A DNA stretch of 64,000 nucleotides from Marivivens sp. (GTDB lineage: Bacteria > Pseudomonadota > Alphaproteobacteria > Rhodobacterales > Rhodobacteraceae). Shown piece after piece: positions 1-64,000 of this stretch. The position numbers and the translations under genes were made by a program. Every line of letters begins with the position of its first letter. The first letter of the stretch is position 1. The notes beneath the pieces were generated by a model, which was not told the origin of the DNA, did not search any database, and saw only the letters and a program-made list of their open reading frames with translations. The DNA is taken from NCBI GenBank assembly GCA_017643845.1, contig JAEPMR010000005.1, positions 1-64,000 of the forward strand. The letters run 5' to 3'.

Positions 1-1
1 G

Positions 2-250
2 GTGCGCATGGGTGGTCTCGGGTATCGCATCGACATCAGCAAGCCGATTGGCGAGCGCATCTCCGATGTAACGCTTTTGGCAACCGGCGAGACGTTGGAT
101 GATGCAAAGTCCTATGTCGTCGCGGGGTGGGCCAGCGTCAATGAGGGCACCGAAGGCCCGGACATCTGGGATGTCGTTGAAAATCACATTCGCGAATTAG
201 GCACAGTTTCCGTCGGCACGAATACTTCGGTTCAGGTGACCGGTACCTGA
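2..250 (+). CDS. soxB: SoxB C-terminal end (partial), thiosulfohydrolase of the Sox complex
   Basis: This is the last 82 codons of a gene that begins before the window. The peptide (GGLGYRIDISKPIGERISD near its start, then VAGWASVNEG) resembles the C-terminal nucleotidase-type domain of SoxB, the dimanganese periplasmic hydrolase that releases sulfate from the SoxY-bound sulfone intermediate. The metal-binding N-terminal half is outside the window and cannot be checked. soxC follows after 19 bases, which is the canonical soxB-soxC-soxD order, so the assignment rests on both sequence and context. Confidence 0.85.
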   Translation: MRMGGLGYRIDISKPIGERISDVTLLATGETLDDAKSYVVAGWASVNEGTEGPDIWDVVENHIRELGTVSVGTNTSVQVTGT

Positions 251-269
251 CGGGTTGAGAGGATTGAAA

Positions 270-1535
270 ATGGATATGAAATTCAAAGGAACAAAACCGT
301 CCCGCCGCGCCTTCCTCTCCGGTGCGCTGGCCGCAGGAGGGGCCGCGGCAAGTGCCGGAATGGTGAAGGCGCAGGAAGCGGTCATTACGGAAAAGCAGCC
401 GTGGGCCCAATATCTGGGCGATGGCGTCGATGCTTTCCCTTATGGTTCTCCAAGCAAACACGAGGCGCATGTCGTGCGCCGCAGCGTGGAATGGCTAACG
501 GCAGATCCGATTTCGTCGGTGAACTTTACTCCCTTGCATGAGCTGGACGGCATCATCACGCCGAACGGTTTGTGTTTCGAGCGGCACCATGGCGGCATTG
601 CCGAGGTCGAGCCTGCCGATCACCGGATTATGATCAATGGACTGGTCGACAAGCCACTGGTCTTCACCATGCAAGACCTCATGCGCTACCCGCGCGAAAA
701 TCACGTCTATTTCCTCGAATGCGCGGCCAACAGCGGTATGGAATGGGCCGGTGCCCAGCTCAACGGCTGCCAGTTCACCCACGGCATGATCCACAACGTC
801 ATGTATACCGGTGTTCCGCTGCGCCTGCTGCTGGAAGAAGCCGGTGTGAAAACCAACGGCAAGTGGATCATGGTCGAGGGCGCGGATGCCTCCGGCATGA
901 ACCGCTCGATCCCGATTGAAAAAGCGCTCGATGACTGTCTCGTCGCGTTCAAGATGAATGGCGAAGCGCTGCGCCCCGAGCAGGGGTATCCGGTGCGTCT
1001 CGTGGTCCCCGGCTGGGAAGGCAATATGTGGATCAAATGGCTGCGCCGCATCGAGGTCGGTGATCAGCCGTGGCATGCCCGTGAAGAAACGTCGAAATAC
1101 ACCGATCTTTTCGAGAACGGACAGGCCCGCCGGTTCACATGGGAGATGGATGCAAAATCCGTCATCACCAACCCCAGTCCGCAAGCGCCGCTGACTCATG
1201 GCAAAGGGTGGACGGTTCTCACCGGCGTTGCTTGGTCCGGTCGCGGAACGATTCCGCGTGTCGATGTGACGATCGACGGTGGCAAGAACTGGCATCAGGC
1301 CCGCATGTCCGGTCCGAGCATGAACAAGTCGATGCACCGTTTCTATTACGAATTTGACTGGGACGGGTCACCGTTGCTGCTCCAGAGCCGCGCACATGAC
1401 TCCACAGGCTATGTGCAGCCCACCAAGAACGAGTTGCGCGCCATCCGTGGCGAGAATTCGATCTACCACAACAACGGTATCCAAACCTGGTACGTCAACG
1501 AACAAGGGATCGCCGAAAATGTCGAAATTTCTTAA
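270..1535 (+). CDS. soxC: SoxC, molybdopterin subunit of sulfur (sulfane) dehydrogenase
   Basis: The 421-residue protein belongs to the sulfite-oxidase family and forms periplasmic Sox(CD)2, which oxidises the SoxY-bound sulfane sulfur. A Tat signal is visible at residues 11-35 (SRRAFLSGAL, ending near VKAQ), as expected for an exported Mo enzyme. The Mo-ligating cysteine is C151 in FLECAANSG, and a sulfite-oxidase dimerisation domain follows from about residue 290. The ATG at 270 is preferred over an in-frame TTG at 255 because GAGAGGA lies about 7 bases before it. The gene overlaps soxD by 17 bases, suggesting translational coupling. Confidence 0.95.
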   Translation: MDMKFKGTKPSRRAFLSGALAAGGAAASAGMVKAQEAVITEKQPWAQYLGDGVDAFPYGSPSKHEAHVVRRSVEWLTADPISSVNFTPLHELDGIITPNGLCFERHHGGIAEVEPADHRIMINGLVDKPLVFTMQDLMRYPRENHVYFLECAANSGMEWAGAQLNGCQFTHGMIHNVMYTGVPLRLLLEEAGVKTNGKWIMVEGADASGMNRSIPIEKALDDCLVAFKMNGEALRPEQGYPVRLVVPGWEGNMWIKWLRRIEVGDQPWHAREETSKYTDLFENGQARRFTWEMDAKSVITNPSPQAPLTHGKGWTVLTGVAWSGRGTIPRVDVTIDGGKNWHQARMSGPSMNKSMHRFYYEFDWDGSPLLLQSRAHDSTGYVQPTKNELRAIRGENSIYHNNGIQTWYVNEQGIAENVEIS

Positions 1536-2781
1536 GATTTTCGCACCCGCAGGAGCAGGGGCCGCATCCGTTCTGACCCTCGCCTATGTCATGGCTGATC
1601 AGTTCGTCGTCGATGTTCCGGCACGACTGCGGGGCGCAGTGGCCGTGCAACCGGCACAAGCGCAAGAGCAGGCGCAGGAGACCCCCTCGCCGGAGTCGGT
1701 GCAGGAAACGGTCGTTGAGGTTGCGGCTGTGTCAGAACCGGCAGCGCCGAGCGTGACGGGTGGCTATGGTTTGGGACGTGAAGCGCACCCCGACGAGATC
1801 GCCGCGTGGGACATTGATATCCGTCCCGACGGGCAAGGCCTGCCTGCCGGTGAGGGCGACGTATGGACGGGCGAAGAGGTTTTCATCGAGAAATGCGCGG
1901 CCTGCCACGGAGATTTTGGCGAGGCGGTTGGTCGCTGGCCGGTGCTGGCAGGTGGCTGGGATAGCCTGCAGCACAAAGATCCGGTCAAAACGATCGGGTC
2001 CTACTGGCCCTATCTCTCGACCGTCTATGACTACGTCAATCGTGCGATGCCGTTCGGTTTCTCGCAATCGCTCGAACCGGACGAGATCTACGCAATCACG
2101 GCCTATCTCCTCTACCTCAACAATATCGTCGAAGACGATTTTGTCCTGAGCAACGAGAATTTCACCGAAGTGCGGCTCCCGAATGAAGGGAATTTCTATC
2201 TGGATGACCGATTGGAAACGGAATTCCCGGTCTTCGTTCGCCCTGAGATTTGTATGGAAAACTGCAAGGAATCCGTAGAAATCACAATGCGTGCAACGGT
2301 TCTGGACGTGACGCCCGAAGAGGATGGCACACCTGATGCCGAAGCGAGCACCGAGGAAGCCGTAGCAGAGACTGTCGAAGAAGCCTCTGCCGCCGACGCC
2401 ACCGCCGAGGCCGAAGAGCCGGCCACCGCAGAAATTGTCGTCACGTCGATTGATCCCGCTCTCGTTGATGAGGGAGAGGGTGTGTTTCGTAAGTGCAAGG
2501 CCTGCCATCAGGTCGGCGAAGGGGCGGCAAACCGCTCCGGCCCGCATCTGAACGGCCTTGTTGGGCGCGTTATCGGTGGCGTGGACGGTTTCCGCTATTC
2601 GGGTGTCTTTGCTGAAGCTCAGGCTGCGGGGGACGTCTGGACCAATGACTCGCTCTCGGCCTTCCTTGCTGATCCGCGTGGCGCCATGGCCGGAACAAAG
2701 ATGTCGTTCCGCGGCCTAGGCTCGCAGGACGAAATTGACGCCGTGATTGCCTATCTCACCAGCGTGGGAGGCGATCTCTAA
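1519..2781 (+). CDS. soxD: SoxD, diheme cytochrome c subunit of sulfur dehydrogenase
   Basis: The 420-residue protein is the electron-accepting partner of SoxC. Two heme-c motifs are present: CAACH at residues 126-130 and CKACH at 326-330. A hydrophobic N-terminal segment (about residues 8-26) looks like a signal or anchor, and a Gln/Ala/Glu-rich stretch (40-75) follows. An acidic Ala/Glu linker (about 265-305) separates the two cytochrome domains. The start at 1519 lies inside the end of soxC and begins MSKFLKIF; the open frame extends upstream to 1354 but that part is the shadow of soxC. It is slightly longer than typical SoxD because of the low-complexity regions. No soxE or soxF follows. 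Confidence 0.93.
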   Translation: MSKFLKIFAPAGAGAASVLTLAYVMADQFVVDVPARLRGAVAVQPAQAQEQAQETPSPESVQETVVEVAAVSEPAAPSVTGGYGLGREAHPDEIAAWDIDIRPDGQGLPAGEGDVWTGEEVFIEKCAACHGDFGEAVGRWPVLAGGWDSLQHKDPVKTIGSYWPYLSTVYDYVNRAMPFGFSQSLEPDEIYAITAYLLYLNNIVEDDFVLSNENFTEVRLPNEGNFYLDDRLETEFPVFVRPEICMENCKESVEITMRATVLDVTPEEDGTPDAEASTEEAVAETVEEASAADATAEAEEPATAEIVVTSIDPALVDEGEGVFRKCKACHQVGEGAANRSGPHLNGLVGRVIGGVDGFRYSGVFAEAQAAGDVWTNDSLSAFLADPRGAMAGTKMSFRGLGSQDEIDAVIAYLTSVGGDL

Positions 2782-2812
2782 CCAGTTCCTCCGGGCCGGT
2801 TCTGTCTTCGAT

Positions 2813-2826
2813 CTGATCCAGATCAA
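2813..2826 (+). promoter_or_regulatory. FNR/FnrL-like box upstream of the DUF302-hemA pair
   Basis: The sequence CTGATccagATCAA matches the FNR/FnrL consensus TTGAT-N4-ATCAA except for one base. It sits 60 bases before the DUF302 start and 510 bases before hemA. In Rhodobacter sphaeroides hemA is known to be FnrL-responsive, so the position is plausible. I could not find a convincing -10 at the spacing expected for a -41.5 activator site, so this stays tentative. Confidence 0.45.
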
Positions 2827-2885
2827 AGTGGGACCGGCCGAAATGCCCGAAAAGAGGCAGGCGGACAGACCTACGGGAGACATGA

Positions 2886-3326
2886 ATGATCAGAACCCTG
2901 ACAGCTGCGGCTTGTGCCATGGGCTTGAGTGCGACGTCACTTCAAGCGGATGGACATGCGGTGACCTATCCCTTTGACGGGTCTTTTGATGATGCGACGT
3001 TCAACATTGAAACGGCCATCGTCGGGCGTGGCCTTGTCGTCGATTGGGTCAGCCATGTCGGGGAAATGCTCAATCGCACCGGTGCAACCGTCGGCAGCGA
3101 TGTGGTGATTTTCGATCAGGCCGATATTTTCATGTTCTGCTCCGCCAGCCTTTCGCGAAAAATGATGGAGGCAGATCCCTATAATATAGCCCATTGCCCC
3201 TATGGCGTTTTCGCCTTTGAACGGGACGGGCAGGTCGAGGTCGGCTACCGTGTCATGCCAGACGGCGCGATGAAAGAGGTCGAGTCCTTGCTCGACGAAA
3301 TTGCCCGCGAAGCGGTCGAGTTCTAG
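2886..3326 (+). CDS. Exported DUF302 domain protein
   Basis: This 146-residue protein starts with a short cleavable-looking signal (MIRTLTAAACAMGLS, cleavage likely after SLQA at about residue 21). It then continues as a DUF302-type domain with the characteristic DVVIFDQADIFMF-like core and C-terminal NIAHCPYGVFAF segment. DUF302 proteins are small alpha/beta proteins often found near sulfur or redox genes; no biochemical role is established that I can assert. It lies between the sox genes and hemA, 9 bases ahead of hemA, so it is probably co-transcribed with hemA. Cys98 and Cys109 (approximate) are the only obvious reactive residues. Confidence 0.75.
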   Translation: MIRTLTAAACAMGLSATSLQADGHAVTYPFDGSFDDATFNIETAIVGRGLVVDWVSHVGEMLNRTGATVGSDVVIFDQADIFMFCSASLSRKMMEADPYNIAHCPYGVFAFERDGQVEVGYRVMPDGAMKEVESLLDEIAREAVEF

Positions 3327-3335
3327 GGGGGATCC

Positions 3336-4553
3336 ATGGACTATCAGGCTTTTTTCCGCACGCAACTGGACGATCTAAAGGACGAAGGGAATTACCGGGT
3401 CTTTGCCGATCTGGAGCGTCATCGTGGGTCGTTTCCGAAAGCACAGAACCACGGGTCTGGCGGGGACGTTACGATCTGGTGTTCGAATGATTATCTGGGC
3501 ATGGGCCAACACCCCGATGTGCTGGCGGCGATGCATGATGCCATCGACCGTGTCGGTGCCGGGGCAGGGGGCACCCGCAACATTTCAGGCACCACCCACC
3601 ACCATGTGCTGCTAGAGCGCGAACTGGCCGATCTGCACGGCAAGGAGGCCGCTCTGCTCTTTACATCCGGCTATGTGTCGAACTGGGCCACCTTGGGCAC
3701 TCTGGGCGCGAAAATTCCAGGTCTCGTCATCCTGTCGGACAGTCTCAATCACGCCTCGATGATCGAAGGCATCCGCCATTCCAAGGCGCAGAAAATCATC
3801 TGGAAACATAACGATCTTGCGGATCTGGAGCGTCATCTTGCGGCTCTTCCGCCCGAACAGCCCAAACTTATCGCGTTTGAGAGCGTCTATTCGATGGATG
3901 GCGACATCGCCCCGATCAAGGAAATCTGCGATCTGGCAGACCGATACAACGCAATGACCTACCTCGACGAGGTGCATGCGGTCGGCATGTATGGTCCGCG
4001 CGGGGCAGGGATAGCCGAACGCGACGGCCTGATGGATCGCCTCACGGTGATCGAAGGGACGTTAGGGAAGGCCTTTGGCGTTGTCGGCGGCTACATCGCC
4101 GCCTCTGCCGATCTGGTGGATTTCGTTCGGTCTTTTGCCAGCGGCTTTATTTTTACCACAGCCTTGCCACCGGCAGCCGCAGCAGGCGCCTGCGCTTCGA
4201 TCCGTCATCTAAAAGCCTCGGCCTTCGAGCGCGAACAGCAGCAGGCCCGTGTCGCGGAAGTGCGCATGGCGTTGGATGATATGGGGATTCCCCACATTGA
4301 AAACCCGAGCCACATCATCCCCGTGATGGTCGGCGATCCGGTGAAGTGCAAATATATCTCGGATGTGCTGATGCGGGATTACGGCATCTATATCCAGCCG
4401 ATCAACTACCCGACGGTGCCGAAAGGCACAGAGCGGCTACGGATTACCCCGTCGCCCGTGCATTCGGCCTCGGATATCGAACATCTCGTAGCGGCGCTGG
4501 GTGAGCTTTGGGCGCAGTGCCAGCTGGCACGTCAGCCTCTCGCGGCGCAATAG
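3336..4553 (+). CDS. hemA: 5-aminolevulinate synthase
   Basis: The 405-residue PLP enzyme condenses glycine with succinyl-CoA to 5-aminolevulinate (C4 or Shemin route of tetrapyrrole synthesis, typical of alphaproteobacteria). The alpha-oxoamine synthase fold is clear: [12 protein letters not shown] near residue 46, [17 protein letters not shown] at 74-90, the aspartate in DEVHAVG at 211, and the Schiff-base lysine K245 in EGTLGKAFG. Length matches the family. AGGGGG lies just before the ATG. It follows the DUF302 gene by 9 bases and ends in a strong hairpin terminator. The link to glycine fits the gcv and bhc genes further on. Confidence 0.97.
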
Positions 4554-4591
4554 ACCGAAAATTCAATTAGAGATCATCACTCACGAACGGT

Positions 4592-4625
4592 AAGGTCCGG
4601 TGGTTTTCGCCGGACCTTTCTCCTT
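4592..4625. terminator. Bidirectional hairpin terminator between hemA and the SoxH-like gene
   Basis: AAGGTCCGG at 4592-4600 pairs with CCGGACCTT at 4610-4618 around a 9-base loop, and a T-rich tail (TTTCTCCTTTT) follows on the plus strand. The A residues preceding the stem give a short T run on the minus strand too, so it could serve both convergent genes. Confidence 0.8.
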
Positions 4626-5534
4626 TTAGGCCGCGACGAAACGGAATGCATCGCCTGCGCGCTCGGCACGCCCGATGCCGGGGAAGGGCAGGTGATACCC
4701 GATTATCGGCTTCCCGCTCGCCGCCAGTGCATCCAGCAGCGCGACCCGCGTTGCTGCTCCGGTTTCGGCGTCATGGTCGGAGGCCGAGGCCCAATCCGGG
4801 CGTTCGAAGGCGAGATGGTGGTTTCCAATCGCATCGCCAACTACCAGCAAGCTCTCGCCGCCACTTTCAATCTCGAAAGACATATGCCCCGGCGTATGCC
4901 CGAAACTCGCCCGCGCTGTGACGCCGGGGACGACCTCGTCGCCGTCCTCAAAGGTAATCAAGCGATCCTCGATTGCGCCAAGGTATCGAATGGCCCCCGC
5001 GACAAAGGAGAGTCGTTCGGGGCTGATTGTGTCTGGGGTTGCGGGGTCCAGCCAATAATCCCGTTCAACTCGGCCGATTCGATATTGCGCCTCAGGAAGC
5101 AGAAGATCGTCGAAATCGTCGAGCACACCCCAGAGATGGTCTGGGTGGGCATGGGTGAAGATGACGTCGGTAATTTCTTCGGGGTAAACATCGAGATCAT
5201 ACAGCGCGTCGATCAATTTCCCTGCCGAGGGCATGAAATTCGCGCCTGCACCCACATCGAAAAGAACCTTCCGGTCGCCTGCCTGAAGGAGCGTGACATT
5301 GCAATCAGGTGTGAGTTGCTCCGCGCTCAGCCCGTGGGCTTCGAGGATCGGTTGGACTTCCGCTTCGGTATGTGTCCCCAGCGCAAAGCTCTTGGGAAGA
5401 ACCAGATTTCCGTCGCTCAGGGTGTCGATCTGCAGATCACCGATCATCGCTTGAGCATGAGCACGCAATCCCAGCAGAGGCCCCGCTGCGGTCGCCGCTG
5501 CGCTCCATAGAAAGTGCCGTCTTGTGAGCCGCAT
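4626..5534 (-). CDS. Tat-exported metallo-beta-lactamase-fold hydrolase, SoxH-like
   Basis: The 302-residue protein begins with a twin-arginine signal (MRLTRRHFLW, cleavage near RAHAQA at about residue 29). The metal-binding THAHPDH motif gives H128, H130, D132 and H133, with further ligands in GHTPGH and VVGDAIGNH. This matches the SoxH family, a periplasmic metallo-hydrolase found beside sox clusters but not needed for core thiosulfate oxidation. The substrate is unknown; a thiol-ester or glutathione-type hydrolase role is only inference. It is convergent with hemA and divergent from the gcv operon. Confidence 0.8.
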   Translation of the reverse strand: MRLTRRHFLWSAAATAAGPLLGLRAHAQAMIGDLQIDTLSDGNLVLPKSFALGTHTEAEVQPILEAHGLSAEQLTPDCNVTLLQAGDRKVLFDVGAGANFMPSAGKLIDALYDLDVYPEEITDVIFTHAHPDHLWGVLDDFDDLLLPEAQYRIGRVERDYWLDPATPDTISPERLSFVAGAIRYLGAIEDRLITFEDGDEVVPGVTARASFGHTPGHMSFEIESGGESLLVVGDAIGNHHLAFERPDWASASDHDAETGAATRVALLDALAASGKPIIGYHLPFPGIGRAERAGDAFRFVAA

Positions 5535-5684
5535 GGATATCTCCCATCATTATATTCATATTTTAAATTATATTGCCCATACGCGCTTGGCAATCACTCT
5601 GTTCAAGTGCTGCATCTGCGATGTATCCCGTAGCATGCAGAAATGTGTTGCGGCTGAGTGGTCAAATCTCTTACACAAGGTCTG
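5535..5684. other. Divergent AT-rich intergenic region, SoxH-like gene / gcv operon
   Basis: About 150 bases between the start of the SoxH-like gene (minus) and the glycine riboswitch (plus). The part at 5545-5575 is strongly AT-rich (ATATTCATATTTTAAATTATA) and is the natural place for the two divergent promoters. No unambiguous -35/-10 pair or operator was identified by eye. Confidence 0.4.
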
Positions 5685-5835
5685 CATCACGGGAGAACTG
5701 GTTTACCAGTGCCGAAGGAGCAAGCGCCCCGGCAAACTCTCAGGCACAAGGACCGTGATGTACGTAAGACTCTGGAGAGTGGCGCCAAATGCGCCCGCCG
5801 AAGGGATAACGATCTCAGGCTGAAGGACAGAGGGG
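5685..5835 (+). promoter_or_regulatory. Tandem glycine riboswitch (two aptamers) upstream of gcvT
   Basis: Two consecutive copies of the glycine-aptamer core are visible. Aptamer 1 (5685-5760): P1 CATCACGG (5685-5692) pairs with CCGTGATG (5753-5760) and encloses GCCGAAGGAGCAAG, AAACTCTCAGGCA and AAGGACCG. Aptamer 2 (about 5770-5832): P1 CTCTG (5770-5774) pairs with CAGAG (5828-5832) and encloses CGCCGAAGGGATAACG, ATCTCAGG and TGAAGGACAG. The linker is about 9 bases. The element ends about 80 bases before gcvT, which encodes glycine cleavage, so it is expected to turn the operon on when glycine is abundant. Confidence 0.95.
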
Positions 5836-5915
5836 GCATCAACGTTCGGGCAATCCTGCCCGAGAATGGTGCCGAGCGATTCCATCATGCGCATCGGCAG
5901 GTCACAGGAGGTGGC

Positions 5916-7049
5916 ATGACTGATCTGAAGCGAACGTCCCTGTTCGACATGCATGTAGAGCTCGGCGCGAAAATGGTGCCTTTTGCGGGCTACGAGATGC
6001 CCGTGCAATATCCGATGGGGGTGATGCAGGAGCACAACTTTACCCGCCAACATGCAGGCTTGTTCGATGTGAGCCATATGGGGCAGGTGATCCTCCGGCC
6101 GCAGGAGGGCGGTACCGTCGCGGATGTGGCGCTTGCGCTCGAAAGCCTCGTTCCGGTGGATATCCTCGGTCTGAAGGACGGCCGCCAGCGCTATGCGCTG
6201 TTCACCAATGACGACGGCGGAATCCTCGATGATCTGATGGTCGCCAATCGCGGCGATCATCTGTTCCTCGTTGTCAACGCAGCCTGCAAGGATCAGGACA
6301 TCGCCCATATGCGGGCCAAAATAGGCGGCCAATGCGTGATTGAGGTAATCACCGACCGCGCGCTGGTCGCGTTGCAGGGACCAGCGGCCGAGGCTGCATT
6401 GGCCTCCATCGTCCCAGCGGCTGCCGATATGCGCTTCATGGATGTCGCTGTGATGGCCAGCGATTTTGGGCCGCTCTGGATTTCGCGCTCCGGCTACACG
6501 GGCGAGGACGGCTATGAGATCTCTGTGGCCGAGGATCAGGCGCGTGCGTTGTGTGCGGCGCTCTTGGAGCGCGATGATGTGGCCCCGATCGGTCTCGGCG
6601 CGCGGGACAGCCTGCGGCTTGAGGCAGGTCTTTGTCTCTATGGCTCCGACCTCGATCAAACCACCAGCCCAGTCGAAGCATCCCTGAACTGGGCGATGCA
6701 GAAAGCCCGCCGAACGGGCGGCGCGCGCGAGGGCGGCTTTCCCGGCGCATCCCGCATCCTTTCCGAGCTCGCAGCCGGCGCTGCCCGTCAGCGTGTCGGT
6801 TTGCTCCCCGAAGGCCGCGCGCCGATGCGCGCGGGAACCAAACTTTTTGACGCCGCCGAGGGTGGCGCGGAAGTCGGCGAAATCACCTCAGGCGCGTTCG
6901 GACCGTCGATCGGCCGCCCGATGTCGATGGCCTATGTGCAGACGGCTTCTGCCGCGCTAGGAACAGAACTGTGGGGTGAAGTGCGGGGGAAACGCCTTCC
7001 CGTCACGGTCGCGGATATGCCGTTCCGCCCGTCAACATACAAACGTTAA
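5916..7049 (+). CDS. gcvT: Glycine cleavage system T protein (aminomethyltransferase)
   Basis: The 377-residue tetrahydrofolate-dependent aminomethyltransferase takes the aminomethyl group from lipoyl-GcvH, releasing ammonia and forming 5,10-methylene-THF. Recognisable GCV_T features are [20 protein letters not shown] at the N-terminus, FDVSHMGQV, the folate-region [14 protein letters not shown], and [18 protein letters not shown]. The C-terminal barrel domain carries [13 protein letters not shown]. The ATG at 5916 is chosen because AGGAGG lies 5 bases upstream; the frame stays open further upstream through the riboswitch but that part is not coding. It is first in gcvT-gcvH-gcvP. Confidence 0.96.
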
Positions 7050-7069
7050 GATCAACAGGAGACTATCTG

Positions 7070-7429
7070 ATGAAATATACTGAAGAGCACGAGTGGCTGC
7101 GCGTCGAAGGCGATCTCGTCGTTGTCGGGATTACCGAACACGCCAGCGAACAGCTCGGTGACATTGTTTTCGTCGAGCTTCCCGAAGAGGGCACTACTGT
7201 CGCCAAAGACGATGAGATCGTAGTGATCGAAAGCGTCAAGGCCGCTTCGGACATCCTCGCCCCGCTGGATGGCGAGATCGTAGAGGTCAACTCTGCGCTC
7301 GATGACAATCCGGCGCTGGTGAATGATGATCCTGTCGGTGATGGTTGGTTCTTCAAGCTGAAAGTCACGGATCTCTCCGCGATGGACGACATGATGGACG
7401 AAGCCGCCTACAAAGACTTCATCGGCTGA
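7070..7429 (+). CDS. gcvH: Glycine cleavage system H protein (lipoyl carrier)
   Basis: The 119-residue carrier shuttles the aminomethyl intermediate between GcvP, GcvT and the lipoamide dehydrogenase. It begins [14 protein letters not shown], a hallmark of GcvH, and the lipoylated lysine is K57 in [10 protein letters not shown]. Length is close to the usual 120-130. It lies 20 bases after gcvT with its own AGGAG site and is followed by gcvP, so it belongs to the same riboswitch-controlled operon. Confidence 0.97.
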
Positions 7430-7517
7430 ACGCATCCCGGGCTGCGCCTGCGGCCCTTCGATCATGGATGGCGCGCGGGCGCGCCATCTGCTTTCCCCCG
7501 TATCTAGAGAGGCCCAA

Positions 7518-10367
7518 ATGCCATTCGCGCCAACGGACTACCTTCCCTACGATTTTGCCAACCGTCGCCACATCGGCCCATCGCCCGAAGAAATGGCGGA
7601 GATGCTGAATGTCATCGGCGTCGACAGCCTCGATGCGCTGATTGAAGAGACGATCCCTGCCGCGATCCGTCAGGCAGAGCCGCTCGATTTCGGCAAGCCG
7701 AAATCGGAAGGCGAATTGCTGCATTTCCTGACCCAGACAGCCAAGAAAAATACCGTTTTGACCTCGCTGATCGGGCAGGGCTACTACGGCACGGTCACGC
7801 CGCCTGCGATCCAGCGCAATATTCTGGAAAATCCGGCATGGTACACAGCCTATACGCCCTACCAGCCGGAAATCAGCCAGGGCCGCCTTGAGGCGCTGCT
7901 GAACTATCAGACGATGATCACCGATCTGACAGGTCTGGAGATCGCCAACGCGTCCCTGCTGGATGAGGCCACCGCCGCCGCCGAAGCCATGACCATGGCC
8001 GAGCGCGTCGCGAAATCAAAGGCCAAGGCTTTCTTCGTCGATCAGGATTGCCACCCGCAAAATATTGAAGTGATCCGCACCCGTGCAGAACCGCTGGGCA
8101 TAGAGATCATCGTTGGCAACCCCGATGATATGGATGCCAACGCCGTGTTCGGAGCGGTGTTCCAGTATCCTGGAACCTACGGTCACGTTCGGGACTTTAC
8201 CGACCATATCGCACGTCTGCACGAAGCCAAGGCCATTGGCATCGTGATCGCAGATCCGCTCGCGCTGACCCTTCTCAAGGAGCCGGGCGAGATGGGCGCC
8301 GATATTGCTGTCGGTTCGACCCAGCGCTTTGGCGTGCCGCTCGGCTACGGTGGCCCGCACGCTGCCTATTTCGCCTGCAAAGACGCCTACAAACGCAACA
8401 TGCCCGGACGCATCGTCGGGGTTTCGGTCGATAGCCATGGCCACAAGGCCTATCGCCTGTCGCTTCAGACCCGCGAACAGCACATCCGCCGCGAAAAGGC
8501 CACGTCGAACGTCTGCACCGCACAAGCGCTCTTGGCGGTCATGGCGTCGATGTATGCGGTGTTCCACGGGCCGAAGGGCCTCAAAGCCATCGCACAGCGT
8601 ATCCACCGCAAGACCGTGCGCCTCGTTCAGGGGCTGGAAAATGCGGGCTTCAAGGTCGAGCCACAGGTCTTCTTCGATACGATCACCGTCGAGGTCGGCC
8701 CGCTTCAGGGTGCCGTGATGCAGCTTGCCGTCGAAAATGGGGTGAACCTGCGCAAGATCGGTGCGACCAAGGTCGGGATCAGTCTCGATGAACGCACCCG
8801 CCGCCGCACGATCGAGAGCGTCTGGCGCGCCTTTGGCATCGACCGCAAGGACGATGACCTGACCCACCGCTACCGCGTGCCCGATGCGCTGCATCGGAAA
8901 TCGGATTACCTTACCCATCCGATTTTCCACATGAACCGCGCGGAAACCGAAATGATGCGCTACATGCGCCGCCTTTCGGATCGTGACCTTGCGCTGGACC
9001 GTGCGATGATCCCGCTCGGCTCCTGCACGATGAAGCTGAACGCCGCGGTTGAGATGATGCCGATCACCTGGCCCGAGTTTGCATTCATCCATCCCTTCGC
9101 ACCGGTGGAACAGGCGGCTGGCTACCAGCATATGATTTCGGACCTCTCAGATAAACTGTGTGCCGCCACCGGCTATGATGCGATGTCGATGCAGCCGAAC
9201 TCCGGCGCGCAGGGTGAATATGCGGGTCTTTTGACAATTATGGCCTATCACCGCGCCAACGGTGACGACCAGCGTCGGATCTGCCTGATCCCCGTTTCGG
9301 CACATGGGACCAATCCGGCCTCCGCACAGATGTGCGGAATGGACGTGGTGGTGGTCAAATCTGCGGATAACGGTGACATCGATGTGGCCGATTTCCGTGC
9401 GAAGGCCGAAGCCGCGGGCGACAAACTCGCTGCGTGCATGATCACCTATCCGTCCACCCACGGTGTGTTTGAAGAAACCGTCCGTGAGGTGTGCGAGATC
9501 ACCCATGAATTCGGGGGGCAGGTCTATATCGATGGTGCCAACCTGAACGCCATGGTCGGCCTTGCCCGCCCCGGTGATGTGGGCGGTGATGTCAGCCATT
9601 TGAACCTGCACAAAACCTTTGCCATCCCGCATGGCGGCGGCGGTCCCGGCATGGGGCCAATCGGTGTCAAAGGCCACCTCGCCCCGTATTTGCCGGGTCA
9701 TCCCGAAACCGGCGGCGGCGAGGGGCCGGTAAGTGCCGCGCCTTGGGGGTCCGCTTCGATCCTCCTGATCTCGTGGGCCTATGTGCTCTTGATGGGGGGC
9801 AAGGGCCTCACGCAGGCAACGAAAGTGGCAATCCTTAATGCCAATTACATCGCCAAGCGGCTTGAGGGTGCCTATAACGTGCTGTTCAAAGGCACCAAGG
9901 GTCGCGTCGCGCATGAGTGCATTCTCGACACCCGTCCCTTTGCCGACAGTGCGCATGTGACCGTCGACGACATCGCCAAGCGCCTTATTGACAATGGCTT
10001 CCATGCGCCGACGATGAGCTGGCCCGTCGCCGGTACGCTGATGGTGGAGCCAACGGAGAGCGAAACCAAGGCCGAGCTGGATCGTTTCTGCGACGCCATG
10101 CTTGCCATTCGCGAGGAGATTGCCAAGGTCGAATCTGGTGACTGGCCGCAGGACAACAACCCGCTCTGCAATGCGCCGCACACGGTCGAGGATTTGGTGA
10201 GCGAATGGGACCGTCCCTATACCCGCGAGGAAGCCTGCTTCCCACGTGGGTCGTTCCGCGTCGATAAATATTGGGCGCCGGTCAATCGGGTGGACAACGT
10301 CTATGGCGACCGTAACCTGATCTGCACCTGTCCGCCGCTTGAAGAGTATCTCGACGCTGCGGAATAA
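7518..10367 (+). CDS. gcvP: Glycine dehydrogenase (decarboxylating), P protein, single-chain form
   Basis: This 949-residue PLP enzyme decarboxylates glycine and loads the aminomethyl group onto GcvH. It is the fused single-subunit form, with an N-terminal half equivalent to GcvPA and a C-terminal half equivalent to GcvPB. The catalytic lysine is K699 in [18 protein letters not shown], and the motifs RHIGPSPEE (N-terminus) and [11 protein letters not shown] are typical. The start at 7518 ([10 protein letters not shown]) is preferred over an upstream in-frame start because homologous proteins begin close to this point. An 88-base gap after gcvH holds no obvious terminator. No gcv regulator or lpd gene is adjacent. 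Confidence 0.97.
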
Positions 10368-10381
10368 AGTCATCCCGCCAT

Positions 10382-10456
10382 CCCGCAGCCTATGCGGGGT
10401 GGCGCCACCTCCCGCAGAAAGTCATTGTCTGACAGAAGCAAACCCCCTATTGGGGC
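10382..10456. repeat. Inverted repeats between gcvP and nspC
   Basis: Three small palindromes are packed here: CCCGCA/TGCGGG (10382-10398, 5-base loop), GTGGCGCCAC immediately after it, and CCCC/GGGG around 10443-10454. None is followed by a clear T run. They may form the 3' end of the gcv transcript or an RNA leader for nspC; the sequence does not decide between these. Confidence 0.4.
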
Positions 10457-10492
10457 GGTTCCATTTTCACGTCCTTTCTCAGCGGGGGGAAC

Positions 10493-11590
10493 ATGATCCA
10501 GACGCCTTACTACCTGATCGACAAATCGCGTTTGCTTCCGAACATGGAAAAGATCGCCCATCTGCGTGAGGCCTCCGGCGCAAAGGCGCTTCTGGCGCTC
10601 AAGTGCTTTGCCACGTGGTCCGTTTTCGACCTCATGCGCGACTATATGGATGGCACGACGTCCTCCTCGCTCTACGAGGTCCGCCTCGGGCGGGAGAAAT
10701 TCGGCGGCGAAACCCATGCCTATTCTGTGGCCTACGCCGATCACGAGATCGCCGAGGTTCTGACCCACTCCGACAAGGTCATTTTCAATACAATCGGCCA
10801 GCTTGACCGTTTTGAGGCTGCCAGCCGTGACCACATCCGTGGCCTGCGCGTCAATCCGGGTGTCTCAACCAGCGGCTTTGATCTTGCCGACCCCTCCCGC
10901 CCGTTTTCCCGCCTAGGTGAGCACGATCCGGCAGCCATCGAGGCGGTTCTGGACCGTGTTTCGGGTTTCATGTTCCATAATAACTGCGAGAATGCCGATT
11001 TCGAACGCTTCGACGAAATGCTGACGCTGATCGAGGAACGCTTCGGTCATCTGATCCGCCGCGTCTCTTGGGTGTCGCTCGGCGGGGGCATTCATTTCAC
11101 GGGGGCGGACTACCCGCTTGACCGCCTTGCCGAACGGCTCAAGCGTTTTGCTGGTGAAAATGAGGTGCAAGTTTACCTTGAGCCGGGTGAAGCAGCGATC
11201 ACCAATTCGACCACGCTTGAGGTCACGGTCCTGGACACGCTTTTTAACGGCAAGAACCTCGCCATCGTCGATAGCAGCATTGAGGCGCATATGCTGGACC
11301 TGCTGATCTATCGCGAAAGCGCGAAGATGCATCCCAATGCAGGGCCGGAAGAGTGGATGATCTGCGGCAAATCCTGCCTCGCGGGTGATATTTTCGGTGA
11401 ATTCCGCTTCCCCGCGCCAATCAAGGCAGGGGACAGGTTGTCGATCCAAGACGCCGCCGGTTACACTATGGTGAAGAAGAACTGGTTCAACGGTGTGAAA
11501 ATGCCATCCATTGCCATTCGCGAGCTCGACGGGAGCGAGCGTTTGGTCAAAGAGTTCGGCTACGAGGATTTCGCGGCAGCGCTGTCGTGA
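10493..11590 (+). CDS. nspC: Carboxynorspermidine decarboxylase
   Basis: The 365-residue fold-III PLP decarboxylase removes CO2 from carboxynorspermidine or carboxyspermidine, the last step of the aspartate-semialdehyde-dependent polyamine route. The PLP lysine is K37 in LLALKCFATW, and SWVSLGGGIHFT and the substrate-binding LEPGEA match the alanine-racemase/DABA-like barrel. The beta-domain ends with DAAGYTMVKKNWFNG. GGGGGG just upstream of the ATG acts as ribosome binding site. Its partner synthase follows after 37 bases, as is usual for this pathway. Confidence 0.92.
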   Translation: MIQTPYYLIDKSRLLPNMEKIAHLREASGAKALLALKCFATWSVFDLMRDYMDGTTSSSLYEVRLGREKFGGETHAYSVAYADHEIAEVLTHSDKVIFNTIGQLDRFEAASRDHIRGLRVNPGVSTSGFDLADPSRPFSRLGEHDPAAIEAVLDRVSGFMFHNNCENADFERFDEMLTLIEERFGHLIRRVSWVSLGGGIHFTGADYPLDRLAERLKRFAGENEVQVYLEPGEAAITNSTTLEVTVLDTLFNGKNLAIVDSSIEAHMLDLLIYRESAKMHPNAGPEEWMICGKSCLAGDIFGEFRFPAPIKAGDRLSIQDAAGYTMVKKNWFNGVKMPSIAIRELDGSERLVKEFGYEDFAAALS

Positions 11591-11627
11591 ACGAACCCCA
11601 ATCACAATAATGGAGGGTATCGGGGAA

Positions 11628-12866
11628 ATGAAACGCAACGTGCTTATCATCGGCGCTGGTGGCGTCGCTCAGGTCGTGGCGCATAAATGCGCGCAGAACA
11701 ATGATGTTCTGGGCGACCTGCACATTGCTAGCCGGACGGTTTCGAAATGTGAGGCGATCATCGCTTCCGTGCACGAAAAATCCGCCATGAAGCAGGATGG
11801 CGTGTTCAAATCTCACGCGCTGGATGCCAAAGATACGCCCGCAGTCGCTGCCTTGATCCGCGAATCCGGTGCTCAGATCGTGATCAACGTTGGCACGGCG
11901 TTTGTGAATATGTCCGTGCTGGAGGCCTGTATCGAAACCGGTGCCGCCTATATCGACACCGCCATTCACGAAGAGCCGGACAAAATCTGCGAAACCCCGC
12001 CGTGGTACGGCAACTACGAGTGGAAGCGCCGCGACCGTTGCGCCGAGAAGGGCGTCACCGCGATCCTCGGCGCGGGCTTCGATCCGGGCGTCGTCAACGC
12101 CTTTGCCCGCTTCGCGATTGATGAGTTTTTGGATGAGGTCAAATCCATCGACATCGTCGATATTAACGCAGGCTCGCACGGAAAATATTTCGCGACGAAC
12201 TTCGACCCAGAGATCAACTTCCGCGAATTTACCGGCGTCGTCTACTACTGGGAAGACCAGCAGTGGAAAGAAACCACCATGTTCGCCTCTGGCCGCGATT
12301 GGGATTTGCCCGTTGTCGGCACCCAGCGGGCGTATCAGTCCGGTCATGACGAGGTGCACAGCCTTGCCACGAATTACCCCCATGCCGATGTCCGTTTCTG
12401 GATGGGGTTCGGCGAGCATTACATCAACGTCTTCACCGTGCTGAAGAATATCGGCCTTCTGTCTGAACAGCCTGTCACCACAGCCGAGGGCCAGGAGGTC
12501 ATTCCGCTAAAGGTCGTGAAGGCCTGCTTGCCCAATCCGTCTTCGCTGGCACCGAACTATACCGGCAAGACATGCATCGGTGATCTGGTGAAGGGTGTGA
12601 AAGACGGCGAGGAGGTTGAGGTCTTCGTCTACAATGTCGCCGATCACAAAGACGCTTACAACGAGGTCGGCAGCCAAGGCATCAGCTACACCGCCGGTGT
12701 GCCGCCCGTCGCCGCTGCCATGCTGATCGCGCAGGGCGATTGGGATACCGGCACAATGGTCAACGTTGAGGAGCTGGACCCGAAGCCGTTTTTCACCATC
12801 CTTGACGAAATCGGCCTGCCGACGCGCGTTGAGTTCAAAGGCGAGGATCGCCCCTGGAACGGCTAA
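11628..12866 (+). CDS. Carboxynorspermidine/carboxyspermidine synthase (saccharopine dehydrogenase family)
   Basis: The 412-residue protein has an N-terminal Rossmann fold with VLIIGAGGVAQVVAHK (residues 5-20). It resembles the saccharopine-dehydrogenase-like carboxynorspermidine dehydrogenase that reductively condenses a diamine with aspartate semialdehyde. The segment AILGAGFDPGVVNAFARF is typical of the family. The ATG at 11628 follows GGAGGG at about 10 bases; an in-frame ATG at 11610 is possible but less well placed. Adjacent nspC supports polyamine synthesis. Whether the product is spermidine or norspermidine cannot be told. A strong terminator follows. Confidence 0.88.
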   Translation: MKRNVLIIGAGGVAQVVAHKCAQNNDVLGDLHIASRTVSKCEAIIASVHEKSAMKQDGVFKSHALDAKDTPAVAALIRESGAQIVINVGTAFVNMSVLEACIETGAAYIDTAIHEEPDKICETPPWYGNYEWKRRDRCAEKGVTAILGAGFDPGVVNAFARFAIDEFLDEVKSIDIVDINAGSHGKYFATNFDPEINFREFTGVVYYWEDQQWKETTMFASGRDWDLPVVGTQRAYQSGHDEVHSLATNYPHADVRFWMGFGEHYINVFTVLKNIGLLSEQPVTTAEGQEVIPLKVVKACLPNPSSLAPNYTGKTCIGDLVKGVKDGEEVEVFVYNVADHKDAYNEVGSQGISYTAGVPPVAAAMLIAQGDWDTGTMVNVEELDPKPFFTILDEIGLPTRVEFKGEDRPWNG

Positions 12867-12887
12867 TCGCCTGACACGCTCTTTACA

Positions 12888-12930
12888 GCCGACGACAGTT
12901 CAGCAAAACTGTCGTCGGCTTTTTCTTTTT
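12888..12930 (+). terminator. Rho-independent terminator after the polyamine genes
   Basis: A 13-base-pair perfect stem, GCCGACGACAGTT at 12888-12900 with AACTGTCGTCGGC at 12907-12919, has a 6-base loop and is followed by TTTTTCTTTTT. This is the most classical intrinsic terminator in the window and ends the nspC operon just before the LysR gene. Confidence 0.92.
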
Positions 12931-12944
12931 GCAGCGTGGCTGAA

Positions 12945-13832
12945 ATGGCAATCAAGCTGGAAATGTTGCGCGTATTCCGCGCTGTGGTGGACCAGGGCAG
13001 TCTTGCTGCGGCTGCCGAGGTGCTGGGGCGCACACCTTCGGCCGTTTCGATGACTCTGAAGCAATTCGAGGATCATATCGGCGCGCCCTTGTTCGAGAGC
13101 GGCCGCAAGGCACGCCTCACGGCGCTGGGCACATCTGTCCATGCAGCAGCCAAGCGCGAGCTGGAACATTTCGACCGCACACTCGACATGATCGAGGCGC
13201 TCAGTCAGGCAGAAATGGGCCTTGTGCGTTTGGCGGCTACGCCTTCTGTCGCGATGGCGGTTCTGCCTCCTGTTTTGCGCTCCTTCCTTGCCGAACACCC
13301 GCGAGTGCGTATCGAGCTAAGGGACATGAATTCCATTGGCGTCCAGCAGGCGATGGAGCAGGAGCAGGCCGATATCGGCCTTGCCACCGTCCCGCTGATG
13401 CCCGGCTTGGAGCGGCGACCGTTTTTTCAGGATCGTTTTGGCGTCGTATGCAGAGCGGACCATCCACTGGCACAGAGCTGGGACAGCTTGACATGGGATG
13501 ATCTGACCGATGTTGACCTGATCACAAATGACCTTTGCGCCTTGATCCGCGACCCGTCGTTTGCGCCGCTGCGGGCTAGGGCGCGGATGCATGTCCCGAA
13601 TACCGCCTCTTTGGTGGCACTGGTGCGCGAAGGGATTGGCATTACCATTCTGCCAAAGCTCGTCGCGCGGACCAATCTGCGGGATCTGGCGTTTCTTCCG
13701 CTCCGCGATATGAGCGAGCGGCGCGAGGTGTCGATCATCACGCTTCCGCGTGGCGAAATGATCCCCGCCGCCCGCGCCTTGGCCGAACGCATCGAAGCGG
13801 CTCGACCCACGCTTGAAGATCAGAAAATCTGA
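12945..13832 (+). CDS. LysR-family transcriptional regulator
   Basis: The protein is 295 residues from ATG 12945, or 298 from an in-frame GTG at 12936; neither start has a strong ribosome binding site. The N-terminal winged helix (residues 3-60, with FRAVVDQGSLAAAAEVLGRT and PSAVSMTLKQFE) is a standard LysR DNA-binding domain. The rest is the type-2 periplasmic-binding-like effector domain. It is transcribed in the same direction as the aldehyde dehydrogenase operon, which starts 77 bases downstream, and is the likely local regulator. The effector is unknown. Confidence 0.88.
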   Translation: MAIKLEMLRVFRAVVDQGSLAAAAEVLGRTPSAVSMTLKQFEDHIGAPLFESGRKARLTALGTSVHAAAKRELEHFDRTLDMIEALSQAEMGLVRLAATPSVAMAVLPPVLRSFLAEHPRVRIELRDMNSIGVQQAMEQEQADIGLATVPLMPGLERRPFFQDRFGVVCRADHPLAQSWDSLTWDDLTDVDLITNDLCALIRDPSFAPLRARARMHVPNTASLVALVREGIGITILPKLVARTNLRDLAFLPLRDMSERREVSIITLPRGEMIPAARALAERIEAARPTLEDQKI

Positions 13833-13909
13833 AGTTCTCTCAATTACTTTGCTTTTGCCTGAAATCTCCTGAGGCGATACCTTCCGGTTAACGCAACAGG
13901 AAAGACGAC

Positions 13910-15361
13910 ATGGCGCAAAATTTTAAGAACTATATCGCTGGTGAATGGGTGGCGGGTGATGCCGCAATCGAGAACCGGAATCCCTCTGATTTGTCCGACG
14001 TGATCGGTCACTATGCACAAGCCAGCTCTGCGCAGCTGGACGCTGCGCTGGACGCCGCTCACAGCGCGCAGCGCGAATGGGCCGCCTATCCGCTGGAGCG
14101 CAAGCAAAACGTGCTGATGGCGATTGGCAACGAGCTGATGGCGCGGGCCGAGGAACTGGGCACACTTCTCAGCCGTGAAGAGGGCAAACCCTTTGCCGAA
14201 GGCAAGGGCGAGGTATTCCGCGCCGGTCAGTTCTTTACCTATTACGCCGCCGAAGTGCTCCGCCAGATCGGTGATACCGCTGATAGCGTCCGCCCCGGTG
14301 TCGAAATCGACGTGCGCCGCGAGCCGGTGGGCGTCGTTGCCGTGATCAGCCCGTGGAACTTCCCCACCGCCACCGCGAGCTGGAAGATCGCGCCCGCCCT
14401 CGCTTTCGGTAATGCGGTGATCTGGAAACCGGCCAATCTTACGCCTGCCTCGGCGTATGCCCTGACCGAGATCATCTCCCGTCAGGACATCCCCAAGGGG
14501 CTTTTCAGCCTCGTCATGGGATCGGGCGGCTCGGTTGGTCAGCGCCTTGTCGAAAGCCCTGCCGTAAACGCAATCTCCTTTACCGGTTCGGTTCCCGTGG
14601 GCAAGGGCATCGCCGCCGCCGCCATCCAGAACCTGACCAAGGTCCAGATGGAGATGGGCTCAAAGAACGCACTCGCGGTCATGGATGACGCCAATCTCGA
14701 TCTTGCGGTCACGCTTGCCTTGGGCGGCGCTTTTGGCGGAACAGGGCAGAAATGCACCGCCTCCTCGCGCCTCGTTGTGCATGAGGGCATCCATGATGCC
14801 TTCGTCGAAAAACTCGTCGCAGGCGCACAGGCCATGGTCGTCGATCACGCGCTCAAAGACGGCACGCAGATCGGCCCGGTGGTCAGCGAAGGGCAGCTGG
14901 CCGAAAACCTCGCGTGGGTCGAAAAGGGCCGCGCCGAAGGCGCGGAACTCGCCTGTGGCGGTGAGCGGCTGAACCGCGATACCGAAGGCTACTACATGTC
15001 GCCCGGCGTGTTCCTCAATACGACCAACCAGATGGAGATCAACCGCGAAGAAATGTTCGCGCCTCTGACCTCTGTCATCAAGGTCGGCAGCTATGACGAG
15101 GCGCTGAGCGTCGTCAACGATACCCGGTTCGGCCTCACCTCCGGGATCGTCACGCAAAGCCTCGCACGCGCCACGCATTTCCGCCGTAACGCCCGCACCG
15201 GAGTTGTCACTGTGAACCTGCCCACCGCTGGCACGGATTATCACGTCCCCTTCGGTGGACGCGGTGAAAGCAGCTACGGCGCACGCGAACAGGGCAGTTA
15301 TGCGGCGGAGTTCTACACCACCGTCAAAACCGCCTATATCAGCGCGGGGGCACCGGAATGA
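13910..15361 (+). CDS. NAD(P)+-dependent aldehyde dehydrogenase
   Basis: The 483-residue protein is a full-length ALDH-superfamily enzyme. Catalytic residues are visible: E248 in MEMGSKN and nucleophile C282 in GQKCTASSR. The cofactor region has SPWNFPTATASWKIAPAL and SFTGSVPVGK. The sequence is closest in feel to semialdehyde dehydrogenases such as alpha-ketoglutarate semialdehyde or succinate semialdehyde types, but substrate cannot be assigned. It heads an overlapping operon: its stop shares bases with the start of the M19-like gene (ATGA), followed by two poorly characterised genes. The partners suggest oxidation of an aldehyde from an amine or amino acid. Confidence 0.9.
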   Translation: MAQNFKNYIAGEWVAGDAAIENRNPSDLSDVIGHYAQASSAQLDAALDAAHSAQREWAAYPLERKQNVLMAIGNELMARAEELGTLLSREEGKPFAEGKGEVFRAGQFFTYYAAEVLRQIGDTADSVRPGVEIDVRREPVGVVAVISPWNFPTATASWKIAPALAFGNAVIWKPANLTPASAYALTEIISRQDIPKGLFSLVMGSGGSVGQRLVESPAVNAISFTGSVPVGKGIAAAAIQNLTKVQMEMGSKNALAVMDDANLDLAVTLALGGAFGGTGQKCTASSRLVVHEGIHDAFVEKLVAGAQAMVVDHALKDGTQIGPVVSEGQLAENLAWVEKGRAEGAELACGGERLNRDTEGYYMSPGVFLNTTNQMEINREEMFAPLTSVIKVGSYDEALSVVNDTRFGLTSGIVTQSLARATHFRRNARTGVVTVNLPTAGTDYHVPFGGRGESSYGAREQGSYAAEFYTTVKTAYISAGAPE

Positions 15362-16341
15362 GCACCCACCGCATCGACTGCCTGCAATATGCCAACTGGT
15401 CCGAGAAGATCTTTCGCCAGATGCGCGAGGGTGCCGTCGATGCGGTGCATGTGACCATCGCCTATCACGAGAACTTCCGCGAAACCGTGCTCAATATGGA
15501 GCAATGGAACCGCTGGTTCGAGCAATACCCTGATCTGATCTGCCACGCCCGCACTGGCGCGGATGTGCGGCTGGCAAAGCAGGATGGCCGCACTGCGATC
15601 ATCTTCGGGTTTCAGAACCCCAGCCCGATTGAGGATGACATCGGACTGGTGGAGATTCTTCACACGCTTGGCGCGCGCTTCATGCAGCTGAGCTATAATA
15701 ACCAGTCGCTCCTCGCGACCGGCTGTTACGAGGTTGAAGACCCCGGCATCACCCGTATGGGTAAGCAGGTGATCAAAGAGATGAACAGGGTCGGGCTCGT
15801 GGTCGATATGTCTCACTCGGCAGACCGGTCGACCATCGAGGCCGCCGACATCTCAGAACGCCCGATTGCGATCACCCATGCCAATCCCCACAGTTGGCAC
15901 CCCGCGTTGCGTAACAAGAAAGATGACGTGATCCGCGCCGTGACGCAAAACGGGGGCATGATCGGCTTTTCGCTTTATCCGCATCATTTGAAAGACAAGA
16001 GCGCCTGCACGCTGGAAAGCTTTTGCCAGATGGTTGCAGATGCCGCCGACAGGTTCGGAGCCGCCAATTTGGGGATCGGAAGCGATCTTTGTCAGGATCA
16101 ACCCGATAGCGTGGTCGAGTGGATGCGCGTGGGACGTTGGACCAAAGAAATCGACTATGGCGAAGGCTCCGCCAGCGCGCCCGGTTTCCCGCCGATGCCG
16201 GACTGGTTCACCGACAACCGCGATTTCGGGAACATCCAGTCGGGACTTGCACACGTAGGATTTGACGAGGGCGAAATTGCGGGGATCATGGGAGAGAACT
16301 GGCTCCGCTTTTTTGATGCGAATTTCGGGAGGATGGAATGA
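15358..16341 (+). CDS. M19 (renal dipeptidase)-fold protein with altered metal site
   Basis: The 327-residue protein keeps the M19 barrel: DMSHSADRSTIEAAD, ITHANPHSWHPALRNKKDD, an NLGIGSDLCQD segment, and C-terminal IMGENWLRFF. Active dipeptidases bind two zincs through an N-terminal HxD, a bridging Glu and two His. Here the HxD region reads IDCLQYANW (residues 6-14), so both ligands are gone, and the Glu position is Gln (Q86 in FGFQNPSP). The two later histidines remain. It resembles the subgroup found beside dimethylglycine catabolism genes in Pseudomonas. Dipeptidase activity is therefore doubtful. Start and stop overlap its neighbours by 4 bases. Confidence 0.8.
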   Translation: MSTHRIDCLQYANWSEKIFRQMREGAVDAVHVTIAYHENFRETVLNMEQWNRWFEQYPDLICHARTGADVRLAKQDGRTAIIFGFQNPSPIEDDIGLVEILHTLGARFMQLSYNNQSLLATGCYEVEDPGITRMGKQVIKEMNRVGLVVDMSHSADRSTIEAADISERPIAITHANPHSWHPALRNKKDDVIRAVTQNGGMIGFSLYPHHLKDKSACTLESFCQMVADAADRFGAANLGIGSDLCQDQPDSVVEWMRVGRWTKEIDYGEGSASAPGFPPMPDWFTDNRDFGNIQSGLAHVGFDEGEIAGIMGENWLRFFDANFGRME

Positions 16342-18044
16342 GCACAGCAGCCAAGACAGATACCGCAGCACCGATCGCAATGCGTGAACCATCCGATGTC
16401 ATGCGGCTCGCGCGGCTCGGGTCGATCCATCAACACCGGCTGTCTTTCATGCGCGTCCTGCTGCGCCGTCTCGCGGCTGAAAAATGGCGCTACGAGCGCA
16501 CGACATTCAAGATTGATGACAACGGCGTTGGGCACGCCGTCTACACGCTTCACGGCCCCGAGCGGAGCTACTCGCTCGTCGCCTTTGCGCATGATCTGCC
16601 GCCCGAGCAACGCTCGGACCGTGTGATCGCCACAGCATGGGACGCCACATTCACGCTGTTTGACGGTGTTCCGACCACGGATGACATTTCTCGCTTGTCC
16701 CAAAACGTCCCGATACAGGAGGCAGGTCGTATCAGCAAAAAAGAGCTGAGCCTGTCGCGCGCCAACCGCTCGGTCCGCTTGTGGGAGCATGTCGTCAGCC
16801 GCCTCGCTGCCGGACTGCAGCCGGATGCTGAACTGGTCGATAAAATTGGCTATCTGATGCGTACCACGGCTGTTTACGGCTCAGGTAAATTCGGTGCGTC
16901 TGATCGCGAGAGCATTGCCGCGCGGCCCGAATTCATTGCCCCGTTTCAGGTCGAGATGATGTCTGTTTACCTCACCCGCGCATTTGTTGCCGATCTGGTG
17001 GAACATATGGCACGTGCTCGCTCCCCTCAAACGACCGTCCCGCTGGACCCAAAAATTCGCCGTCAACTTGGGATTGGTAACTCGACGGGTCTCGGCATGG
17101 CGCCGTTCCTGATCAATCATCCGGTCCTGTTGAACAACTGGATCGCTGCCCGCGAAGAAGGGCTCGCTCGCGTCCGCCGCTTGCCACAAGCCAGCGCAGA
17201 CGAGGCCGCACGGTTCAGATCGCTGGTCGCAAGAGCCGCACTCAATATCGCAGAGTGGAATACGACAAGCGACTTCCAGCTTGAAAAGCTTTCGGAATTG
17301 CGGGTCGACATCGACAAGATCGTAGAGATGATGGAGGACTCCAATATCTGGACGAACGCTCCATGGGATCGTCTCTATCATTGGGCAACCGAGGCATTGA
17401 GCGTCGAAGGACAGGAGCTTCTGGTCTCTTTGATGCTTGAACCCTATCCCTCGCTGGTGGACCCGTTGGCGGATTGCATGGCTGCCGACGAAGCCGCAGC
17501 AAACGGAATTGACGGGTCCATGACAATCGGGCGGGTTCGGGCGCTGATCGAGATGCTCTATGGTTGGGCGCTGGAAACCGATTGGTCCGACCGCAGCGAA
17601 ATTGCCCGTGCGTGGTATGTCTCGGAAGAAAAGCTGGAGCCGCGACTGGGCGAGCGTTTCGACGAGGATATCGAATGCTATGAGCAGCCATTGGCGCCCG
17701 GCCGCGATGTCGCGGCCCTCTATGGTGATCTCGATGCCTACACGCCAGAGGATCCCGTTGCGAACCTTCTGTTGCATCAACCAGAGCATCGCCATGCTTT
17801 GCGCCGCGTCCAGATCACCGCAGCACATCCCTATGCGGAAATCCGCGACAATACGATCAGTCGGGAGATGGTTCCAATTGATCTTCTCAGGGCCAAGCTT
17901 GCCTTCTTTGGAGCTCAGCATTTTGATCCACGTTCAGATCGCTGGGTGCGGATCAACATGTATCGCAATGCCCCTATGCCGTGGGAGCTGTCTGAACTCG
18001 CCAAGGATGATTGGTCCTATCCGGCGATAGAGGGCGCATTATGA
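16338..18044 (+). CDS. Conserved-looking protein of unknown function, 568 residues
   Basis: I do not recognise this protein. It is soluble-looking with no signal peptide or membrane segment. It is rich in Arg, Glu and Ala with many amphipathic helices, and it has no nucleotide-binding or metal motif that I can see. It starts MSTAAKTDTAAPIAM, so the first 15-20 residues are probably disordered. The ATG overlaps the M19-like stop (ATGA), and its own stop overlaps the DUF3726 start in the same way. Translation is thus coupled across four genes, so the protein probably works with the aldehyde dehydrogenase, M19-like protein and DUF3726 protein as one module. Confidence 0.8.
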   Translation: MSTAAKTDTAAPIAMREPSDVMRLARLGSIHQHRLSFMRVLLRRLAAEKWRYERTTFKIDDNGVGHAVYTLHGPERSYSLVAFAHDLPPEQRSDRVIATAWDATFTLFDGVPTTDDISRLSQNVPIQEAGRISKKELSLSRANRSVRLWEHVVSRLAAGLQPDAELVDKIGYLMRTTAVYGSGKFGASDRESIAARPEFIAPFQVEMMSVYLTRAFVADLVEHMARARSPQTTVPLDPKIRRQLGIGNSTGLGMAPFLINHPVLLNNWIAAREEGLARVRRLPQASADEAARFRSLVARAALNIAEWNTTSDFQLEKLSELRVDIDKIVEMMEDSNIWTNAPWDRLYHWATEALSVEGQELLVSLMLEPYPSLVDPLADCMAADEAAANGIDGSMTIGRVRALIEMLYGWALETDWSDRSEIARAWYVSEEKLEPRLGERFDEDIECYEQPLAPGRDVAALYGDLDAYTPEDPVANLLLHQPEHRHALRRVQITAAHPYAEIRDNTISREMVPIDLLRAKLAFFGAQHFDPRSDRWVRINMYRNAPMPWELSELAKDDWSYPAIEGAL

Positions 18045-18691
18045 TTTTATCACTGAGCGAAATCGAAGGTTTGGCAAAAAAAGCCGCACGCGGCGCGGGC
18101 TATAGCTGGGGAATAGCCGAGGACGCAGGGCGTGACGTTCGGTGGCTCGAAGGCCACGGATTGCCGGGCGCAGGGGTTCTTGCGGGTCTCCTGATCGACA
18201 ATGACGGCCCCAGAAACCTCGCCAAGCTGCCGCCTCGGTTTTTCGATGGACGGATGCAGCCGGGTGGGGAGGGGCCGATGTGTCCCATAACGGCTGCCGC
18301 TGCGATCTCCGACAGGTGGGAAGTGCTGACGCGAGAGATCGTCATTGGACCGGTCCAATGGCCCATCTTGCTGTTACCGGCCGTCGCCAGATCTGCGGTC
18401 GCGCTCGGCATGCCGCTCACGATGTCATGGTTTGGATATTCTGCCGTTGCGCGTCCAGATGGCTCTGTATCTGAAACTGGCCTGCGTCGCGGTGCTTCGG
18501 TGACCGATCATCTGAAAATCATGCCGGTTGATCAGGCCGGTGCCGTTGACCCTTGCAACGAAACTGATCGCTGCGCGACCGCACCTGTGATCGTTGATCA
18601 ATTGAATATTTTCGCCGGACGAACCTATGCCCCTGCCACGGAAGCCAGTCGACTTGCAGGCGCAGGGGCAGGGCTGACGGACAACGATTAG
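18041..18691 (+). CDS. DUF3726 domain protein
   Basis: The 216-residue protein begins MILSLSEIEGLAKKAARGAG, a pattern I associate with DUF3726, a family of unknown function. The middle contains EDAGRDVRWLEGHGLPG, and the C-terminal part holds an NIFAGRTYAPATEASR segment. No signal peptide or transmembrane helix is evident. It is translationally coupled to the preceding 568-residue gene (ATGA at 18041) and ends 4 bases into convergent galE. The four-gene operon beginning with the aldehyde dehydrogenase ends here. No function can be asserted. Confidence 0.75.
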   Translation: MILSLSEIEGLAKKAARGAGYSWGIAEDAGRDVRWLEGHGLPGAGVLAGLLIDNDGPRNLAKLPPRFFDGRMQPGGEGPMCPITAAAAISDRWEVLTREIVIGPVQWPILLLPAVARSAVALGMPLTMSWFGYSAVARPDGSVSETGLRRGASVTDHLKIMPVDQAGAVDPCNETDRCATAPVIVDQLNIFAGRTYAPATEASRLAGAGAGLTDND

Positions 18692-19719
18692 GTTCGGCCG
18701 CTCGGATCGCGCCCCTCTGCCAGCCATTGGTCCGAAATGCCGGACTGGTGCCACTGATACGCGTCCTCCACGATTGTTTCGAGCGAGGAGCGTAGGGGGC
18801 GCCAAGTCAGCTCTTCAATTGCGCGCTGAGAGCCGGAAACGAGGTAAGACGCATCGCCCGCACGCCTCGGTGCTTGCTGGACGGTTAGCGGAGCATTCGT
18901 CACCCTCTTTACGGTGTCGATGACTTCGCGCACCGAATAGCCGTGACCCGTCCCGAGGTTGAACGCGCGGTTTTCCTTGCCCGCCAACCGCCATTCCAGC
19001 CCTGCAATATGCGCGTTCACCAAATCCACCACATGCACATAGTCGCGGATGCAGGTTCCGTCCGGCGTCGGATAGTCATCGCCAAATACCGCGACAGACT
19101 CGCGCTTGCCTTGGGTGGCCTCGATGACAATCGGAATTAGATGGGTTTCTGGGCGATGCAGCTCGCCGATTTCGCACTCCGGGTCCGCGCCAGCCACGTT
19201 GAAATACCGGAAAATGACATGACCCAAGCCGTCGCTTTCGGCAAAGTCTCGCAGCATTTCCTCGATCGCTTTTTTCGATCCGCCATAGGCATTGATCGGC
19301 CGCTGTTCGGTCTCCTCGGTCAGTGTCACGCCGTCATGATCGCCGAAAGTCGCACAGGTGGAACTAAATATGAAATCTTTGCAATCCGTTCTCAGCGCCG
19401 CCTCGATGAGGTTGAGCGCACCCGTCACATTCTCCCGCCAGTATCGACCAGGGAATTGCATCGACTCTCCAACAAGAGACAGCGCTGCAAAATGCATCAC
19501 CGCAACAGGCCGATATTTGGCAAAAACGGCATCAAGCCGTGCCCGGTCCATCAGGTCGCCAATTTCGAGCGGGCCATATTTCACGGCCTGCGCCCAGCCG
19601 GTCGACAGGTTGTCGAATGCCACAGGGACGAACCCCGCCGCTGAAAGTGCCTTGCATGCATGAGAGCCGATATAGCCAGCCCCACCCGTCACAATGACAT
19701 GGCCGCGATCCACGCTCAT
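18688..19719 (-). CDS. galE: UDP-glucose 4-epimerase
   Basis: The 343-residue extended short-chain dehydrogenase has the NAD motif GGAGYIGSH (residues 12-20) and the catalytic S120/T121, Y145 and K149 (YGGSKK). It also carries the GalE-type [13 protein letters not shown] and [14 protein letters not shown] segments. It interconverts UDP-glucose and UDP-galactose for polysaccharide or lipid A/LPS sugar supply. It is directly downstream of galU with a 4-base overlap, so both are made from one minus-strand transcript. Its 3' end overlaps the DUF3726 gene by 4 bases. Confidence 0.94.
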
Positions 19720-20606
19720 TCAGCTGCCAGTCCCTGCGCCCGTGCCGCAATAAACTGCCGGAAATCAGCGCCGTATGTTGAATCTTCCAGCGCGAAATCC
19801 ACGATGGCCTGCAAATAGCCGAATTTCGACCCGCAATCATATCGCGCGCCCGATAGGGTCACAGCCTGCACCTGTCCGCCACGCGCACGGGTGTTGATCG
19901 CATCTGCCAGCTGGATTTCTCCGCCGTGGCCGGGCGGCTGATTGCGTAAAATCTCGAAGATTTCCGGCTCCAGAACATAGCGCCCGATGGACGCGAGATC
20001 GGACGGGGCGTTGTCCATTGCAGGTTTTTCGACAATTCCCGACACCGGAACAGCGCCACCGTTCACCTCTCCCGCAGGGGCGATGATCCCGTATTTGTCG
20101 ACTTCTTCTCGCGGAACGCGTGTCACCAAGAGCGTGGTCGCGGGCTGTTGTGCGTACGCATTGACCAGAGCCTGTGTCGGCAGGGTCGCCCCGCGGATGA
20201 GGTCGTCCGCGAGCAGCACCGCGAACGGCTCGTGCCCGACGACAGGTTCCGCACAGAGCACCGCATGGCCCAACCCAAGCGCCTCCGCCTGACGGATAAA
20301 GATGCAGTTGATCCCTTCGGGGACAATATTGCGCACCATATCCCGTAGTTCGTCCTTGCCTTTGGCTGCGAGTGCGCTTTCAAGCCCGAGATTGGCGTCG
20401 AAATGGTCTTCGATCGCCCGTTTGGTGCGCCCCGTTACGAAAATCAGATCGGTAATGCCAGCCGCGATTGCCTCTTCCACCGCGTATTGAATGATCGGCT
20501 TGTCAACGATCGGCAGGAGTTCTTTCGGCATCGCTTTCGTTGCGGGAAGGAAACGGGTGCCAAGCCCCGCAACAGGGAACACAGCTTTTCTGATTTGATG
20601 AGGCAT
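19716..20606 (-). CDS. galU: UTP-glucose-1-phosphate uridylyltransferase
   Basis: The 296-residue nucleotidyltransferase has the signature [16 protein letters not shown] at residues 15-30 and later [25 protein letters not shown] and [14 protein letters not shown], all typical of GalU. It makes UDP-glucose, feeding GalE and cell-surface polysaccharides. It precedes galE on the minus strand with overlapping stop/start, forming a two-gene unit. The upstream gene is the sensor-kinase homologue, 72 bases away on the same strand. Confidence 0.95.
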
Positions 20607-20678
20607 TTAAAGTCTTTCGCTCGTTATTGAGCAGGGTTTATCAACCACAGCGCGCACTGTCATCCTCGATTGTGGGTA

Positions 20679-22793
20679 TTATCCTGCCAGCTTTTTGCCA
20701 TGTCTAAGGATGCTGCGGATAATGTCATCAAAATTTCCGTCGGCTTTGACCACATCGTCCATTCCCGCTTTTATGCTCTGCCCTCGGGTATTTGCATTAT
20801 TGGACCGCGCCAAAGCCGTAATGGTGATTTCTCTGGAGACTTCTCCAAGTTCGCGAATGTGTCGGGCAATGTCGTGACCGGTCTCTGGGTCAGTCCAGCA
20901 ATCCACAAGGATTTGGTCGATCAATTGCTGTTGCAGCACTAAGGTGGCTTCATTCGCATTGGCGGCGATCGAGACGTCAGCGCCGGACTCTCGCAGGCCC
21001 GTTTCCAAATCGTCACGCAGCGTCGTTTTTTTTGCGACCAGCAAGAGCCTCTTGGATCGCAGCGCGTTGGCCCGAAACTTCGGCGTTTCCGCCCCAGCGT
21101 TCTGCGTGCCGCTCTCCACCTCGGTAAGCGGAATATCCACCCAGAATTCGGCACCATTTGCATGTTCGATGATGCCGATATTGGCCGAGAGGATAGAGGC
21201 GATCTGTCGCGCGATCGGCAGGCCGAGCCCGTGCTCCCCACCCTGATCATCGGACGCGTTCTGAGTTAGTTCAAACCGTCGGAGCGCTTGCTCTGCTTCT
21301 TGTTTCGATATCCCCGGCCCCTCGTCGCGGACAGAAAACCGGAGCATAGGCTCACCCGGCGTATGTTCGATCGGCGCGACATTCAGATAGATCGAACCGG
21401 AAGGAGCGTGGCGGAACGCATTGTCGATGAAGTTCGTCAGGATTTGGCGCAGACGCTCGGTATCCAGCATGATCTGCGCGGATGTCGCCGGGTCTCGGGA
21501 AATTTTGAGCTTACGCATCTTCTCGGCACTTCGGGCCTCGAAACGGTCGCGGATTGAGTGCAGGAATTCGGTGATATCGGCGGAGCGGAGTTGTATCGGG
21601 GATGTGCCGGATTCCAGCCTTGCAAAATCAACGAGGTCTTCTGTTGCGGAAGAGATATTGTTGGCGGTCTGCCGAATAAGATCGAGCTTACTGCGCATTC
21701 TGGCGTCGGTCACTTCGCGGGCAGTCTCGTCAATAATCCTGGTCAGCGCGTGCAGAGGCTTCTGGAGCCTCTTGCCAAAACCCTCGACATACCGGTTCTT
21801 GAGCGCGTTGGCGGCACGTGTCTCCCGATAGGCATCTCTGAGTGCGCGATTTGCCTGTCGGTAGACAACATAGCTAAGCCAATAACTGATCAGCAGCACG
21901 AAGATAACCGCTCCGCCATAGACTAGCAGCGTGTTATAGGTCTGCGGGGGAGCATCGATCTTTCCGGCAATTATCCAGCGGCCATTGGGCAGGATGATCT
22001 GTGCCGATGCATAGGGCGGCTCAAACGCATCGGGATTTCCGGCGAAAATATCACCAAATAATCCAAGACCATCCTTGCCCCGAATGGCGATGTTGACGCG
22101 CTCGCTGATTTCGCTGTAGCCGGCGCGCTCAAGCATGACTGGCACGTCCAGAAGGATCGTCGCAAATCCCCAGAAGTCATCAAACCCTGTGCGGCTCACG
22201 TAGCCTTCTACGAAGATCGGAAGACGAGCGATGATCGCGGTCCCGCCCTGCAAAAGGTTAACTGGCCCCGCGACAATGTAGGCGCGTTCTTCGATGCTCT
22301 TGAGAACCGCCGGCCGCCGTTGGGGGTCGGAAAGCAGGTCGTGGCCGACCGCACTGGCATTTCGCTCCTTTTGGGAGACGAACTCAACAACGGCATCCGG
22401 CGCAAGCTGCAAGCTCATGACCCCCGGCACGCTCTCCTCCAGAGCTGATGCAAATTCCTGAAACCTGTCCTCTTCGATTTCATCATGGCTCAGAACGAAA
22501 GCCTTGAGCGCATAGGGCAGGGCGAGGCGTTGGTTCAGCTGTGATTCCAGCGACGCGCGAAATGCGTCGATCTCGGCATTCACGATTTCATCGAGATGTT
22601 GCTGTTCACTGGCGCGCTGCACCGACCAGATCAGGTAGACGATAATCAGGAGAAACGCGAAAGTGGCGAAAAAGATCAGCCCCGCAACGCCGAACGGGCG
22701 GCTCCACCACGCTTTACGCGAATGCTTCGTTTTTCTGGCGGTGTGTTGCCGTGTTTTGGATGCCATAAACCGAGTCACCAATGCATTACGCAT
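20679..22793 (-). CDS. CHASE-type hybrid sensor histidine kinase homologue with degenerate H-box and receiver
   Basis: The 704-residue membrane protein has transmembrane helices at about 35-57 and 289-311 flanking a periplasmic CHASE-like domain. A dimerisation region (about 325-395), an HATPase_c domain (about 440-560) and a C-terminal receiver-like domain (about 580-700) follow. The ATPase boxes look intact: N-box ILTNFIDNAFRHA, G1 RDEGPGIS, G2 GGEHGLGLP. At the H-box the sequence is GFGKRLQKPLHAL, so K341 occupies the phospho-histidine position. The receiver keeps D631 (ILVDCW) and K683, but its acidic pair is replaced (LLLVAKKT). No response regulator gene is adjacent. It is probably a non-canonical or decayed signalling protein. 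Confidence 0.85.
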   Translation of the reverse strand: MRNALVTRFMASKTRQHTARKTKHSRKAWWSRPFGVAGLIFFATFAFLLIIVYLIWSVQRASEQQHLDEIVNAEIDAFRASLESQLNQRLALPYALKAFVLSHDEIEEDRFQEFASALEESVPGVMSLQLAPDAVVEFVSQKERNASAVGHDLLSDPQRRPAVLKSIEERAYIVAGPVNLLQGGTAIIARLPIFVEGYVSRTGFDDFWGFATILLDVPVMLERAGYSEISERVNIAIRGKDGLGLFGDIFAGNPDAFEPPYASAQIILPNGRWIIAGKIDAPPQTYNTLLVYGGAVIFVLLISYWLSYVVYRQANRALRDAYRETRAANALKNRYVEGFGKRLQKPLHALTRIIDETAREVTDARMRSKLDLIRQTANNISSATEDLVDFARLESGTSPIQLRSADITEFLHSIRDRFEARSAEKMRKLKISRDPATSAQIMLDTERLRQILTNFIDNAFRHAPSGSIYLNVAPIEHTPGEPMLRFSVRDEGPGISKQEAEQALRRFELTQNASDDQGGEHGLGLPIARQIASILSANIGIIEHANGAEFWVDIPLTEVESGTQNAGAETPKFRANALRSKRLLLVAKKTTLRDDLETGLRESGADVSIAANANEATLVLQQQLIDQILVDCWTDPETGHDIARHIRELGEVSREITITALARSNNANTRGQSIKAGMDDVVKADGNFDDIIRSILRHGKKLAG

Positions 22794-22862
22794 CCCGATT
22801 AAGGACGCATTTTTCCTTAGATACCAAGATGATCTTTAGTATTCCAGACTGAACAGTTCAGA

Positions 22863-23792
22863 TCACATGTTCGAACGGTTCAAGAATTGGGCCACATCGG
22901 CGTAAGAAGGCATCGCAAGCCCCGCGCCTTTGCGTGTGACAGAGATAGCAGCCACCGCAGTCGCGAATTTCAGGCTCTCACGCATGTCCGCACCGCTTGC
23001 CAGTCCCGCCGCCAGCCCGCCATTGAACGCGTCGCCCGCGCCCGTCGTGTCGACCACCGGACCGGCCTCCATCGGGTCGATGGTCCGCATGTGTTGGCCG
23101 TCATACCAGAGTGCGCCGTTCTCTCCCAATGTCAGAATGATGTGCTTTGGCCCGCGTTGGTGCAGGGCATAGGCTGCGGCTTCGGCCTCTTCAAGCGTGC
23201 GCACGGGCAGGCCAGTCAGGATTTCGGTCTCTGATTCATTCGGGGTCAGAATATCGCATAATGCGAGCATCTCATCCGTCAGGTGTTGGGCCGGCGCAGG
23301 GTTCAGAATGGTGGTAACACCCGCCGCACGGGCAATCTCCAATCCCCTTTGTGCTGCTTCCAGGGGCTGCTCGAGCTGGGTGACAAAGACCTTTGCACCG
23401 CCAATAGCCTCGGCTTGCGCATCCATGTCTTCTCCCGCGAGCCCGGTTGCCGCACCTGGACAGACGATAATCGCGTTCCTGCCGCTGCCTTTCTCCAGAT
23501 AGATGAATGCCGCACCTGTCGACTCGTCCGGCATGACGCGGACCAGCGGCACCACGCCCGCCTGCTCCCATGTGTCATGGGCGAGTTGTCCGAATGCGTC
23601 GTCACCCAGTCGGGTAATGATCGCTGTATTCGCCCCTGCTTTCGCTGCTGCGATGGCTTGATTTGATCCCTTCCCGCCGGGGCCCAGAGAAAAACTATCG
23701 CCCAGTAGTGTCTCGCCCATGACTGGCAGGCGCGCGGCTTCGAATATCGCGTCGCCAGCGAACACACCCAAAACGATCACATCATGCGCCAT
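22863..23792 (-). CDS. rbsK: Ribokinase-like PfkB carbohydrate kinase
   Basis: The 309-residue protein is a PfkB kinase that most resembles ribokinase: GPGGKGSNQAIAAAK near residue 37, TPNESE at 183, and the anion-hole and catalytic-base motif DTTGAGDAF with D254. It would phosphorylate a pentose or related sugar. There is no ribose ABC transporter or D-ribose pyranase nearby, so the true substrate is uncertain. It lies between bhcR (92 bases upstream, same strand) and the sensor-kinase homologue. Both neighbours are apparently unrelated, so the context does not inform its role. Confidence 0.82.
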   Translation of the reverse strand: MAHDVIVLGVFAGDAIFEAARLPVMGETLLGDSFSLGPGGKGSNQAIAAAKAGANTAIITRLGDDAFGQLAHDTWEQAGVVPLVRVMPDESTGAAFIYLEKGSGRNAIIVCPGAATGLAGEDMDAQAEAIGGAKVFVTQLEQPLEAAQRGLEIARAAGVTTILNPAPAQHLTDEMLALCDILTPNESETEILTGLPVRTLEEAEAAAYALHQRGPKHIILTLGENGALWYDGQHMRTIDPMEAGPVVDTTGAGDAFNGGLAAGLASGADMRESLKFATAVAAISVTRKGAGLAMPSYADVAQFLNRSNM

Positions 23793-23884
23793 ACCCGTCC
23801 CCCGAAAACGCGCCCATGACTATAAAAGGCGAATTTATCGTCGCATGGCAACAGTTTAGGCAATCGGCGTGGGGCGCACGGGCA

Positions 23885-24694
23885 TTATCCCCCCAAGGCG
23901 TCGGAAATCTCTTCGGCAGCCTGCCGCACGAGCGAGCCGAACAATTCGATCCGATCATCTGAAAAGCGGGTAGACGGGCCTGATATCGAAACACCGGCGA
24001 TGACCTCGCCACTTGCACCGTGAATCGCGGCTCCTATGCAGGACATTCCCAAATGTCGTTCCTCGCGGTCGAACGACCATCTGCGCGATCGTGTCTGCTC
24101 AAGATCACGCATCAGGGCGCTGGGCGTTGCCAAAGTGCGGTCGGTGAATGGTTCCAGTACCGCGCGGGAGAGCAATGCCTCGGTCCGCGCCGCGGGCAGG
24201 GCGGCTAGAATGGCCTTGCCGGTGCCGGATGCATGCATGGCGGTGCGCGTTCCCGGATTGAAAAACGCGCGGATCGGATGGGTTGCCTCTACCTGCCCGA
24301 TGAAAACCACCGTCAGCCCGTCGCGTACGGCAAGGTTCGCGGTCTCGCCTGTTTCCTCCATCAAACGTCGCATTACAGGGCGGGAGACATCCAGAAGTGT
24401 TGTCCTGTTCAGATAGGCTGTTCCGGTCCGATAGGCCGCAATCCCGATAGCCCATTCCTGCGTAATCTCGTCGAACGATGCATATCCCCGTTGCTGGAGC
24501 GTGCTGAGAATCCGGTGCGTCGTCGCGGTCGGAATATCGCAGTTTACCGAGAGTTCCGTCAGCGTGTTGGCACCGCCATCAGCGAGGGCATCAAGCACGT
24601 TGAGCGCACGGTCCAGCACCTGCATCGTGGGGGCGCTTGTCTCCTTGAAGCTGGATTTCGGGCGTCCGCGGCCGCGCCGTGTATGTGTTGTCAT
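23885..24694 (-). CDS. bhcR: IclR-family regulator of the beta-hydroxyaspartate cycle
   Basis: The 269-residue protein has an IclR winged helix (about residues 25-85: ALNVLDALADGGANTLTELS, then TATTHRILSTLQQRGY) and a C-terminal effector domain (HPIRAFFNPGTRTAMHASGTGKAI). It is divergently placed 178 bases from bhcA, the same arrangement as bhcR in Paracoccus denitrificans, where the protein binds the bhc promoter and responds to glyoxylate. The N-terminus is Arg/Lys-rich (THTRRGRGRPKSS) and may add DNA contacts. Assignment relies on family plus this conserved position. Confidence 0.9.
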   Translation of the reverse strand: MTTHTRRGRGRPKSSFKETSAPTMQVLDRALNVLDALADGGANTLTELSVNCDIPTATTHRILSTLQQRGYASFDEITQEWAIGIAAYRTGTAYLNRTTLLDVSRPVMRRLMEETGETANLAVRDGLTVVFIGQVEATHPIRAFFNPGTRTAMHASGTGKAILAALPAARTEALLSRAVLEPFTDRTLATPSALMRDLEQTRSRRWSFDREERHLGMSCIGAAIHGASGEVIAGVSISGPSTRFSDDRIELFGSLVRQAAEEISDALGG

Positions 24695-24872
24695 TTCTGC
24701 ACCTGCAAAATGAAAAATTATTTCATACCAATGTATACCGTTTCATTTGAAAATCAAATTAAACATTTAAAACATAGGTTTATATAAATTTTATAATTAT
24801 TGAAAAATGATTTTGAAAAAATTGCGAAAATCGCGCGACTCGCAGATGATCAGGGCAAAGGAGGACCACACC
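24695..24872. promoter_or_regulatory. bhcR-bhcA divergent control region with two TTTCAT/ATGAAA palindromes
   Basis: The 178-base region is very AT-rich in a GC-rich neighbourhood. A perfect inverted repeat ATGAAA-aatta-TTTCAT spans 24710-24726, and a second, TTTCA-tt-TGAAA, spans 24741-24752; both share the TTTCA half-site. They are good candidates for the BhcR (IclR) operator. A possible bhcA promoter is TTGAAA (24747-24752) with AACATA (24771-24776), 18 bases apart, overlapping the second palindrome. The bhcA ribosome binding site AAAGGAGG is at 24857-24864. Confidence 0.55.
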
Positions 24873-26063
24873 ATGTCCGATCAGAACCCTGTTTTCATCC
24901 CCGGCCCCACGAACATTCCTGACCGCCTGCGCCGCGCAATGATGGTCCAGACCCAAGACCACCGCGCACCGGATTTCGTTGAAACCTTCGCGCCGGTGCT
25001 GGAAAAATCAAAGCGCGTGTTCGGCACGACCCAAGGCACGGTCATCACCTTCCCCGCCAGCGGCACTGGCGGCTGGGAAGCAGCAATCAGCAACACGCTC
25101 TCCCCGGGCGACAAGGTCCTGATCGCCCGCTACGGCATGTTCTCGCATCGCTGGATTGATCTCTGCCAGCGCCACGGGCTCGATGTCGAAGTGATCGAGA
25201 CACCATGGGGTCAGGGTGCGCCCGCCGCCCGCTTCGAGGAGCGGCTCACAGCCGACAAGGAGCACGCGATCAAGGCTGTCCTCGTCACCCACAACGAAAC
25301 TGCCACCGGTGTGAAATCCGACATTGCCGCTGTCCGCGCCGCGATGGACGCTGCAAACCACCCTGCACTTCTGCTCGTCGATGCGGTGTCCTCGCTGGCC
25401 TCAATGCCCTTCGAGATGGACCAATGGGGCGTCGATATCTGTGTCTCCGGCAGTCAAAAGGGCTTTATGCTGGCGACAGGCATGGCCATTCTCGCCGTCA
25501 GCCCGAAGGCGCTCGCCGCGATGGAAAGCGCCAAGCTGCACCGCACTTTCTTCGATTTCCGCGATATGATGAAAGCGAACGCCACTGGCGGTTTCCCTTA
25601 CACGCCGCCCCTGCAGCTGATCTACGGTCTGCGCGAAAGCCTCGCAATGCTCGAAGAAGAAGGCTTGGAAAATGTCTATGCCCGCCACACGCATCTGGCC
25701 GAAGGTGTCCGCCAAGCGGTGCGCGCGTGGGGGCTGCGCCTGGTGGCGGAATCGCCCGATCTCTACTCCGATACGGTCAGCGCGATCTACGTGCCTGAAG
25801 GCTTCGACAGCAACGCCCTCACCGATCACGCCTTCCACCGCTATGGCGTGTCCTTTGGGATCGGCTTGGGCGAGATGAATGGCAAAGCGTTCCGCATCGG
25901 TCACCTTGGCAGCCTGACCGAGCCGATGGTGCTCTCCGGTCTGGCGACGATCGAAATGGCGATGGCCGATCTGGGCTATCCGATCCGCTTGGGCAGCGGC
26001 CTTGCCGCCGCACAGGAACATTTTCGTTCTGCCCACAGCATCCCGTCTCAATCCGCTGCCTGA
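24873..26063 (+). CDS. bhcA: L-aspartate:glyoxylate aminotransferase (beta-hydroxyaspartate cycle)
   Basis: The 396-residue class V aminotransferase resembles serine/alanine-glyoxylate aminotransferases: PGPTNIPDRLRRAM at the N-terminus, ASGTGGWEAAISN, the PLP-phosphate aspartate in LLLVDAVSSLAS, and Schiff-base lysine K196 in SGSQKGFML. In the cycle it transfers the amino group of aspartate to glyoxylate, giving glycine and oxaloacetate. The start at 24873 is set by AAAGGAGG about 8 bases upstream. It is the first gene of bhcABCD, and the four-gene order behind a divergent IclR gene makes the assignment strong. Confidence 0.95.
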   Translation: MSDQNPVFIPGPTNIPDRLRRAMMVQTQDHRAPDFVETFAPVLEKSKRVFGTTQGTVITFPASGTGGWEAAISNTLSPGDKVLIARYGMFSHRWIDLCQRHGLDVEVIETPWGQGAPAARFEERLTADKEHAIKAVLVTHNETATGVKSDIAAVRAAMDAANHPALLLVDAVSSLASMPFEMDQWGVDICVSGSQKGFMLATGMAILAVSPKALAAMESAKLHRTFFDFRDMMKANATGGFPYTPPLQLIYGLRESLAMLEEEGLENVYARHTHLAEGVRQAVRAWGLRLVAESPDLYSDTVSAIYVPEGFDSNALTDHAFHRYGVSFGIGLGEMNGKAFRIGHLGSLTEPMVLSGLATIEMAMADLGYPIRLGSGLAAAQEHFRSAHSIPSQSAA

Positions 26064-26072
26064 GGACCACCA

Positions 26073-27047
26073 ATGCTCGATATCAACACACCAGCCGAAA
26101 CGCTGACCATCGACGACATGCGCGCCGCGCATGAACGTATCAAACCGTATATCAACCGCACACCAGTTCTGCGGTCCCAGTACCTAGATGACCTCACCGG
26201 CGCTCAATTGTTCTTCAAATGCGAAAACTTTCAGGAAGCTGGCGCTTTCAAGGTGCGCGGCGCGTGTAATGCGGTCTTTGGCCTCAGTGACGAAGCCGCT
26301 GAAAAGGGGGTCTGCACCCATTCCTCCGGCAACCACGCGCTCTCGCTCAGCTATGCTGCCGGTCGGCGCGGCATTCCTTGCAATGTGGTGATGCCCCGTA
26401 CCGCGCCACAGGCCAAGAAGGATGCAGTTCGCCGTTACGGTGGCACGATCACCGAATGCGAACCGTCCACCACCTCACGCGAGGCGGTCTTCGCCGAAGT
26501 TCAGGCGCGGACGGGCGGTGAATTCGTCCACCCCTATAACGACCCGCGCGTGATCGCGGGGCAGGCCACCTGTTCGGCGGAACTCCTTGAACAGACCGGC
26601 GGCCTTGATGCCGTTGTGGCCCCCATCGGCGGCGGCGGCATGATCTCCGGCACCTGCCTGACGCTCTCGAACCTCGCGTCTGACACGGCCATCTACGCCG
26701 CTGAGCCGGAACAGGCCGACGACGCTTACCGCTCGTTCAAGGCGGGTCACATCATCGCTGATGATGCGCCCGACACCATCGCCGACGGGCTGAAAGTGCC
26801 GCTCAAGGAAAACACCTGGCATTTCGTCTCCCGCTACGTGACCGACATTCAAACGGCCAGCGAGCAGGAGATCATCGACGCGATGAAGATCACGTGGAAA
26901 TACCTGCGGATCGTCATGGAACCCAGCTGCGCAGTCCCGCTCGCTGTCATTCTCAAGAACCCCGACGCCTATCGCGGCAAGCGCGTTGGCGTGGTCATCA
27001 CCGGCGGCAACGTCGATCTGGACAAACTGCCTTGGATCAAAGGCTAG
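26073..27047 (+). CDS. bhcB: erythro-beta-hydroxyaspartate dehydratase
   Basis: The 324-residue fold-II PLP enzyme of the serine/threonine dehydratase family has its PLP lysine at K60 in AGAFKVRGA, a glycine loop GGGGMISG and a C-terminal GGNVDLDKLPW. In the beta-hydroxyaspartate cycle it removes water from the aldol product to give iminosuccinate. It begins 9 bases after bhcA and ends 11 bases before bhcC. On its own it would be called threonine dehydratase or serine racemase-like; the cluster context specifies the reaction. Confidence 0.93.
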   Translation: MLDINTPAETLTIDDMRAAHERIKPYINRTPVLRSQYLDDLTGAQLFFKCENFQEAGAFKVRGACNAVFGLSDEAAEKGVCTHSSGNHALSLSYAAGRRGIPCNVVMPRTAPQAKKDAVRRYGGTITECEPSTTSREAVFAEVQARTGGEFVHPYNDPRVIAGQATCSAELLEQTGGLDAVVAPIGGGGMISGTCLTLSNLASDTAIYAAEPEQADDAYRSFKAGHIIADDAPDTIADGLKVPLKENTWHFVSRYVTDIQTASEQEIIDAMKITWKYLRIVMEPSCAVPLAVILKNPDAYRGKRVGVVITGGNVDLDKLPWIKG

Positions 27048-27058
27048 GAGGAAGACCT

Positions 27059-28222
27059 ATGAAAGACACCACTGATTTTTCCGATCTCGAGGTTGGCTAT
27101 GATGTTCCCGCATTGCCGGGGATGGATGCAGCCGACATTCAAACACCCTGCCTCGTCCTTGATCTCGATGCACTCGAACGCAACATCAAGAAAATGGGCG
27201 ATTGGGCCAAGGCGCACGGCGTCCGTCACCGCGTGCACGGCAAGATGCACAAATCCGTCGATGTCGCGCTCTTGCAAGAGAAACTCGGCGGCTCCTGCGG
27301 CGTCTGCTGCCAGAAGGTCAGCGAGGCAGAGGTCTTTGCCCGTGGCGGCATCACGGACGTTCTGGTTTCCAATCAGGTCCGCGACCCGGCCAAGATCGAC
27401 CGTCTTGCCCGTCTGCCCAAGCTCGGCGCGCGCACGATCTGCTGCGTTGATGATCTGGCGAATATCGCTGACCTCTCTGCAGCCGCACAGCGTCATGGCA
27501 CCCAAATCGAATGCCTTGTCGAGATCGACTGCGGCGCGGGTCGCTGCGGTGTGACGCGCACCGCTGATGTTGTTGAAATCGCGCAGGCGATTGACGCAGC
27601 CGAGGGCCTGAAATTCGCAGGCATCCAAGCCTATCAGGGCGCGATGCAGCACCTCGACAGTTACGCCGACCGCAAAGCCAAGATCGAGATCGCCGTCGAG
27701 ATGGTGCGCGACGCCGTGAATGGCCTCGCCGCTGTCGGACTGGAATGCGATATCGTCGGCGGCGGCGGTACCGGCTCCTACTATTTCGAGGGCACTTCAG
27801 GCGTTTATAACGAACTGCAATGCGGCTCCTACGCTTTCATGGACGCCGATTACGGGCGCATCCTCGATGAGAACGGCAACCGGATCGACGATGGTGAATG
27901 GGAGAACGCGCTCTTCATCCTCACCAGCGTCATGAGCCACGCCAAGGCCGAGAAAGCCATCGTTGATGCAGGGCTGAAGGCACAATCCGTCGATAGCGGC
28001 TTGCCGGTGATCTACGGGCGCACGGATGTGAAATACATCAAATGCTCTGACGAGCACGGCGTCGTCGAAGACCCGAACGGTGTGTTGAAGGTGAACGACA
28101 AGCTCAAGCTCGTTCCCGGTCACTGTGACCCCACATGCAATGTGCATGATTGGTATGTCGGCGTGCGCGGCGATAAGGTCGAGACGCTCTGGCCCGTATC
28201 CGCACGCGGAAAGGCCTACTGA
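27059..28222 (+). CDS. bhcC: beta-hydroxyaspartate aldolase
   Basis: The 387-residue protein is a fold-III PLP enzyme of the D-threonine aldolase family. The PLP lysine is K62 in VHGKMHKS, and the C-terminal metal-binding segment LVPGHCDPTCNVHDW contains the conserved His and Cys of metal-dependent D-threonine aldolases. It condenses glycine with glyoxylate to beta-hydroxyaspartate, the carbon-carbon bond-forming step of the cycle. TAGGAGGAAG precedes the ATG at 27059; an extended upstream frame is only the shadow of bhcB. It shares one base with the start of bhcD. Confidence 0.94.
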   Translation: MKDTTDFSDLEVGYDVPALPGMDAADIQTPCLVLDLDALERNIKKMGDWAKAHGVRHRVHGKMHKSVDVALLQEKLGGSCGVCCQKVSEAEVFARGGITDVLVSNQVRDPAKIDRLARLPKLGARTICCVDDLANIADLSAAAQRHGTQIECLVEIDCGAGRCGVTRTADVVEIAQAIDAAEGLKFAGIQAYQGAMQHLDSYADRKAKIEIAVEMVRDAVNGLAAVGLECDIVGGGGTGSYYFEGTSGVYNELQCGSYAFMDADYGRILDENGNRIDDGEWENALFILTSVMSHAKAEKAIVDAGLKAQSVDSGLPVIYGRTDVKYIKCSDEHGVVEDPNGVLKVNDKLKLVPGHCDPTCNVHDWYVGVRGDKVETLWPVSARGKAY

Positions 28223-29196
28223 TGCCTGAGATCTTGATTGTAGGAGAGGACATTTGCCAGCAGGTCGTCAGCCGCTCCGACGCATTTGCCGCTGTCGAGA
28301 ACGTGTTTGCGGCGATGGCGCAGGGTGACGCGTGGAACTTTCCCGTCGTGCGCGAGGCACTCGGCCACGCAGACGCGCTCTACGGCTTTAAATCCGGTTT
28401 TGATCGGGCGGGCATGGCGCTTGGCGTCAAATCCGGCGGATACTGGCCGGGGAACATGGCGAAGGGACTGACCAACCACCAGTCGACGGTCTTCCTGTTT
28501 GACCCCGATACCGGACAGCTCTCCGCGCTCGTAGGCGGCAATTACCTCACTGCTGTGCGCACGGCAGCGTCGTCTGCGGTTTCCATCGACCATCTTGCGC
28601 GCAAAGACGCCCGCGTTCTGGGCATGGTCGGGGCAGGGCATCAGTCCACCTTTCAGCTGCGCGCCGCCGCCGAGCAGCGTGAGTTTGACAAGGTCGTCGC
28701 ATGGAATCCCCATCCCGACATGCTGCCCAAGCTGGGCGTCGTGGCCGAAGAACTGGGTCTGCCGTTCGAAGCGGTCACGCGAGAGGAGCTTGGCGCACAG
28801 GCGGATGTGATCATCACCATCACCTCAGCCTTCGAACCTCTCTTGATGGCGGATTGGATCAAGCCCGGCACCCATATCGCCTGCATGGGCACCGATACCG
28901 TCGGCAAGCAAGAGGTCGATCCAGCCATTGTCGCCCGCGCAACCGTCTTTACCGATGAGGTGGCCCAGAGCATCACTTTGGGAGAAGCGCAGCACGCGGT
29001 TCAAGCCGGGTTGATCACAGCAAGTGACATCACGCCCATCGGCAAGGTGATCAACGGCGATCATGCAGGTCGCCAGTCAGAGGACGAGATTACCCTCTTC
29101 GACGGGACCGGCGTGGGCTTGCAGGATCTCGCCGTCGCGCAGGTCGCGGCCCGCGTCGCACGCGAGCGTGGCTTGGCAGGCATCACACAGCTTTAA
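28222..29196 (+). CDS. bhcD: Iminosuccinate reductase
   Basis: The 324-residue protein belongs to the ornithine cyclodeaminase/mu-crystallin family: GGNYLTAVRTAASSAVSI, the Rossmann motif LGMVGAGHQSTFQL, then TDEVAQSITLGEAQHAV. In the cycle it reduces iminosuccinate to L-aspartate with NAD(P)H, regenerating the amino donor for BhcA. Its ATG overlaps the bhcC stop, so translation is coupled. It completes the four enzymes that convert two glyoxylate to oxaloacetate without carbon loss. Outside this context it could be mistaken for ornithine cyclodeaminase. Confidence 0.94.
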   Translation: MPEILIVGEDICQQVVSRSDAFAAVENVFAAMAQGDAWNFPVVREALGHADALYGFKSGFDRAGMALGVKSGGYWPGNMAKGLTNHQSTVFLFDPDTGQLSALVGGNYLTAVRTAASSAVSIDHLARKDARVLGMVGAGHQSTFQLRAAAEQREFDKVVAWNPHPDMLPKLGVVAEELGLPFEAVTREELGAQADVIITITSAFEPLLMADWIKPGTHIACMGTDTVGKQEVDPAIVARATVFTDEVAQSITLGEAQHAVQAGLITASDITPIGKVINGDHAGRQSEDEITLFDGTGVGLQDLAVAQVAARVARERGLAGITQL

Positions 29197-29211
29197 TCAC
29201 AGGTGCGGTGG

Positions 29212-29511
29212 TCAGCTCTTGCTCAGAAGCGTCCGCCGCGCCTCATAATCCTCAGGGTCGATCTCGCCTCGCGCCAGTCGCATGTCCAGCTCGTCCAGCG
29301 CCGATGGTCCTTTTTCCTCGGGTCGCCCCATGCTCGGGCGAAAGATCACATAGGCGCAGCAGACAATTGCGGCGAGCACGATCAGCCAGACAAATGGCCC
29401 CATGAACCAGCCGCCATAGCCATGCATATGCGATCCATAGGTTCCGTCTGGGTCCGCCAGCGCGAGAGTGGGCGCAATCAGCGCAGCGGAAGATATCAGT
29501 AGCGGTTTCAC
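29212..29511 (-). CDS. Small exported or membrane SHOCT-domain protein
   Basis: The 99-residue protein starts at GTG 29511 because AGGAG (29523-29519) lies 7 bases upstream; an in-frame ATG at 29529 has no such site. It has an N-terminal signal (MKPLLISSAALIAPTLALA), a Gly/His/Tyr-rich stretch (GSHMHGYGGW) and one membrane helix (FVWLIVLAAIVCCAYVIF). The C-terminal SHOCT motif (LDELDMRLARGEIDPEDYEARR) is about 25 residues long. SHOCT is a short oligomerisation element of unclear function. A consensus FNR box and -10 lie upstream, so it is probably induced under low oxygen. It is 15 bases from convergent bhcD. Confidence 0.78.
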   Translation of the reverse strand: MKPLLISSAALIAPTLALADPDGTYGSHMHGYGGWFMGPFVWLIVLAAIVCCAYVIFRPSMGRPEEKGPSALDELDMRLARGEIDPEDYEARRTLLSKS

Positions 29512-29529
29512 GTCAGCACTCCTGTTCAT

Positions 29530-29578
29530 CTGAGCTCAGATTACACTAAGAAACCCATCCCGATTTGATCGTGATCAA
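29530..29578 (-). promoter_or_regulatory. FNR/FnrL-dependent promoter of the SHOCT-domain gene
   Basis: A perfect FNR box, TTGAT-CGTG-ATCAA, occupies 29565-29578 with its centre at 29571.5. On the minus strand a -10 element TAATCT lies at 29543-29538, predicting a start near 29530. That places the box at about -41.5, the standard class II FNR activation position. The resulting leader of about 19 bases carries the AGGAG ribosome binding site for the GTG at 29511. All parts fit one another. Confidence 0.75.
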
Positions 29579-29582
29579 CCGC

Positions 29583-31340
29583 TCACGCAGCTGTGACAAT
29601 CGGGGCGCTGTCCTTTGCAGGCAGGATATCGGTCAGCGCAGCCATCGCGTCGTATTGCGAGAGGAACACTTCACCCGTCAGATCGTCAAGGAAATGCGAG
29701 CGCTTCAGCCGGTCCATCACCGGCCCTTTCACTTCCGAAAGGTGTAGTTTGATCCCGATCTCGCCCAGCCGCGTGTTGATCGCCTCAAGGCTTTCGAGCG
29801 CGGACATATCCACCTCGTTCACCGCCGAGAACATCAGCACGACGTTCCGCACAGGGCAATCCTGCAACACGCGATTGTAAAGGTGATCCTCCAGATACCG
29901 CGCATTAGCGAAATAGAGGCTCTCGTCGATGCGGATGGTCAAAAGGCTGGCGTCGGTCCGCACGGCATGGCGCTTGATGTTGCGGAAATGCTGCGTCCCT
30001 TCTACGAGTCCCACCTCCGCGATATGCGGGCGCGATGTTTTGTAAAGGTAGAGCAGGATCGACAGGATCACCCCTGCCGAAACACCGATCTCGACACCAA
30101 AGCCAAGCGTGAGCGCGATTGTCGTCGCCACCGCCATGAAGTCCTTCTTCGAATAGCCCCAAGCCCGCTTCAGGATGCCCAGATCAACAAGGCTCAGCAC
30201 CGCCACGATGATCGTTGCGGCAAGCGTGGCTTTCGGCAGGAAATAGACCAGCGGCGTCAGCGCCACTGCCGCAATCGCAAGCCCCACAGCGGTGAAGGCC
30301 CCCGCCGCAGGCGTCTCTGCGCCCGCGTCGAAATTGACCACCGAACGGGAGAAGCCACCCGTCACCGGAAAGCCGCCGGTAAACGCCGCGCCGATATTTG
30401 CCGCGCCCAAACCGATCAGCTCCTGATCCGGCGTGATCCGCTGGCGCTTCTTGGCCGCCAGAGTTTGTGCCACGGAAATGGATTCCACGAACCCGATGAT
30501 TGAAATGAGCAGGGCGGGGACGAAAAGCGCCGAAATCAGATCAGGCGAGAAATCCGGCATCGTCAGCGGCGGCAGGCTTTGTGGCACATCGCCGACGATC
30601 TTCACACCGCTTTCGGCCAGATTGAATCCCCAGACGGCCAGAGTCGTAGCCACCACAGCCGCGACCGGCCCCGCTTTCGTCGCAACATCTGCCATTTTCG
30701 GCGATACGCCGATCCCTCGCAGCAGAGGTTTCAAACCCTTGCGTACCCAGAACAGGAAAGCCGTCGCTCCAGCCCCGAGCATGACGGTGTAGATGTTGAT
30801 CTGGTCCAGCCCGTGTAGCAGGCTCTCCAGCAGTTCCGGCAATGTATGGCCGTGGGTTTTAATCCCTAGAATATGTCCCAGCTGGCTCGCCGCAATCAGG
30901 ATGCCAGAGGCCGTGATGAAACCGGCAATGACAGGGTGCGACAGGAAATTCGCGAGAAACCCGAGCCTCAGGAACCCCATTGCCAATAGGATCGCGCCCG
31001 ATAGGGCAGCAAGCGTCAGTGCCGCCATCGCGTAGCCCATCGTGCCGCTTTCAGCGACATTGCCAATCGCGGCAGCCGTCATCAGCGACACCACAGCGAC
31101 CGGCCCCACCGCCAGCGCACGGCTGGTGCCGAATATCGCGTAGAGCACAATCGGGACGATCGAGGCATAGATACCGGCCTCTGGCGGCAGCCCTGCCAGC
31201 AATGCATAGGCCAGTGACTGCGGCACCAGCATGATCGTGACGATCACCGCCGCGATCAGGTCATTGGAAAACGCGGTGCGATTGTACTGACGACCCCAGT
31301 CAAGGATTGGCAGATAACGGGCGATTGGGCGGGGCAACAT
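29583..31340 (-). CDS. SulP-family inorganic anion transporter
   Basis: The 585-residue membrane protein has about a dozen hydrophobic segments, the SulP signature near the N-terminus (LVPQSLAYALLAGLPPEAG) and a C-terminal cytoplasmic STAS domain (about residues 450-570, IRIDESLYFANARYLEDH). SulP proteins carry sulfate, bicarbonate or other anions. Here the upstream genes encode a rhodanese-like protein and a Blh persulfide dioxygenase-like enzyme. A role in exporting or importing sulfur oxyanions produced from sulfide is therefore likely but inferred. It is 90 bases downstream of the rhodanese-like gene, across a strong palindrome. Confidence 0.9.
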   Translation of the reverse strand: MLPRPIARYLPILDWGRQYNRTAFSNDLIAAVIVTIMLVPQSLAYALLAGLPPEAGIYASIVPIVLYAIFGTSRALAVGPVAVVSLMTAAAIGNVAESGTMGYAMAALTLAALSGAILLAMGFLRLGFLANFLSHPVIAGFITASGILIAASQLGHILGIKTHGHTLPELLESLLHGLDQINIYTVMLGAGATAFLFWVRKGLKPLLRGIGVSPKMADVATKAGPVAAVVATTLAVWGFNLAESGVKIVGDVPQSLPPLTMPDFSPDLISALFVPALLISIIGFVESISVAQTLAAKKRQRITPDQELIGLGAANIGAAFTGGFPVTGGFSRSVVNFDAGAETPAAGAFTAVGLAIAAVALTPLVYFLPKATLAATIIVAVLSLVDLGILKRAWGYSKKDFMAVATTIALTLGFGVEIGVSAGVILSILLYLYKTSRPHIAEVGLVEGTQHFRNIKRHAVRTDASLLTIRIDESLYFANARYLEDHLYNRVLQDCPVRNVVLMFSAVNEVDMSALESLEAINTRLGEIGIKLHLSEVKGPVMDRLKRSHFLDDLTGEVFLSQYDAMAALTDILPAKDSAPIVTAA

Positions 31341-31376
31341 CGGAATATGTCCTGTCTGTCAGGCAAATGGAACCCG

Positions 31377-31400
31377 TGGCCGGAAGCGCGCTTCCGGCCA
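31377..31400. repeat. Perfect 24-base palindrome between the rhodanese-like gene and sulP
   Basis: TGGCCGGAAGCG is followed directly by its exact reverse complement CGCTTCCGGCCA. As RNA it would form a stable hairpin with a minimal loop. No T run follows on the minus strand, so it is more likely an RNA-processing or stability element within the operon than a simple intrinsic terminator. Confidence 0.6.
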
Positions 31401-31430
31401 TCGGTCGGTCATCGGTAGAAAGAATGCGGC

Positions 31431-31766
31431 CTAGGCGATATTCACTGCCTGCTGCCACAGGATCGAACTGCGGTTGCCTGTCCGGCAATAGGCCAGCACC
31501 TTGCCCTCGGCCCCTTTGAGCACATCGGCGAAGGCCGGAATTTCCGTTCCGGTCAGGCCCGCCGGCGACATGGGGATATAATGGGCCGCAAGCCCATGTT
31601 CCTTGCAGGCTGCCTCGATCTCGGCCCACGGCGTCTGATCAAAGCTTTCGCCGTCGGGACGGTTGCAAATCACCGTCTCGAAACCTTGTGCCGCAAATTC
31701 GGCCACGTCAGCGGTTGTGATCTGGCCGCAAACGGACACTTGATCGCTCAGTTGGGTCAGGGTCAT
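31431..31766 (-). CDS. TIGR01244-type rhodanese/phosphatase-like protein
   Basis: The 111-residue protein has a dual-specificity-phosphatase-like fold. Its active-site loop is CRTGNRS, with C94 as nucleophile and R99 as anion-binding arginine. This family is usually annotated as a sulfur transferase or Blh-associated protein. It starts MTLTQLSDQVSVCGQI. It lies 24 bases downstream of the blh-like gene on the same strand, a pairing often seen in sulfide-detoxification operons. Whether it moves persulfide sulfur or is a phosphatase cannot be settled from sequence. Confidence 0.85.
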   Translation of the reverse strand: MTLTQLSDQVSVCGQITTADVAEFAAQGFETVICNRPDGESFDQTPWAEIEAACKEHGLAAHYIPMSPAGLTGTEIPAFADVLKGAEGKVLAYCRTGNRSSILWQQAVNIA

Positions 31767-31790
31767 TTCAACTCTCTCCTTCGCCCGCGA

Positions 31791-32663
31791 TCAAAGCCCG
31801 TTCACCGGCACTTTAAGCATCGGCCGTCCGTCCTTGTCCGTGGGAATCTCACCTGCGCGCATATTCACCTGTAGCGACGGAATGATCAACTTCGGCATAT
31901 CAAGCTGTGCATCACGCTCGGTGCGGAATTTCACGAACTCTTCCTTGGTTTTGCCGGCACCCACATGGATGTTGTGCTCTTTTTCTTCGGCCACCGTGGT
32001 CTCCCACTGGATGTCGCGCCCGTTCGGACCATAATCATGACACATGAACAGCCGTGTATCATCCGGCAGTGCCAGAACGCGCTGGATGCTGTCATAAAGG
32101 ACACCCGCATCGCCGCCTGGGAAGTCCGCGCGCGCAGAGCCGCCATCAGGCATGAACAGCGTATCACCCACAAAGGCCGCGTCACCGATGACATGCGTCA
32201 TACAGGCGGGTGTGTGGCCCGGCGTGTGGATTGCATAGGCTTTCAGATTGCCGATCTCGTAGGTATCGCCTTCGACAAACAACCGGTCGAACTGCGAACC
32301 GTCGCGCTGGAATTCCGTGCCCTCGTTGAACACTTTTCCAAACACGTCCTGCACGATCTTGATGTTTTCACCGACGCCGATCTTCCCGCCAAGCCGTTCC
32401 TGAATGTAGGGGGCGGCCGAGAGGTGATCCGCATGGACGTGGGTCTCAATCTGCCATTCGAGTTTGAGACCGTTGTCTTCGATGTATTTAATGATTTCGT
32501 CGGCGTTGTCATAGGTGATCCGGCCGGCCGCGTAGTCAATGTCCATCACGGAATCGATCACCGCGCAGGAATTGCTTTCCGGGTCTTTCACGACATAGCT
32601 GATCGTGTTGGTCGCCGGATCGAAGAACGCTTTGACGTCGGGGCGTTGTCTAGTCTCTGCCAT
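31791..32663 (-). CDS. blh: Blh-type MBL-fold persulfide dioxygenase-like protein
   Basis: The 290-residue metallo-beta-lactamase protein resembles ETHE1/Blh persulfide dioxygenases, which oxidise glutathione persulfide to sulfite with mononuclear iron. Motif HVHADH gives H75, H77, D79 and H80; HTPGHTPACM and the C-terminal CHDY carry further ligands. The start at 32663 (MAETRQRPD) is preferred because GGAG lies 6 bases before it. In-frame starts at 32675 and 32681 lack a ribosome binding site. It heads blh - rhodanese-like - sulP. The ArsR-type BigR/SqrR regulator that often accompanies it is not in the window. Confidence 0.88.
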   Translation of the reverse strand: MAETRQRPDVKAFFDPATNTISYVVKDPESNSCAVIDSVMDIDYAAGRITYDNADEIIKYIEDNGLKLEWQIETHVHADHLSAAPYIQERLGGKIGVGENIKIVQDVFGKVFNEGTEFQRDGSQFDRLFVEGDTYEIGNLKAYAIHTPGHTPACMTHVIGDAAFVGDTLFMPDGGSARADFPGGDAGVLYDSIQRVLALPDDTRLFMCHDYGPNGRDIQWETTVAEEKEHNIHVGAGKTKEEFVKFRTERDAQLDMPKLIIPSLQVNMRAGEIPTDKDGRPMLKVPVNGL

Positions 32664-32706
32664 TTTTGTCTCCATTTTCACGCCGGCCGGACCGGGACGC
32701 TTTCAA

Positions 32707-32726
32707 ACATTTCGATTTTCTAATGT
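32707..32726. promoter_or_regulatory. Candidate operator in the blh / FAA-hydrolase divergent region
   Basis: An inverted repeat ACATT-N10-AATGT lies at 32707-32726, about 45-65 bases upstream of the blh start and 120 bases upstream of the divergent FAA hydrolase. The arms and spacing resemble short dyads bound by ArsR-type persulfide sensors such as BigR/SqrR, but no such regulator gene is present here. The call is tentative. Confidence 0.3.
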
Positions 32727-32845
32727 ATGGGGTTGCGAGGATCGGATGTCAACACCATCGCCTGCAGATTTCTCTCAAATCACTTGCGCCTCTGGCTTCC
32801 GGGCAGCCCGACGCATATGAACGTTACGTCATACCTGAGGATACC

Positions 32846-37272
<4,427 letters not shown>

Positions 37273-37273
<1 letters not shown>

Positions 37274-38691
37274 TATCTACCCAGTACCTCGGAATAAAGC
37301 GCGGCATAGGCAGACGCTGACTGATCCCAGCCGACAGGGTGTTTCATCCCGTTTTTCTGTAATTGCCGCCAGCGGGCAGGGTCGGCATGGAGATCGCACA
37401 GATCATCCAGCGCCACACGCAGGGCATCTGCGGTGACAGGGGCAAACTGCACACCCGTCGCGACACCGCGGGCAAGTGCGGCAGGCGAGGCATTGATCAC
37501 CGTATCGGCCAGCCCGCCGGTCAGCGCTACCAGCGGCACCGTTCCATAGCGTAGCCCGTAGAGCTGCGTCAGGCCGCATGGCTCAAAGCGTGAGGGCACG
37601 AGGATCGCGTCGCCGCCTGCCATCATCCGGTGCGAGAGGGCTTCGTCATAGCCAATATGAACGGCAACATTAGGATCGCGCGTCGCCGCGCGAAACGCCG
37701 CTTCGAGGCTTGGCTCGCCGCTTCCCAAAAGCGCCAGTTGCCCGCCACGCTCCAACAGCGTCGGCAGGGCTTGCAGCAAAAGGTCCAGCCCTTTCTGCTC
37801 TGTCAAGCGTGAGACGACCACACAGAGCGGCCCTTCGGCGGCGGGCAAGCCCAGTTCGGCGCGGAGCGCGGCCGTGTTGGCTGGCTTTCCTTTTAGTGTT
37901 TTATAGGGCGTGATGAGCGGGTCGGCCTCCGGGTTCCAGATGGTGTCGTCGATCCCGTTGAGGATCCCGCGCAGCACATCCCGCCGCGCCCGCATTACCC
38001 CGTCCAACCCCATGCCAAACTCGGGGCGCATCAGTTCGGCCGCATAGGTCTTTGAAACGGTCGTCAAACGGTCCGCGCGCATCAGTCCCGCCTTCAGTGC
38101 CGAGACCTTGCCCCAATATTCGTAGCCATCCGGCGTGAAACGCAGAGGGTCCAGCCCCAAATCGGCAATCTTCTCGGCGCCGGCCAATCCGTGAAAGGCG
38201 ATGTTGTGAATGGTCAGGACTGTCGCGGGCCGTCCGTCGTCGGGCAGGTATTCCATCATCAGCCCCGCTTGCCAGTCATGCCCGTGCAGAACGTCAGGCA
38301 CCCAGCCGTCCGCTCCAGCTGTGCCGATGTCCGAAGCGACCTTGCTCAGCGCCGCAAATCTCTCGGGATTGTCCGGCCAGTCCTTGCCATCCGGCCCCAA
38401 ATAGATGCTGCCGGGGCGTTCATAAAGATGCGCCGCCTTGATCACCAAGAGATCAAGCCCTCCCGCCTTGGCCGCCAATACCGTTGCCGAACCGCCGAAA
38501 AGGTCGTCGTACTCTGCAATCGTCTCGGCCTTGCCAAGCGCCTCCAGTACCGCCGGATAGCCGGGCAACAAAGTGCGCATCTCCACACCGTTCGCAGCGA
38601 TTGCGGCGGGCAGGGCGCCCACCACATCGGCCAAACCGCCGGTCTTGACCAACGGCGCACATTCAGAGGCAACGGATAAGACACGGATCAT
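37273..38691 (-). CDS. glgA: Glycogen synthase (ADP-glucose)
   Basis: The 472-residue GT5 glucosyltransferase has the ADP-glucose-binding K16-T-G-G-L motif ([13 protein letters not shown]). It also has [17 protein letters not shown], and the C-terminal [19 protein letters not shown] with the conserved E-x7-E type region. It elongates glycogen with ADP-glucose made by GlgC. The ATG at 38691 overlaps the glgC stop (ATGA), so the longer open frame upstream is discounted. Confidence 0.95.
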
Positions 38692-39947
38692 GATGCGGCG
38701 GCTCTCCTGTCCAGCATGTCTTGGGTGATCAGCGTCGTGCCTTTTTCGGTGACGCGGAACCACTTTGCATCTTCTTCCGGATCCTCGCCGACTACCAGCC
38801 CCTCGGGAATGATCACCCCACGATCAATCACCACTTTGCGCAACCGCGCGCTACGATTGACCGTCACATAGGGCAGCACCACCGCATGATCGAGCACCGC
38901 GTATGAGTTCGTATGCACCTCCGTGAACAGCAGCGAATTGCGCACCACCGTGCCTGAGATGATGCACCCGCCCGAAACCATCGACGATATCGCCATCCCC
39001 CGCCGGTCTTTTTCGTCATGGATGAATTTCGCGGGCGGCACGCTCTCTGAATAGGTCCAGATCGGCCATTCCGGATCCCATAGGTTCAGTTCCGGCGTAA
39101 AATCGGTGAGGTCGATATTCGCCTCCCAAAACGCATCCACCGTGCCCACGTCCTTCCAATAGGCAGGCGCTCCCTTCGAGCGCACACAGCTTTCGTCGAA
39201 ACGATGCGCCATCGCCTTACCGTTCTTGACGATCTCTGGGATCAGGTCATTGCCGAAATCATGGGTTGAATTCGGATCGTCGCGGTCCTTCAAAAGCAGT
39301 TCGCGCAGGAATTTCCAGTTGAAAACATAAATCCCCATCGAAGCTAGCGCCAAATTCGGGTCTTCCGGCGTCGCCGGTGGATCAGCCGGTTTTTCAAGGA
39401 ACGATGTGATCTGCCCGCTGGCATCAGTCGCCATCACGCCAAAGGCGGTGGCATCCATACGCGGCACCGTCAGGCAGCCGATGGTCACGTCCGCCTGCGT
39501 TTCCACATGCTGACGCAGCATGATCTCGTAATCCATCTTGTAGATGTGATCGCCTGCCAGAATGATCACATAATCAATGCCATAGCTGTCCACGATGTCG
39601 ATGTTCTGCGTCACCGCGTCCGCCGTGCCCTGATACCATGACTGGTCATCATTGCGCTGCGATGCCGGTAGAATATCCAGAAATTCGTTCCGCTCGGCCC
39701 GAAAGAAGTTCCACCCCCGCTGGCAGTGCCGGATCAGGCTGTGCGCCTTGTATTGCGTGGCAATCGCCATCTTCCGGATGCCGGAATTCATCGCGTTCGA
39801 CAGCGCAAAGTCGATGATCCGTGTCTTTCCACCAAAATAGACTGCCGGTTTCACGCGCCTGTCAGTCAGCTCCTTTAACCGGCTGCCGCGCCCCCCCGCC
39901 AGCACAAACGCCATCGACCGGTTCGTCAGTCTGCGATTTTCAACCAT
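38688..39947 (-). CDS. glgC: Glucose-1-phosphate adenylyltransferase
   Basis: The 419-residue enzyme makes ADP-glucose, the committed step of bacterial glycogen synthesis. The pyrophosphorylase signature [20 protein letters not shown] is near residue 17; [12 protein letters not shown] and the C-terminal left-handed beta-helix repeats ([17 protein letters not shown]) are present. It overlaps glgB by 8 bases and glgA by 4, so the three genes are tightly coupled. Allosteric control by fructose-type effectors is known in the family but not readable here. Confidence 0.95.
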
Positions 39948-42156
39948 TCCCTTGTCCTCCCAAGTCCCCTTTATGCGCCACCTTGAACATCACCACGCTC
40001 AACGGCGGCAGCGTCACCTCAATTGAATTGTCCCGCCCATGGGCAGGCGTGTGGGTGCTGTCCACACCGCCCAGATTGCCACGGTTTCCCCCGCCGTAAT
40101 GTCCGGCATCCGTGTTCAGGATTTCCTCCCAATGGCCTGCGTAGGGCACGCCAAAGCGCATCCCCGTCCGCTCGACCGGCGTGAAATTGCACAGCACCAT
40201 CACCGGCGCATCGCCTTTGTCGCCATAGCGCAGGAAGGCATAGACCGACTGCGCCGCATCATTGGCTTCCACCCACTCGAACCCGTCCGCCTCGCAGTCC
40301 TTGCGATAGAGCGCAGGCGTGGTCGCGTAGATCCGGTTCAGGTCGCGTACCAGATCCTGCACCCCTTTGTGGGGCGGCCGTTCTGCGGCATCCCAGTTCA
40401 GGTCGTCCGCATGGTTCCATTCCTCCGGCTGGGCAAATTCGCAGCCCATGAACAGCAGCTTCTTCCCCGGATGCCCCCACATAAACGCGTAATAGGCACG
40501 CAAATTGGCGAATTTTTCCCAGTCCGAGCCTGGCATCTTCTCCAGCATCGAGCCTTTGCCATGCACCACTTCGTCATGGCTGATCGGCAGCACGAAATTC
40601 TCGCTGAATGCATAATGCAGTCCAAATGTCAGCTGGTGGTGGTGATGCTGACGGTAAATCGGATCACGCTGGATGTAATCGAGCGTGTCGTTCATCCAGC
40701 CCATGTTCCATTTGTAGCCAAAGCCCAAACCCCCTGCATCCACAGGGGCCGACACCATGGGGAAGGAGGTCGATTCCTCCGCCACTGTCATGATGCCCTC
40801 TTGCGCAGCATAGGCGGCGCTGTTCATCCGCTTGAGGAAATTGATCGCTTCAAGGTTCTCCCGCCCGCCGTGTTCGTTGGGGATCCATTCGCCCTCCGAA
40901 CGGCTGTAGTCGCGATAGAGCATCGAGGCCACCGCATCCACGCGCAGCCCGTCGATATGGTATTCTTCCAGCCAGTAAACCGCGTTGGCGATGAGGAAGT
41001 TGGCAACCTCAGTGCGGCCATAATTATAGATCAGGGTGTTCCAGTCCTGATGAAACCCCTCTTTAGGGTCGGCATGTTCATAGAGATGCGACCCGTCAAA
41101 CTGCGCCAGCCCGTGTACATCCGTCGGGAAATGCCCCGGCACCCAGTCCAGCAGAATGCCCACCCCCGCCTGATGCGCGGCATCCACCAGATCGCGGAAT
41201 TCATGCGGCGGCCCGAAGCGCGTCGTGGGCGCATAGAGGCCAACCGGCTGATAGCCCCAGCTCCCATCGAACGGGAATTCCGACACCGGCAGGAGCTCTA
41301 TGTGGGTAAAGCCCATGTCCTTCACATAGGCGATCAACTCCTCTGCCGCCTCACGGTAAGAGAGCGGGCGTCCGCCGTCCTCCCAGCGCCGCTTCCAGCT
41401 TCCCAGATGCACCTCATAGATGGAAATGGGGGCCGTGCGGCTGTTGGCTTTTCCGCGCTTCCTAATCCAGTCGGCGTCCTTCCAGCCATAGCCGCCGATA
41501 TCTCTGATCACGCTGGCAGTTTCCGGCGGATGTTGCGCACCAAAGCCCATAGGGTCGGCTTTTTGGGGCAGAGCCTCACCATGCTCGCCGATCAGATCGT
41601 ATTTGTAGCACTGTCCGTCTGCTGCTCCGGGGATAAACAGCTCCCAGACGCCCGAGCTGCCTCTGGGCCGCATTGGATGCCGACGCGCGTCCCAATGATT
41701 GAAATCCCCGATAACCGAGACCTGCTGCGCGTTCGGCGCCCAGACGGCAAAATGCGTTCCTTTGACCTTCTTGATTGTTGTGACATGCGCCCCAAGCGCC
41801 TCCCACAGCCGTAAATGCGTACCTTCTCCCATGAGGTGCAGGTCCATGTCTCCCAAGGTTGGTTGGAAGCGATAGGCGTCCTCGTATTCCCATTCGGATT
41901 CGGCGTTGCGTCCGCATAGCCGGTAGGCTCTCCCGGCCGGGATTTTGCCGCAAAAAACCGATCCCGCGACATGGTATAGGGGGTAGCGTTTACTGCCCAC
42001 CCGCGCGTCCATTTCGTCCGCACCCGGATCAATTGCGGTCACCCATGTCGCCCGCCCGAATTTTCGCGCGCCAAGGACATCTTGTGGCGCGGGGTGTGTC
42101 CGGTCCGTCAGTTGCCAGGCGACGGTTTCGTCAATTGGAAGCGTATCATCTGGCAC
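39940..42156 (-). CDS. glgB: 1,4-alpha-glucan branching enzyme
   Basis: The 738-residue GH13 enzyme introduces alpha-1,6 branches into glycogen. It has an N-terminal CBM48-type region, the [14 protein letters not shown]-like fold entrance at about residue 130, and catalytic segments [23 protein letters not shown] (nucleophile Asp), TVAEEST (acid/base Glu) and [12 protein letters not shown]. The C-terminal all-beta domain ends [15 protein letters not shown]. It is the first gene of the glycogen operon, and a LacI-type operator lies 45 bases upstream. Confidence 0.95.
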
Positions 42157-42200
42157 TGTTTTTTCTCACTCCTGCTGGACACGGCCCACAGCCAAAAGGT

Positions 42201-42214
42201 GTGTTAGCGTTAAC
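42201..42214. promoter_or_regulatory. LacI-type operator upstream of the glycogen operon
   Basis: TGTTAGCGTTAACA is a 14-base dyad with one mismatch and a central CG, the form recognised by many LacI-family sugar regulators (for example the TGTTAGCGCTAACA-like sites of alpha-glucoside regulators). It lies 45-58 bases before the glgB start. It differs from the TGCAA-type sites that match the LacI gene at 47.4-48.4 kb, so another regulator elsewhere is implied. Confidence 0.5.
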
Positions 42215-42359
42215 ATTTGCCCGCAGATGCACCATCGACCCTCCCGACGTCAAGTTAAAGCTGGTGGTGAATGACGGGGTTGCACAGCGCGCAAGGGGGC
42301 AATGTGCGCTTGCGCCGACCCGTCGCTTTCATTTTGGCGGTGTTTCTTCATCCCGTCCT

Positions 42360-42383
42360 CCGCGTTTCTTCAGTGAAACGCGG
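42360..42383. repeat. Hairpin between the class II aldolase gene and glgB
   Basis: CCGCGTTTC at 42360-42368 pairs with GAAACGCGG at 42375-42383 around a 6-base loop. It lies 25 bases after the stop of the upstream minus-strand aldolase gene. There is no T run after the stem on the minus strand, so it may be a weak or Rho-assisted terminator separating that operon from glgB. The rest of the 250-base gap holds the glgB promoter region. Confidence 0.5.
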
Positions 42384-42408
42384 GTCAGGGCAAAAAGAAA
42401 GCATTAAT

Positions 42409-43242
42409 TCAGCTGGGTCCGAACGCGCGGATCACCTGTTCGGCTGTCACTGCCATTGCCGCCTCTGCTTGTGAGAGAATGCGGATACGGTCAAAAACGG
42501 CCGGATCGTCAGTCAGCGTTTGCCTCAGGCTCGCGCCAAATGTCTGGCGCAGTTCGGTGCCGATATTGAATTTGGCGACTGCCGTTTCCCGCGCCAGCGC
42601 AACCCTGTCGGCCTCCGATACGCCAGAGCCGCCATGGATCACCAAGGGCACATCCGGTGCCGCTGATTGAATGGCGTCCAAACGCGCGCGGTCTATCACC
42701 GCCGCCGCCTCCTGTTGCAGATGCACATTGCCCACACTGATCGCCATGGCGTCAACGCGGGTTTCCCGCGCAAAACGGCCAGCTTCTTCTGGTTCGGTGC
42801 CATGGCTTTCCTCGCCCGCATCATATCCGACAAAGCCGATCTCGCCCTCGCAACTGGCCCCTGCGCGGTGCGCCATTTCTACCGCCTGCGCGGTCTGCGC
42901 GATGTTTTCCTCCAACGGCAAACGCGACCCGTCATACATAACCGAGGAAAACCCGCTCTCCAGCGCGATCCGGCATTCTTCCAGCGTCTTGCCATGATCC
43001 AGCAAGCTCACCACCGGCACTGATGCCCCTTCCGCCAGATGCCGGAACATCGCGCCGAGCAGGGGCAGGGGTGTATTCGCGCGGCAACCAGGCCCCGCTT
43101 GCAGGATCACCGGCATTCCGGCGTTTTCGGCGGCGGTGATATAGGCGCGGGCATCTTCCCAGCCCAGCACCACCAGTCCGCCCACCGCATAGCCCTCGCG
43201 CATCGCGGGGCGCAGCACCTCTGCAAGCGTCGCAACCGTCAT
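42409..43242 (-). CDS. Class II fructose-bisphosphate aldolase-family protein, IolJ-like
   Basis: The 277-residue zinc aldolase has D82 and H83 in LLDHGKTLEE, GFSSVMYDGSRLPLEENI, GEIGFVGYDAGEE and the phosphate/metal motif VIHGGSGVSE. Beside IolB-like and IolC-like genes it probably cleaves 2-deoxy-5-keto-gluconate 6-phosphate or a related sugar phosphate, like IolJ. It could instead be a tagatose- or fructose-bisphosphate aldolase. Its ATG overlaps the IolB-like stop (ATGA), so the three minus-strand genes form one operon running from 45048 to 42409. Confidence 0.82.
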   Translation of the reverse strand: MTVATLAEVLRPAMREGYAVGGLVVLGWEDARAYITAAENAGMPVILQAGPGCRANTPLPLLGAMFRHLAEGASVPVVSLLDHGKTLEECRIALESGFSSVMYDGSRLPLEENIAQTAQAVEMAHRAGASCEGEIGFVGYDAGEESHGTEPEEAGRFARETRVDAMAISVGNVHLQQEAAAVIDRARLDAIQSAAPDVPLVIHGGSGVSEADRVALARETAVAKFNIGTELRQTFGASLRQTLTDDPAVFDRIRILSQAEAAMAVTAEQVIRAFGPS

Positions 43243-44081
43243 TTGAACTTCGCCACCATGTCCTTAATGCCGGGGATGGTTTCCACCTGATAGGCATGGG
43301 TCGGCTGGAAATACTGCACGAGGCTGCGCTGCGAGAGGCCACCCAGTATCGTGAAGTAATACATCTCATAGCCGGGCAGGGCGCAGCAGGGGTGATAGCC
43401 CTTGTCGATCACAAAGGTCGAGCCGTCGACGATGTGATAAGCCTCGCCAACCGCGCCGTCCTCGCGTTGAAGCATCTGCATCCCCGATCCATGATTAGGC
43501 CGGAACCGGAAGTTGTAGGTTTCATCATGGCGCGTCTCGTCTGGCAGCCGGTCGGTGTCGTGCTTGTGGCTCGGAAAGCCGGACCAGCCCCCTTGCCCCA
43601 CGGTGAACAGCTCGCTCACCAACAGGCGCCCGACTTTGCCGTGCTGCTTTTGCCCAAGGATATGCTTGATCTTGCGATGCGTCTTGGTGTCGTCCGATCC
43701 GTATTGCACCAGATCAATCTCATCGGGCCGCACGGTGAACGGGTCCAGCACCTCGTCATATTTTGCGCCCGCAACGAAGACCTCAGCACTGTCCGAGACA
43801 CACACCATTGTTACCTTCGCGCCCGAAGGCACATAGGTCCCTTCCGGCTCCCCGTCCCAGACATCGACGCCGCGATTGCCGAGCGCTTTGACCTCATACC
43901 CTTCCACATCAAGGTCGACTGTCCCCGTCGCAGGGGCGACACAGGTTTCATAGCCCGGCACCTGATAGGTGAAGGCCTGCCCCTTCGTCAGTTTGACAAT
44001 GTTGAAGTAGTTAAGCGGCACCCGCGCATCGCCCGTGTCCACGATGGGTTTGTTTTGGTTGTCATAGGGGGGGATATGCAT
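43239..44081 (-). CDS. iolB: IolB-like 5-deoxy-glucuronate isomerase
   Basis: The 280-residue bicupin protein resembles IolB: the metal-binding FPSHKHDTDRLPDE, HDETYNFRFRP, and DKGYHPCCALPGYEMYYF are all present. IolB isomerises 5-deoxy-D-glucuronate in myo-inositol breakdown. The ATG at 44081 follows AAGGAG at the right distance; a longer upstream frame is the shadow of the kinase gene. It is 1 base downstream of the IolC-like gene and overlaps the aldolase. iolD and iolE are not in this window. Confidence 0.82.
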   Translation of the reverse strand: MHIPPYDNQNKPIVDTGDARVPLNYFNIVKLTKGQAFTYQVPGYETCVAPATGTVDLDVEGYEVKALGNRGVDVWDGEPEGTYVPSGAKVTMVCVSDSAEVFVAGAKYDEVLDPFTVRPDEIDLVQYGSDDTKTHRKIKHILGQKQHGKVGRLLVSELFTVGQGGWSGFPSHKHDTDRLPDETRHDETYNFRFRPNHGSGMQMLQREDGAVGEAYHIVDGSTFVIDKGYHPCCALPGYEMYYFTILGGLSQRSLVQYFQPTHAYQVETIPGIKDMVAKFK

Positions 44082-44082
44082 G

Positions 44083-45048
44083 TCAGCTCCTTTGCGCGAT
44101 GAACGCATCCAGTTCTTCAGGGGAGGGCAGGGCGATCGCACAGCCCGGACGGGTGACGACGACCGCCGCCGCTGCCGCGCCGCGCCGCACCGCATCATCA
44201 AGAGGCACACCGGCAACCAATGCCGCCAGCATCGTGCCGAGGAAGGCATCGCCTGCCCCTACGGGTTTGAGCGTCTCCACGGCAAAGACGGGCGTCTCAA
44301 TCTGCGCGTCGCCCTGGAGCGTAATCGCACCACGTTCGCCCATCTTGTAGATTACGAGCCGCCCCTCAGCGGCCAGTTCCTGCGCTTTGGCAAAGCCCTT
44401 GTCATAGGCTCCGGCCATAAAGCCGAATTCGTCATCATTGCCCACGATCACGTCACTGGCAGCTGCGGCCTGGCTCAGCACGCGGGCCGCTTCTTCTGCG
44501 CTGGGCCAGCTATAGGGCCGGTAATCCACATCCAGAATACACAGACATCCGGCAGCCCGTGCGCGCTCAAAGCCGCTAAGCGCCGCGCTCCGCGCAGGCT
44601 CCGCCGCCAACACTGTTCCTGCCGTGACCATACCGCCGAACCGGTTGAAATCGACGGCATCCACATCGGCTGCCGCCATCTCGAAATCGGCAGCCCCGTT
44701 TCGGTAAACGACCGTTTCGTGACCCAGGAGCACGCTTTCAGAGAGCGCCAGTGTATTGCGGGCCTCTCCGCCAACGGTGCGCACATGCTCCGTGCCGATG
44801 CCGCGCCGCGTCAGTTCCTTGCGGGTAAATCGCCCCACAGCATCGTCCGAAACACAACTCAGCATCGCCGTCTCCACACCGCCCAATGCAAGCGCTGCCG
44901 CGATATTCCCTGCCGATCCGCCCAATCCGGCCGTGAAGCTTGTCGCATCCTCGATCTTTGTCCCGGCGGGGGCAGGGTAGAGGTCCAGCCCCGCGCGCCC
45001 CATCACGAGGATCGCGCGGCCGCGCAGCCTGTCGCTGACTTCCGTCAC
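44083..45048 (-). CDS. IolC-like PfkB sugar kinase
   Basis: The 321-residue PfkB kinase resembles 5-dehydro-2-deoxygluconokinase (IolC): MGRAGLDLYPAPAGTKIED, LGGSAGNIAAALA and the catalytic KPVGAGDAFLGT. GTG 45048 is chosen as start because AAAAGGAG lies 6 bases before it. An in-frame ATG at 45066 has no ribosome binding site and would place AAGGAG inside the gene. It is the first gene of the kinase - IolB - aldolase operon and is divergent from two Gfo/Idh dehydrogenases across a LacI-type operator. Confidence 0.83.
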   Translation of the reverse strand: MTEVSDRLRGRAILVMGRAGLDLYPAPAGTKIEDATSFTAGLGGSAGNIAAALALGGVETAMLSCVSDDAVGRFTRKELTRRGIGTEHVRTVGGEARNTLALSESVLLGHETVVYRNGAADFEMAAADVDAVDFNRFGGMVTAGTVLAAEPARSAALSGFERARAAGCLCILDVDYRPYSWPSAEEAARVLSQAAAASDVIVGNDDEFGFMAGAYDKGFAKAQELAAEGRLVIYKMGERGAITLQGDAQIETPVFAVETLKPVGAGDAFLGTMLAALVAGVPLDDAVRRGAAAAAVVVTRPGCAIALPSPEELDAFIAQRS

Positions 45049-45096
45049 GCGTCTCTCCTTTTGCATTGACGACTCTGTTGGAATAACGATACCTGA

Positions 45097-45114
45097 ATTG
45101 CAACCGGTTTCAAT
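45097..45114. promoter_or_regulatory. LacI-family operator between the iolC-like operon and the Gfo/Idh genes
   Basis: ATTGCAACCGGTTTCAAT is an 18-base dyad with a central CG and one mismatched pair. The same core, TGCAAyCGGTTkCA, recurs at 48455-48468 in front of the LacI gene of this cluster. This suggests that regulator controls both divergent operons and itself. Confidence 0.65.
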
Positions 45115-45131
45115 ACATCTGGGAGGAGAAA

Positions 45132-46235
45132 ATGGCGGACATCGGAATTGGCATCATCGGCGGCGGTTACATGGGCAAGGCGCATTCCGTGGCGATGGCA
45201 GCCGTCGCGACAGTTTTCGACACACCCCTGCGCCCGCGCCTTGAGATGATCGCCGCCACCAGTGCTCAATCAGCCGAAAGGTACCGTCAGGCTTACGGCT
45301 TTAAACGCGGTACCGCCGATTGGCGTGAACTTGTCGCAGATCCGGCAGTCGAGGCCGTGGTGATCGCCAGCCCGCAGGCCACCCACCGCGAAATTGCGCT
45401 CGCTGCGATTGAGAACGGCAAACACGTCCTCTGTGAAAAACCCTTGGGCGAAAGCCTTGATGACAGCGCCGCAATGGTCGCCGCCGCCGAGAAAGCAGGC
45501 GTCGCCAATATGGTTGGCTTCAACTACATTCGAACGCCGGCCTCCCAATATGCCCGAAAATTGATCGCTGACGGGGTGATTGGCGATGTTACGTGGTTCC
45601 GTGGAGAGCATTCCGAGGATTTCCTTGCCGATCCCGCCGCCCCCGCCAACTGGCGCACCGAGACAGAGGCCGCAGGATGCTTGGGCGATCTCGCGCCCCA
45701 TATGGTCAACGGCGCCCGCGCGCTCCTCGGCCCGATTGCCGAGGTGATGGCCGACCGCAAGACAGTCCATGCGCAACGCGGCGGTGTCGCGGTGAAGAAC
45801 GACGATCAGGCGCAGATGCTTGTGAATTTCGAGAGCGGAGTGCAGGGTCATCTTTATTTCAGCCGCACCCATCATGGCCGTAAAATGGGCTATATCTACG
45901 AGGTTGTCGGCACCAAGGGCGCGCTGCGTTTCAATCAGGAGGATCAGAACGCGCTCGAGCTTTACCTTGCCGACGGGCCGGAGGCCGAGCGCGGCTACCG
46001 CAAGATCCTGACCGGCCCCGCACACCCCGACTACGCGCCATTCTGTCAGGGGCCAGGTCACGGCACCGGCTACAATGACACCATCATCATCGAAGCCAAA
46101 GACTTCCTCACGGCGATCCATACCGGCGAACCGGTCTGGCCGACCTTCCGTGAGGGGCACGAGGTCAATCGCATTCTTGCCGCCGCCCGCGCATCAGAGA
46201 GCGGGCGTCGGTGGGTCAACGTTTCTGAAATCTGA
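45132..46235 (+). CDS. Gfo/Idh/MocA-family NAD(P)-dependent dehydrogenase
   Basis: The 367-residue protein has the N-terminal nucleotide motif IGIIGGGYMGKAHS and the family's EKP motif in HVLCEKPLGES (about residue 100), followed by FNYIRTPASQYARKL and the beta-sheet C-terminal domain. It oxidises a sugar or cyclitol; beside IolB/IolC-like genes, inositol or scyllo-inosose type substrates are plausible. GGGAGGAG precedes the ATG. It is co-transcribed with a second Gfo/Idh gene 9 bases downstream. Exact substrate is not determinable. Confidence 0.88.
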   Translation: MADIGIGIIGGGYMGKAHSVAMAAVATVFDTPLRPRLEMIAATSAQSAERYRQAYGFKRGTADWRELVADPAVEAVVIASPQATHREIALAAIENGKHVLCEKPLGESLDDSAAMVAAAEKAGVANMVGFNYIRTPASQYARKLIADGVIGDVTWFRGEHSEDFLADPAAPANWRTETEAAGCLGDLAPHMVNGARALLGPIAEVMADRKTVHAQRGGVAVKNDDQAQMLVNFESGVQGHLYFSRTHHGRKMGYIYEVVGTKGALRFNQEDQNALELYLADGPEAERGYRKILTGPAHPDYAPFCQGPGHGTGYNDTIIIEAKDFLTAIHTGEPVWPTFREGHEVNRILAAARASESGRRWVNVSEI

Positions 46236-46244
46236 GGGATCAAA

Positions 46245-47402
46245 ATGAAGAAACTCAAATGGGGCATGATCGGCGGCGGCGAAGGCAGCCAGATCGGTCC
46301 GGCACACCGTCTGGGCGCAGGTCTGGACGGCTATTTTTCCTTTGAAGCCGGTGCTTTGGACGCCAATCCTGAAGCAGGCCGCGCCTATGCACAGCGGCTC
46401 GGCATTTCCGCTGACCGCGCCTATGGCGACTGGCGCGAAATGCTCGAAGGCGAGCGCAACCGCGACGACCGGATTGATCTGGTGACGGTCGCCACCCCCA
46501 ATGCCACGCATTTCGAAATCACCAAGGCGTTCCTTGAGGCCGGCTTCCACGTCTTGTGCGAAAAGCCGATGACCATGACCGTCGAGGAAGGCGAGGAAAT
46601 CGTCCGCATTTCCCGCGCAACGGGGCGTATCTGCGCGGTCAACTACGGCTACAGCGGCTACTCGCTGGTTCGGCACATGCGGGCGATGGTGGCGCGCGGT
46701 GATCTGGGCGATATTCGCATGGTCATGGCGGAGTTCTCACACGGCCATCACGCCAATGCCGCTGACATGGATAACCCCCGCGTCCGCTGGCGCTATGATC
46801 CCGCTCAGGCGGGCGTCTCCGCCCAGTTCGCCGATTGCGGTATTCACGCCTTGCACATGGCAAGTTTTGTTTTAGGACAAGAGGTTACAACGCTTTCTTC
46901 AGACTTCGTTGCCACCATCGAAGGACGCACGCTTGAAGACGATGCCATGGTCAATCTGCGCTTCGACGGCGGCGCGGCAGGGCGTTTGTGGACCTCCTCC
47001 ATCGCTGTGGGCCGTATGCACGGCCTGACCTTGCAGGTTTTCGGCTCTAAGGGCGGCGTTCGCTGGGCGCAGGAGCAGCCCAACCAACTGATCTGGACCC
47101 CGGTTGCGGGCCGAAACCAGATCATCGAACGCGGCGAGGCGGGGCTCTCACCCGAGGCCGACCGCGCCAGCCGTGTCACGATGGGTCATGCTGAGGGTAT
47201 GCCTCTTGCTTTTGCAAATATTTACAGTGACTTGGCAGAAGCTATTCATGCGGAAAAAGAGGGCCGTGAAATGGACCCTGCCGCCAATCTCTTCCCCAAG
47301 GCAGAGGACGGCCTGCGCTCCATGGCGGCGGTTCACGCAGCGGTGGACAGCTCCAAGAAACAAGGCGCGTGGGTCGATGCCCGCCCGCCGATGTTCCGCT
47401 GA
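46245..47402 (+). CDS. Second Gfo/Idh/MocA-family dehydrogenase
   Basis: The 385-residue protein carries WGMIGGGEGSQIGPAHRL at the N-terminus and HVLCEKPMTMTVEEGEE as EKP motif. A catalytic-type histidine lies in FADCGIHALHMASFVLG. The unusually long GGGEGSQIG loop matches a subgroup often paired with another Gfo/Idh enzyme in cyclitol or sugar-acid pathways. It follows the first dehydrogenase by 9 bases and is convergent with the LacI gene (3-base gap). Confidence 0.88.
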   Translation: MKKLKWGMIGGGEGSQIGPAHRLGAGLDGYFSFEAGALDANPEAGRAYAQRLGISADRAYGDWREMLEGERNRDDRIDLVTVATPNATHFEITKAFLEAGFHVLCEKPMTMTVEEGEEIVRISRATGRICAVNYGYSGYSLVRHMRAMVARGDLGDIRMVMAEFSHGHHANAADMDNPRVRWRYDPAQAGVSAQFADCGIHALHMASFVLGQEVTTLSSDFVATIEGRTLEDDAMVNLRFDGGAAGRLWTSSIAVGRMHGLTLQVFGSKGGVRWAQEQPNQLIWTPVAGRNQIIERGEAGLSPEADRASRVTMGHAEGMPLAFANIYSDLAEAIHAEKEGREMDPAANLFPKAEDGLRSMAAVHAAVDSSKKQGAWVDARPPMFR

Positions 47403-47405
47403 CTA

Positions 47406-48404
47406 TTACTGAACGGGCGGCCTCAGCGTCGCCCGCTCGACCACTTCGCAGCTGAAAAGCCGCGCTTCGGGTGGCCGCTCCGGATCGTCCAGCAGCAGCC
47501 CTAGTTGAGCGATAGCCGCCTCCACGATCTGTTTCACCGGTTGCCGGATCGTCGTCAGGTCGATGCCGTTCCAGCCCGCCATTTCCATATCGTTCACCCC
47601 AAGAAGGCCAATATCCTCCGGCACGCGCAAACCGCTGTCCCTAAGTGCCGAGAGCGCGCCAATCGAGATCACATCATCACCGCAAAAATACGCTTCCGCC
47701 GGTGTGTGCTGTAACAGTGACAGCATCGCCGCCCGCCCCGCCGCAAAGCTGTAGCTGCGCGCATGCGTGGCCGTGACCTGCATGCCCTGCGCCTGTGCTT
47801 CCTGCGCGAAACCTTGCAGGCGGTCTTGGGTGGAGGTGGCGCTATCCGGCCCGCCCAAGAAACCCACCTTGCTGTAGCCACGCGCCTTCATCTCCCGCGC
47901 CGCCAGCCTGCCTGCCGCGACGTTGTTGATCCCCACCACATGCACATCGGGGTTGTCGCTGGCGCGGGCAAAGCAGTGCAGCACCGGCACGCCCGCGACC
48001 CGAAATGCCGTTGCGAATGAAGTCGGCAGCGTTGAGGACGCGACGATCACCGCGTCCACCGAATACTGCCGTAACATCCGCAGCGATTGCTCCGGGTCGG
48101 TCTCGTCCGTGAGGTTGACCAAGAGCGGCCGCAGTCCGGCCTCTTGCAGCCCACGGGTGAACAGGTCGAACACTTCGAGGAAGAACGGGTTCTTGAAGTT
48201 GTTTGAGATCAATCCGATCAGCTTTGTCCGCCCCGTGGTCAGCGAGGATGCCAGCGCATTGGGTTGATAGCCCAAGGCTTCTGCCGCCTTCATCACCTTG
48301 GCGCGGGTCTTGGGTGAAACGGAGGCTCCTTCGGTGAAGGTCCGCGACACCGCAGAGCGCGACACGCCCGCTTTCTCCGCCACTTCCTTCAATGTCACCC
48401 GCAT
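47406..48404 (-). CDS. LacI-family transcriptional regulator
   Basis: The 332-residue protein has a LacI helix-turn-helix at residues 1-50 (VTLKEVAEKAGVSRSAVSRTF, hinge helix PNALASSLTTGRT) and a sugar-binding periplasmic-protein-like domain (LIGLISNNFKNPFFLEVF through GVNDMEMAGWNG). The start at 48404 (MRVTLKE) is favoured because LacI proteins begin right before the helix-turn-helix. A dyad matching its presumed operator lies 50-64 bases upstream, and the same core sits between the two divergent sugar operons. It probably senses an inositol-like sugar or its intermediate. Confidence 0.9.
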   Translation of the reverse strand: MRVTLKEVAEKAGVSRSAVSRTFTEGASVSPKTRAKVMKAAEALGYQPNALASSLTTGRTKLIGLISNNFKNPFFLEVFDLFTRGLQEAGLRPLLVNLTDETDPEQSLRMLRQYSVDAVIVASSTLPTSFATAFRVAGVPVLHCFARASDNPDVHVVGINNVAAGRLAAREMKARGYSKVGFLGGPDSATSTQDRLQGFAQEAQAQGMQVTATHARSYSFAAGRAAMLSLLQHTPAEAYFCGDDVISIGALSALRDSGLRVPEDIGLLGVNDMEMAGWNGIDLTTIRQPVKQIVEAAIAQLGLLLDDPERPPEARLFSCEVVERATLRPPVQ

Positions 48405-48440
48405 GAAAAAGGCTCCCCATTTGCACGGAGAGCCTCTCAT

Positions 48441-48468
48441 ATTGCACAAAAAAGTGCAATCGGTTGCA
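48441..48468. promoter_or_regulatory. LacI autoregulatory operator and adjacent hairpin
   Basis: TGCAATCGGTTGCA at 48455-48468 is a near-perfect dyad (one mismatch) sharing the core of the site at 45097-45114. It overlaps an inverted repeat ATTGCAC-N6-GTGCAAT at 48441-48460. The elements lie between the end of the flavoprotein gene and the LacI start, so autoregulation is the likely use. Confidence 0.6.
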
Positions 48469-48475
48469 GGTGTTT

Positions 48476-50944
48476 CTACCCCCGCATCAACCCGCCATTC
48501 GCGTCATAGAGCGGGCCAGCCAGAACCTCGGCATCATACATCTCACCGAGGATTTCCACCTGTAGCTTCGTCCCTGCCTCGGCATGTTCCGCCGCGACAT
48601 AACCCATCGCCATGGATTTCCCGACCCTGTGCGCATAGCCGCCGGAGGAAACATAGCCCACTGCCGCGCCATCCTTCAGGATCGCTTCATCGGCGGATAC
48701 GTCGATGCCTTCCACGTCGATGGTCAGCGTCACCAGCTTGCGGGCAGGGCCTTCCGCGCGGAAGGCTTCAGTGGCTTCCTTGCCGACGAAATCCTTCTTC
48801 CAGTTGATGAACGCATCCATACCGCTCTCAACGGCGTTGAAGTCGGGGCGGAATTCCAGCGTCCACGCGCCCCAGCATTTCTCCAGCCGCATCGACATCA
48901 GCGCCCGCGCCCCATACCAGCGGTAGCCCAGATCGGTGCCTGCTTCCTCGATCGCCTCTGCCAGCCGCAGCAGGTATTGCGGCTTGCAGTAGATCTCGTA
49001 GCCCAATTCACCAGAGAAGCTGATCCGGTTCAGGATCACCGGCACGCCTGCCACGAATGTCTGCCGCAGATCGCGGAACTTGAACGCCTCGGCAGAGACA
49101 TCCTCCCGTATCAGCCGTTGCAGCAGCGCCCGCGATTTCGGGCCAGAGAGCGCAATCCCGTGCCAATCATCGCTGACGTTCCGATAGTGCACATCATCTG
49201 GCAGGTCTTTTTCAAACCACCGTCGATGCGCCTCCTGCATCGCGCCAGAGCCAAAGAGGATGAAATGATCCTCAGCCAAGCAAGCCACTGTCAGATCACC
49301 ATAGAGCCGCCCCTTCGGGGTGAGCATCGGCGTCAGGGTCAGCCGCCCGGGTTTCGGCACATAGCCCGCCAGCGTCCGGTCCAGATAGGCCCGTGCGCCC
49401 GCGCCTTTGAACTCGTGCTTGGCAAAGTTGGCGATCTCGATCCCGCCCACCGCTTCCTGCACCGCCTTCACCTCGCGTGCTACATAGTCGTGGCTGCGGT
49501 TGCGCTCAAAGGTCGGCTCCTCGTGCGCATCCTCCGGCCCGTCGGCAAACCACAGCGCGTTTTCGAGGCCAAAGCCCTGACCCATGCGCGCGCCTTTCGC
49601 CACCAGCCGATCATAAAGCGCGGTGGTTTTCTGCATCCGGCCCTTGGGTAGCGTTTCATTGGGGAAGGTCATGACAAAACGGCGCTCATAGTTTTCGGAG
49701 GATTTCACCGTCCCCCAATCCGGCGTCGCAAACTCGCCAAAGCGGGCCACATCCATCGCCCAGACGTCAATCGACGGTTCACCGTCGATCATCCATTCCG
49801 CCATGGTCAGGCCCACGCCGCCGCCTTGGCAGAAGCCCGCCATCACACCCACCGCGACCCAGTAATTCCGCATCCCCGGAACGGGGCCGATCATCGGGTT
49901 TCCGTCTGGGCCGAATGTGAACGGCCCGTTGATCATATCCTTGATCCCCGCCTCACCAATTGTCGGGATGCGCTCAAAGGACATCTCCAACCGGTCCGCG
50001 ATCCGGTCCAGATCGGGTTGTAGCAACTCATGGCCGAAATCCCAAGGCGTGCCATCCACCTTCCACGGCGTGGATTTTGGCTCATAGGTGCCCAGCAGCA
50101 TCCCCTGCCGCTCCTGCCGGAAGTAGATATTGGCCTCGTAATCAATGCCAGCGGGCAGGCGGCCTGCCTCACCCATGCTTTCCATTCGCTCCTTGATCAA
50201 CGGGATCGCCTCGGTGATCAGGTAATGATGCTCCATCGGCTGCACCGGCAGGTGAATGCCCGACATATGGCCGACCTCGCGCGCCCACAGCCCGCCGCAG
50301 TTCACCACCTGCTCGGCATTGATCACACCCTTTGGCGTGGTCAGATCCCACGATCCGTCCGGCCGCTGGGTCATCGCCGTGACGCCACAATGGGTGAAAT
50401 ATTGCGCCCCGTGGACGCGCGCTGACTTGGCAAAGGCATAGGTCGCGCCGGACGGGTCCAGATCGCCGTCCTGATCATCCCACAACGCGGCATAATAGTG
50501 CTTCGGGTCGATCAGCGGGTGCCGTTCAGCCAGTTCCTTGGGGCTGATGAATTCCTGATTGAGCCCCATATACCGCGCTTTTGAGCGTTCGCGCTTGAGG
50601 TAGTCATACCATTCCTTGGTCGAGGCCGCATAAAAACCGCCCGTCATATGCAGGCCGACGGAATGGCCCGATGTCTCCTCGATCTCTTTGTATAGGTCGA
50701 TCGTATAGCCTTGTAGGCGGCTGATGTTTGGGTCGGAGCTGATCGTGTGAATCTGCCCCGCCGCGTGCCAGCTAGAGCCGGATGTCAGCTCGTCGCGCTC
50801 CAGCAGCACCACATCCTTCCAGCCGAACTTCGCCAGATGGAACAGGATCGAACAGCCTACCACGCCGCCTCCGATCACCACGACCTTCGCGTGGGAGGGC
50901 AGCGCCTTGCCGCCAGTTTCGACTTCTTTTTGTATCTCGGGCAT
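48476..50944 (-). CDS. Dimethylglycine/sarcosine dehydrogenase-like FAD oxidoreductase with GcvT-type domain
   Basis: The 822-residue protein has an N-terminal DAO domain (VVVIGGGVVGCSILFHLA, residues 21-38). The histidine that carries covalent FAD in mammalian DMGDH is present as H60 in TSGSSWHAAGQ. A FAO_M-type middle region and C-terminal GCV_T and GCV_T_C domains (from about residue 430, with LSGPKSRALLQRL and SFSGELGYEIYC) follow. Such enzymes oxidise N-methyl groups of dimethylglycine or sarcosine and pass them to tetrahydrofolate. It lies 27 bases downstream of an MttB-family gene on the same strand. Confidence 0.88.
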   Translation of the reverse strand: MPEIQKEVETGGKALPSHAKVVVIGGGVVGCSILFHLAKFGWKDVVLLERDELTSGSSWHAAGQIHTISSDPNISRLQGYTIDLYKEIEETSGHSVGLHMTGGFYAASTKEWYDYLKRERSKARYMGLNQEFISPKELAERHPLIDPKHYYAALWDDQDGDLDPSGATYAFAKSARVHGAQYFTHCGVTAMTQRPDGSWDLTTPKGVINAEQVVNCGGLWAREVGHMSGIHLPVQPMEHHYLITEAIPLIKERMESMGEAGRLPAGIDYEANIYFRQERQGMLLGTYEPKSTPWKVDGTPWDFGHELLQPDLDRIADRLEMSFERIPTIGEAGIKDMINGPFTFGPDGNPMIGPVPGMRNYWVAVGVMAGFCQGGGVGLTMAEWMIDGEPSIDVWAMDVARFGEFATPDWGTVKSSENYERRFVMTFPNETLPKGRMQKTTALYDRLVAKGARMGQGFGLENALWFADGPEDAHEEPTFERNRSHDYVAREVKAVQEAVGGIEIANFAKHEFKGAGARAYLDRTLAGYVPKPGRLTLTPMLTPKGRLYGDLTVACLAEDHFILFGSGAMQEAHRRWFEKDLPDDVHYRNVSDDWHGIALSGPKSRALLQRLIREDVSAEAFKFRDLRQTFVAGVPVILNRISFSGELGYEIYCKPQYLLRLAEAIEEAGTDLGYRWYGARALMSMRLEKCWGAWTLEFRPDFNAVESGMDAFINWKKDFVGKEATEAFRAEGPARKLVTLTIDVEGIDVSADEAILKDGAAVGYVSSGGYAHRVGKSMAMGYVAAEHAEAGTKLQVEILGEMYDAEVLAGPLYDANGGLMRG

Positions 50945-50971
50945 CTTCTTCTCCCTCTTTGGGTTTCCGGC

Positions 50972-52492
50972 CTAGTACCAGGCTTCGGGGATCTCTTCCT
51001 TGCGCTTGGCAACAAATGCTGCCAGCGCGTCCTTGATCGCGGGGTCGATGGGCGGGGCTTCATAGCCCGCCAGCATATCCTTCCAGCGCATGTTCGCCCG
51101 CATCCGCATATCGGCGCTTCCGCCGTCCTCCCAGCTTTCCACGTTTTCGCTGTCGCTCAGCTTCGGTTCATAGAAAGCCGTTTGATAATTGCGCATGGTA
51201 TGAGCCGAGCCAAGGAAATGCCCGCCCGGGGCCACTTCGTCATAGGCATCACGCGCCATCGCCTCGTCGCTGCAATCGAGGCCTTGCGCCAGCACCTTCT
51301 GGTAGCTGCCTAGCCTGTCCGCATCCATGATCAGCTTTTCATATCCGGTGCAGAGCCCCCCCTCCAGCCAGCCCGCTGCATGCAGTACGAAATTCGCGCC
51401 CGCCAGCATGGTCGAATGCATCGAATCCGCGCTTTCATAGGCGGCCTGCGCATCCTCGATCTTTGAGGCGGTCAGTGACCCGCCGCAGCGCAAGGGCAGG
51501 CCCACCCGACGTGCGAGCTGCCCGATCGCGTAGTTCGAGACCACCGGTTCCGGCATTCCGAATGTCGGCGCCCCCGATTTCAGCGACATGGACGACAGGA
51601 AGTTCCCGAGCACAAACGGCGCGCCGGGTCGCACCAATTGTGCGAACGCACAGCAGATCATCGCTTCCGCCATCGCCTGCGCTACGCTCGCGGCGGTGGA
51701 TACCGGCCCCATCGCGCCCGAGAGGATGAACGGCACCACCACGATCCCCTGACCCCGCCCGCAATAGGCGCGGATCGCCTGCGTCACCACCTTATCCACC
51801 AACAGGGGGGAGTTGGTGTTGACGTTCCCCATGATCACACAGCGGTCCTCGAACCCCTCCGATCCGTGCAGGATTTCCGCCATCGCCACGCTGTCCTCTG
51901 CGCGGCTCATTTCCGTGATCGCGCCCAGATGCGGCTTGTCCGAGCACGTCATATGCAGGAACAGCATGTCCAGATGCCTGTGGCTCACCGGCACATCACA
52001 CGGCTCGACGATCACAAGCCCTGTGTGATGCAGGTTGGGGTGCAGGTAGGCGAGCTTTATCAGGTTTTCGAGGTCCGCCATCGTTCCATAGCGACGGCCA
52101 TTTTCCAGATCGCGCACGAAGGGCGCGCCGTAAATCGGCGCAAACACCTGATTTCCGTCCCCGATGACGACACTGCGCTCAGGGTTGCGGGCATGTTGGG
52201 TGAAATGGCTCGGCGCTTTGGCGCAAAGTGCACGCACCCATTGCGCATCCGCGCGGATCCGGTCGCCATCCGGCATGATCCCCGCTTTGCGCCAAATTTC
52301 CAGCGCTTCAGGGTCGTCACGGAAGGCGATCCCGACATTTTCCAAAATCCAGTCGACCTGCCGCTCCAGTTTCTCCACCTGTTCCGCATCAAGCGCGTCG
52401 AAGTATGGCAAGACCCGCCGGATATGCGGCGAGGACATGCTACCGTTTTGGGTTGCGGAGCGATCTCTGATCGGGCGGGCGCGTCGGGCCAT
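50972..52492 (-). CDS. MttB-superfamily (trimethylamine methyltransferase-like) protein
   Basis: The protein (506 residues from ATG 52492; an in-frame ATG at 52501 is also possible) is a TIM-barrel member of the MttB superfamily. Visible segments are WILENVGIAFRDDPEALEIW at the N-terminus, PFILSGAMGPVSTAASVAQA, and the C-terminal HAAGWLEGGLCTGYEKLIMD. The frame runs through without an internal stop, so it is the non-pyrrolysine type, whose characterised members demethylate glycine betaine and related quaternary amines onto a corrinoid protein. No corrinoid protein or activase gene is adjacent. It precedes the flavoprotein gene, so a joint demethylation role is likely. Confidence 0.83.
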   Translation of the reverse strand: MARRARPIRDRSATQNGSMSSPHIRRVLPYFDALDAEQVEKLERQVDWILENVGIAFRDDPEALEIWRKAGIMPDGDRIRADAQWVRALCAKAPSHFTQHARNPERSVVIGDGNQVFAPIYGAPFVRDLENGRRYGTMADLENLIKLAYLHPNLHHTGLVIVEPCDVPVSHRHLDMLFLHMTCSDKPHLGAITEMSRAEDSVAMAEILHGSEGFEDRCVIMGNVNTNSPLLVDKVVTQAIRAYCGRGQGIVVVPFILSGAMGPVSTAASVAQAMAEAMICCAFAQLVRPGAPFVLGNFLSSMSLKSGAPTFGMPEPVVSNYAIGQLARRVGLPLRCGGSLTASKIEDAQAAYESADSMHSTMLAGANFVLHAAGWLEGGLCTGYEKLIMDADRLGSYQKVLAQGLDCSDEAMARDAYDEVAPGGHFLGSAHTMRNYQTAFYEPKLSDSENVESWEDGGSADMRMRANMRWKDMLAGYEAPPIDPAIKDALAAFVAKRKEEIPEAWY

Positions 52493-52584
52493 GGCAGTCA
52501 TCCTGAAAAATCTCGCGCGATGGTAGCGTGGCCTTGCGGTTCTGTGACGCTTGAAAATTCCGATGATTAGGATAATCCTGAGTT

Positions 52585-53529
52585 ATGCAAGAGCTCTGGA
52601 AAATCCTGCCGTCACCGCGCCATCTCAGCGTATTCGAAGCCGCCGGTCGGCTTGGCTCCTTTACTGCTGCCGCGCAGGAGCTGAACGTCCAGCAGCCCGC
52701 CGTGAGCGCCGCGATCCGTCAGTTGGAAGAGGCGATGGGCGTTCTTCTGTTCAATCGAACGCATCGCAAAGTCACGCTGACCGATGCAGGTCGTCGCCTC
52801 CATGTCGATGTCACCCGCGCGTTCGAGGATGTGCTCCGCTCCGTGCGGCAGGTCCGGCAATATGGGCGCAGCGATCACGTCACGCTCAATGCCTCCTCCG
52901 CTTTTGCATACTACTGGATGATGCCACGCTTGCAGGAATTGCACCATGATCACCCCCAGATCGACCTGCGCCTTCAGTCCAGCGATCACGAACCAGACAT
53001 CGACAGCGAAAACATCAGCCTTGCGGTGCGGCGCGGGCAGGGGGATTGGCCCGATGTACACGCCGCCAAGATCGCCGATGAGGTGATCTTTCCCATCGCC
53101 AGCCCGCTTGTGATGGCCTCTGCGCGCAATCTCCGCACCGTGCCGAACCTCCTCCACGAGCGTCTGATCCACCTCGAAGAACCGATCCGCGAACGCCCCA
53201 CGTGGCGGCAATGGTTTGCCCATCACGACGTGCATAACCGCGAGCCGGTCGCGGGCTTGCGCCTCAATGACTATGCGTTGGTTCTGCAAGCCGCCATCGC
53301 GGGGGAGGGTTTTGCCTTCGGCTGGCAGCATGTCACCCGTGGTCTGATCCGGCAGGGTCTCCTTGCCGCACGCCCCGAATGGGCGTGGCGCACCGGCGCG
53401 GGGTTCTCTCTTGTCTGGTCGCGCGCGCGTCCGCTCATCCCACAGGCAGCCGCAGTGCGCGATTGGATCATCGCGCAGGCAAAGGTTGAAATGGAAGAGA
53501 TCGCCCGCGAAAGCGGAGCGCCTGTCTAG
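52585..53529 (+). CDS. LysR-family regulator (GcvA-like type)
   Basis: The 314-residue protein has a LysR winged helix with SPRHLSVFEAAGRLGSFTAAA and PAVSAAIRQLEEAMGVLLF (residues 10-60). The effector domain carries the WRQWF and LRLNDYALVLQAAIAGEG features of the GcvA/AmpR-like branch. It is divergent from the mttB-like/flavoprotein operon with a 90-base gap, the usual arrangement for a LysR gene controlling its neighbour. The effector may be a methylated amine; that is inference. Its 3' end overlaps the SDR gene by 4 bases. Confidence 0.88.
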   Translation: MQELWKILPSPRHLSVFEAAGRLGSFTAAAQELNVQQPAVSAAIRQLEEAMGVLLFNRTHRKVTLTDAGRRLHVDVTRAFEDVLRSVRQVRQYGRSDHVTLNASSAFAYYWMMPRLQELHHDHPQIDLRLQSSDHEPDIDSENISLAVRRGQGDWPDVHAAKIADEVIFPIASPLVMASARNLRTVPNLLHERLIHLEEPIRERPTWRQWFAHHDVHNREPVAGLRLNDYALVLQAAIAGEGFAFGWQHVTRGLIRQGLLAARPEWAWRTGAGFSLVWSRARPLIPQAAAVRDWIIAQAKVEMEEIARESGAPV

Positions 53530-54167
53530 CCCAGAATTTCCGGCAGGAGCCGCGCGGCTTCATCGCGCGGATCAGCCAACCCGTCCCGCGCTTCGCCGGG
53601 GTAGAAACGCGCCCGCACAGCGGTCGGCATCGGGTTTGGCGTCAGGATACGCACGTCCGGGCCGGTTTTCCGGCTTTCCGCCTGCCAGCTTTGTGCCAGC
53701 GCGATCTGCGCGGCTTTGCTGGTCCCATAATGGCCGAAGAATGCCTCCCCGCCTCGCGGATCATCGAAAAACACCGCTCGCCCGCTCTCTCCCAAAAGCG
53801 GCGCGGTATAGGCAATCAGGCGGGCCGTTGCTTTGACATTGGTTTCAATAGACTTGTCGAAATCCTTGTCCGCCAGATGTCCCGCAGGGGCCAAAGGTCC
53901 GGCGTGAACGGCTGTATGCACCCACAAATCCAGCTTGCCCCAACGGTCGAAAATGGAGCGGCAGAGCTGCTGCATCGCCGCTTCCAAAGTGACATCCATC
54001 GGTGCCAGTGTCGCCTGTCCTCCGGCTGCCTTGATCCGGTCGTCCAGCTCTTCAAGCGCGCCAACGGTCTTGGCAACGGCAACGATGTGGTGGGTCGGCG
54101 CAAGCGCCTCGGCGATGGCGGCACCCAGCCCGCGGCTGGCACCAGTGATCAGGGCAATCTGTGTCAT
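53526..54167 (-). CDS. Short-chain dehydrogenase/reductase-like protein with atypical active site
   Basis: The 213-residue protein has the SDR cofactor motif TGASRGLGAAIAEAL (residues 9-22) and the YxxxK pair Y147/K151 in HYGTSKAAQ. Two other hallmarks are altered: the NNAG motif reads HTAV, and the catalytic serine region reads FFDDPRGG without a serine. It may be a low-activity or non-enzymatic SDR. The gene follows purF on the minus strand after 48 bases, a neighbourhood common in Rhodobacteraceae, and overlaps the convergent LysR gene by 4 bases. Confidence 0.8.
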   Translation of the reverse strand: MTQIALITGASRGLGAAIAEALAPTHHIVAVAKTVGALEELDDRIKAAGGQATLAPMDVTLEAAMQQLCRSIFDRWGKLDLWVHTAVHAGPLAPAGHLADKDFDKSIETNVKATARLIAYTAPLLGESGRAVFFDDPRGGEAFFGHYGTSKAAQIALAQSWQAESRKTGPDVRILTPNPMPTAVRARFYPGEARDGLADPRDEAARLLPEILG

Positions 54168-54215
54168 TCTGGCGGTGTGGAGCCTCAGACGTGAAAGGTC
54201 AAGCGCGTCAGCGCG

Positions 54216-55715
54216 TCAGCCCACGGCTTTCAGCTCGAATCCTTTTTCGATCATGTCGCTCGGTGCTACAGGATATTCCCCCGAGAAACAGGCGTCACAA
54301 TAGCGCGGCGCTTTCGGGTCACGTCCGCCCGCCTCGCCCACGGCACGGTAGAGTCCGTCAAGCGAGATGAATTTCAGGCTGTTCACACCAAGATGTTTGG
54401 TCATTTCCTCTTCGCTCATTGTCGCGGCAAGGAGCTTTTCACGCTGCGGCGTGTCGACGCCGTAGAAACAGGGCCATGCGGTCGGCGGCGAGGCGATACG
54501 GAAATGTACCTCCGCCGCACCGGCATCGAGGATCATTTCCTTGATCTTGCGGCTCGTCGTGCCTCGCACCACGGAGTCATCCACAAGGATCACCCGCTTG
54601 CCACGGATCAGCGCACGGTTGACGTTCAGCTTCAGCCGCACACCCATATTGCGGATCTGCTCGGTCGGCTCGATGAAGGTCCGGCCCATGTACTGGTTGC
54701 GGATAATTCCCATCGCGTAGGGGATGCCCGATTGCAGGCTGTAGCCGATCGCCGCAGGCGTGCCGCTATCCGGCACTGGGCAGACGACATCCGCCTCCAC
54801 CGGCGCTTCTTTCGCCAGTTCACGCCCGATGTTCTCGCGGGTCTCATAGACCGAGCGCCCGCCGAGGATCGAGTCAGGGCGTGAGAAATAGACATGCTCA
54901 AAGATACAGAAACGCGATTTCTGCGGGCGGAACGGGAAATGGCTCTGCACGCCTTTTTCCGCGTTGATCACCACCATCTCGCCGGGCTCGATTTCGCGCA
55001 CGAACTCGGCACCGATGATGTCGAGCGCGCAGGTTTCAGATGCCAGCGCCCATCCGTCGCCCAGCTTGCCCAGCACCAGCGGGCGCACGCCCAGCGGGTC
55101 GCGCACGCCGATGAGTTTGGTGCGGGTCATCGCCACCACCGAAAACGCGCCTTCGACCTTGCGCAGCGCCTCTTCCATCCGGTCGGGTATATTCCGCCCC
55201 ATCGAACGCGCCATCAGGTGGATAATGCATTCGCTGTCCGAGGAGGACTGGAAAATCGAGCCGCGTTCGATCAGCTCACGGCGCAGCGCGTCCGCATTGG
55301 TGATGTTGCCATTATGCGCAATCGCCGCGCCGCCCATGGCGAACTCGCCAAAGAACGGCTGCACATCGCGGATCGCGGTCTGGCCTTTTGATCCGGCGGT
55401 GGAGTAGCGCACATGCCCTATGCCGAGGCTCCCCGGCAGGGTCTGCATCACCTCATGACTGGTAAAGTTGTCGCGCACATAGCCCATGCGCCTTGCGGAA
55501 TTGAAGCCGCTGTCGGCGTCATAGGTGACGATCCCGCCGGCTTCTTGCCCGCGGTGCTGCAGGGCATGCAGGCCGAGCGCGATAAAGTTCGCTGCGTCAG
55601 AGACACCGATTGCGCCGAAGACGCCGCATTCCTCCCTGAGTTTGTCATCGTCGAAGGGATGGGCAGGCGGCATTTGATGGGACACGAGGTCTGGCTCCGA
55701 ATCCGAATGTGACAT
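54216..55715 (-). CDS. purF: Amidophosphoribosyltransferase
   Basis: The 499-residue enzyme catalyses the first committed step of purine synthesis. The N-terminal glutaminase nucleophile is C30 in LREECGVFGAIG, implying removal of a 29-residue propeptide as in the Bacillus-type, iron-sulfur-containing class. The phosphoribosyltransferase PRPP loop is VILVDDSVVRGTTS. Other family features are GHVRYSTAGSKG and SGIPYAMGIIRNQYMG. It lies downstream of cvpA, as in Escherichia coli, and upstream of the SDR gene. Confidence 0.96.
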   Translation of the reverse strand: MSHSDSEPDLVSHQMPPAHPFDDDKLREECGVFGAIGVSDAANFIALGLHALQHRGQEAGGIVTYDADSGFNSARRMGYVRDNFTSHEVMQTLPGSLGIGHVRYSTAGSKGQTAIRDVQPFFGEFAMGGAAIAHNGNITNADALRRELIERGSIFQSSSDSECIIHLMARSMGRNIPDRMEEALRKVEGAFSVVAMTRTKLIGVRDPLGVRPLVLGKLGDGWALASETCALDIIGAEFVREIEPGEMVVINAEKGVQSHFPFRPQKSRFCIFEHVYFSRPDSILGGRSVYETRENIGRELAKEAPVEADVVCPVPDSGTPAAIGYSLQSGIPYAMGIIRNQYMGRTFIEPTEQIRNMGVRLKLNVNRALIRGKRVILVDDSVVRGTTSRKIKEMILDAGAAEVHFRIASPPTAWPCFYGVDTPQREKLLAATMSEEEMTKHLGVNSLKFISLDGLYRAVGEAGGRDPKAPRYCDACFSGEYPVAPSDMIEKGFELKAVG

Positions 55716-55836
55716 TCGCGGCCCGTATAGTCGCTCATGTGCCGAGTGTCACGAAACTATCATGATCCGAGATGCGTAATCTCTGTGCATTTCGCGCAAT
55801 TGGGATGCAACAATCGGCATCAGTCCCGTTTAAGGA

Positions 55837-56394
55837 TCAAAATGCGCTGCAAGTGCCCACGAGCTGTTCGTATTGGGTGGTGATCCACCCCAGCGCGGCT
55901 TCCGGATTCTGCTCCGCAACGCGATCCGTGAACTGCCCGAAGATCGCCGCCGCACGGCTGTCGTCGATCATCGCGAATTCCTGCGTTTCCAGAATCGTCT
56001 CATAGACGAAGAAACCGACTGCAATCAGGATCAGCCCGCGCAGCACACCAAAGAGGAAACCCGCACCCTGATCCAGTCCGCTCAGGGCGGATCTTTGCAC
56101 CAGCGATGAAAAGAGTGGTGTGAAAATCGAAAAGATCACGAGTGCGACCGCGAAAACAGCAGCAAAGGCCGCAATGATCGACAATTCGCAACTGTCTCCG
56201 ATGAATGAACCCAGCACGGGTATCTGCCGTACCAGCGGCTGCGCCAGATCAGCGTAGAGAAAGGCGACCACAGCCGCGCCACCCCAGCCGGCAATCGCCA
56301 GAAGCTCCCGCATGAAGCCGCGCGAATAGGCCAGCAGTGCCGATACGATCACTGTAACTGCGACCACACCGTCGATGATGGTGAAACCTTCCAT
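55837..56394 (-). CDS. cvpA: CvpA-family membrane protein
   Basis: The 185-residue protein has about four membrane helices (for example FTIIDGVVAVTVIVSALLAY at the start and a hydrophobic stretch near residues 65-85). It also carries GLDQGAGFLFGVLRGLILIAVG, typical of CvpA, a colicin V production/envelope protein of unclear biochemical role. Gene order radA-cvpA-purF is conserved in alphaproteobacteria. It ends 121 bases before purF and starts 15 bases after radA. Confidence 0.9.
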   Translation of the reverse strand: MEGFTIIDGVVAVTVIVSALLAYSRGFMRELLAIAGWGGAAVVAFLYADLAQPLVRQIPVLGSFIGDSCELSIIAAFAAVFAVALVIFSIFTPLFSSLVQRSALSGLDQGAGFLFGVLRGLILIAVGFFVYETILETQEFAMIDDSRAAAIFGQFTDRVAEQNPEAALGWITTQYEQLVGTCSAF

Positions 56395-56409
56395 GCCAGT
56401 CCCCTGTCC

Positions 56410-57792
56410 CTATCCCTGCGCTGCCCGTGGTCCCGGACCGAATACCTCTTCCACAAAGCCCGGCAGGTCCTCCATTTGACGGAGGGAAAGACCGGCCCCC
56501 GAAACTTCTTTGCGAAGCTGCGGAAGGATTGCAGAGGAAAAACCAAGTTTTTGGGCTTCTTTCAACCGGTTTTCCGTCTGTGACCCCGGTCTTAGCCCGC
56601 CGGAGAGCGATAATTCACCCATAATCACACAATCTGGCGGTACCGTGGCATCCTCTCGCGCCGATACGAGCGCCGCAGCAACCGCCAGATCGGCCGCCGG
56701 ATCGGAGATGCGAAGCCCGCCCGCCACATTAAGGTAGACGTCCAGCCCCGCGAAACTCACACCGCATCGCGCATCCAGCACCGCAAGGATCATCGCCAGC
56801 CGCCCGCCATCCCAGCCGACGACCGACCGTCGCGGCTGCGCCGTAGGGGATGGGGCAACCAATGCCTGAAATTCGCACAGCATCGGGCGGCTGCCCTCGA
56901 TCCCTGCAAACACCACCGAGCCGGGCGCAGGCTTCCCGCGTTCGGACAGGAACAGCGCCGAGGGATTTCGCACCTCGATCAGCCCTTTGCCGGTCATTTC
57001 GAAGACGCCGATCTCATCGGCAGGTCCAAAACGGTTCTTCACTGCCCGCAGGAGCCGGAATTGATGTCCCCGCTCGCCTTCGAAATAGAGCACGGTATCG
57101 ACCATATGCTCCACCACCCGTGGCCCCGCAATCGCGCCTTCCTTGGTCACATGCCCGACCATCACCATAGCAATGCCCTGCCGCTTGGCAAAGCTGGTCA
57201 GCTCATGCGCACAGGCCCGCACCTGACTCACAGAGCCGGGCGCGCTGTCCACATTGTCGGCCCACATCGTCTGGATCGAGTCGATGATCGCGAGGTCAGG
57301 TTTTTCGCTGTCCAGCGTTGTCAGGATGTCCCGCAGGTTGGTGGCCGATGCCAGCTGCACAGGGCTTTTCGTTAATCCCAGTCGCCGCGCCCGCATCTGC
57401 ACTTGGCTGACGGATTCTTCACCAGAGAAATAGATCACCTTCAGCCCGTTACGCGCGAACCGCGCCGCCGCCTGCAACAGGAGCGTCGATTTCCCGATCC
57501 CCGGATCGCCGCCTAAGAGCAACGCGGAGGCTTTCACCAATCCGCCGCCCAGCACGCGGTCCAGTTCCTCGACCCCCGCCAGCGTGCGCGGTGGCTCCGG
57601 TTCTTCTGTCGCAAGATCGGTCAATGGCACGCTGCGCCCGCGTTTTGCGCCCAGCGACTTTGCCGCCGGTCCCGCGGCCAAAGGTTGCTCCTCGACGATG
57701 GAATTCCACGCGCCGCAGCCATCGCACTTGCCCGACCATTTCGAATAGGTCGCGCCGCAAGCCGTGCAGGAATAATTCAGGTCTTTTGCCAT
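56410..57792 (-). CDS. radA: DNA repair protein RadA
   Basis: The 460-residue protein has an N-terminal C4 zinc finger (C9, C12, C23, C26), a RecA-like ATPase with Walker A GGDPGIGKSTLLL, the RadA-specific KNRFG motif, and a C-terminal Lon-protease-like domain (LDVYLNVAGGLRISDPAADL). RadA drives branch migration in recombination repair. The ATG at 57792 places the zinc finger at the usual position; an upstream in-frame start is disregarded. Confidence 0.96.
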   Translation of the reverse strand: MAKDLNYSCTACGATYSKWSGKCDGCGAWNSIVEEQPLAAGPAAKSLGAKRGRSVPLTDLATEEPEPPRTLAGVEELDRVLGGGLVKASALLLGGDPGIGKSTLLLQAAARFARNGLKVIYFSGEESVSQVQMRARRLGLTKSPVQLASATNLRDILTTLDSEKPDLAIIDSIQTMWADNVDSAPGSVSQVRACAHELTSFAKRQGIAMVMVGHVTKEGAIAGPRVVEHMVDTVLYFEGERGHQFRLLRAVKNRFGPADEIGVFEMTGKGLIEVRNPSALFLSERGKPAPGSVVFAGIEGSRPMLCEFQALVAPSPTAQPRRSVVGWDGGRLAMILAVLDARCGVSFAGLDVYLNVAGGLRISDPAADLAVAAALVSAREDATVPPDCVIMGELSLSGGLRPGSQTENRLKEAQKLGFSSAILPQLRKEVSGAGLSLRQMEDLPGFVEEVFGPGPRAAQG

Positions 57793-57846
57793 GATGACGG
57801 TTTTGGCCCAATCTGCCCCGCGCGGCAACGCTCAATCTGCCGTGCG

Positions 57847-58449
57847 CTAATGTCCGCGTAAAATCGGGATCAGTGTCGCCACCAACAAAAGCGCCATCAC
57901 GATATTGAATGTCCGCAACCGCACCGGTGAGGTCAGGAATTTCCGCATCTGCTGGCCGAGGACAGTCCAGAAACTGATTGACGGGATGTTCGTGCAGGCA
58001 AAAACCACCGCCACGATCACCACTTCCCGCATCGTCTGGCTACCCGTATAGGCGCTGATCGCCGTTAATGCCATGAACCATCCCTTCGGGTTCACCCATT
58101 GAAAGGCGGCGGCTTCTAAAAATGTAAATGGCCGCCCGCCGGTTTCGGGCGCATCGGGGGCTTTCGGCGCGGCATTGGCAATCTTCCATGACAGATAGAG
58201 TAGATAGGCGACCGACACCCATTTCATGACCGTCAGTGTCACGGGATAGGTCTCGAAGACCTGCACCAACCCCGCGCCCAGCACCACAATCATAAACGAA
58301 TGTCCCAGCCCCACGCCGAGCATATGCGGCACCGTGCGGCGCACGCCGAAATTGGCGCCGGATGCCATTAGCATCATGTTGTTCGGTCCGGGCGTGATCG
58401 AGCTTACAAATGCAAATCCCATCAGCGCGGTGAGCAATTCCCAAGGCAT
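57847..58449 (-). CDS. LysE/RhtB-family exporter
   Basis: The 200-residue protein has six predicted membrane helices and the N-terminal GFAFVSSITPGPNNMMLMAS motif typical of the LysE/RhtB amino-acid efflux family, plus FQWVNPKGWFMALTA in the middle. The substrate is unknown. Its ribosome binding site GAGGGAGG (58463-58456, spacing 6) is an unusually perfect complement to the CCUCCUCCC loop of the small-RNA hairpins that lie immediately upstream. The gene is also the next coding sequence on the same strand after that array. Confidence 0.9.
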   Translation of the reverse strand: MPWELLTALMGFAFVSSITPGPNNMMLMASGANFGVRRTVPHMLGVGLGHSFMIVVLGAGLVQVFETYPVTLTVMKWVSVAYLLYLSWKIANAAPKAPDAPETGGRPFTFLEAAAFQWVNPKGWFMALTAISAYTGSQTMREVVIVAVVFACTNIPSISFWTVLGQQMRKFLTSPVRLRTFNIVMALLLVATLIPILRGH

Positions 58450-58516
58450 GGAGACCTCCCTCGTGATGCGCCTGCATTTCCGGTTTTTGAGTGAAGGGCA
58501 AGCCCCGCAAACGAAA

Positions 58517-58553
58517 ACGGCGACGACCCAGGGAGGAGGAGGGTCATCGCCGT
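58517..58553 (-). ncRNA. CcsR-type hairpin 9 in transcript order (last)
   Basis: A 13-base stem (58517-58529 with 58541-58553, one C/A mismatch) encloses loop 58530-58540. On the minus strand the stem is followed by TTTCGTTT, so it may also act as the terminator of the array. Confidence 0.8.
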
Positions 58554-58563
58554 TCTTTTTGCA

Positions 58564-58601
58564 CGTCGCAGCACCCAGGGAGGAGGAAGGGGTGCGTCGC
58601 G
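58564..58601 (-). ncRNA. CcsR-type hairpin 8 in transcript order
   Basis: The inner stem GCACCC (58571-58576) pairs with GGGTGC (58590-58595); the outer part is imperfect. The loop contains AGGGAGGAGGAA on the plus strand. It is the weakest stem of the nine. Confidence 0.7.
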
Positions 58602-58610
58602 TTCGTTGTC

Positions 58611-58648
58611 GAGCCGGACCTCCAAGGGAGGAGGAGGAGGGCCGTCTC
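58611..58648 (-). ncRNA. CcsR-type hairpin 7 in transcript order
   Basis: An interrupted stem: GAG/CTC, CGG/CCG and CCTCC/GGAGG blocks separated by single mismatches, closing loop 58624-58635 (AAGGGAGGAGGA on the plus strand). Confidence 0.75.
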
Positions 58649-58654
58649 GTTTTT

Positions 58655-58692
58655 ACGGCGCGCGGCTAAGGGAGGAGGAAGCCCCGCGTCGT
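58655..58692 (-). ncRNA. CcsR-type hairpin 6 in transcript order
   Basis: A 13-position stem (58655-58667 with 58680-58692) with one G/T pair and one C/C mismatch encloses loop 58668-58679 (AAGGGAGGAGGA on the plus strand). Confidence 0.78.
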
Positions 58693-58707
58693 ATTTGCGT
58701 TCCGGTC

Positions 58708-58745
58708 ACCGGATGCCCCTAGGGAGGAGGAGCGGGGCATCCGGT
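58708..58745 (-). ncRNA. CcsR-type hairpin 5 in transcript order
   Basis: A perfect 12-base stem (ACCGGATGCCCC with GGGGCATCCGGT) encloses a 14-base loop containing TAGGGAGGAGGAG on the plus strand. Confidence 0.82.
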
Positions 58746-58753
58746 CCAGAACA

Positions 58754-58787
58754 TCAGCGCTCCAAAGGGAGGAGGAGGAGGCGCTGA
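58754..58787 (-). ncRNA. CcsR-type hairpin 4 in transcript order
   Basis: TCAGCGC pairs with GCGCTGA (58754-58760 with 58781-58787), and TCC/GGA extends the stem with one bulge. The loop is AAAGGGAGGAGGA on the plus strand. Confidence 0.78.
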
Positions 58788-58800
58788 ATTCTTTGGTGCG

Positions 58801-58836
58801 GGCGGTGGCGTCAGGGAGGAGGAAGACGCCACCGCC
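58801..58836 (-). ncRNA. CcsR-type hairpin 3 in transcript order
   Basis: A perfect 12-base stem (GGCGGTGGCGTC with GACGCCACCGCC) encloses the 12-base loop AGGGAGGAGGAA (plus strand). This is the clearest unit of the array. Confidence 0.85.
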
Positions 58837-58842
58837 GCTAGT

Positions 58843-58880
58843 TCGGGCCGCTCCAAGGGAGGAGGAGAAGAGCGGTCCGA
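58843..58880 (-). ncRNA. CcsR-type hairpin 2 in transcript order
   Basis: An 11-position stem (58843-58853 with 58870-58880, one G/T pair) encloses a loop containing AAGGGAGGAGGAG on the plus strand. Confidence 0.8.
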
Positions 58881-58887
58881 TATGTCA

Positions 58888-58919
58888 GGGCGCCATCAGG
58901 GAGGAGGAAGATGGCGTCC
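58888..58919 (-). ncRNA. CcsR-type hairpin 1 in transcript order (first after DUF1127)
   Basis: A 10-position stem (GGGCGCCATC with GATGGCGTCC, one G/T pair) encloses AGGGAGGAGGAA on the plus strand. It begins only 9 bases after the DUF1127 stop codon, so both must share a transcript. Confidence 0.82.
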
Positions 58920-58928
58920 CGATCCGAA

Positions 58929-59147
58929 TTACTTGCCGTATGCAGCTTCCGTCGCGATTGCCTGGATGTTCGAACGGGCAATGCCTAGATCGGCCAGATC
59001 ACGCTCGTTCAGGGCTTCCAGCTCATTCAGTGTGCGCAGGTAAACAGCGCGCTTTGCGAGCCGGTCAGTGATCGAGGCGCGGAGCGTTGCGAAGCGCTCA
59101 ACAAGGTTGAAACCTGAAGCGATGCGGATGTCGTTTGCGTATGCCAT
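58929..59147 (-). CDS. DUF1127 small protein, CcaF1-like
   Basis: The 72-residue basic protein ends with a DUF1127 motif (RTLNELEALNERDLADLGIARSNI), a short helical element present in many stress-induced alphaproteobacterial proteins. In Rhodobacter sphaeroides the equivalent gene product CcaF1 is co-expressed with CcsR small RNAs and acts as an RNA-binding factor in their processing. The same arrangement here, gene then hairpin array on one strand with a 9-base gap, supports the same relationship. It starts MAYANDIRI. Confidence 0.88.
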   Translation of the reverse strand: MAYANDIRIASGFNLVERFATLRASITDRLAKRAVYLRTLNELEALNERDLADLGIARSNIQAIATEAAYGK

Positions 59148-59419
59148 GTGTCTATCTCTCTTTCTCGTCTGGTGCCGGTTTTCGCCGGCCGGGTGAATTT
59201 CGTTAGCGCTCTCTGTGCGCCGTTGATTGGAGAAATAGTCGTTTGCTGCGTTTGCACAATCCGTCGTTTATTCAATGCCGCTATGCAGCAATTGCATGGG
59301 AACTGGCATATGGCCACCCGAAGGTATAGCTGCCTGCCAAAACGCGCGTCAGTTGCTTGTGATTTACTGAAAATCCAGCGAATGTGAGCGCAAAATAAGC
59401 AGTTTGCAAAGGGAACCAT
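59148..59419. other. Divergent control region, DUF1127-CcsR array / mrp
   Basis: These 272 bases separate two divergent genes. On the minus strand TTGTGC and TATTTC, 16 bases apart at about 59259-59232, are a weak candidate promoter for the DUF1127-CcsR transcript; I could not match an RpoH consensus with confidence. A small inverted repeat GCCGG-N6-CCGGC (59174-59189) lies in the DUF1127 leader. AAAGGGAA before 59420 is the mrp ribosome binding site. Confidence 0.4.
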
Positions 59420-60517
59420 ATGCCTCTCACTCGCGAAACCGTGATGGCCGCATTGCTAAAAATCGCATTGCCGGATGGTGGAACGCTCGTCTCGCGGGAT
59501 TTCATTCGGGCGCTTACAATTGAGGGTGGATCGGTGCGGTTTGTGATCGAAGCGCCATCGCCGGAAATTGCCGCGCGGATGGAGGCGATCCGCTTGGCCG
59601 CTGAGTCGTCCGTGCGCGCTTTGCCAGGTGTTGAGTCGGTCTCCGTGGTCCTGACCGCTCATAGCGGCAGCCCGTCCCCGTCGGCCGCACCCGCGTCGGG
59701 GCAGGGGGAGCCGCCCTCTTTGAAGATCGGTCGTCATCCGACGCCGCAATCCGGTCCGGCACCGGTTGCGGGTGTCGATCGCATTCTGGCCATCGGCTCC
59801 GGTAAAGGCGGCGTTGGGAAATCCACGGTTGCCACCAATCTCGCCGTTGCACTGGCCCGCGAGGGGCGTCGCGTCGGGCTTCTGGATGCAGATATCTACG
59901 GCCCGTCACTGCCCAGAATGATGGGCGTCTCCGGCCGTCCTTCTTCGCCGGATGGCAAGCTTATCAATCCGCTGACCGCGCACGGGGTCACGGTCATGTC
60001 GATCGGCCTGATGGTCGATCCTGAAAAGGCGGTCGTCTGGCGCGGTCCGATGCTGATGGGCGCGCTTCAGCAGATGCTGACTCAGGTTCAGTGGGGTGAG
60101 CTGGATGTGCTCCTGGTCGATCTGCCTCCCGGCACCGGCGATGTGCAGCTGACGCTTTGCCAGAAAACCCAAGTGACCGGCGCGATTGTCGTTTCGACCC
60201 CGCAGGATGTCGCGCTGCTCGATGCCCGCAAGGCGCTCGATATGTTCCGCACTCTGAATACACCTGTCCTCGGCCTCATAGAGAATATGTCCACCTTCCA
60301 TTGCCCGCATTGCGGCGAGGAGACACAGATTTTCGGTCACGGTGGCGTGGCGCACGAGGCTGAGGCGCTGGGCCTTCCGCTTCTGGGCGCATTGCCCATC
60401 GATCTCGATACCCGTTTGGCTGGCGATGGTGGCGCCCCCGTCGCTAGTGGCGATGGTGCGGTAGCGGATGCCTACCGCCAGCTGGCTCGTGGGTTGGTCG
60501 CAGGCGGGATGGCCTGA
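59420..60517 (+). CDS. Mrp/NBP35-type iron-sulfur carrier ATPase
   Basis: The 365-residue protein has an N-terminal MIP18/DUF59-like domain (residues 1-80), a Ser/Pro-rich linker and a P-loop ATPase with the deviant Walker A GSGKGGVGKS (126-135). The cluster-binding CPHC motif is at C295/C298. Mrp (ApbC) carries or assembles Fe-S clusters for target enzymes. The N-terminal domain plus ATPase architecture and length are normal. It overlaps the GNAT gene by one base. Confidence 0.94.
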   Translation: MPLTRETVMAALLKIALPDGGTLVSRDFIRALTIEGGSVRFVIEAPSPEIAARMEAIRLAAESSVRALPGVESVSVVLTAHSGSPSPSAAPASGQGEPPSLKIGRHPTPQSGPAPVAGVDRILAIGSGKGGVGKSTVATNLAVALAREGRRVGLLDADIYGPSLPRMMGVSGRPSSPDGKLINPLTAHGVTVMSIGLMVDPEKAVVWRGPMLMGALQQMLTQVQWGELDVLLVDLPPGTGDVQLTLCQKTQVTGAIVVSTPQDVALLDARKALDMFRTLNTPVLGLIENMSTFHCPHCGEETQIFGHGGVAHEAEALGLPLLGALPIDLDTRLAGDGGAPVASGDGAVADAYRQLARGLVAGGMA

Positions 60518-61005
60518 TGACCGTGGACGTGCGGCCCGCCACAGACGCGGATTGGCCCGCAATTTGGGCTATTCTCGCGCCGGTGTTCCGCGCTGGGGAC
60601 ACATACACGATTGATCCCGACATTTCCGAACCCGACGCCCGCCGATATTGGATGACCACAGGCCGAGCATATGTTGCTGAAGAGGCCGGTGAGATACTCG
60701 GAACCTTCTACATCCGCCCGAACCAGCAGGGCGGTGGTGCGCATGTCTGCAACTGCGGCTATGTGACTGCGCCCGCCGCGCGGGGGCAGGGCATTGCCCG
60801 TCAGATGTGCATCGCATCCCAGCCGCTTGCCCGCGATTTGGGATTTCGTGCGATGCAGTTCAATTTTGTGGTCTCGACCAATCACGCAGCGATCCACCTT
60901 TGGGAAACTCTGGGATTTGATGTCGTCGGTCGCCTTCCGCGTGCCTTTCAGCATCCCGAACAAGGTCTCGTCGACGCACTTGTGATGTATCGCTGGCTCG
61001 ACTGA
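60517..61005 (+). CDS. GNAT-family N-acetyltransferase
   Basis: The 162-residue protein has the acetyl-CoA-binding signature NCGYVTAPAARGQGIARQM (motif A, R/Q-x-x-G-x-G/A) and the C-terminal NHAAIHLWETLGFDVVGRLP characteristic of GNAT enzymes. The substrate is unknown. The ATG at 60517 shares its first base with the mrp stop (TGATG), so the two are co-transcribed. It is the last gene before the long AT-rich region ahead of mraZ. Confidence 0.88.
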   Translation: MTVDVRPATDADWPAIWAILAPVFRAGDTYTIDPDISEPDARRYWMTTGRAYVAEEAGEILGTFYIRPNQQGGGAHVCNCGYVTAPAARGQGIARQMCIASQPLARDLGFRAMQFNFVVSTNHAAIHLWETLGFDVVGRLPRAFQHPEQGLVDALVMYRWLD

Positions 61006-61139
61006 GAACTCTCTGGGAAATCATGGTCTGAACAAGGGCCAATTCCGAATCACACAGGCTTGAATTCTGTTTCGCGCGGGGTTTCCCGATAGCTTTGCGG
61101 TATTTGTTCTTTTAATGTTCTCAATAAGTTGCTGATAGA

Positions 61140-61164
61140 TGGGATTTTTTGGGAACTGACGGGC
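61140..61164 (+). promoter_or_regulatory. MraZ-box-like repeats TGGGA-N5-TGGGA-N5-CGGGC
   Basis: Three related pentamers occur at an exact 10-base period (61140, 61150, 61160). This is the form of the MraZ operators upstream of mraZ in Escherichia coli, where the protein represses its own operon. They lie about 450 bases before mraZ, so they would act on a distal promoter that makes a long leader. Confidence 0.5.
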
Positions 61165-61290
61165 CTGATAAATACATAACAATATATAGTGTACGATTTC
61201 CTAAATTAAACTAAATGCGCCAAAATTTCCGCCAATTCCATCCCACATCTTGTTTTTCACGACTATTTAATCCTGTATATTGTGTCGAAT

Positions 61291-61335
61291 TCCCAAAATA
61301 TTCTGTTGATTACCATGAATTCCCATGGCATCCCT
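61291..61335 (-). promoter_or_regulatory. Second phased TGGGA cluster, minus orientation
   Basis: On the minus strand AGGGA (61335), TGGGA (61325), TGGTA (61315) and a further TGGGA (61295) fall on the same 10-base phase; an isolated TGGGA at 61245 also fits. This could be a second MraZ-binding region in inverted orientation. Confidence 0.4.
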
Positions 61336-61551
61336 AATTCATCGAATGCAGCAGGACATCGAACAAGGGGCACAAAAAGAACCCCACCGGCAAAAAATAG
61401 CAGGTTTCATGCAGGCACCCGCTTCATTCGAACGAAAGAGATCCGGCGCGCGAGCGAGCAGACATCCCCCCAGGTGGCGCGTGCAGTCGGACTTCCCGTG
61501 AGGGACGAGGGCGGCGGATTGAGCAGTGGCAGCAGCTCGATCCGCCGTTTT
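61336..61551 (+). ncRNA. Candidate UpsM-like small RNA from the mraZ leader
   Basis: In Rhodobacter sphaeroides an abundant small RNA, UpsM, is produced from the 5' leader of the mraZ operon by partial termination ahead of mraZ. Here a leader in the equivalent place ends in a terminator-like hairpin at 61512-61551. The 5' end given is only a guess, and no sequence identity with UpsM can be checked here. Confidence 0.35.
61512..61551 (+). terminator. Terminator- or attenuator-like hairpin in the mraZ leader
   Basis: CGGCGGATTGAGC (61512-61524) pairs with GCTCGATCCGCCG (61535-61547) with one T/G pair and a 10-base loop, followed by TTTTCGGTT. It lies 55 bases before mraZ. Read-through would express the dcw genes, while termination would yield a short leader RNA. 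Confidence 0.55.
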
Positions 61552-61606
61552 CGGTTCAAGGCCCCGCTTCGGGGCGCGAGCGACAACAGGAGAGGGGCCG
61601 CGACAC

Positions 61607-62113
61607 GTGGTTCTGAGTTTTACAGGCGAATACGTCCAGAAGGTGGACAGCAAAGGCCGGATGTCTATTCCAGCCGATTTTCGCCGTGTGCTCGAAGCTG
61701 GTGACAGCGACTGGACCGATGGCCTCCCCGTTCCGCTCTATCTTCTTTACGGCGACCACCTGAAAGAGACCCTGCACGTTTACACCGTTGCCGGTTTCCA
61801 GGCGATTGCCGACCGCATCACCGCCATGCCGCTTGGCGATCCGAACCGTACCCGCCTGTCGCGCCTGATCCTTGGCCAGTCGATCCGCCTCGATGTCGAT
61901 AAGGATGGTCGCGTGGTGATGCCGATCCGCCAACGTCAGAAACTTGGCCTGACGGAAGGCGAGGTCTATTTCTCCGGCGTCGGTGATCATTTCGAGATTT
62001 GGAAAGCCGAGACCTTCAGCGACACCGTCGGTCAGTCGCTGACCGACTGGCTCGCTGACCAGCCTGACGACTTCGATCCCCTTAGCCTGCTGGGGCAGGG
62101 CGGAGGCACATAG
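61607..62113 (+). CDS. mraZ: Transcriptional regulator MraZ
   Basis: The 168-residue protein has two SpoVT/AbrB-like MraZ domains: residues about 5-55 (GEYVQKVDSKGRMSIPADFR) and about 85-135 (LDVDKDGRVVMPIRQRQKLG). MraZ binds upstream of its own operon and regulates division and cell-wall genes. The GTG at 61607 is the best start (MVLSFTGEYVQ); the open frame upstream to 61526 lies within the leader hairpins and lacks family similarity. It is followed after 3 bases by rsmH, the usual dcw order. Confidence 0.9.
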   Translation: MVLSFTGEYVQKVDSKGRMSIPADFRRVLEAGDSDWTDGLPVPLYLLYGDHLKETLHVYTVAGFQAIADRITAMPLGDPNRTRLSRLILGQSIRLDVDKDGRVVMPIRQRQKLGLTEGEVYFSGVGDHFEIWKAETFSDTVGQSLTDWLADQPDDFDPLSLLGQGGGT

Positions 62114-62116
62114 CCG

Positions 62117-63100
62117 ATGTCCTCCGCTGCCGCATCCGCCCCCCACATTCCAGTCCTCTTGCAGCCGCTGATCGAAGCGGTCGCGCCTGTCTCCGGCACC
62201 TGGCTCGATGGCACCTTTGGCGCCGGCGGCTACACCCGTGAATTGCTCGCAGCCGGTGCGGATCGTGTAATCGCGGTGGATCGCGATCCGCTCGCCTTTG
62301 AGATGGCCGCGACTTGGGCGGGCGACTATGGCGACCGCCTTGAAATGGTCGAGGGCACGTTTTCCCGGCTCGATGAATACGGCGATGCGCTGGATGGTGT
62401 GGTGCTCGATATCGGCGTGTCCTCGATGCAGCTCGATCAGGCCGAACGGGGGTTTTCTTTCATGAAGGATGGCCCTCTCGACATGCGCATGAGCCAGTCC
62501 GGTCCGTCCGCGGCCGATCTGGTGAACGAGCTTCCCGAGGGCGAGCTTGCCGATATCATCTATCTTTTCGGAGAGGAGCGTGCCTCCCGCCGGATTGCCC
62601 GCGCCATCGTTGCGGCACGCCCGATCCATCGAACCTTGCAGCTTGCCGAAATCGTTTCCTCCTGCCTCCCGCGCCCAAAGCCGGGTCAGAGCCACCCCGC
62701 CACGCGCACCTTTCAGGCGCTGCGCATCGCGGTGAATGATGAATACGGCGAGCTGGCCGAAGGTCTGATGGCTGCAGAGCGCGCGCTGCGCCCGGGCGGC
62801 TATCTGGCGGTTGTCACCTTTCATTCGGTCGAAGACCGTATGGTCAAACGTTTCCTGCAAATGCGCGCAGGGCGCACCGCGAATGCAAATCGCTTTGCGC
62901 CGCAGGTGGAAAAAGACGCGCCCGCCTTTGAAATCATCACGCGCAAGGCGATCAGCGCCGACGATACCGAACTGGCCGATAACCCCAGAGCGCGTTCCGC
63001 CCGTCTGCGCGTCGCCCGCCGCACGGATGCGCCTGCCGCCTCCGTGGATCGCGCAGCGCTCGGTATGCCACAGAAGTCACCAAAAAAGGGGAGGTCGTGA
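62117..63100 (+). CDS. rsmH: 16S rRNA (cytosine-1402-N4) methyltransferase
   Basis: The 327-residue protein (formerly MraW) has the SAM-binding motif [14 protein letters not shown] near residue 30 and [18 protein letters not shown]. It also shows PLDMRM and the [13 protein letters not shown] segment, all diagnostic of RsmH. It methylates C1402 of 16S rRNA. It lies between mraZ and ftsL; its stop overlaps the ftsL start by one base (TGATG). Confidence 0.96.
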
Positions 63101-63459
63101 TGCGCGGGGTTCTCTATGTCGTAACCGCTTTGGTCGTGATTGCGCTGGGGTTTTGGGCCTACCAGCAGAATTACCGCACACAGGATGTGATCGGTGAGGT
63201 CCGCTCCCTTCACGCCGACATCGGTGACGCCCACGCACGACTTCGGGTGTTGCGGGCTGAATGGGCCTACCTCAACCGTCCTGACCGCTTGCGTGACCTC
63301 GCTGACCTGAATTTCGAGCGCCTCGGCCTTCTGCCACTTCAGCCGCAAAATTTCGGCTCGATTGAGCAAATTACCTATCCACCCGCCGCACTCGATCCCA
63401 TCGTTCGATCCATTGAGCTGTCCAGCAGCAACGCCCCCGATGCGGAGGAGCCGCTATGA
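63100..63459 (+). CDS. ftsL: Cell division protein FtsL
   Basis: The 119-residue small bitopic protein has one membrane helix ([21 protein letters not shown]) followed by a leucine-zipper-like periplasmic coiled coil (LHADIGDAHARLRVLRAEWAYL), the expected FtsL form. It bridges FtsQ/FtsB and FtsI/FtsW in the divisome. The ATG at 63100 is chosen over a GTG at 63097 because GGGGAGG is correctly spaced. Its stop overlaps ftsI (ATGA). Confidence 0.88.
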   Translation: MRGVLYVVTALVVIALGFWAYQQNYRTQDVIGEVRSLHADIGDAHARLRVLRAEWAYLNRPDRLRDLADLNFERLGLLPLQPQNFGSIEQITYPPAALDPIVRSIELSSSNAPDAEEPL

Positions 63460-64000
63460 TCCGTACGCCCCTGCGCCCGCTTGCACGGATCATCAAGGCG
63501 CGTCAGACAGGCGCCAACCCCGACGCAATCGAAGCCGAGAACAAGCGCGAGCGCCATGCTCAGATGGCTGACCGCGCCCGCCGTCGTGCAGAGGGCCGTC
63601 TGCTTGTGCTTGGGGTTTGCTTTCTTCTCGCTTACGGAGTGATCGGCATCCGTATGGGGACCATCGCGGCGTCTGTGCCCGAAGAACCTCGAACAGCCGA
63701 TGTGGGCAATCCCATCATCAGTCAGCGCGCCGACATCTTGGATCGCGACGGCCGCATTCTCGCGACGAATTTTGAAACGCACTCGCTCTACGCGCAACCG
63801 CCGCAGATGGTTGATCCCCGCGCGGCGGCTGACGGATTGGCCGCGATCTTCCCGGAAATGGACGCCGAAGAGCTTTTTGCCGATTTCACCGGTGGGCGGA
63901 AATTCCTGTGGCTGCGGCGGCAGATCAGTCCTGAACAGATGCAGGCCGTTTTTGACATCGGCGATCCAGGCCTCCTGTTCGGACCGCGCGAAATGCGCCT
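63456..64000 (+). CDS. ftsI: Penicillin-binding protein 3 / FtsI, N-terminal part (runs off the window)
   Basis: The first 181 codons of a class B PBP are present. There is a cytoplasmic Arg-rich tail, one membrane helix (LLVLGVCFLLAYGVIGIRM, about residues 48-66) and the start of the periplasmic pedestal. The conserved RADILDRDGRILATN follows, typical of FtsI. The transpeptidase domain lies beyond the window. Gene order mraZ-rsmH-ftsL-ftsI is the standard dcw arrangement. Confidence 0.93.
   Translation, partial: MIRTPLRPLARIIKARQTGANPDAIEAENKRERHAQMADRARRRAEGRLLVLGVCFLLAYGVIGIRMGTIAASVPEEPRTADVGNPIISQRADILDRDGRILATNFETHSLYAQPPQMVDPRAAADGLAAIFPEMDAEELFADFTGGRKFLWLRRQISPEQMQAVFDIGDPGLLFGPREMR

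Follow-up and report, generated by a model that had tools for sequence, protein, structure and literature searches.

A predicted cuckoo-type RNA array of nine hairpins behind a DUF1127 gene in Marivivens sp.

The locus and its hairpins

The window, that is, the whole 64-kb stretch of Marivivens DNA that was analysed, carries on its minus strand a small DUF1127 gene, a run of nine hairpins behind it and a gene for a LysE-type transporter. The features are listed below in the order in which they are met when the minus strand is read.

59420-60517, divergent from the array operon: NUBPL/Mrp-type ATPase gene, upstream of the DUF1127 gene
59273-59291, minus: promoter dyad E1, TTGCTGCATAGCGGCATTG, LsrB/VtlR-like and PhaR-like, the sole match without mismatch in its own genome
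59244-59260, minus: promoter element E2, ATTGTGCA-N3-GCAGCA, likewise the sole match without mismatch in its own genome
59254-59259, minus: putative -35 element TTGTGC, inside E2
59232-59237, minus: putative -10 element TATTTC, placed by position only, from the C(C)CATGTT-like consensus of relatives
58929-59147, minus: DUF1127 gene of CcaF1 type, 72 aa, from the list of open reading frames; PF06568, 33.3 bits (cut-off 23.3)
58885-58922, minus: hairpin 1, loop 58899-58907; minimum free energy (MFE) fold; C-G to A-U compensatory change in G295
58843-58880, minus: hairpin 2, loop 58857-58865; MFE fold and loop match
58798-58838, minus: hairpin 3, loop 58814-58822; MFE fold and loop match
58754-58787, minus: hairpin 4, loop 58767-58775; fold and loop; U-A to C-G compensatory change in G295
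58699-58752, minus: hairpin 5, loop 58722-58730; fold and loop match
58654-58693, minus: hairpin 6, loop 58670-58678; fold and loop; G-C to A-U compensatory change in G295
58610-58649, minus: hairpin 7, loop 58626-58634; fold and loop; A-U to G-C and U-A to C-G compensatory changes in G295
58567-58601, minus: hairpin 8, loop 58578-58586; fold and loop match
58509-58556, minus: hairpin 9, loop 58531-58539; 16-bp stem, then TTTTCGTTT (58509-58517); fold and sequence reading
57847-58449, minus: LysE-type transporter gene, behind the array and on its strand

A motif search of the window finds nine copies of CCTCCTCCC between positions 58531 and 58907, all on the minus strand and spaced 42-52 bases apart, with five of the eight spacings not being multiples of three; the first loop begins 21 bases after the DUF1127 stop codon. 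The nine CCUCCUCCC loops stand against a mean of 0.49 and a maximum of 2 in 100 shuffles of the window. When the RNA of positions 58929-58500 is folded, nine separate hairpins form, every one with the 9-mer in its loop (9/9), and the fold energy of -210.5 kcal/mol compares with -148.9 (sd 5.0) for shuffled sequences (z = -12.2), none of the 100 being as stable. An identical set of nine hairpins, with 11-16 pairs each, was recovered by a second method, a local-folding script. Loop search, shuffles and fold thus bear out what a preliminary description of the locus had reported, namely nine hairpins with identical loops on the minus strand, and the coordinates it had given, 58517-58919, are correct to within a few bases. 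Its statement that the stems are unrelated is nearly right, apart from a slight similarity of the 5' arms, which within the array agree at a mean of 4.7 of 13 positions, shuffled arms agreeing at 3.9 (sd 0.26), so that a trace of common origin is left among the stems. Tandem repeat detection on the array of the window found none.

Hairpin 9, together with the TTTTCGTTT tract whose first bases are shared with its stem, is likely to form an intrinsic terminator. It is absent from the list of the terminator scan, which shows two plus-strand sites and has a loop limit of 8 bases; a sigma-70 promoter scan gave no match near the array. The assembly as a whole, 3.19 Mb in 137 contigs and 89% complete, contains 36 copies of CCTCCTCCC: nine make up the array, and the other 27 are scattered and not above the reversed control (32) in number.

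Two further observations concern the surroundings of the array. The LysE-type gene directly behind it has GGGAGG before its ATG (58447-58460, minus), six bases complementary to the loop, and GGGAGG-ATG sites are not enriched in the window (9 versus 6.6 expected; 21 of 100 shuffles reach 9). At the Rfam gathering level the sole match in the window is a glycine riboswitch, with its aptamer at 5680-5765 (plus strand; 63.4 bits).

Covariation, family membership and array size among relatives

An orthologous array with eight exact loops and one variant is present in a genome of the same genus (G295, locus L040). Covariation was tested on these two sequences, by mapping the predicted pairs of the window on the alignment with G295: 115 pairs are unchanged, 3 carry one-sided changes, 5 carry double compensatory changes and 4 are broken, one of the latter sitting in a weak outer helix of the fold, outside the hairpins. 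When the same substitutions are placed randomly on paired positions, 0.48 double compensatory and 9.6 broken pairs are expected, and of 2000 such placements none reaches five of the former and none has as few as four of the latter. The preliminary description had called the array selected RNA and had named stems that do not covary among relatives as the result that would speak against it; the stems do covary, which supports the view that the array is a real RNA under selection, as far as comparison of these sequences can tell. Six further substitutions fall in loop positions, one of them in hairpin 2, whose loop in G295 is degenerate (CCTCCTACC), and five in hairpin 8, where they move the loop by one base. 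Since the loops of some relatives are degenerate, not every hairpin need be functional.

The same changes bear on a coding explanation, in which GGGAGGAGG would be a plus-strand run of repeated codons. An ORF of 98 aa on that strand does overlap part of the array, but the changes between the window and G295 follow base pairing and the spacing of the motif is uneven with respect to codons; the explanation, hardly credible at all, was rejected on these two grounds.

The locus is supported as one of CcsR/cuckoo type (CIN1) by its arrangement, a DUF1127 gene with CCUCCUCCC hairpins directly behind it. As expected of CIN1, these hairpins lie immediately 3' of a short DUF1127 gene, and the fold and sequence reading of hairpin 9 indicate a terminator at the 3' end; as in cuckoo RNAs, CCUCCUCCC is found in nine of nine loops, and the stems are variable yet paired. 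The first loop lies 15-40 bases past the DUF1127 stop codon (median 19) in 73 of the 80 loci taken from the best 80 of 527 relatives. The earlier assignment to a CcsR/cuckoo-type array behind a DUF1127 gene finds support in the PF06568 match, in the best Rfam matches and in the loci of relatives. The proposed covariance-model search agreed with it in part: the best matches of the array are indeed ar14 (56.0 bits, hairpins 1-3) and CcsR1 (31.0 bits), and both stay under their gathering scores (58.8 for RF02344 ar14, 65.3 for RF02791 CcsR1), so that the array is filed under neither RF02791 nor RF02344. The CcsR1 model itself looks narrow, because at E<=0.001 it matches 243 of 295 Rhodobacteraceae genomes (against 1 of 14 control genomes, Thermus composti), yet reaches its cut-off in just 10 of the 295.

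Three described systems resemble the locus. The CcsR1-4/ccaF1 locus of Rhodobacter (Cereibacter) sphaeroides likewise consists of a DUF1127 gene followed by CCUCCUCCC hairpins, with conserved promoter elements and a 3' terminator; the stems of the window differ from it, and the array of the window scores under the Rfam CcsR1 cut-off. The cuckoo RNA family (Reinkensmeier and Giegerich 2015, as presented in the available parts of PMC4504443 and PMC10253847) shares the fixed loop CCUCCUCCC, the variable stems and the adjacency of hairpins, although its members are described as having 2-4 hairpins per RNA (PMC4504443, in part) and nine stand here in one run. ar14/NfeR1 of Sinorhizobium is a three-hairpin unit with a loop identical to that of the window, and its LsrB site (TGCA-N6-GCAT, according to the accessible text of PMC10746234) is also present at E1. 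Unlike the window, it has three hairpins, is described as an sRNA with its own sigma-70-type promoter and, in the portions of the literature available, apparently does not lie behind a DUF1127 gene.

The preliminary description had further regarded the array as an expanded version of the R. sphaeroides locus, setting four RNAs against nine hairpins and thereby comparing like with unlike, a comparison that is corrected here. In CcsR RNAs there are two hairpins apiece, a number given for the R. sphaeroides RNA RS0680a (PMC3927594, section 2.7, as far as this source was available), and the Rfam CcsR1 model likewise comprises two hairpins in 83 positions. Cereibacter johrii and C. azotoformans have eight hairpins each and exactly four CcsR1 matches (E<=0.001), the first of which alone passes the Rfam cut-off in either species. 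Because four CcsR1 matches span eight hairpins, and in view of PMC3927594, CcsR1-4 are read as four RNAs of two hairpins. The array of C. johrii is then followed by a stable terminator-like hairpin in which CCTTCCCC replaces the loop motif, and the nine hairpins of the window are therefore read as eight plus a terminator, the ninth differing from its C. johrii counterpart in keeping an intact CCUCCUCCC loop.

In the best 80 of 527 relatives, 78 of 80 DUF1127 loci have an array of at least two hairpins (sizes 2-15), with at least nine in 40 loci and more than four in 69; the median over all 80 loci is 8.5. The survey allows one mismatch in the loop, and its sizes lean to close relatives of the query, since they are drawn from the best 80 of 527; a few may be too low, because 3 of the 80 loci have fewer than 500 bases past the DUF1127 stop codon, and two loci scored 0 had at least one hairpin each in a later count. 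With nine hairpins the window is mid-range, and expansion over a locus of the R. sphaeroides type was ruled out, given eight hairpins in C. johrii and C. azotoformans and a median close to nine. The locus is a normal member, of ordinary size, of an already described kind of regulatory RNA.

In a survey of 295 Rhodobacteraceae genomes, one per genus, an exact-loop pair at the right distance occurs in 218 (reversed control mostly 0, at most 4), and at least eight such pairs on one strand occur in 17, including that of the window, these being sums per genome and not per array. With 26 exact loops, the array of locus L018 (genome G165) is the largest seen, and much of it is made up of a 140-base unit with three hairpins, present in 6.5 copies at 97% match; two further genomes, G051 and G025, carry identical or near-identical two-hairpin repeats. 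The survey shows highly variable copy number in these arrays, with growth by recent tandem duplication. As the repeats of G051, G025 and L018 are near-identical and the window is free of tandem repeats, stem diversity looks like a matter of age since duplication, not a requirement. Selection of the stems to be mutually non-complementary was rejected: non-cognate arms give a mean of -10.3 kcal/mol against -8.0 when shuffled, so that their pairing is not worse, and identical hairpin pairs are tolerated in G051.

Repeated palindromes and recent tandem copies in some relatives are also what would be expected of a REP-type structural repeat family or of a mobile repeat devoid of regulatory function. 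Such an origin is very improbable, since the loop is constant and the stem is not, compensatory changes separate the window from G295, and the array stands behind a DUF1127 gene in 78 of 80 loci (best 80 of 527 relatives); it was rejected because the assembly holds a single array.

Outside the family, a class-wide survey for exact loops found a pair in 15 of 289 genomes, namely that of the window, three of its family and eleven others (mostly single pairs); it does not show absence elsewhere, because few genomes per family were covered and variant loops are missed. Three genomes of the same class (G304, G437 and G535, family f10) have one exact-loop pair each, 42-52 bases apart, and these may be genuine two-hairpin cuckoo RNAs.

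Promoter elements and phasin hairpins

Upstream of the DUF1127 start codon, E1 is conserved at no fewer than 14 of 19 positions in 78 of 80 loci and E2 at all of its 14 positions in 73 of 80 loci, C. johrii included, against 0 of 80 shuffled regions in both cases (best 80 of 527 relatives). In a count anchored on the array, 67 of 78 loci from the same set have 12 bases between the two elements. Within its own genome, E1 has 9 matches with up to three mismatches (none in the control) and E2 has 38 with up to two (9 in the control).

E1 resembles the sites of two kinds of regulator, as judged from loci that all belong to the best 80 of 527 relatives. At least 12 of the 15 positions of the published VtlR motif CAATGCAGCCATGCA (PMC12595884, in part) agree in 75 of 78 loci, and in 0 of 78 shuffled regions. 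The LsrB motif TGCA-N6-GCAT, from work in which LsrB activates NfeR1, an ar14 RNA (accessible sections of PMC10746234), is present in the window and exact in 33 of 74 loci, the form TGCR-N6-GCAT occurring in 68 of 74; GCAT-N3-TG-N3-T (from the available part of PMC7486931) fits merely 5 of 74. The R. sphaeroides PhaR site, given as CTGCNNNGCAG in the part of PMC12542648 that was available, is exact in 51 of 74 loci and near in 73 of 74, with one mismatch in the window. E1 therefore fits both the LsrB/VtlR and the PhaR consensus and is a candidate site for either or both, and because its conserved flanks exceed what PhaR needs, an LsrB/VtlR site or an overlap with PhaR is favoured.

E1-like sites also occur elsewhere in the genome of the window. 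The second-best of them (one mismatch; G000:C126:10222-10240) precedes a thiolase gene of phaA type. Seven more sites carry three mismatches, and the one examined (G000:C86:4896-4914) precedes a phasin-like gene beside phaC and phaR; this phasin scores 21.6 bits, under the Pfam cut-off of 24.9. Between this dyad and the start codon lies a copy of CCTCCTCCC (L212 1950-1958; G000:C86:4949-4957), where the predicted local fold shows no clear cuckoo hairpin. A search of 16 genomes for the dyad TGCTGCANNGCRGCA gave 89 matches (1 in the control; palindromic matches counted twice). At ten sites chosen from 25 the neighbouring genes were scanned: seven of them gave a phasin match (five over the cut-off), one a thiolase match and one a cytochrome c match, and the tenth gave none.

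The dyad also led to cuckoo-like hairpins at another place, behind phasin genes. A phasin search gave 57 matches in 52 of 61 genomes, from which 30 loci were fetched (L248-L277); 28 could be anchored and two were dropped. In the 130 bases after the phasin stop codon, CCTCCTCCC is exact in 5 of 28 loci and within one mismatch in 16, all 16 copies sitting in a predicted hairpin of five pairs or more, against 0.2% exact and 1.7% within one mismatch in random 130-base stretches of the same loci (loop match alone, hairpin not required). These cuckoo-like hairpins are a tendency and not a rule, as 12 of the 28 loci have two or more mismatches; in the genome of the window the phasin gene is followed by a variant loop with two. 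Read by eye, the sequences often show a second, terminator-like hairpin behind the first, and all 28 loci have CTGCNNNGCAG ahead of the phasin gene (a raw count, taken without a control). Cuckoo-like 3' UTR hairpins of phasin genes were also noted at L225, L226, L227, L229 and L235.

A literature search for a link between phasins and cuckoo RNAs, or between DUF1127 and PhaR, returned no description of phasin 3' UTR cuckoo hairpins in the accessible portions of the sources. In S. meliloti, tetracycline raises phaP1 as well as DUF1127 genes, and oxidative stress likewise raises phaP1 and one of the DUF1127 genes (PMC12218461, available part). Repression of the sRNA MmgR by PhaR is reported in PMC12542648, again in part. 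The available text of PMC12218461 makes no mention of phasin or of anti-Shine terms, that of PMC8625941 none of phaP and that of PMC12542648 none of DUF1127. Promoter dyad and phasin hairpins look like newer side findings.

Proposed mechanism and wider meaning

The locus is very probably of the CIN1 type, with a DUF1127 gene, eight cuckoo hairpins and a terminator hairpin on one transcript that would be processed into translation-damping RNAs. This proposal starts from observed anatomy, covariation, synteny, promoter conservation, spread of copy number and recent tandem duplications in relatives; for transcription, processing, targets, Hfq dependence and dose it leans mostly on work in R. sphaeroides, and these steps would run as follows. 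The single transcript would carry the small CcaF1-like gene, eight cuckoo hairpins right after its stop codon and a ninth that also serves as terminator, and stress would most likely bring about transcription of this precursor from the conserved promoter. The single-stranded linkers would then be cut by RNase E, with the DUF1127 protein adjusting the cleavage, and RNAs of one to three hairpins would be set free. The CCUCCUCCC loop of each, a mimic of the ribosomal sequence that recognises mRNAs, would be expected to pair with a GGAGG-type Shine-Dalgarno sequence and so to damp translation of the target mRNA. Hairpin number would mainly set the dose; arrays would grow through tandem duplication of small groups of hairpins, after which the stems may diverge through compensating changes, the loop staying constant. 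The role of a multi-copy anti-Shine-Dalgarno regulator, put forward in the preliminary description, would be in line with the literature, and a link of the CcsR RNAs to C1 metabolism is reportedly known from R. sphaeroides papers.

In R. sphaeroides, ccaF1 and CcsR1-4 form one transcript with an RpoHI/RpoHII promoter and a 3' terminator, and the CcsR RNAs mature through RNase E, with CcaF1 playing a part (both from the accessible sections of PMC10253847); they are degraded by PNPase and depend on Hfq (PMC7866481, in part), and flhR mRNA is a target (PMC8307010, in part). Accounts of what the DUF1127 protein does disagree: surplus CcaF1 reportedly disturbs the maturation of CcsR RNAs (available part of PMC8307010), and other DUF1127 proteins are reported to work through protein binding, not RNA binding (PMC12501420, in part).

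A different function would be mainly cis-acting, the hairpins stabilising and terminating the 3' UTR of the DUF1127 mRNA and the fixed loop serving as a binding site for a protein, for example the DUF1127 protein or Hfq, instead of as antisense. The array does sit at the position of a 3' UTR and ends in a terminator-like hairpin, and CcaF1 binds RNA in R. sphaeroides (PMC10253847, in part), but the CcsR RNAs of that species are cut free and target flhR mRNA (PMC8307010, in part), and single cuckoo-like hairpins also follow phasin genes, where DUF1127 is missing. We regard a purely or mainly cis-acting role as rather unlikely, and release of trans-acting, translation-damping RNAs as the preferred reading.

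A broader and decidedly tentative idea is that the cuckoo hairpins of Rhodobacteraceae could form an output layer linked to carbon storage and redox state. The dyad of the array operon would be read by PhaR, the polyhydroxybutyrate sensor, and/or by a LysR regulator of LsrB/VtlR type, the mRNAs of phasins with a PhaR box would each have a cuckoo-like hairpin at the end, and the array, with 2 to 26 copies, might be a dosage device that changes by tandem duplication and determines how far translation is damped as storage or redox conditions shift. Worth following are the variation in copy number, the dyad of the promoter and the hairpins behind phasin genes. The variable copy number (2-15 in 78 of the best 80 loci; 26 in G165), together with tandem duplication, makes the question of dose directly testable, and the dyad together with the hairpins in phasin 3' UTRs would, if confirmed, link anti-Shine-Dalgarno RNAs to the control of carbon storage.
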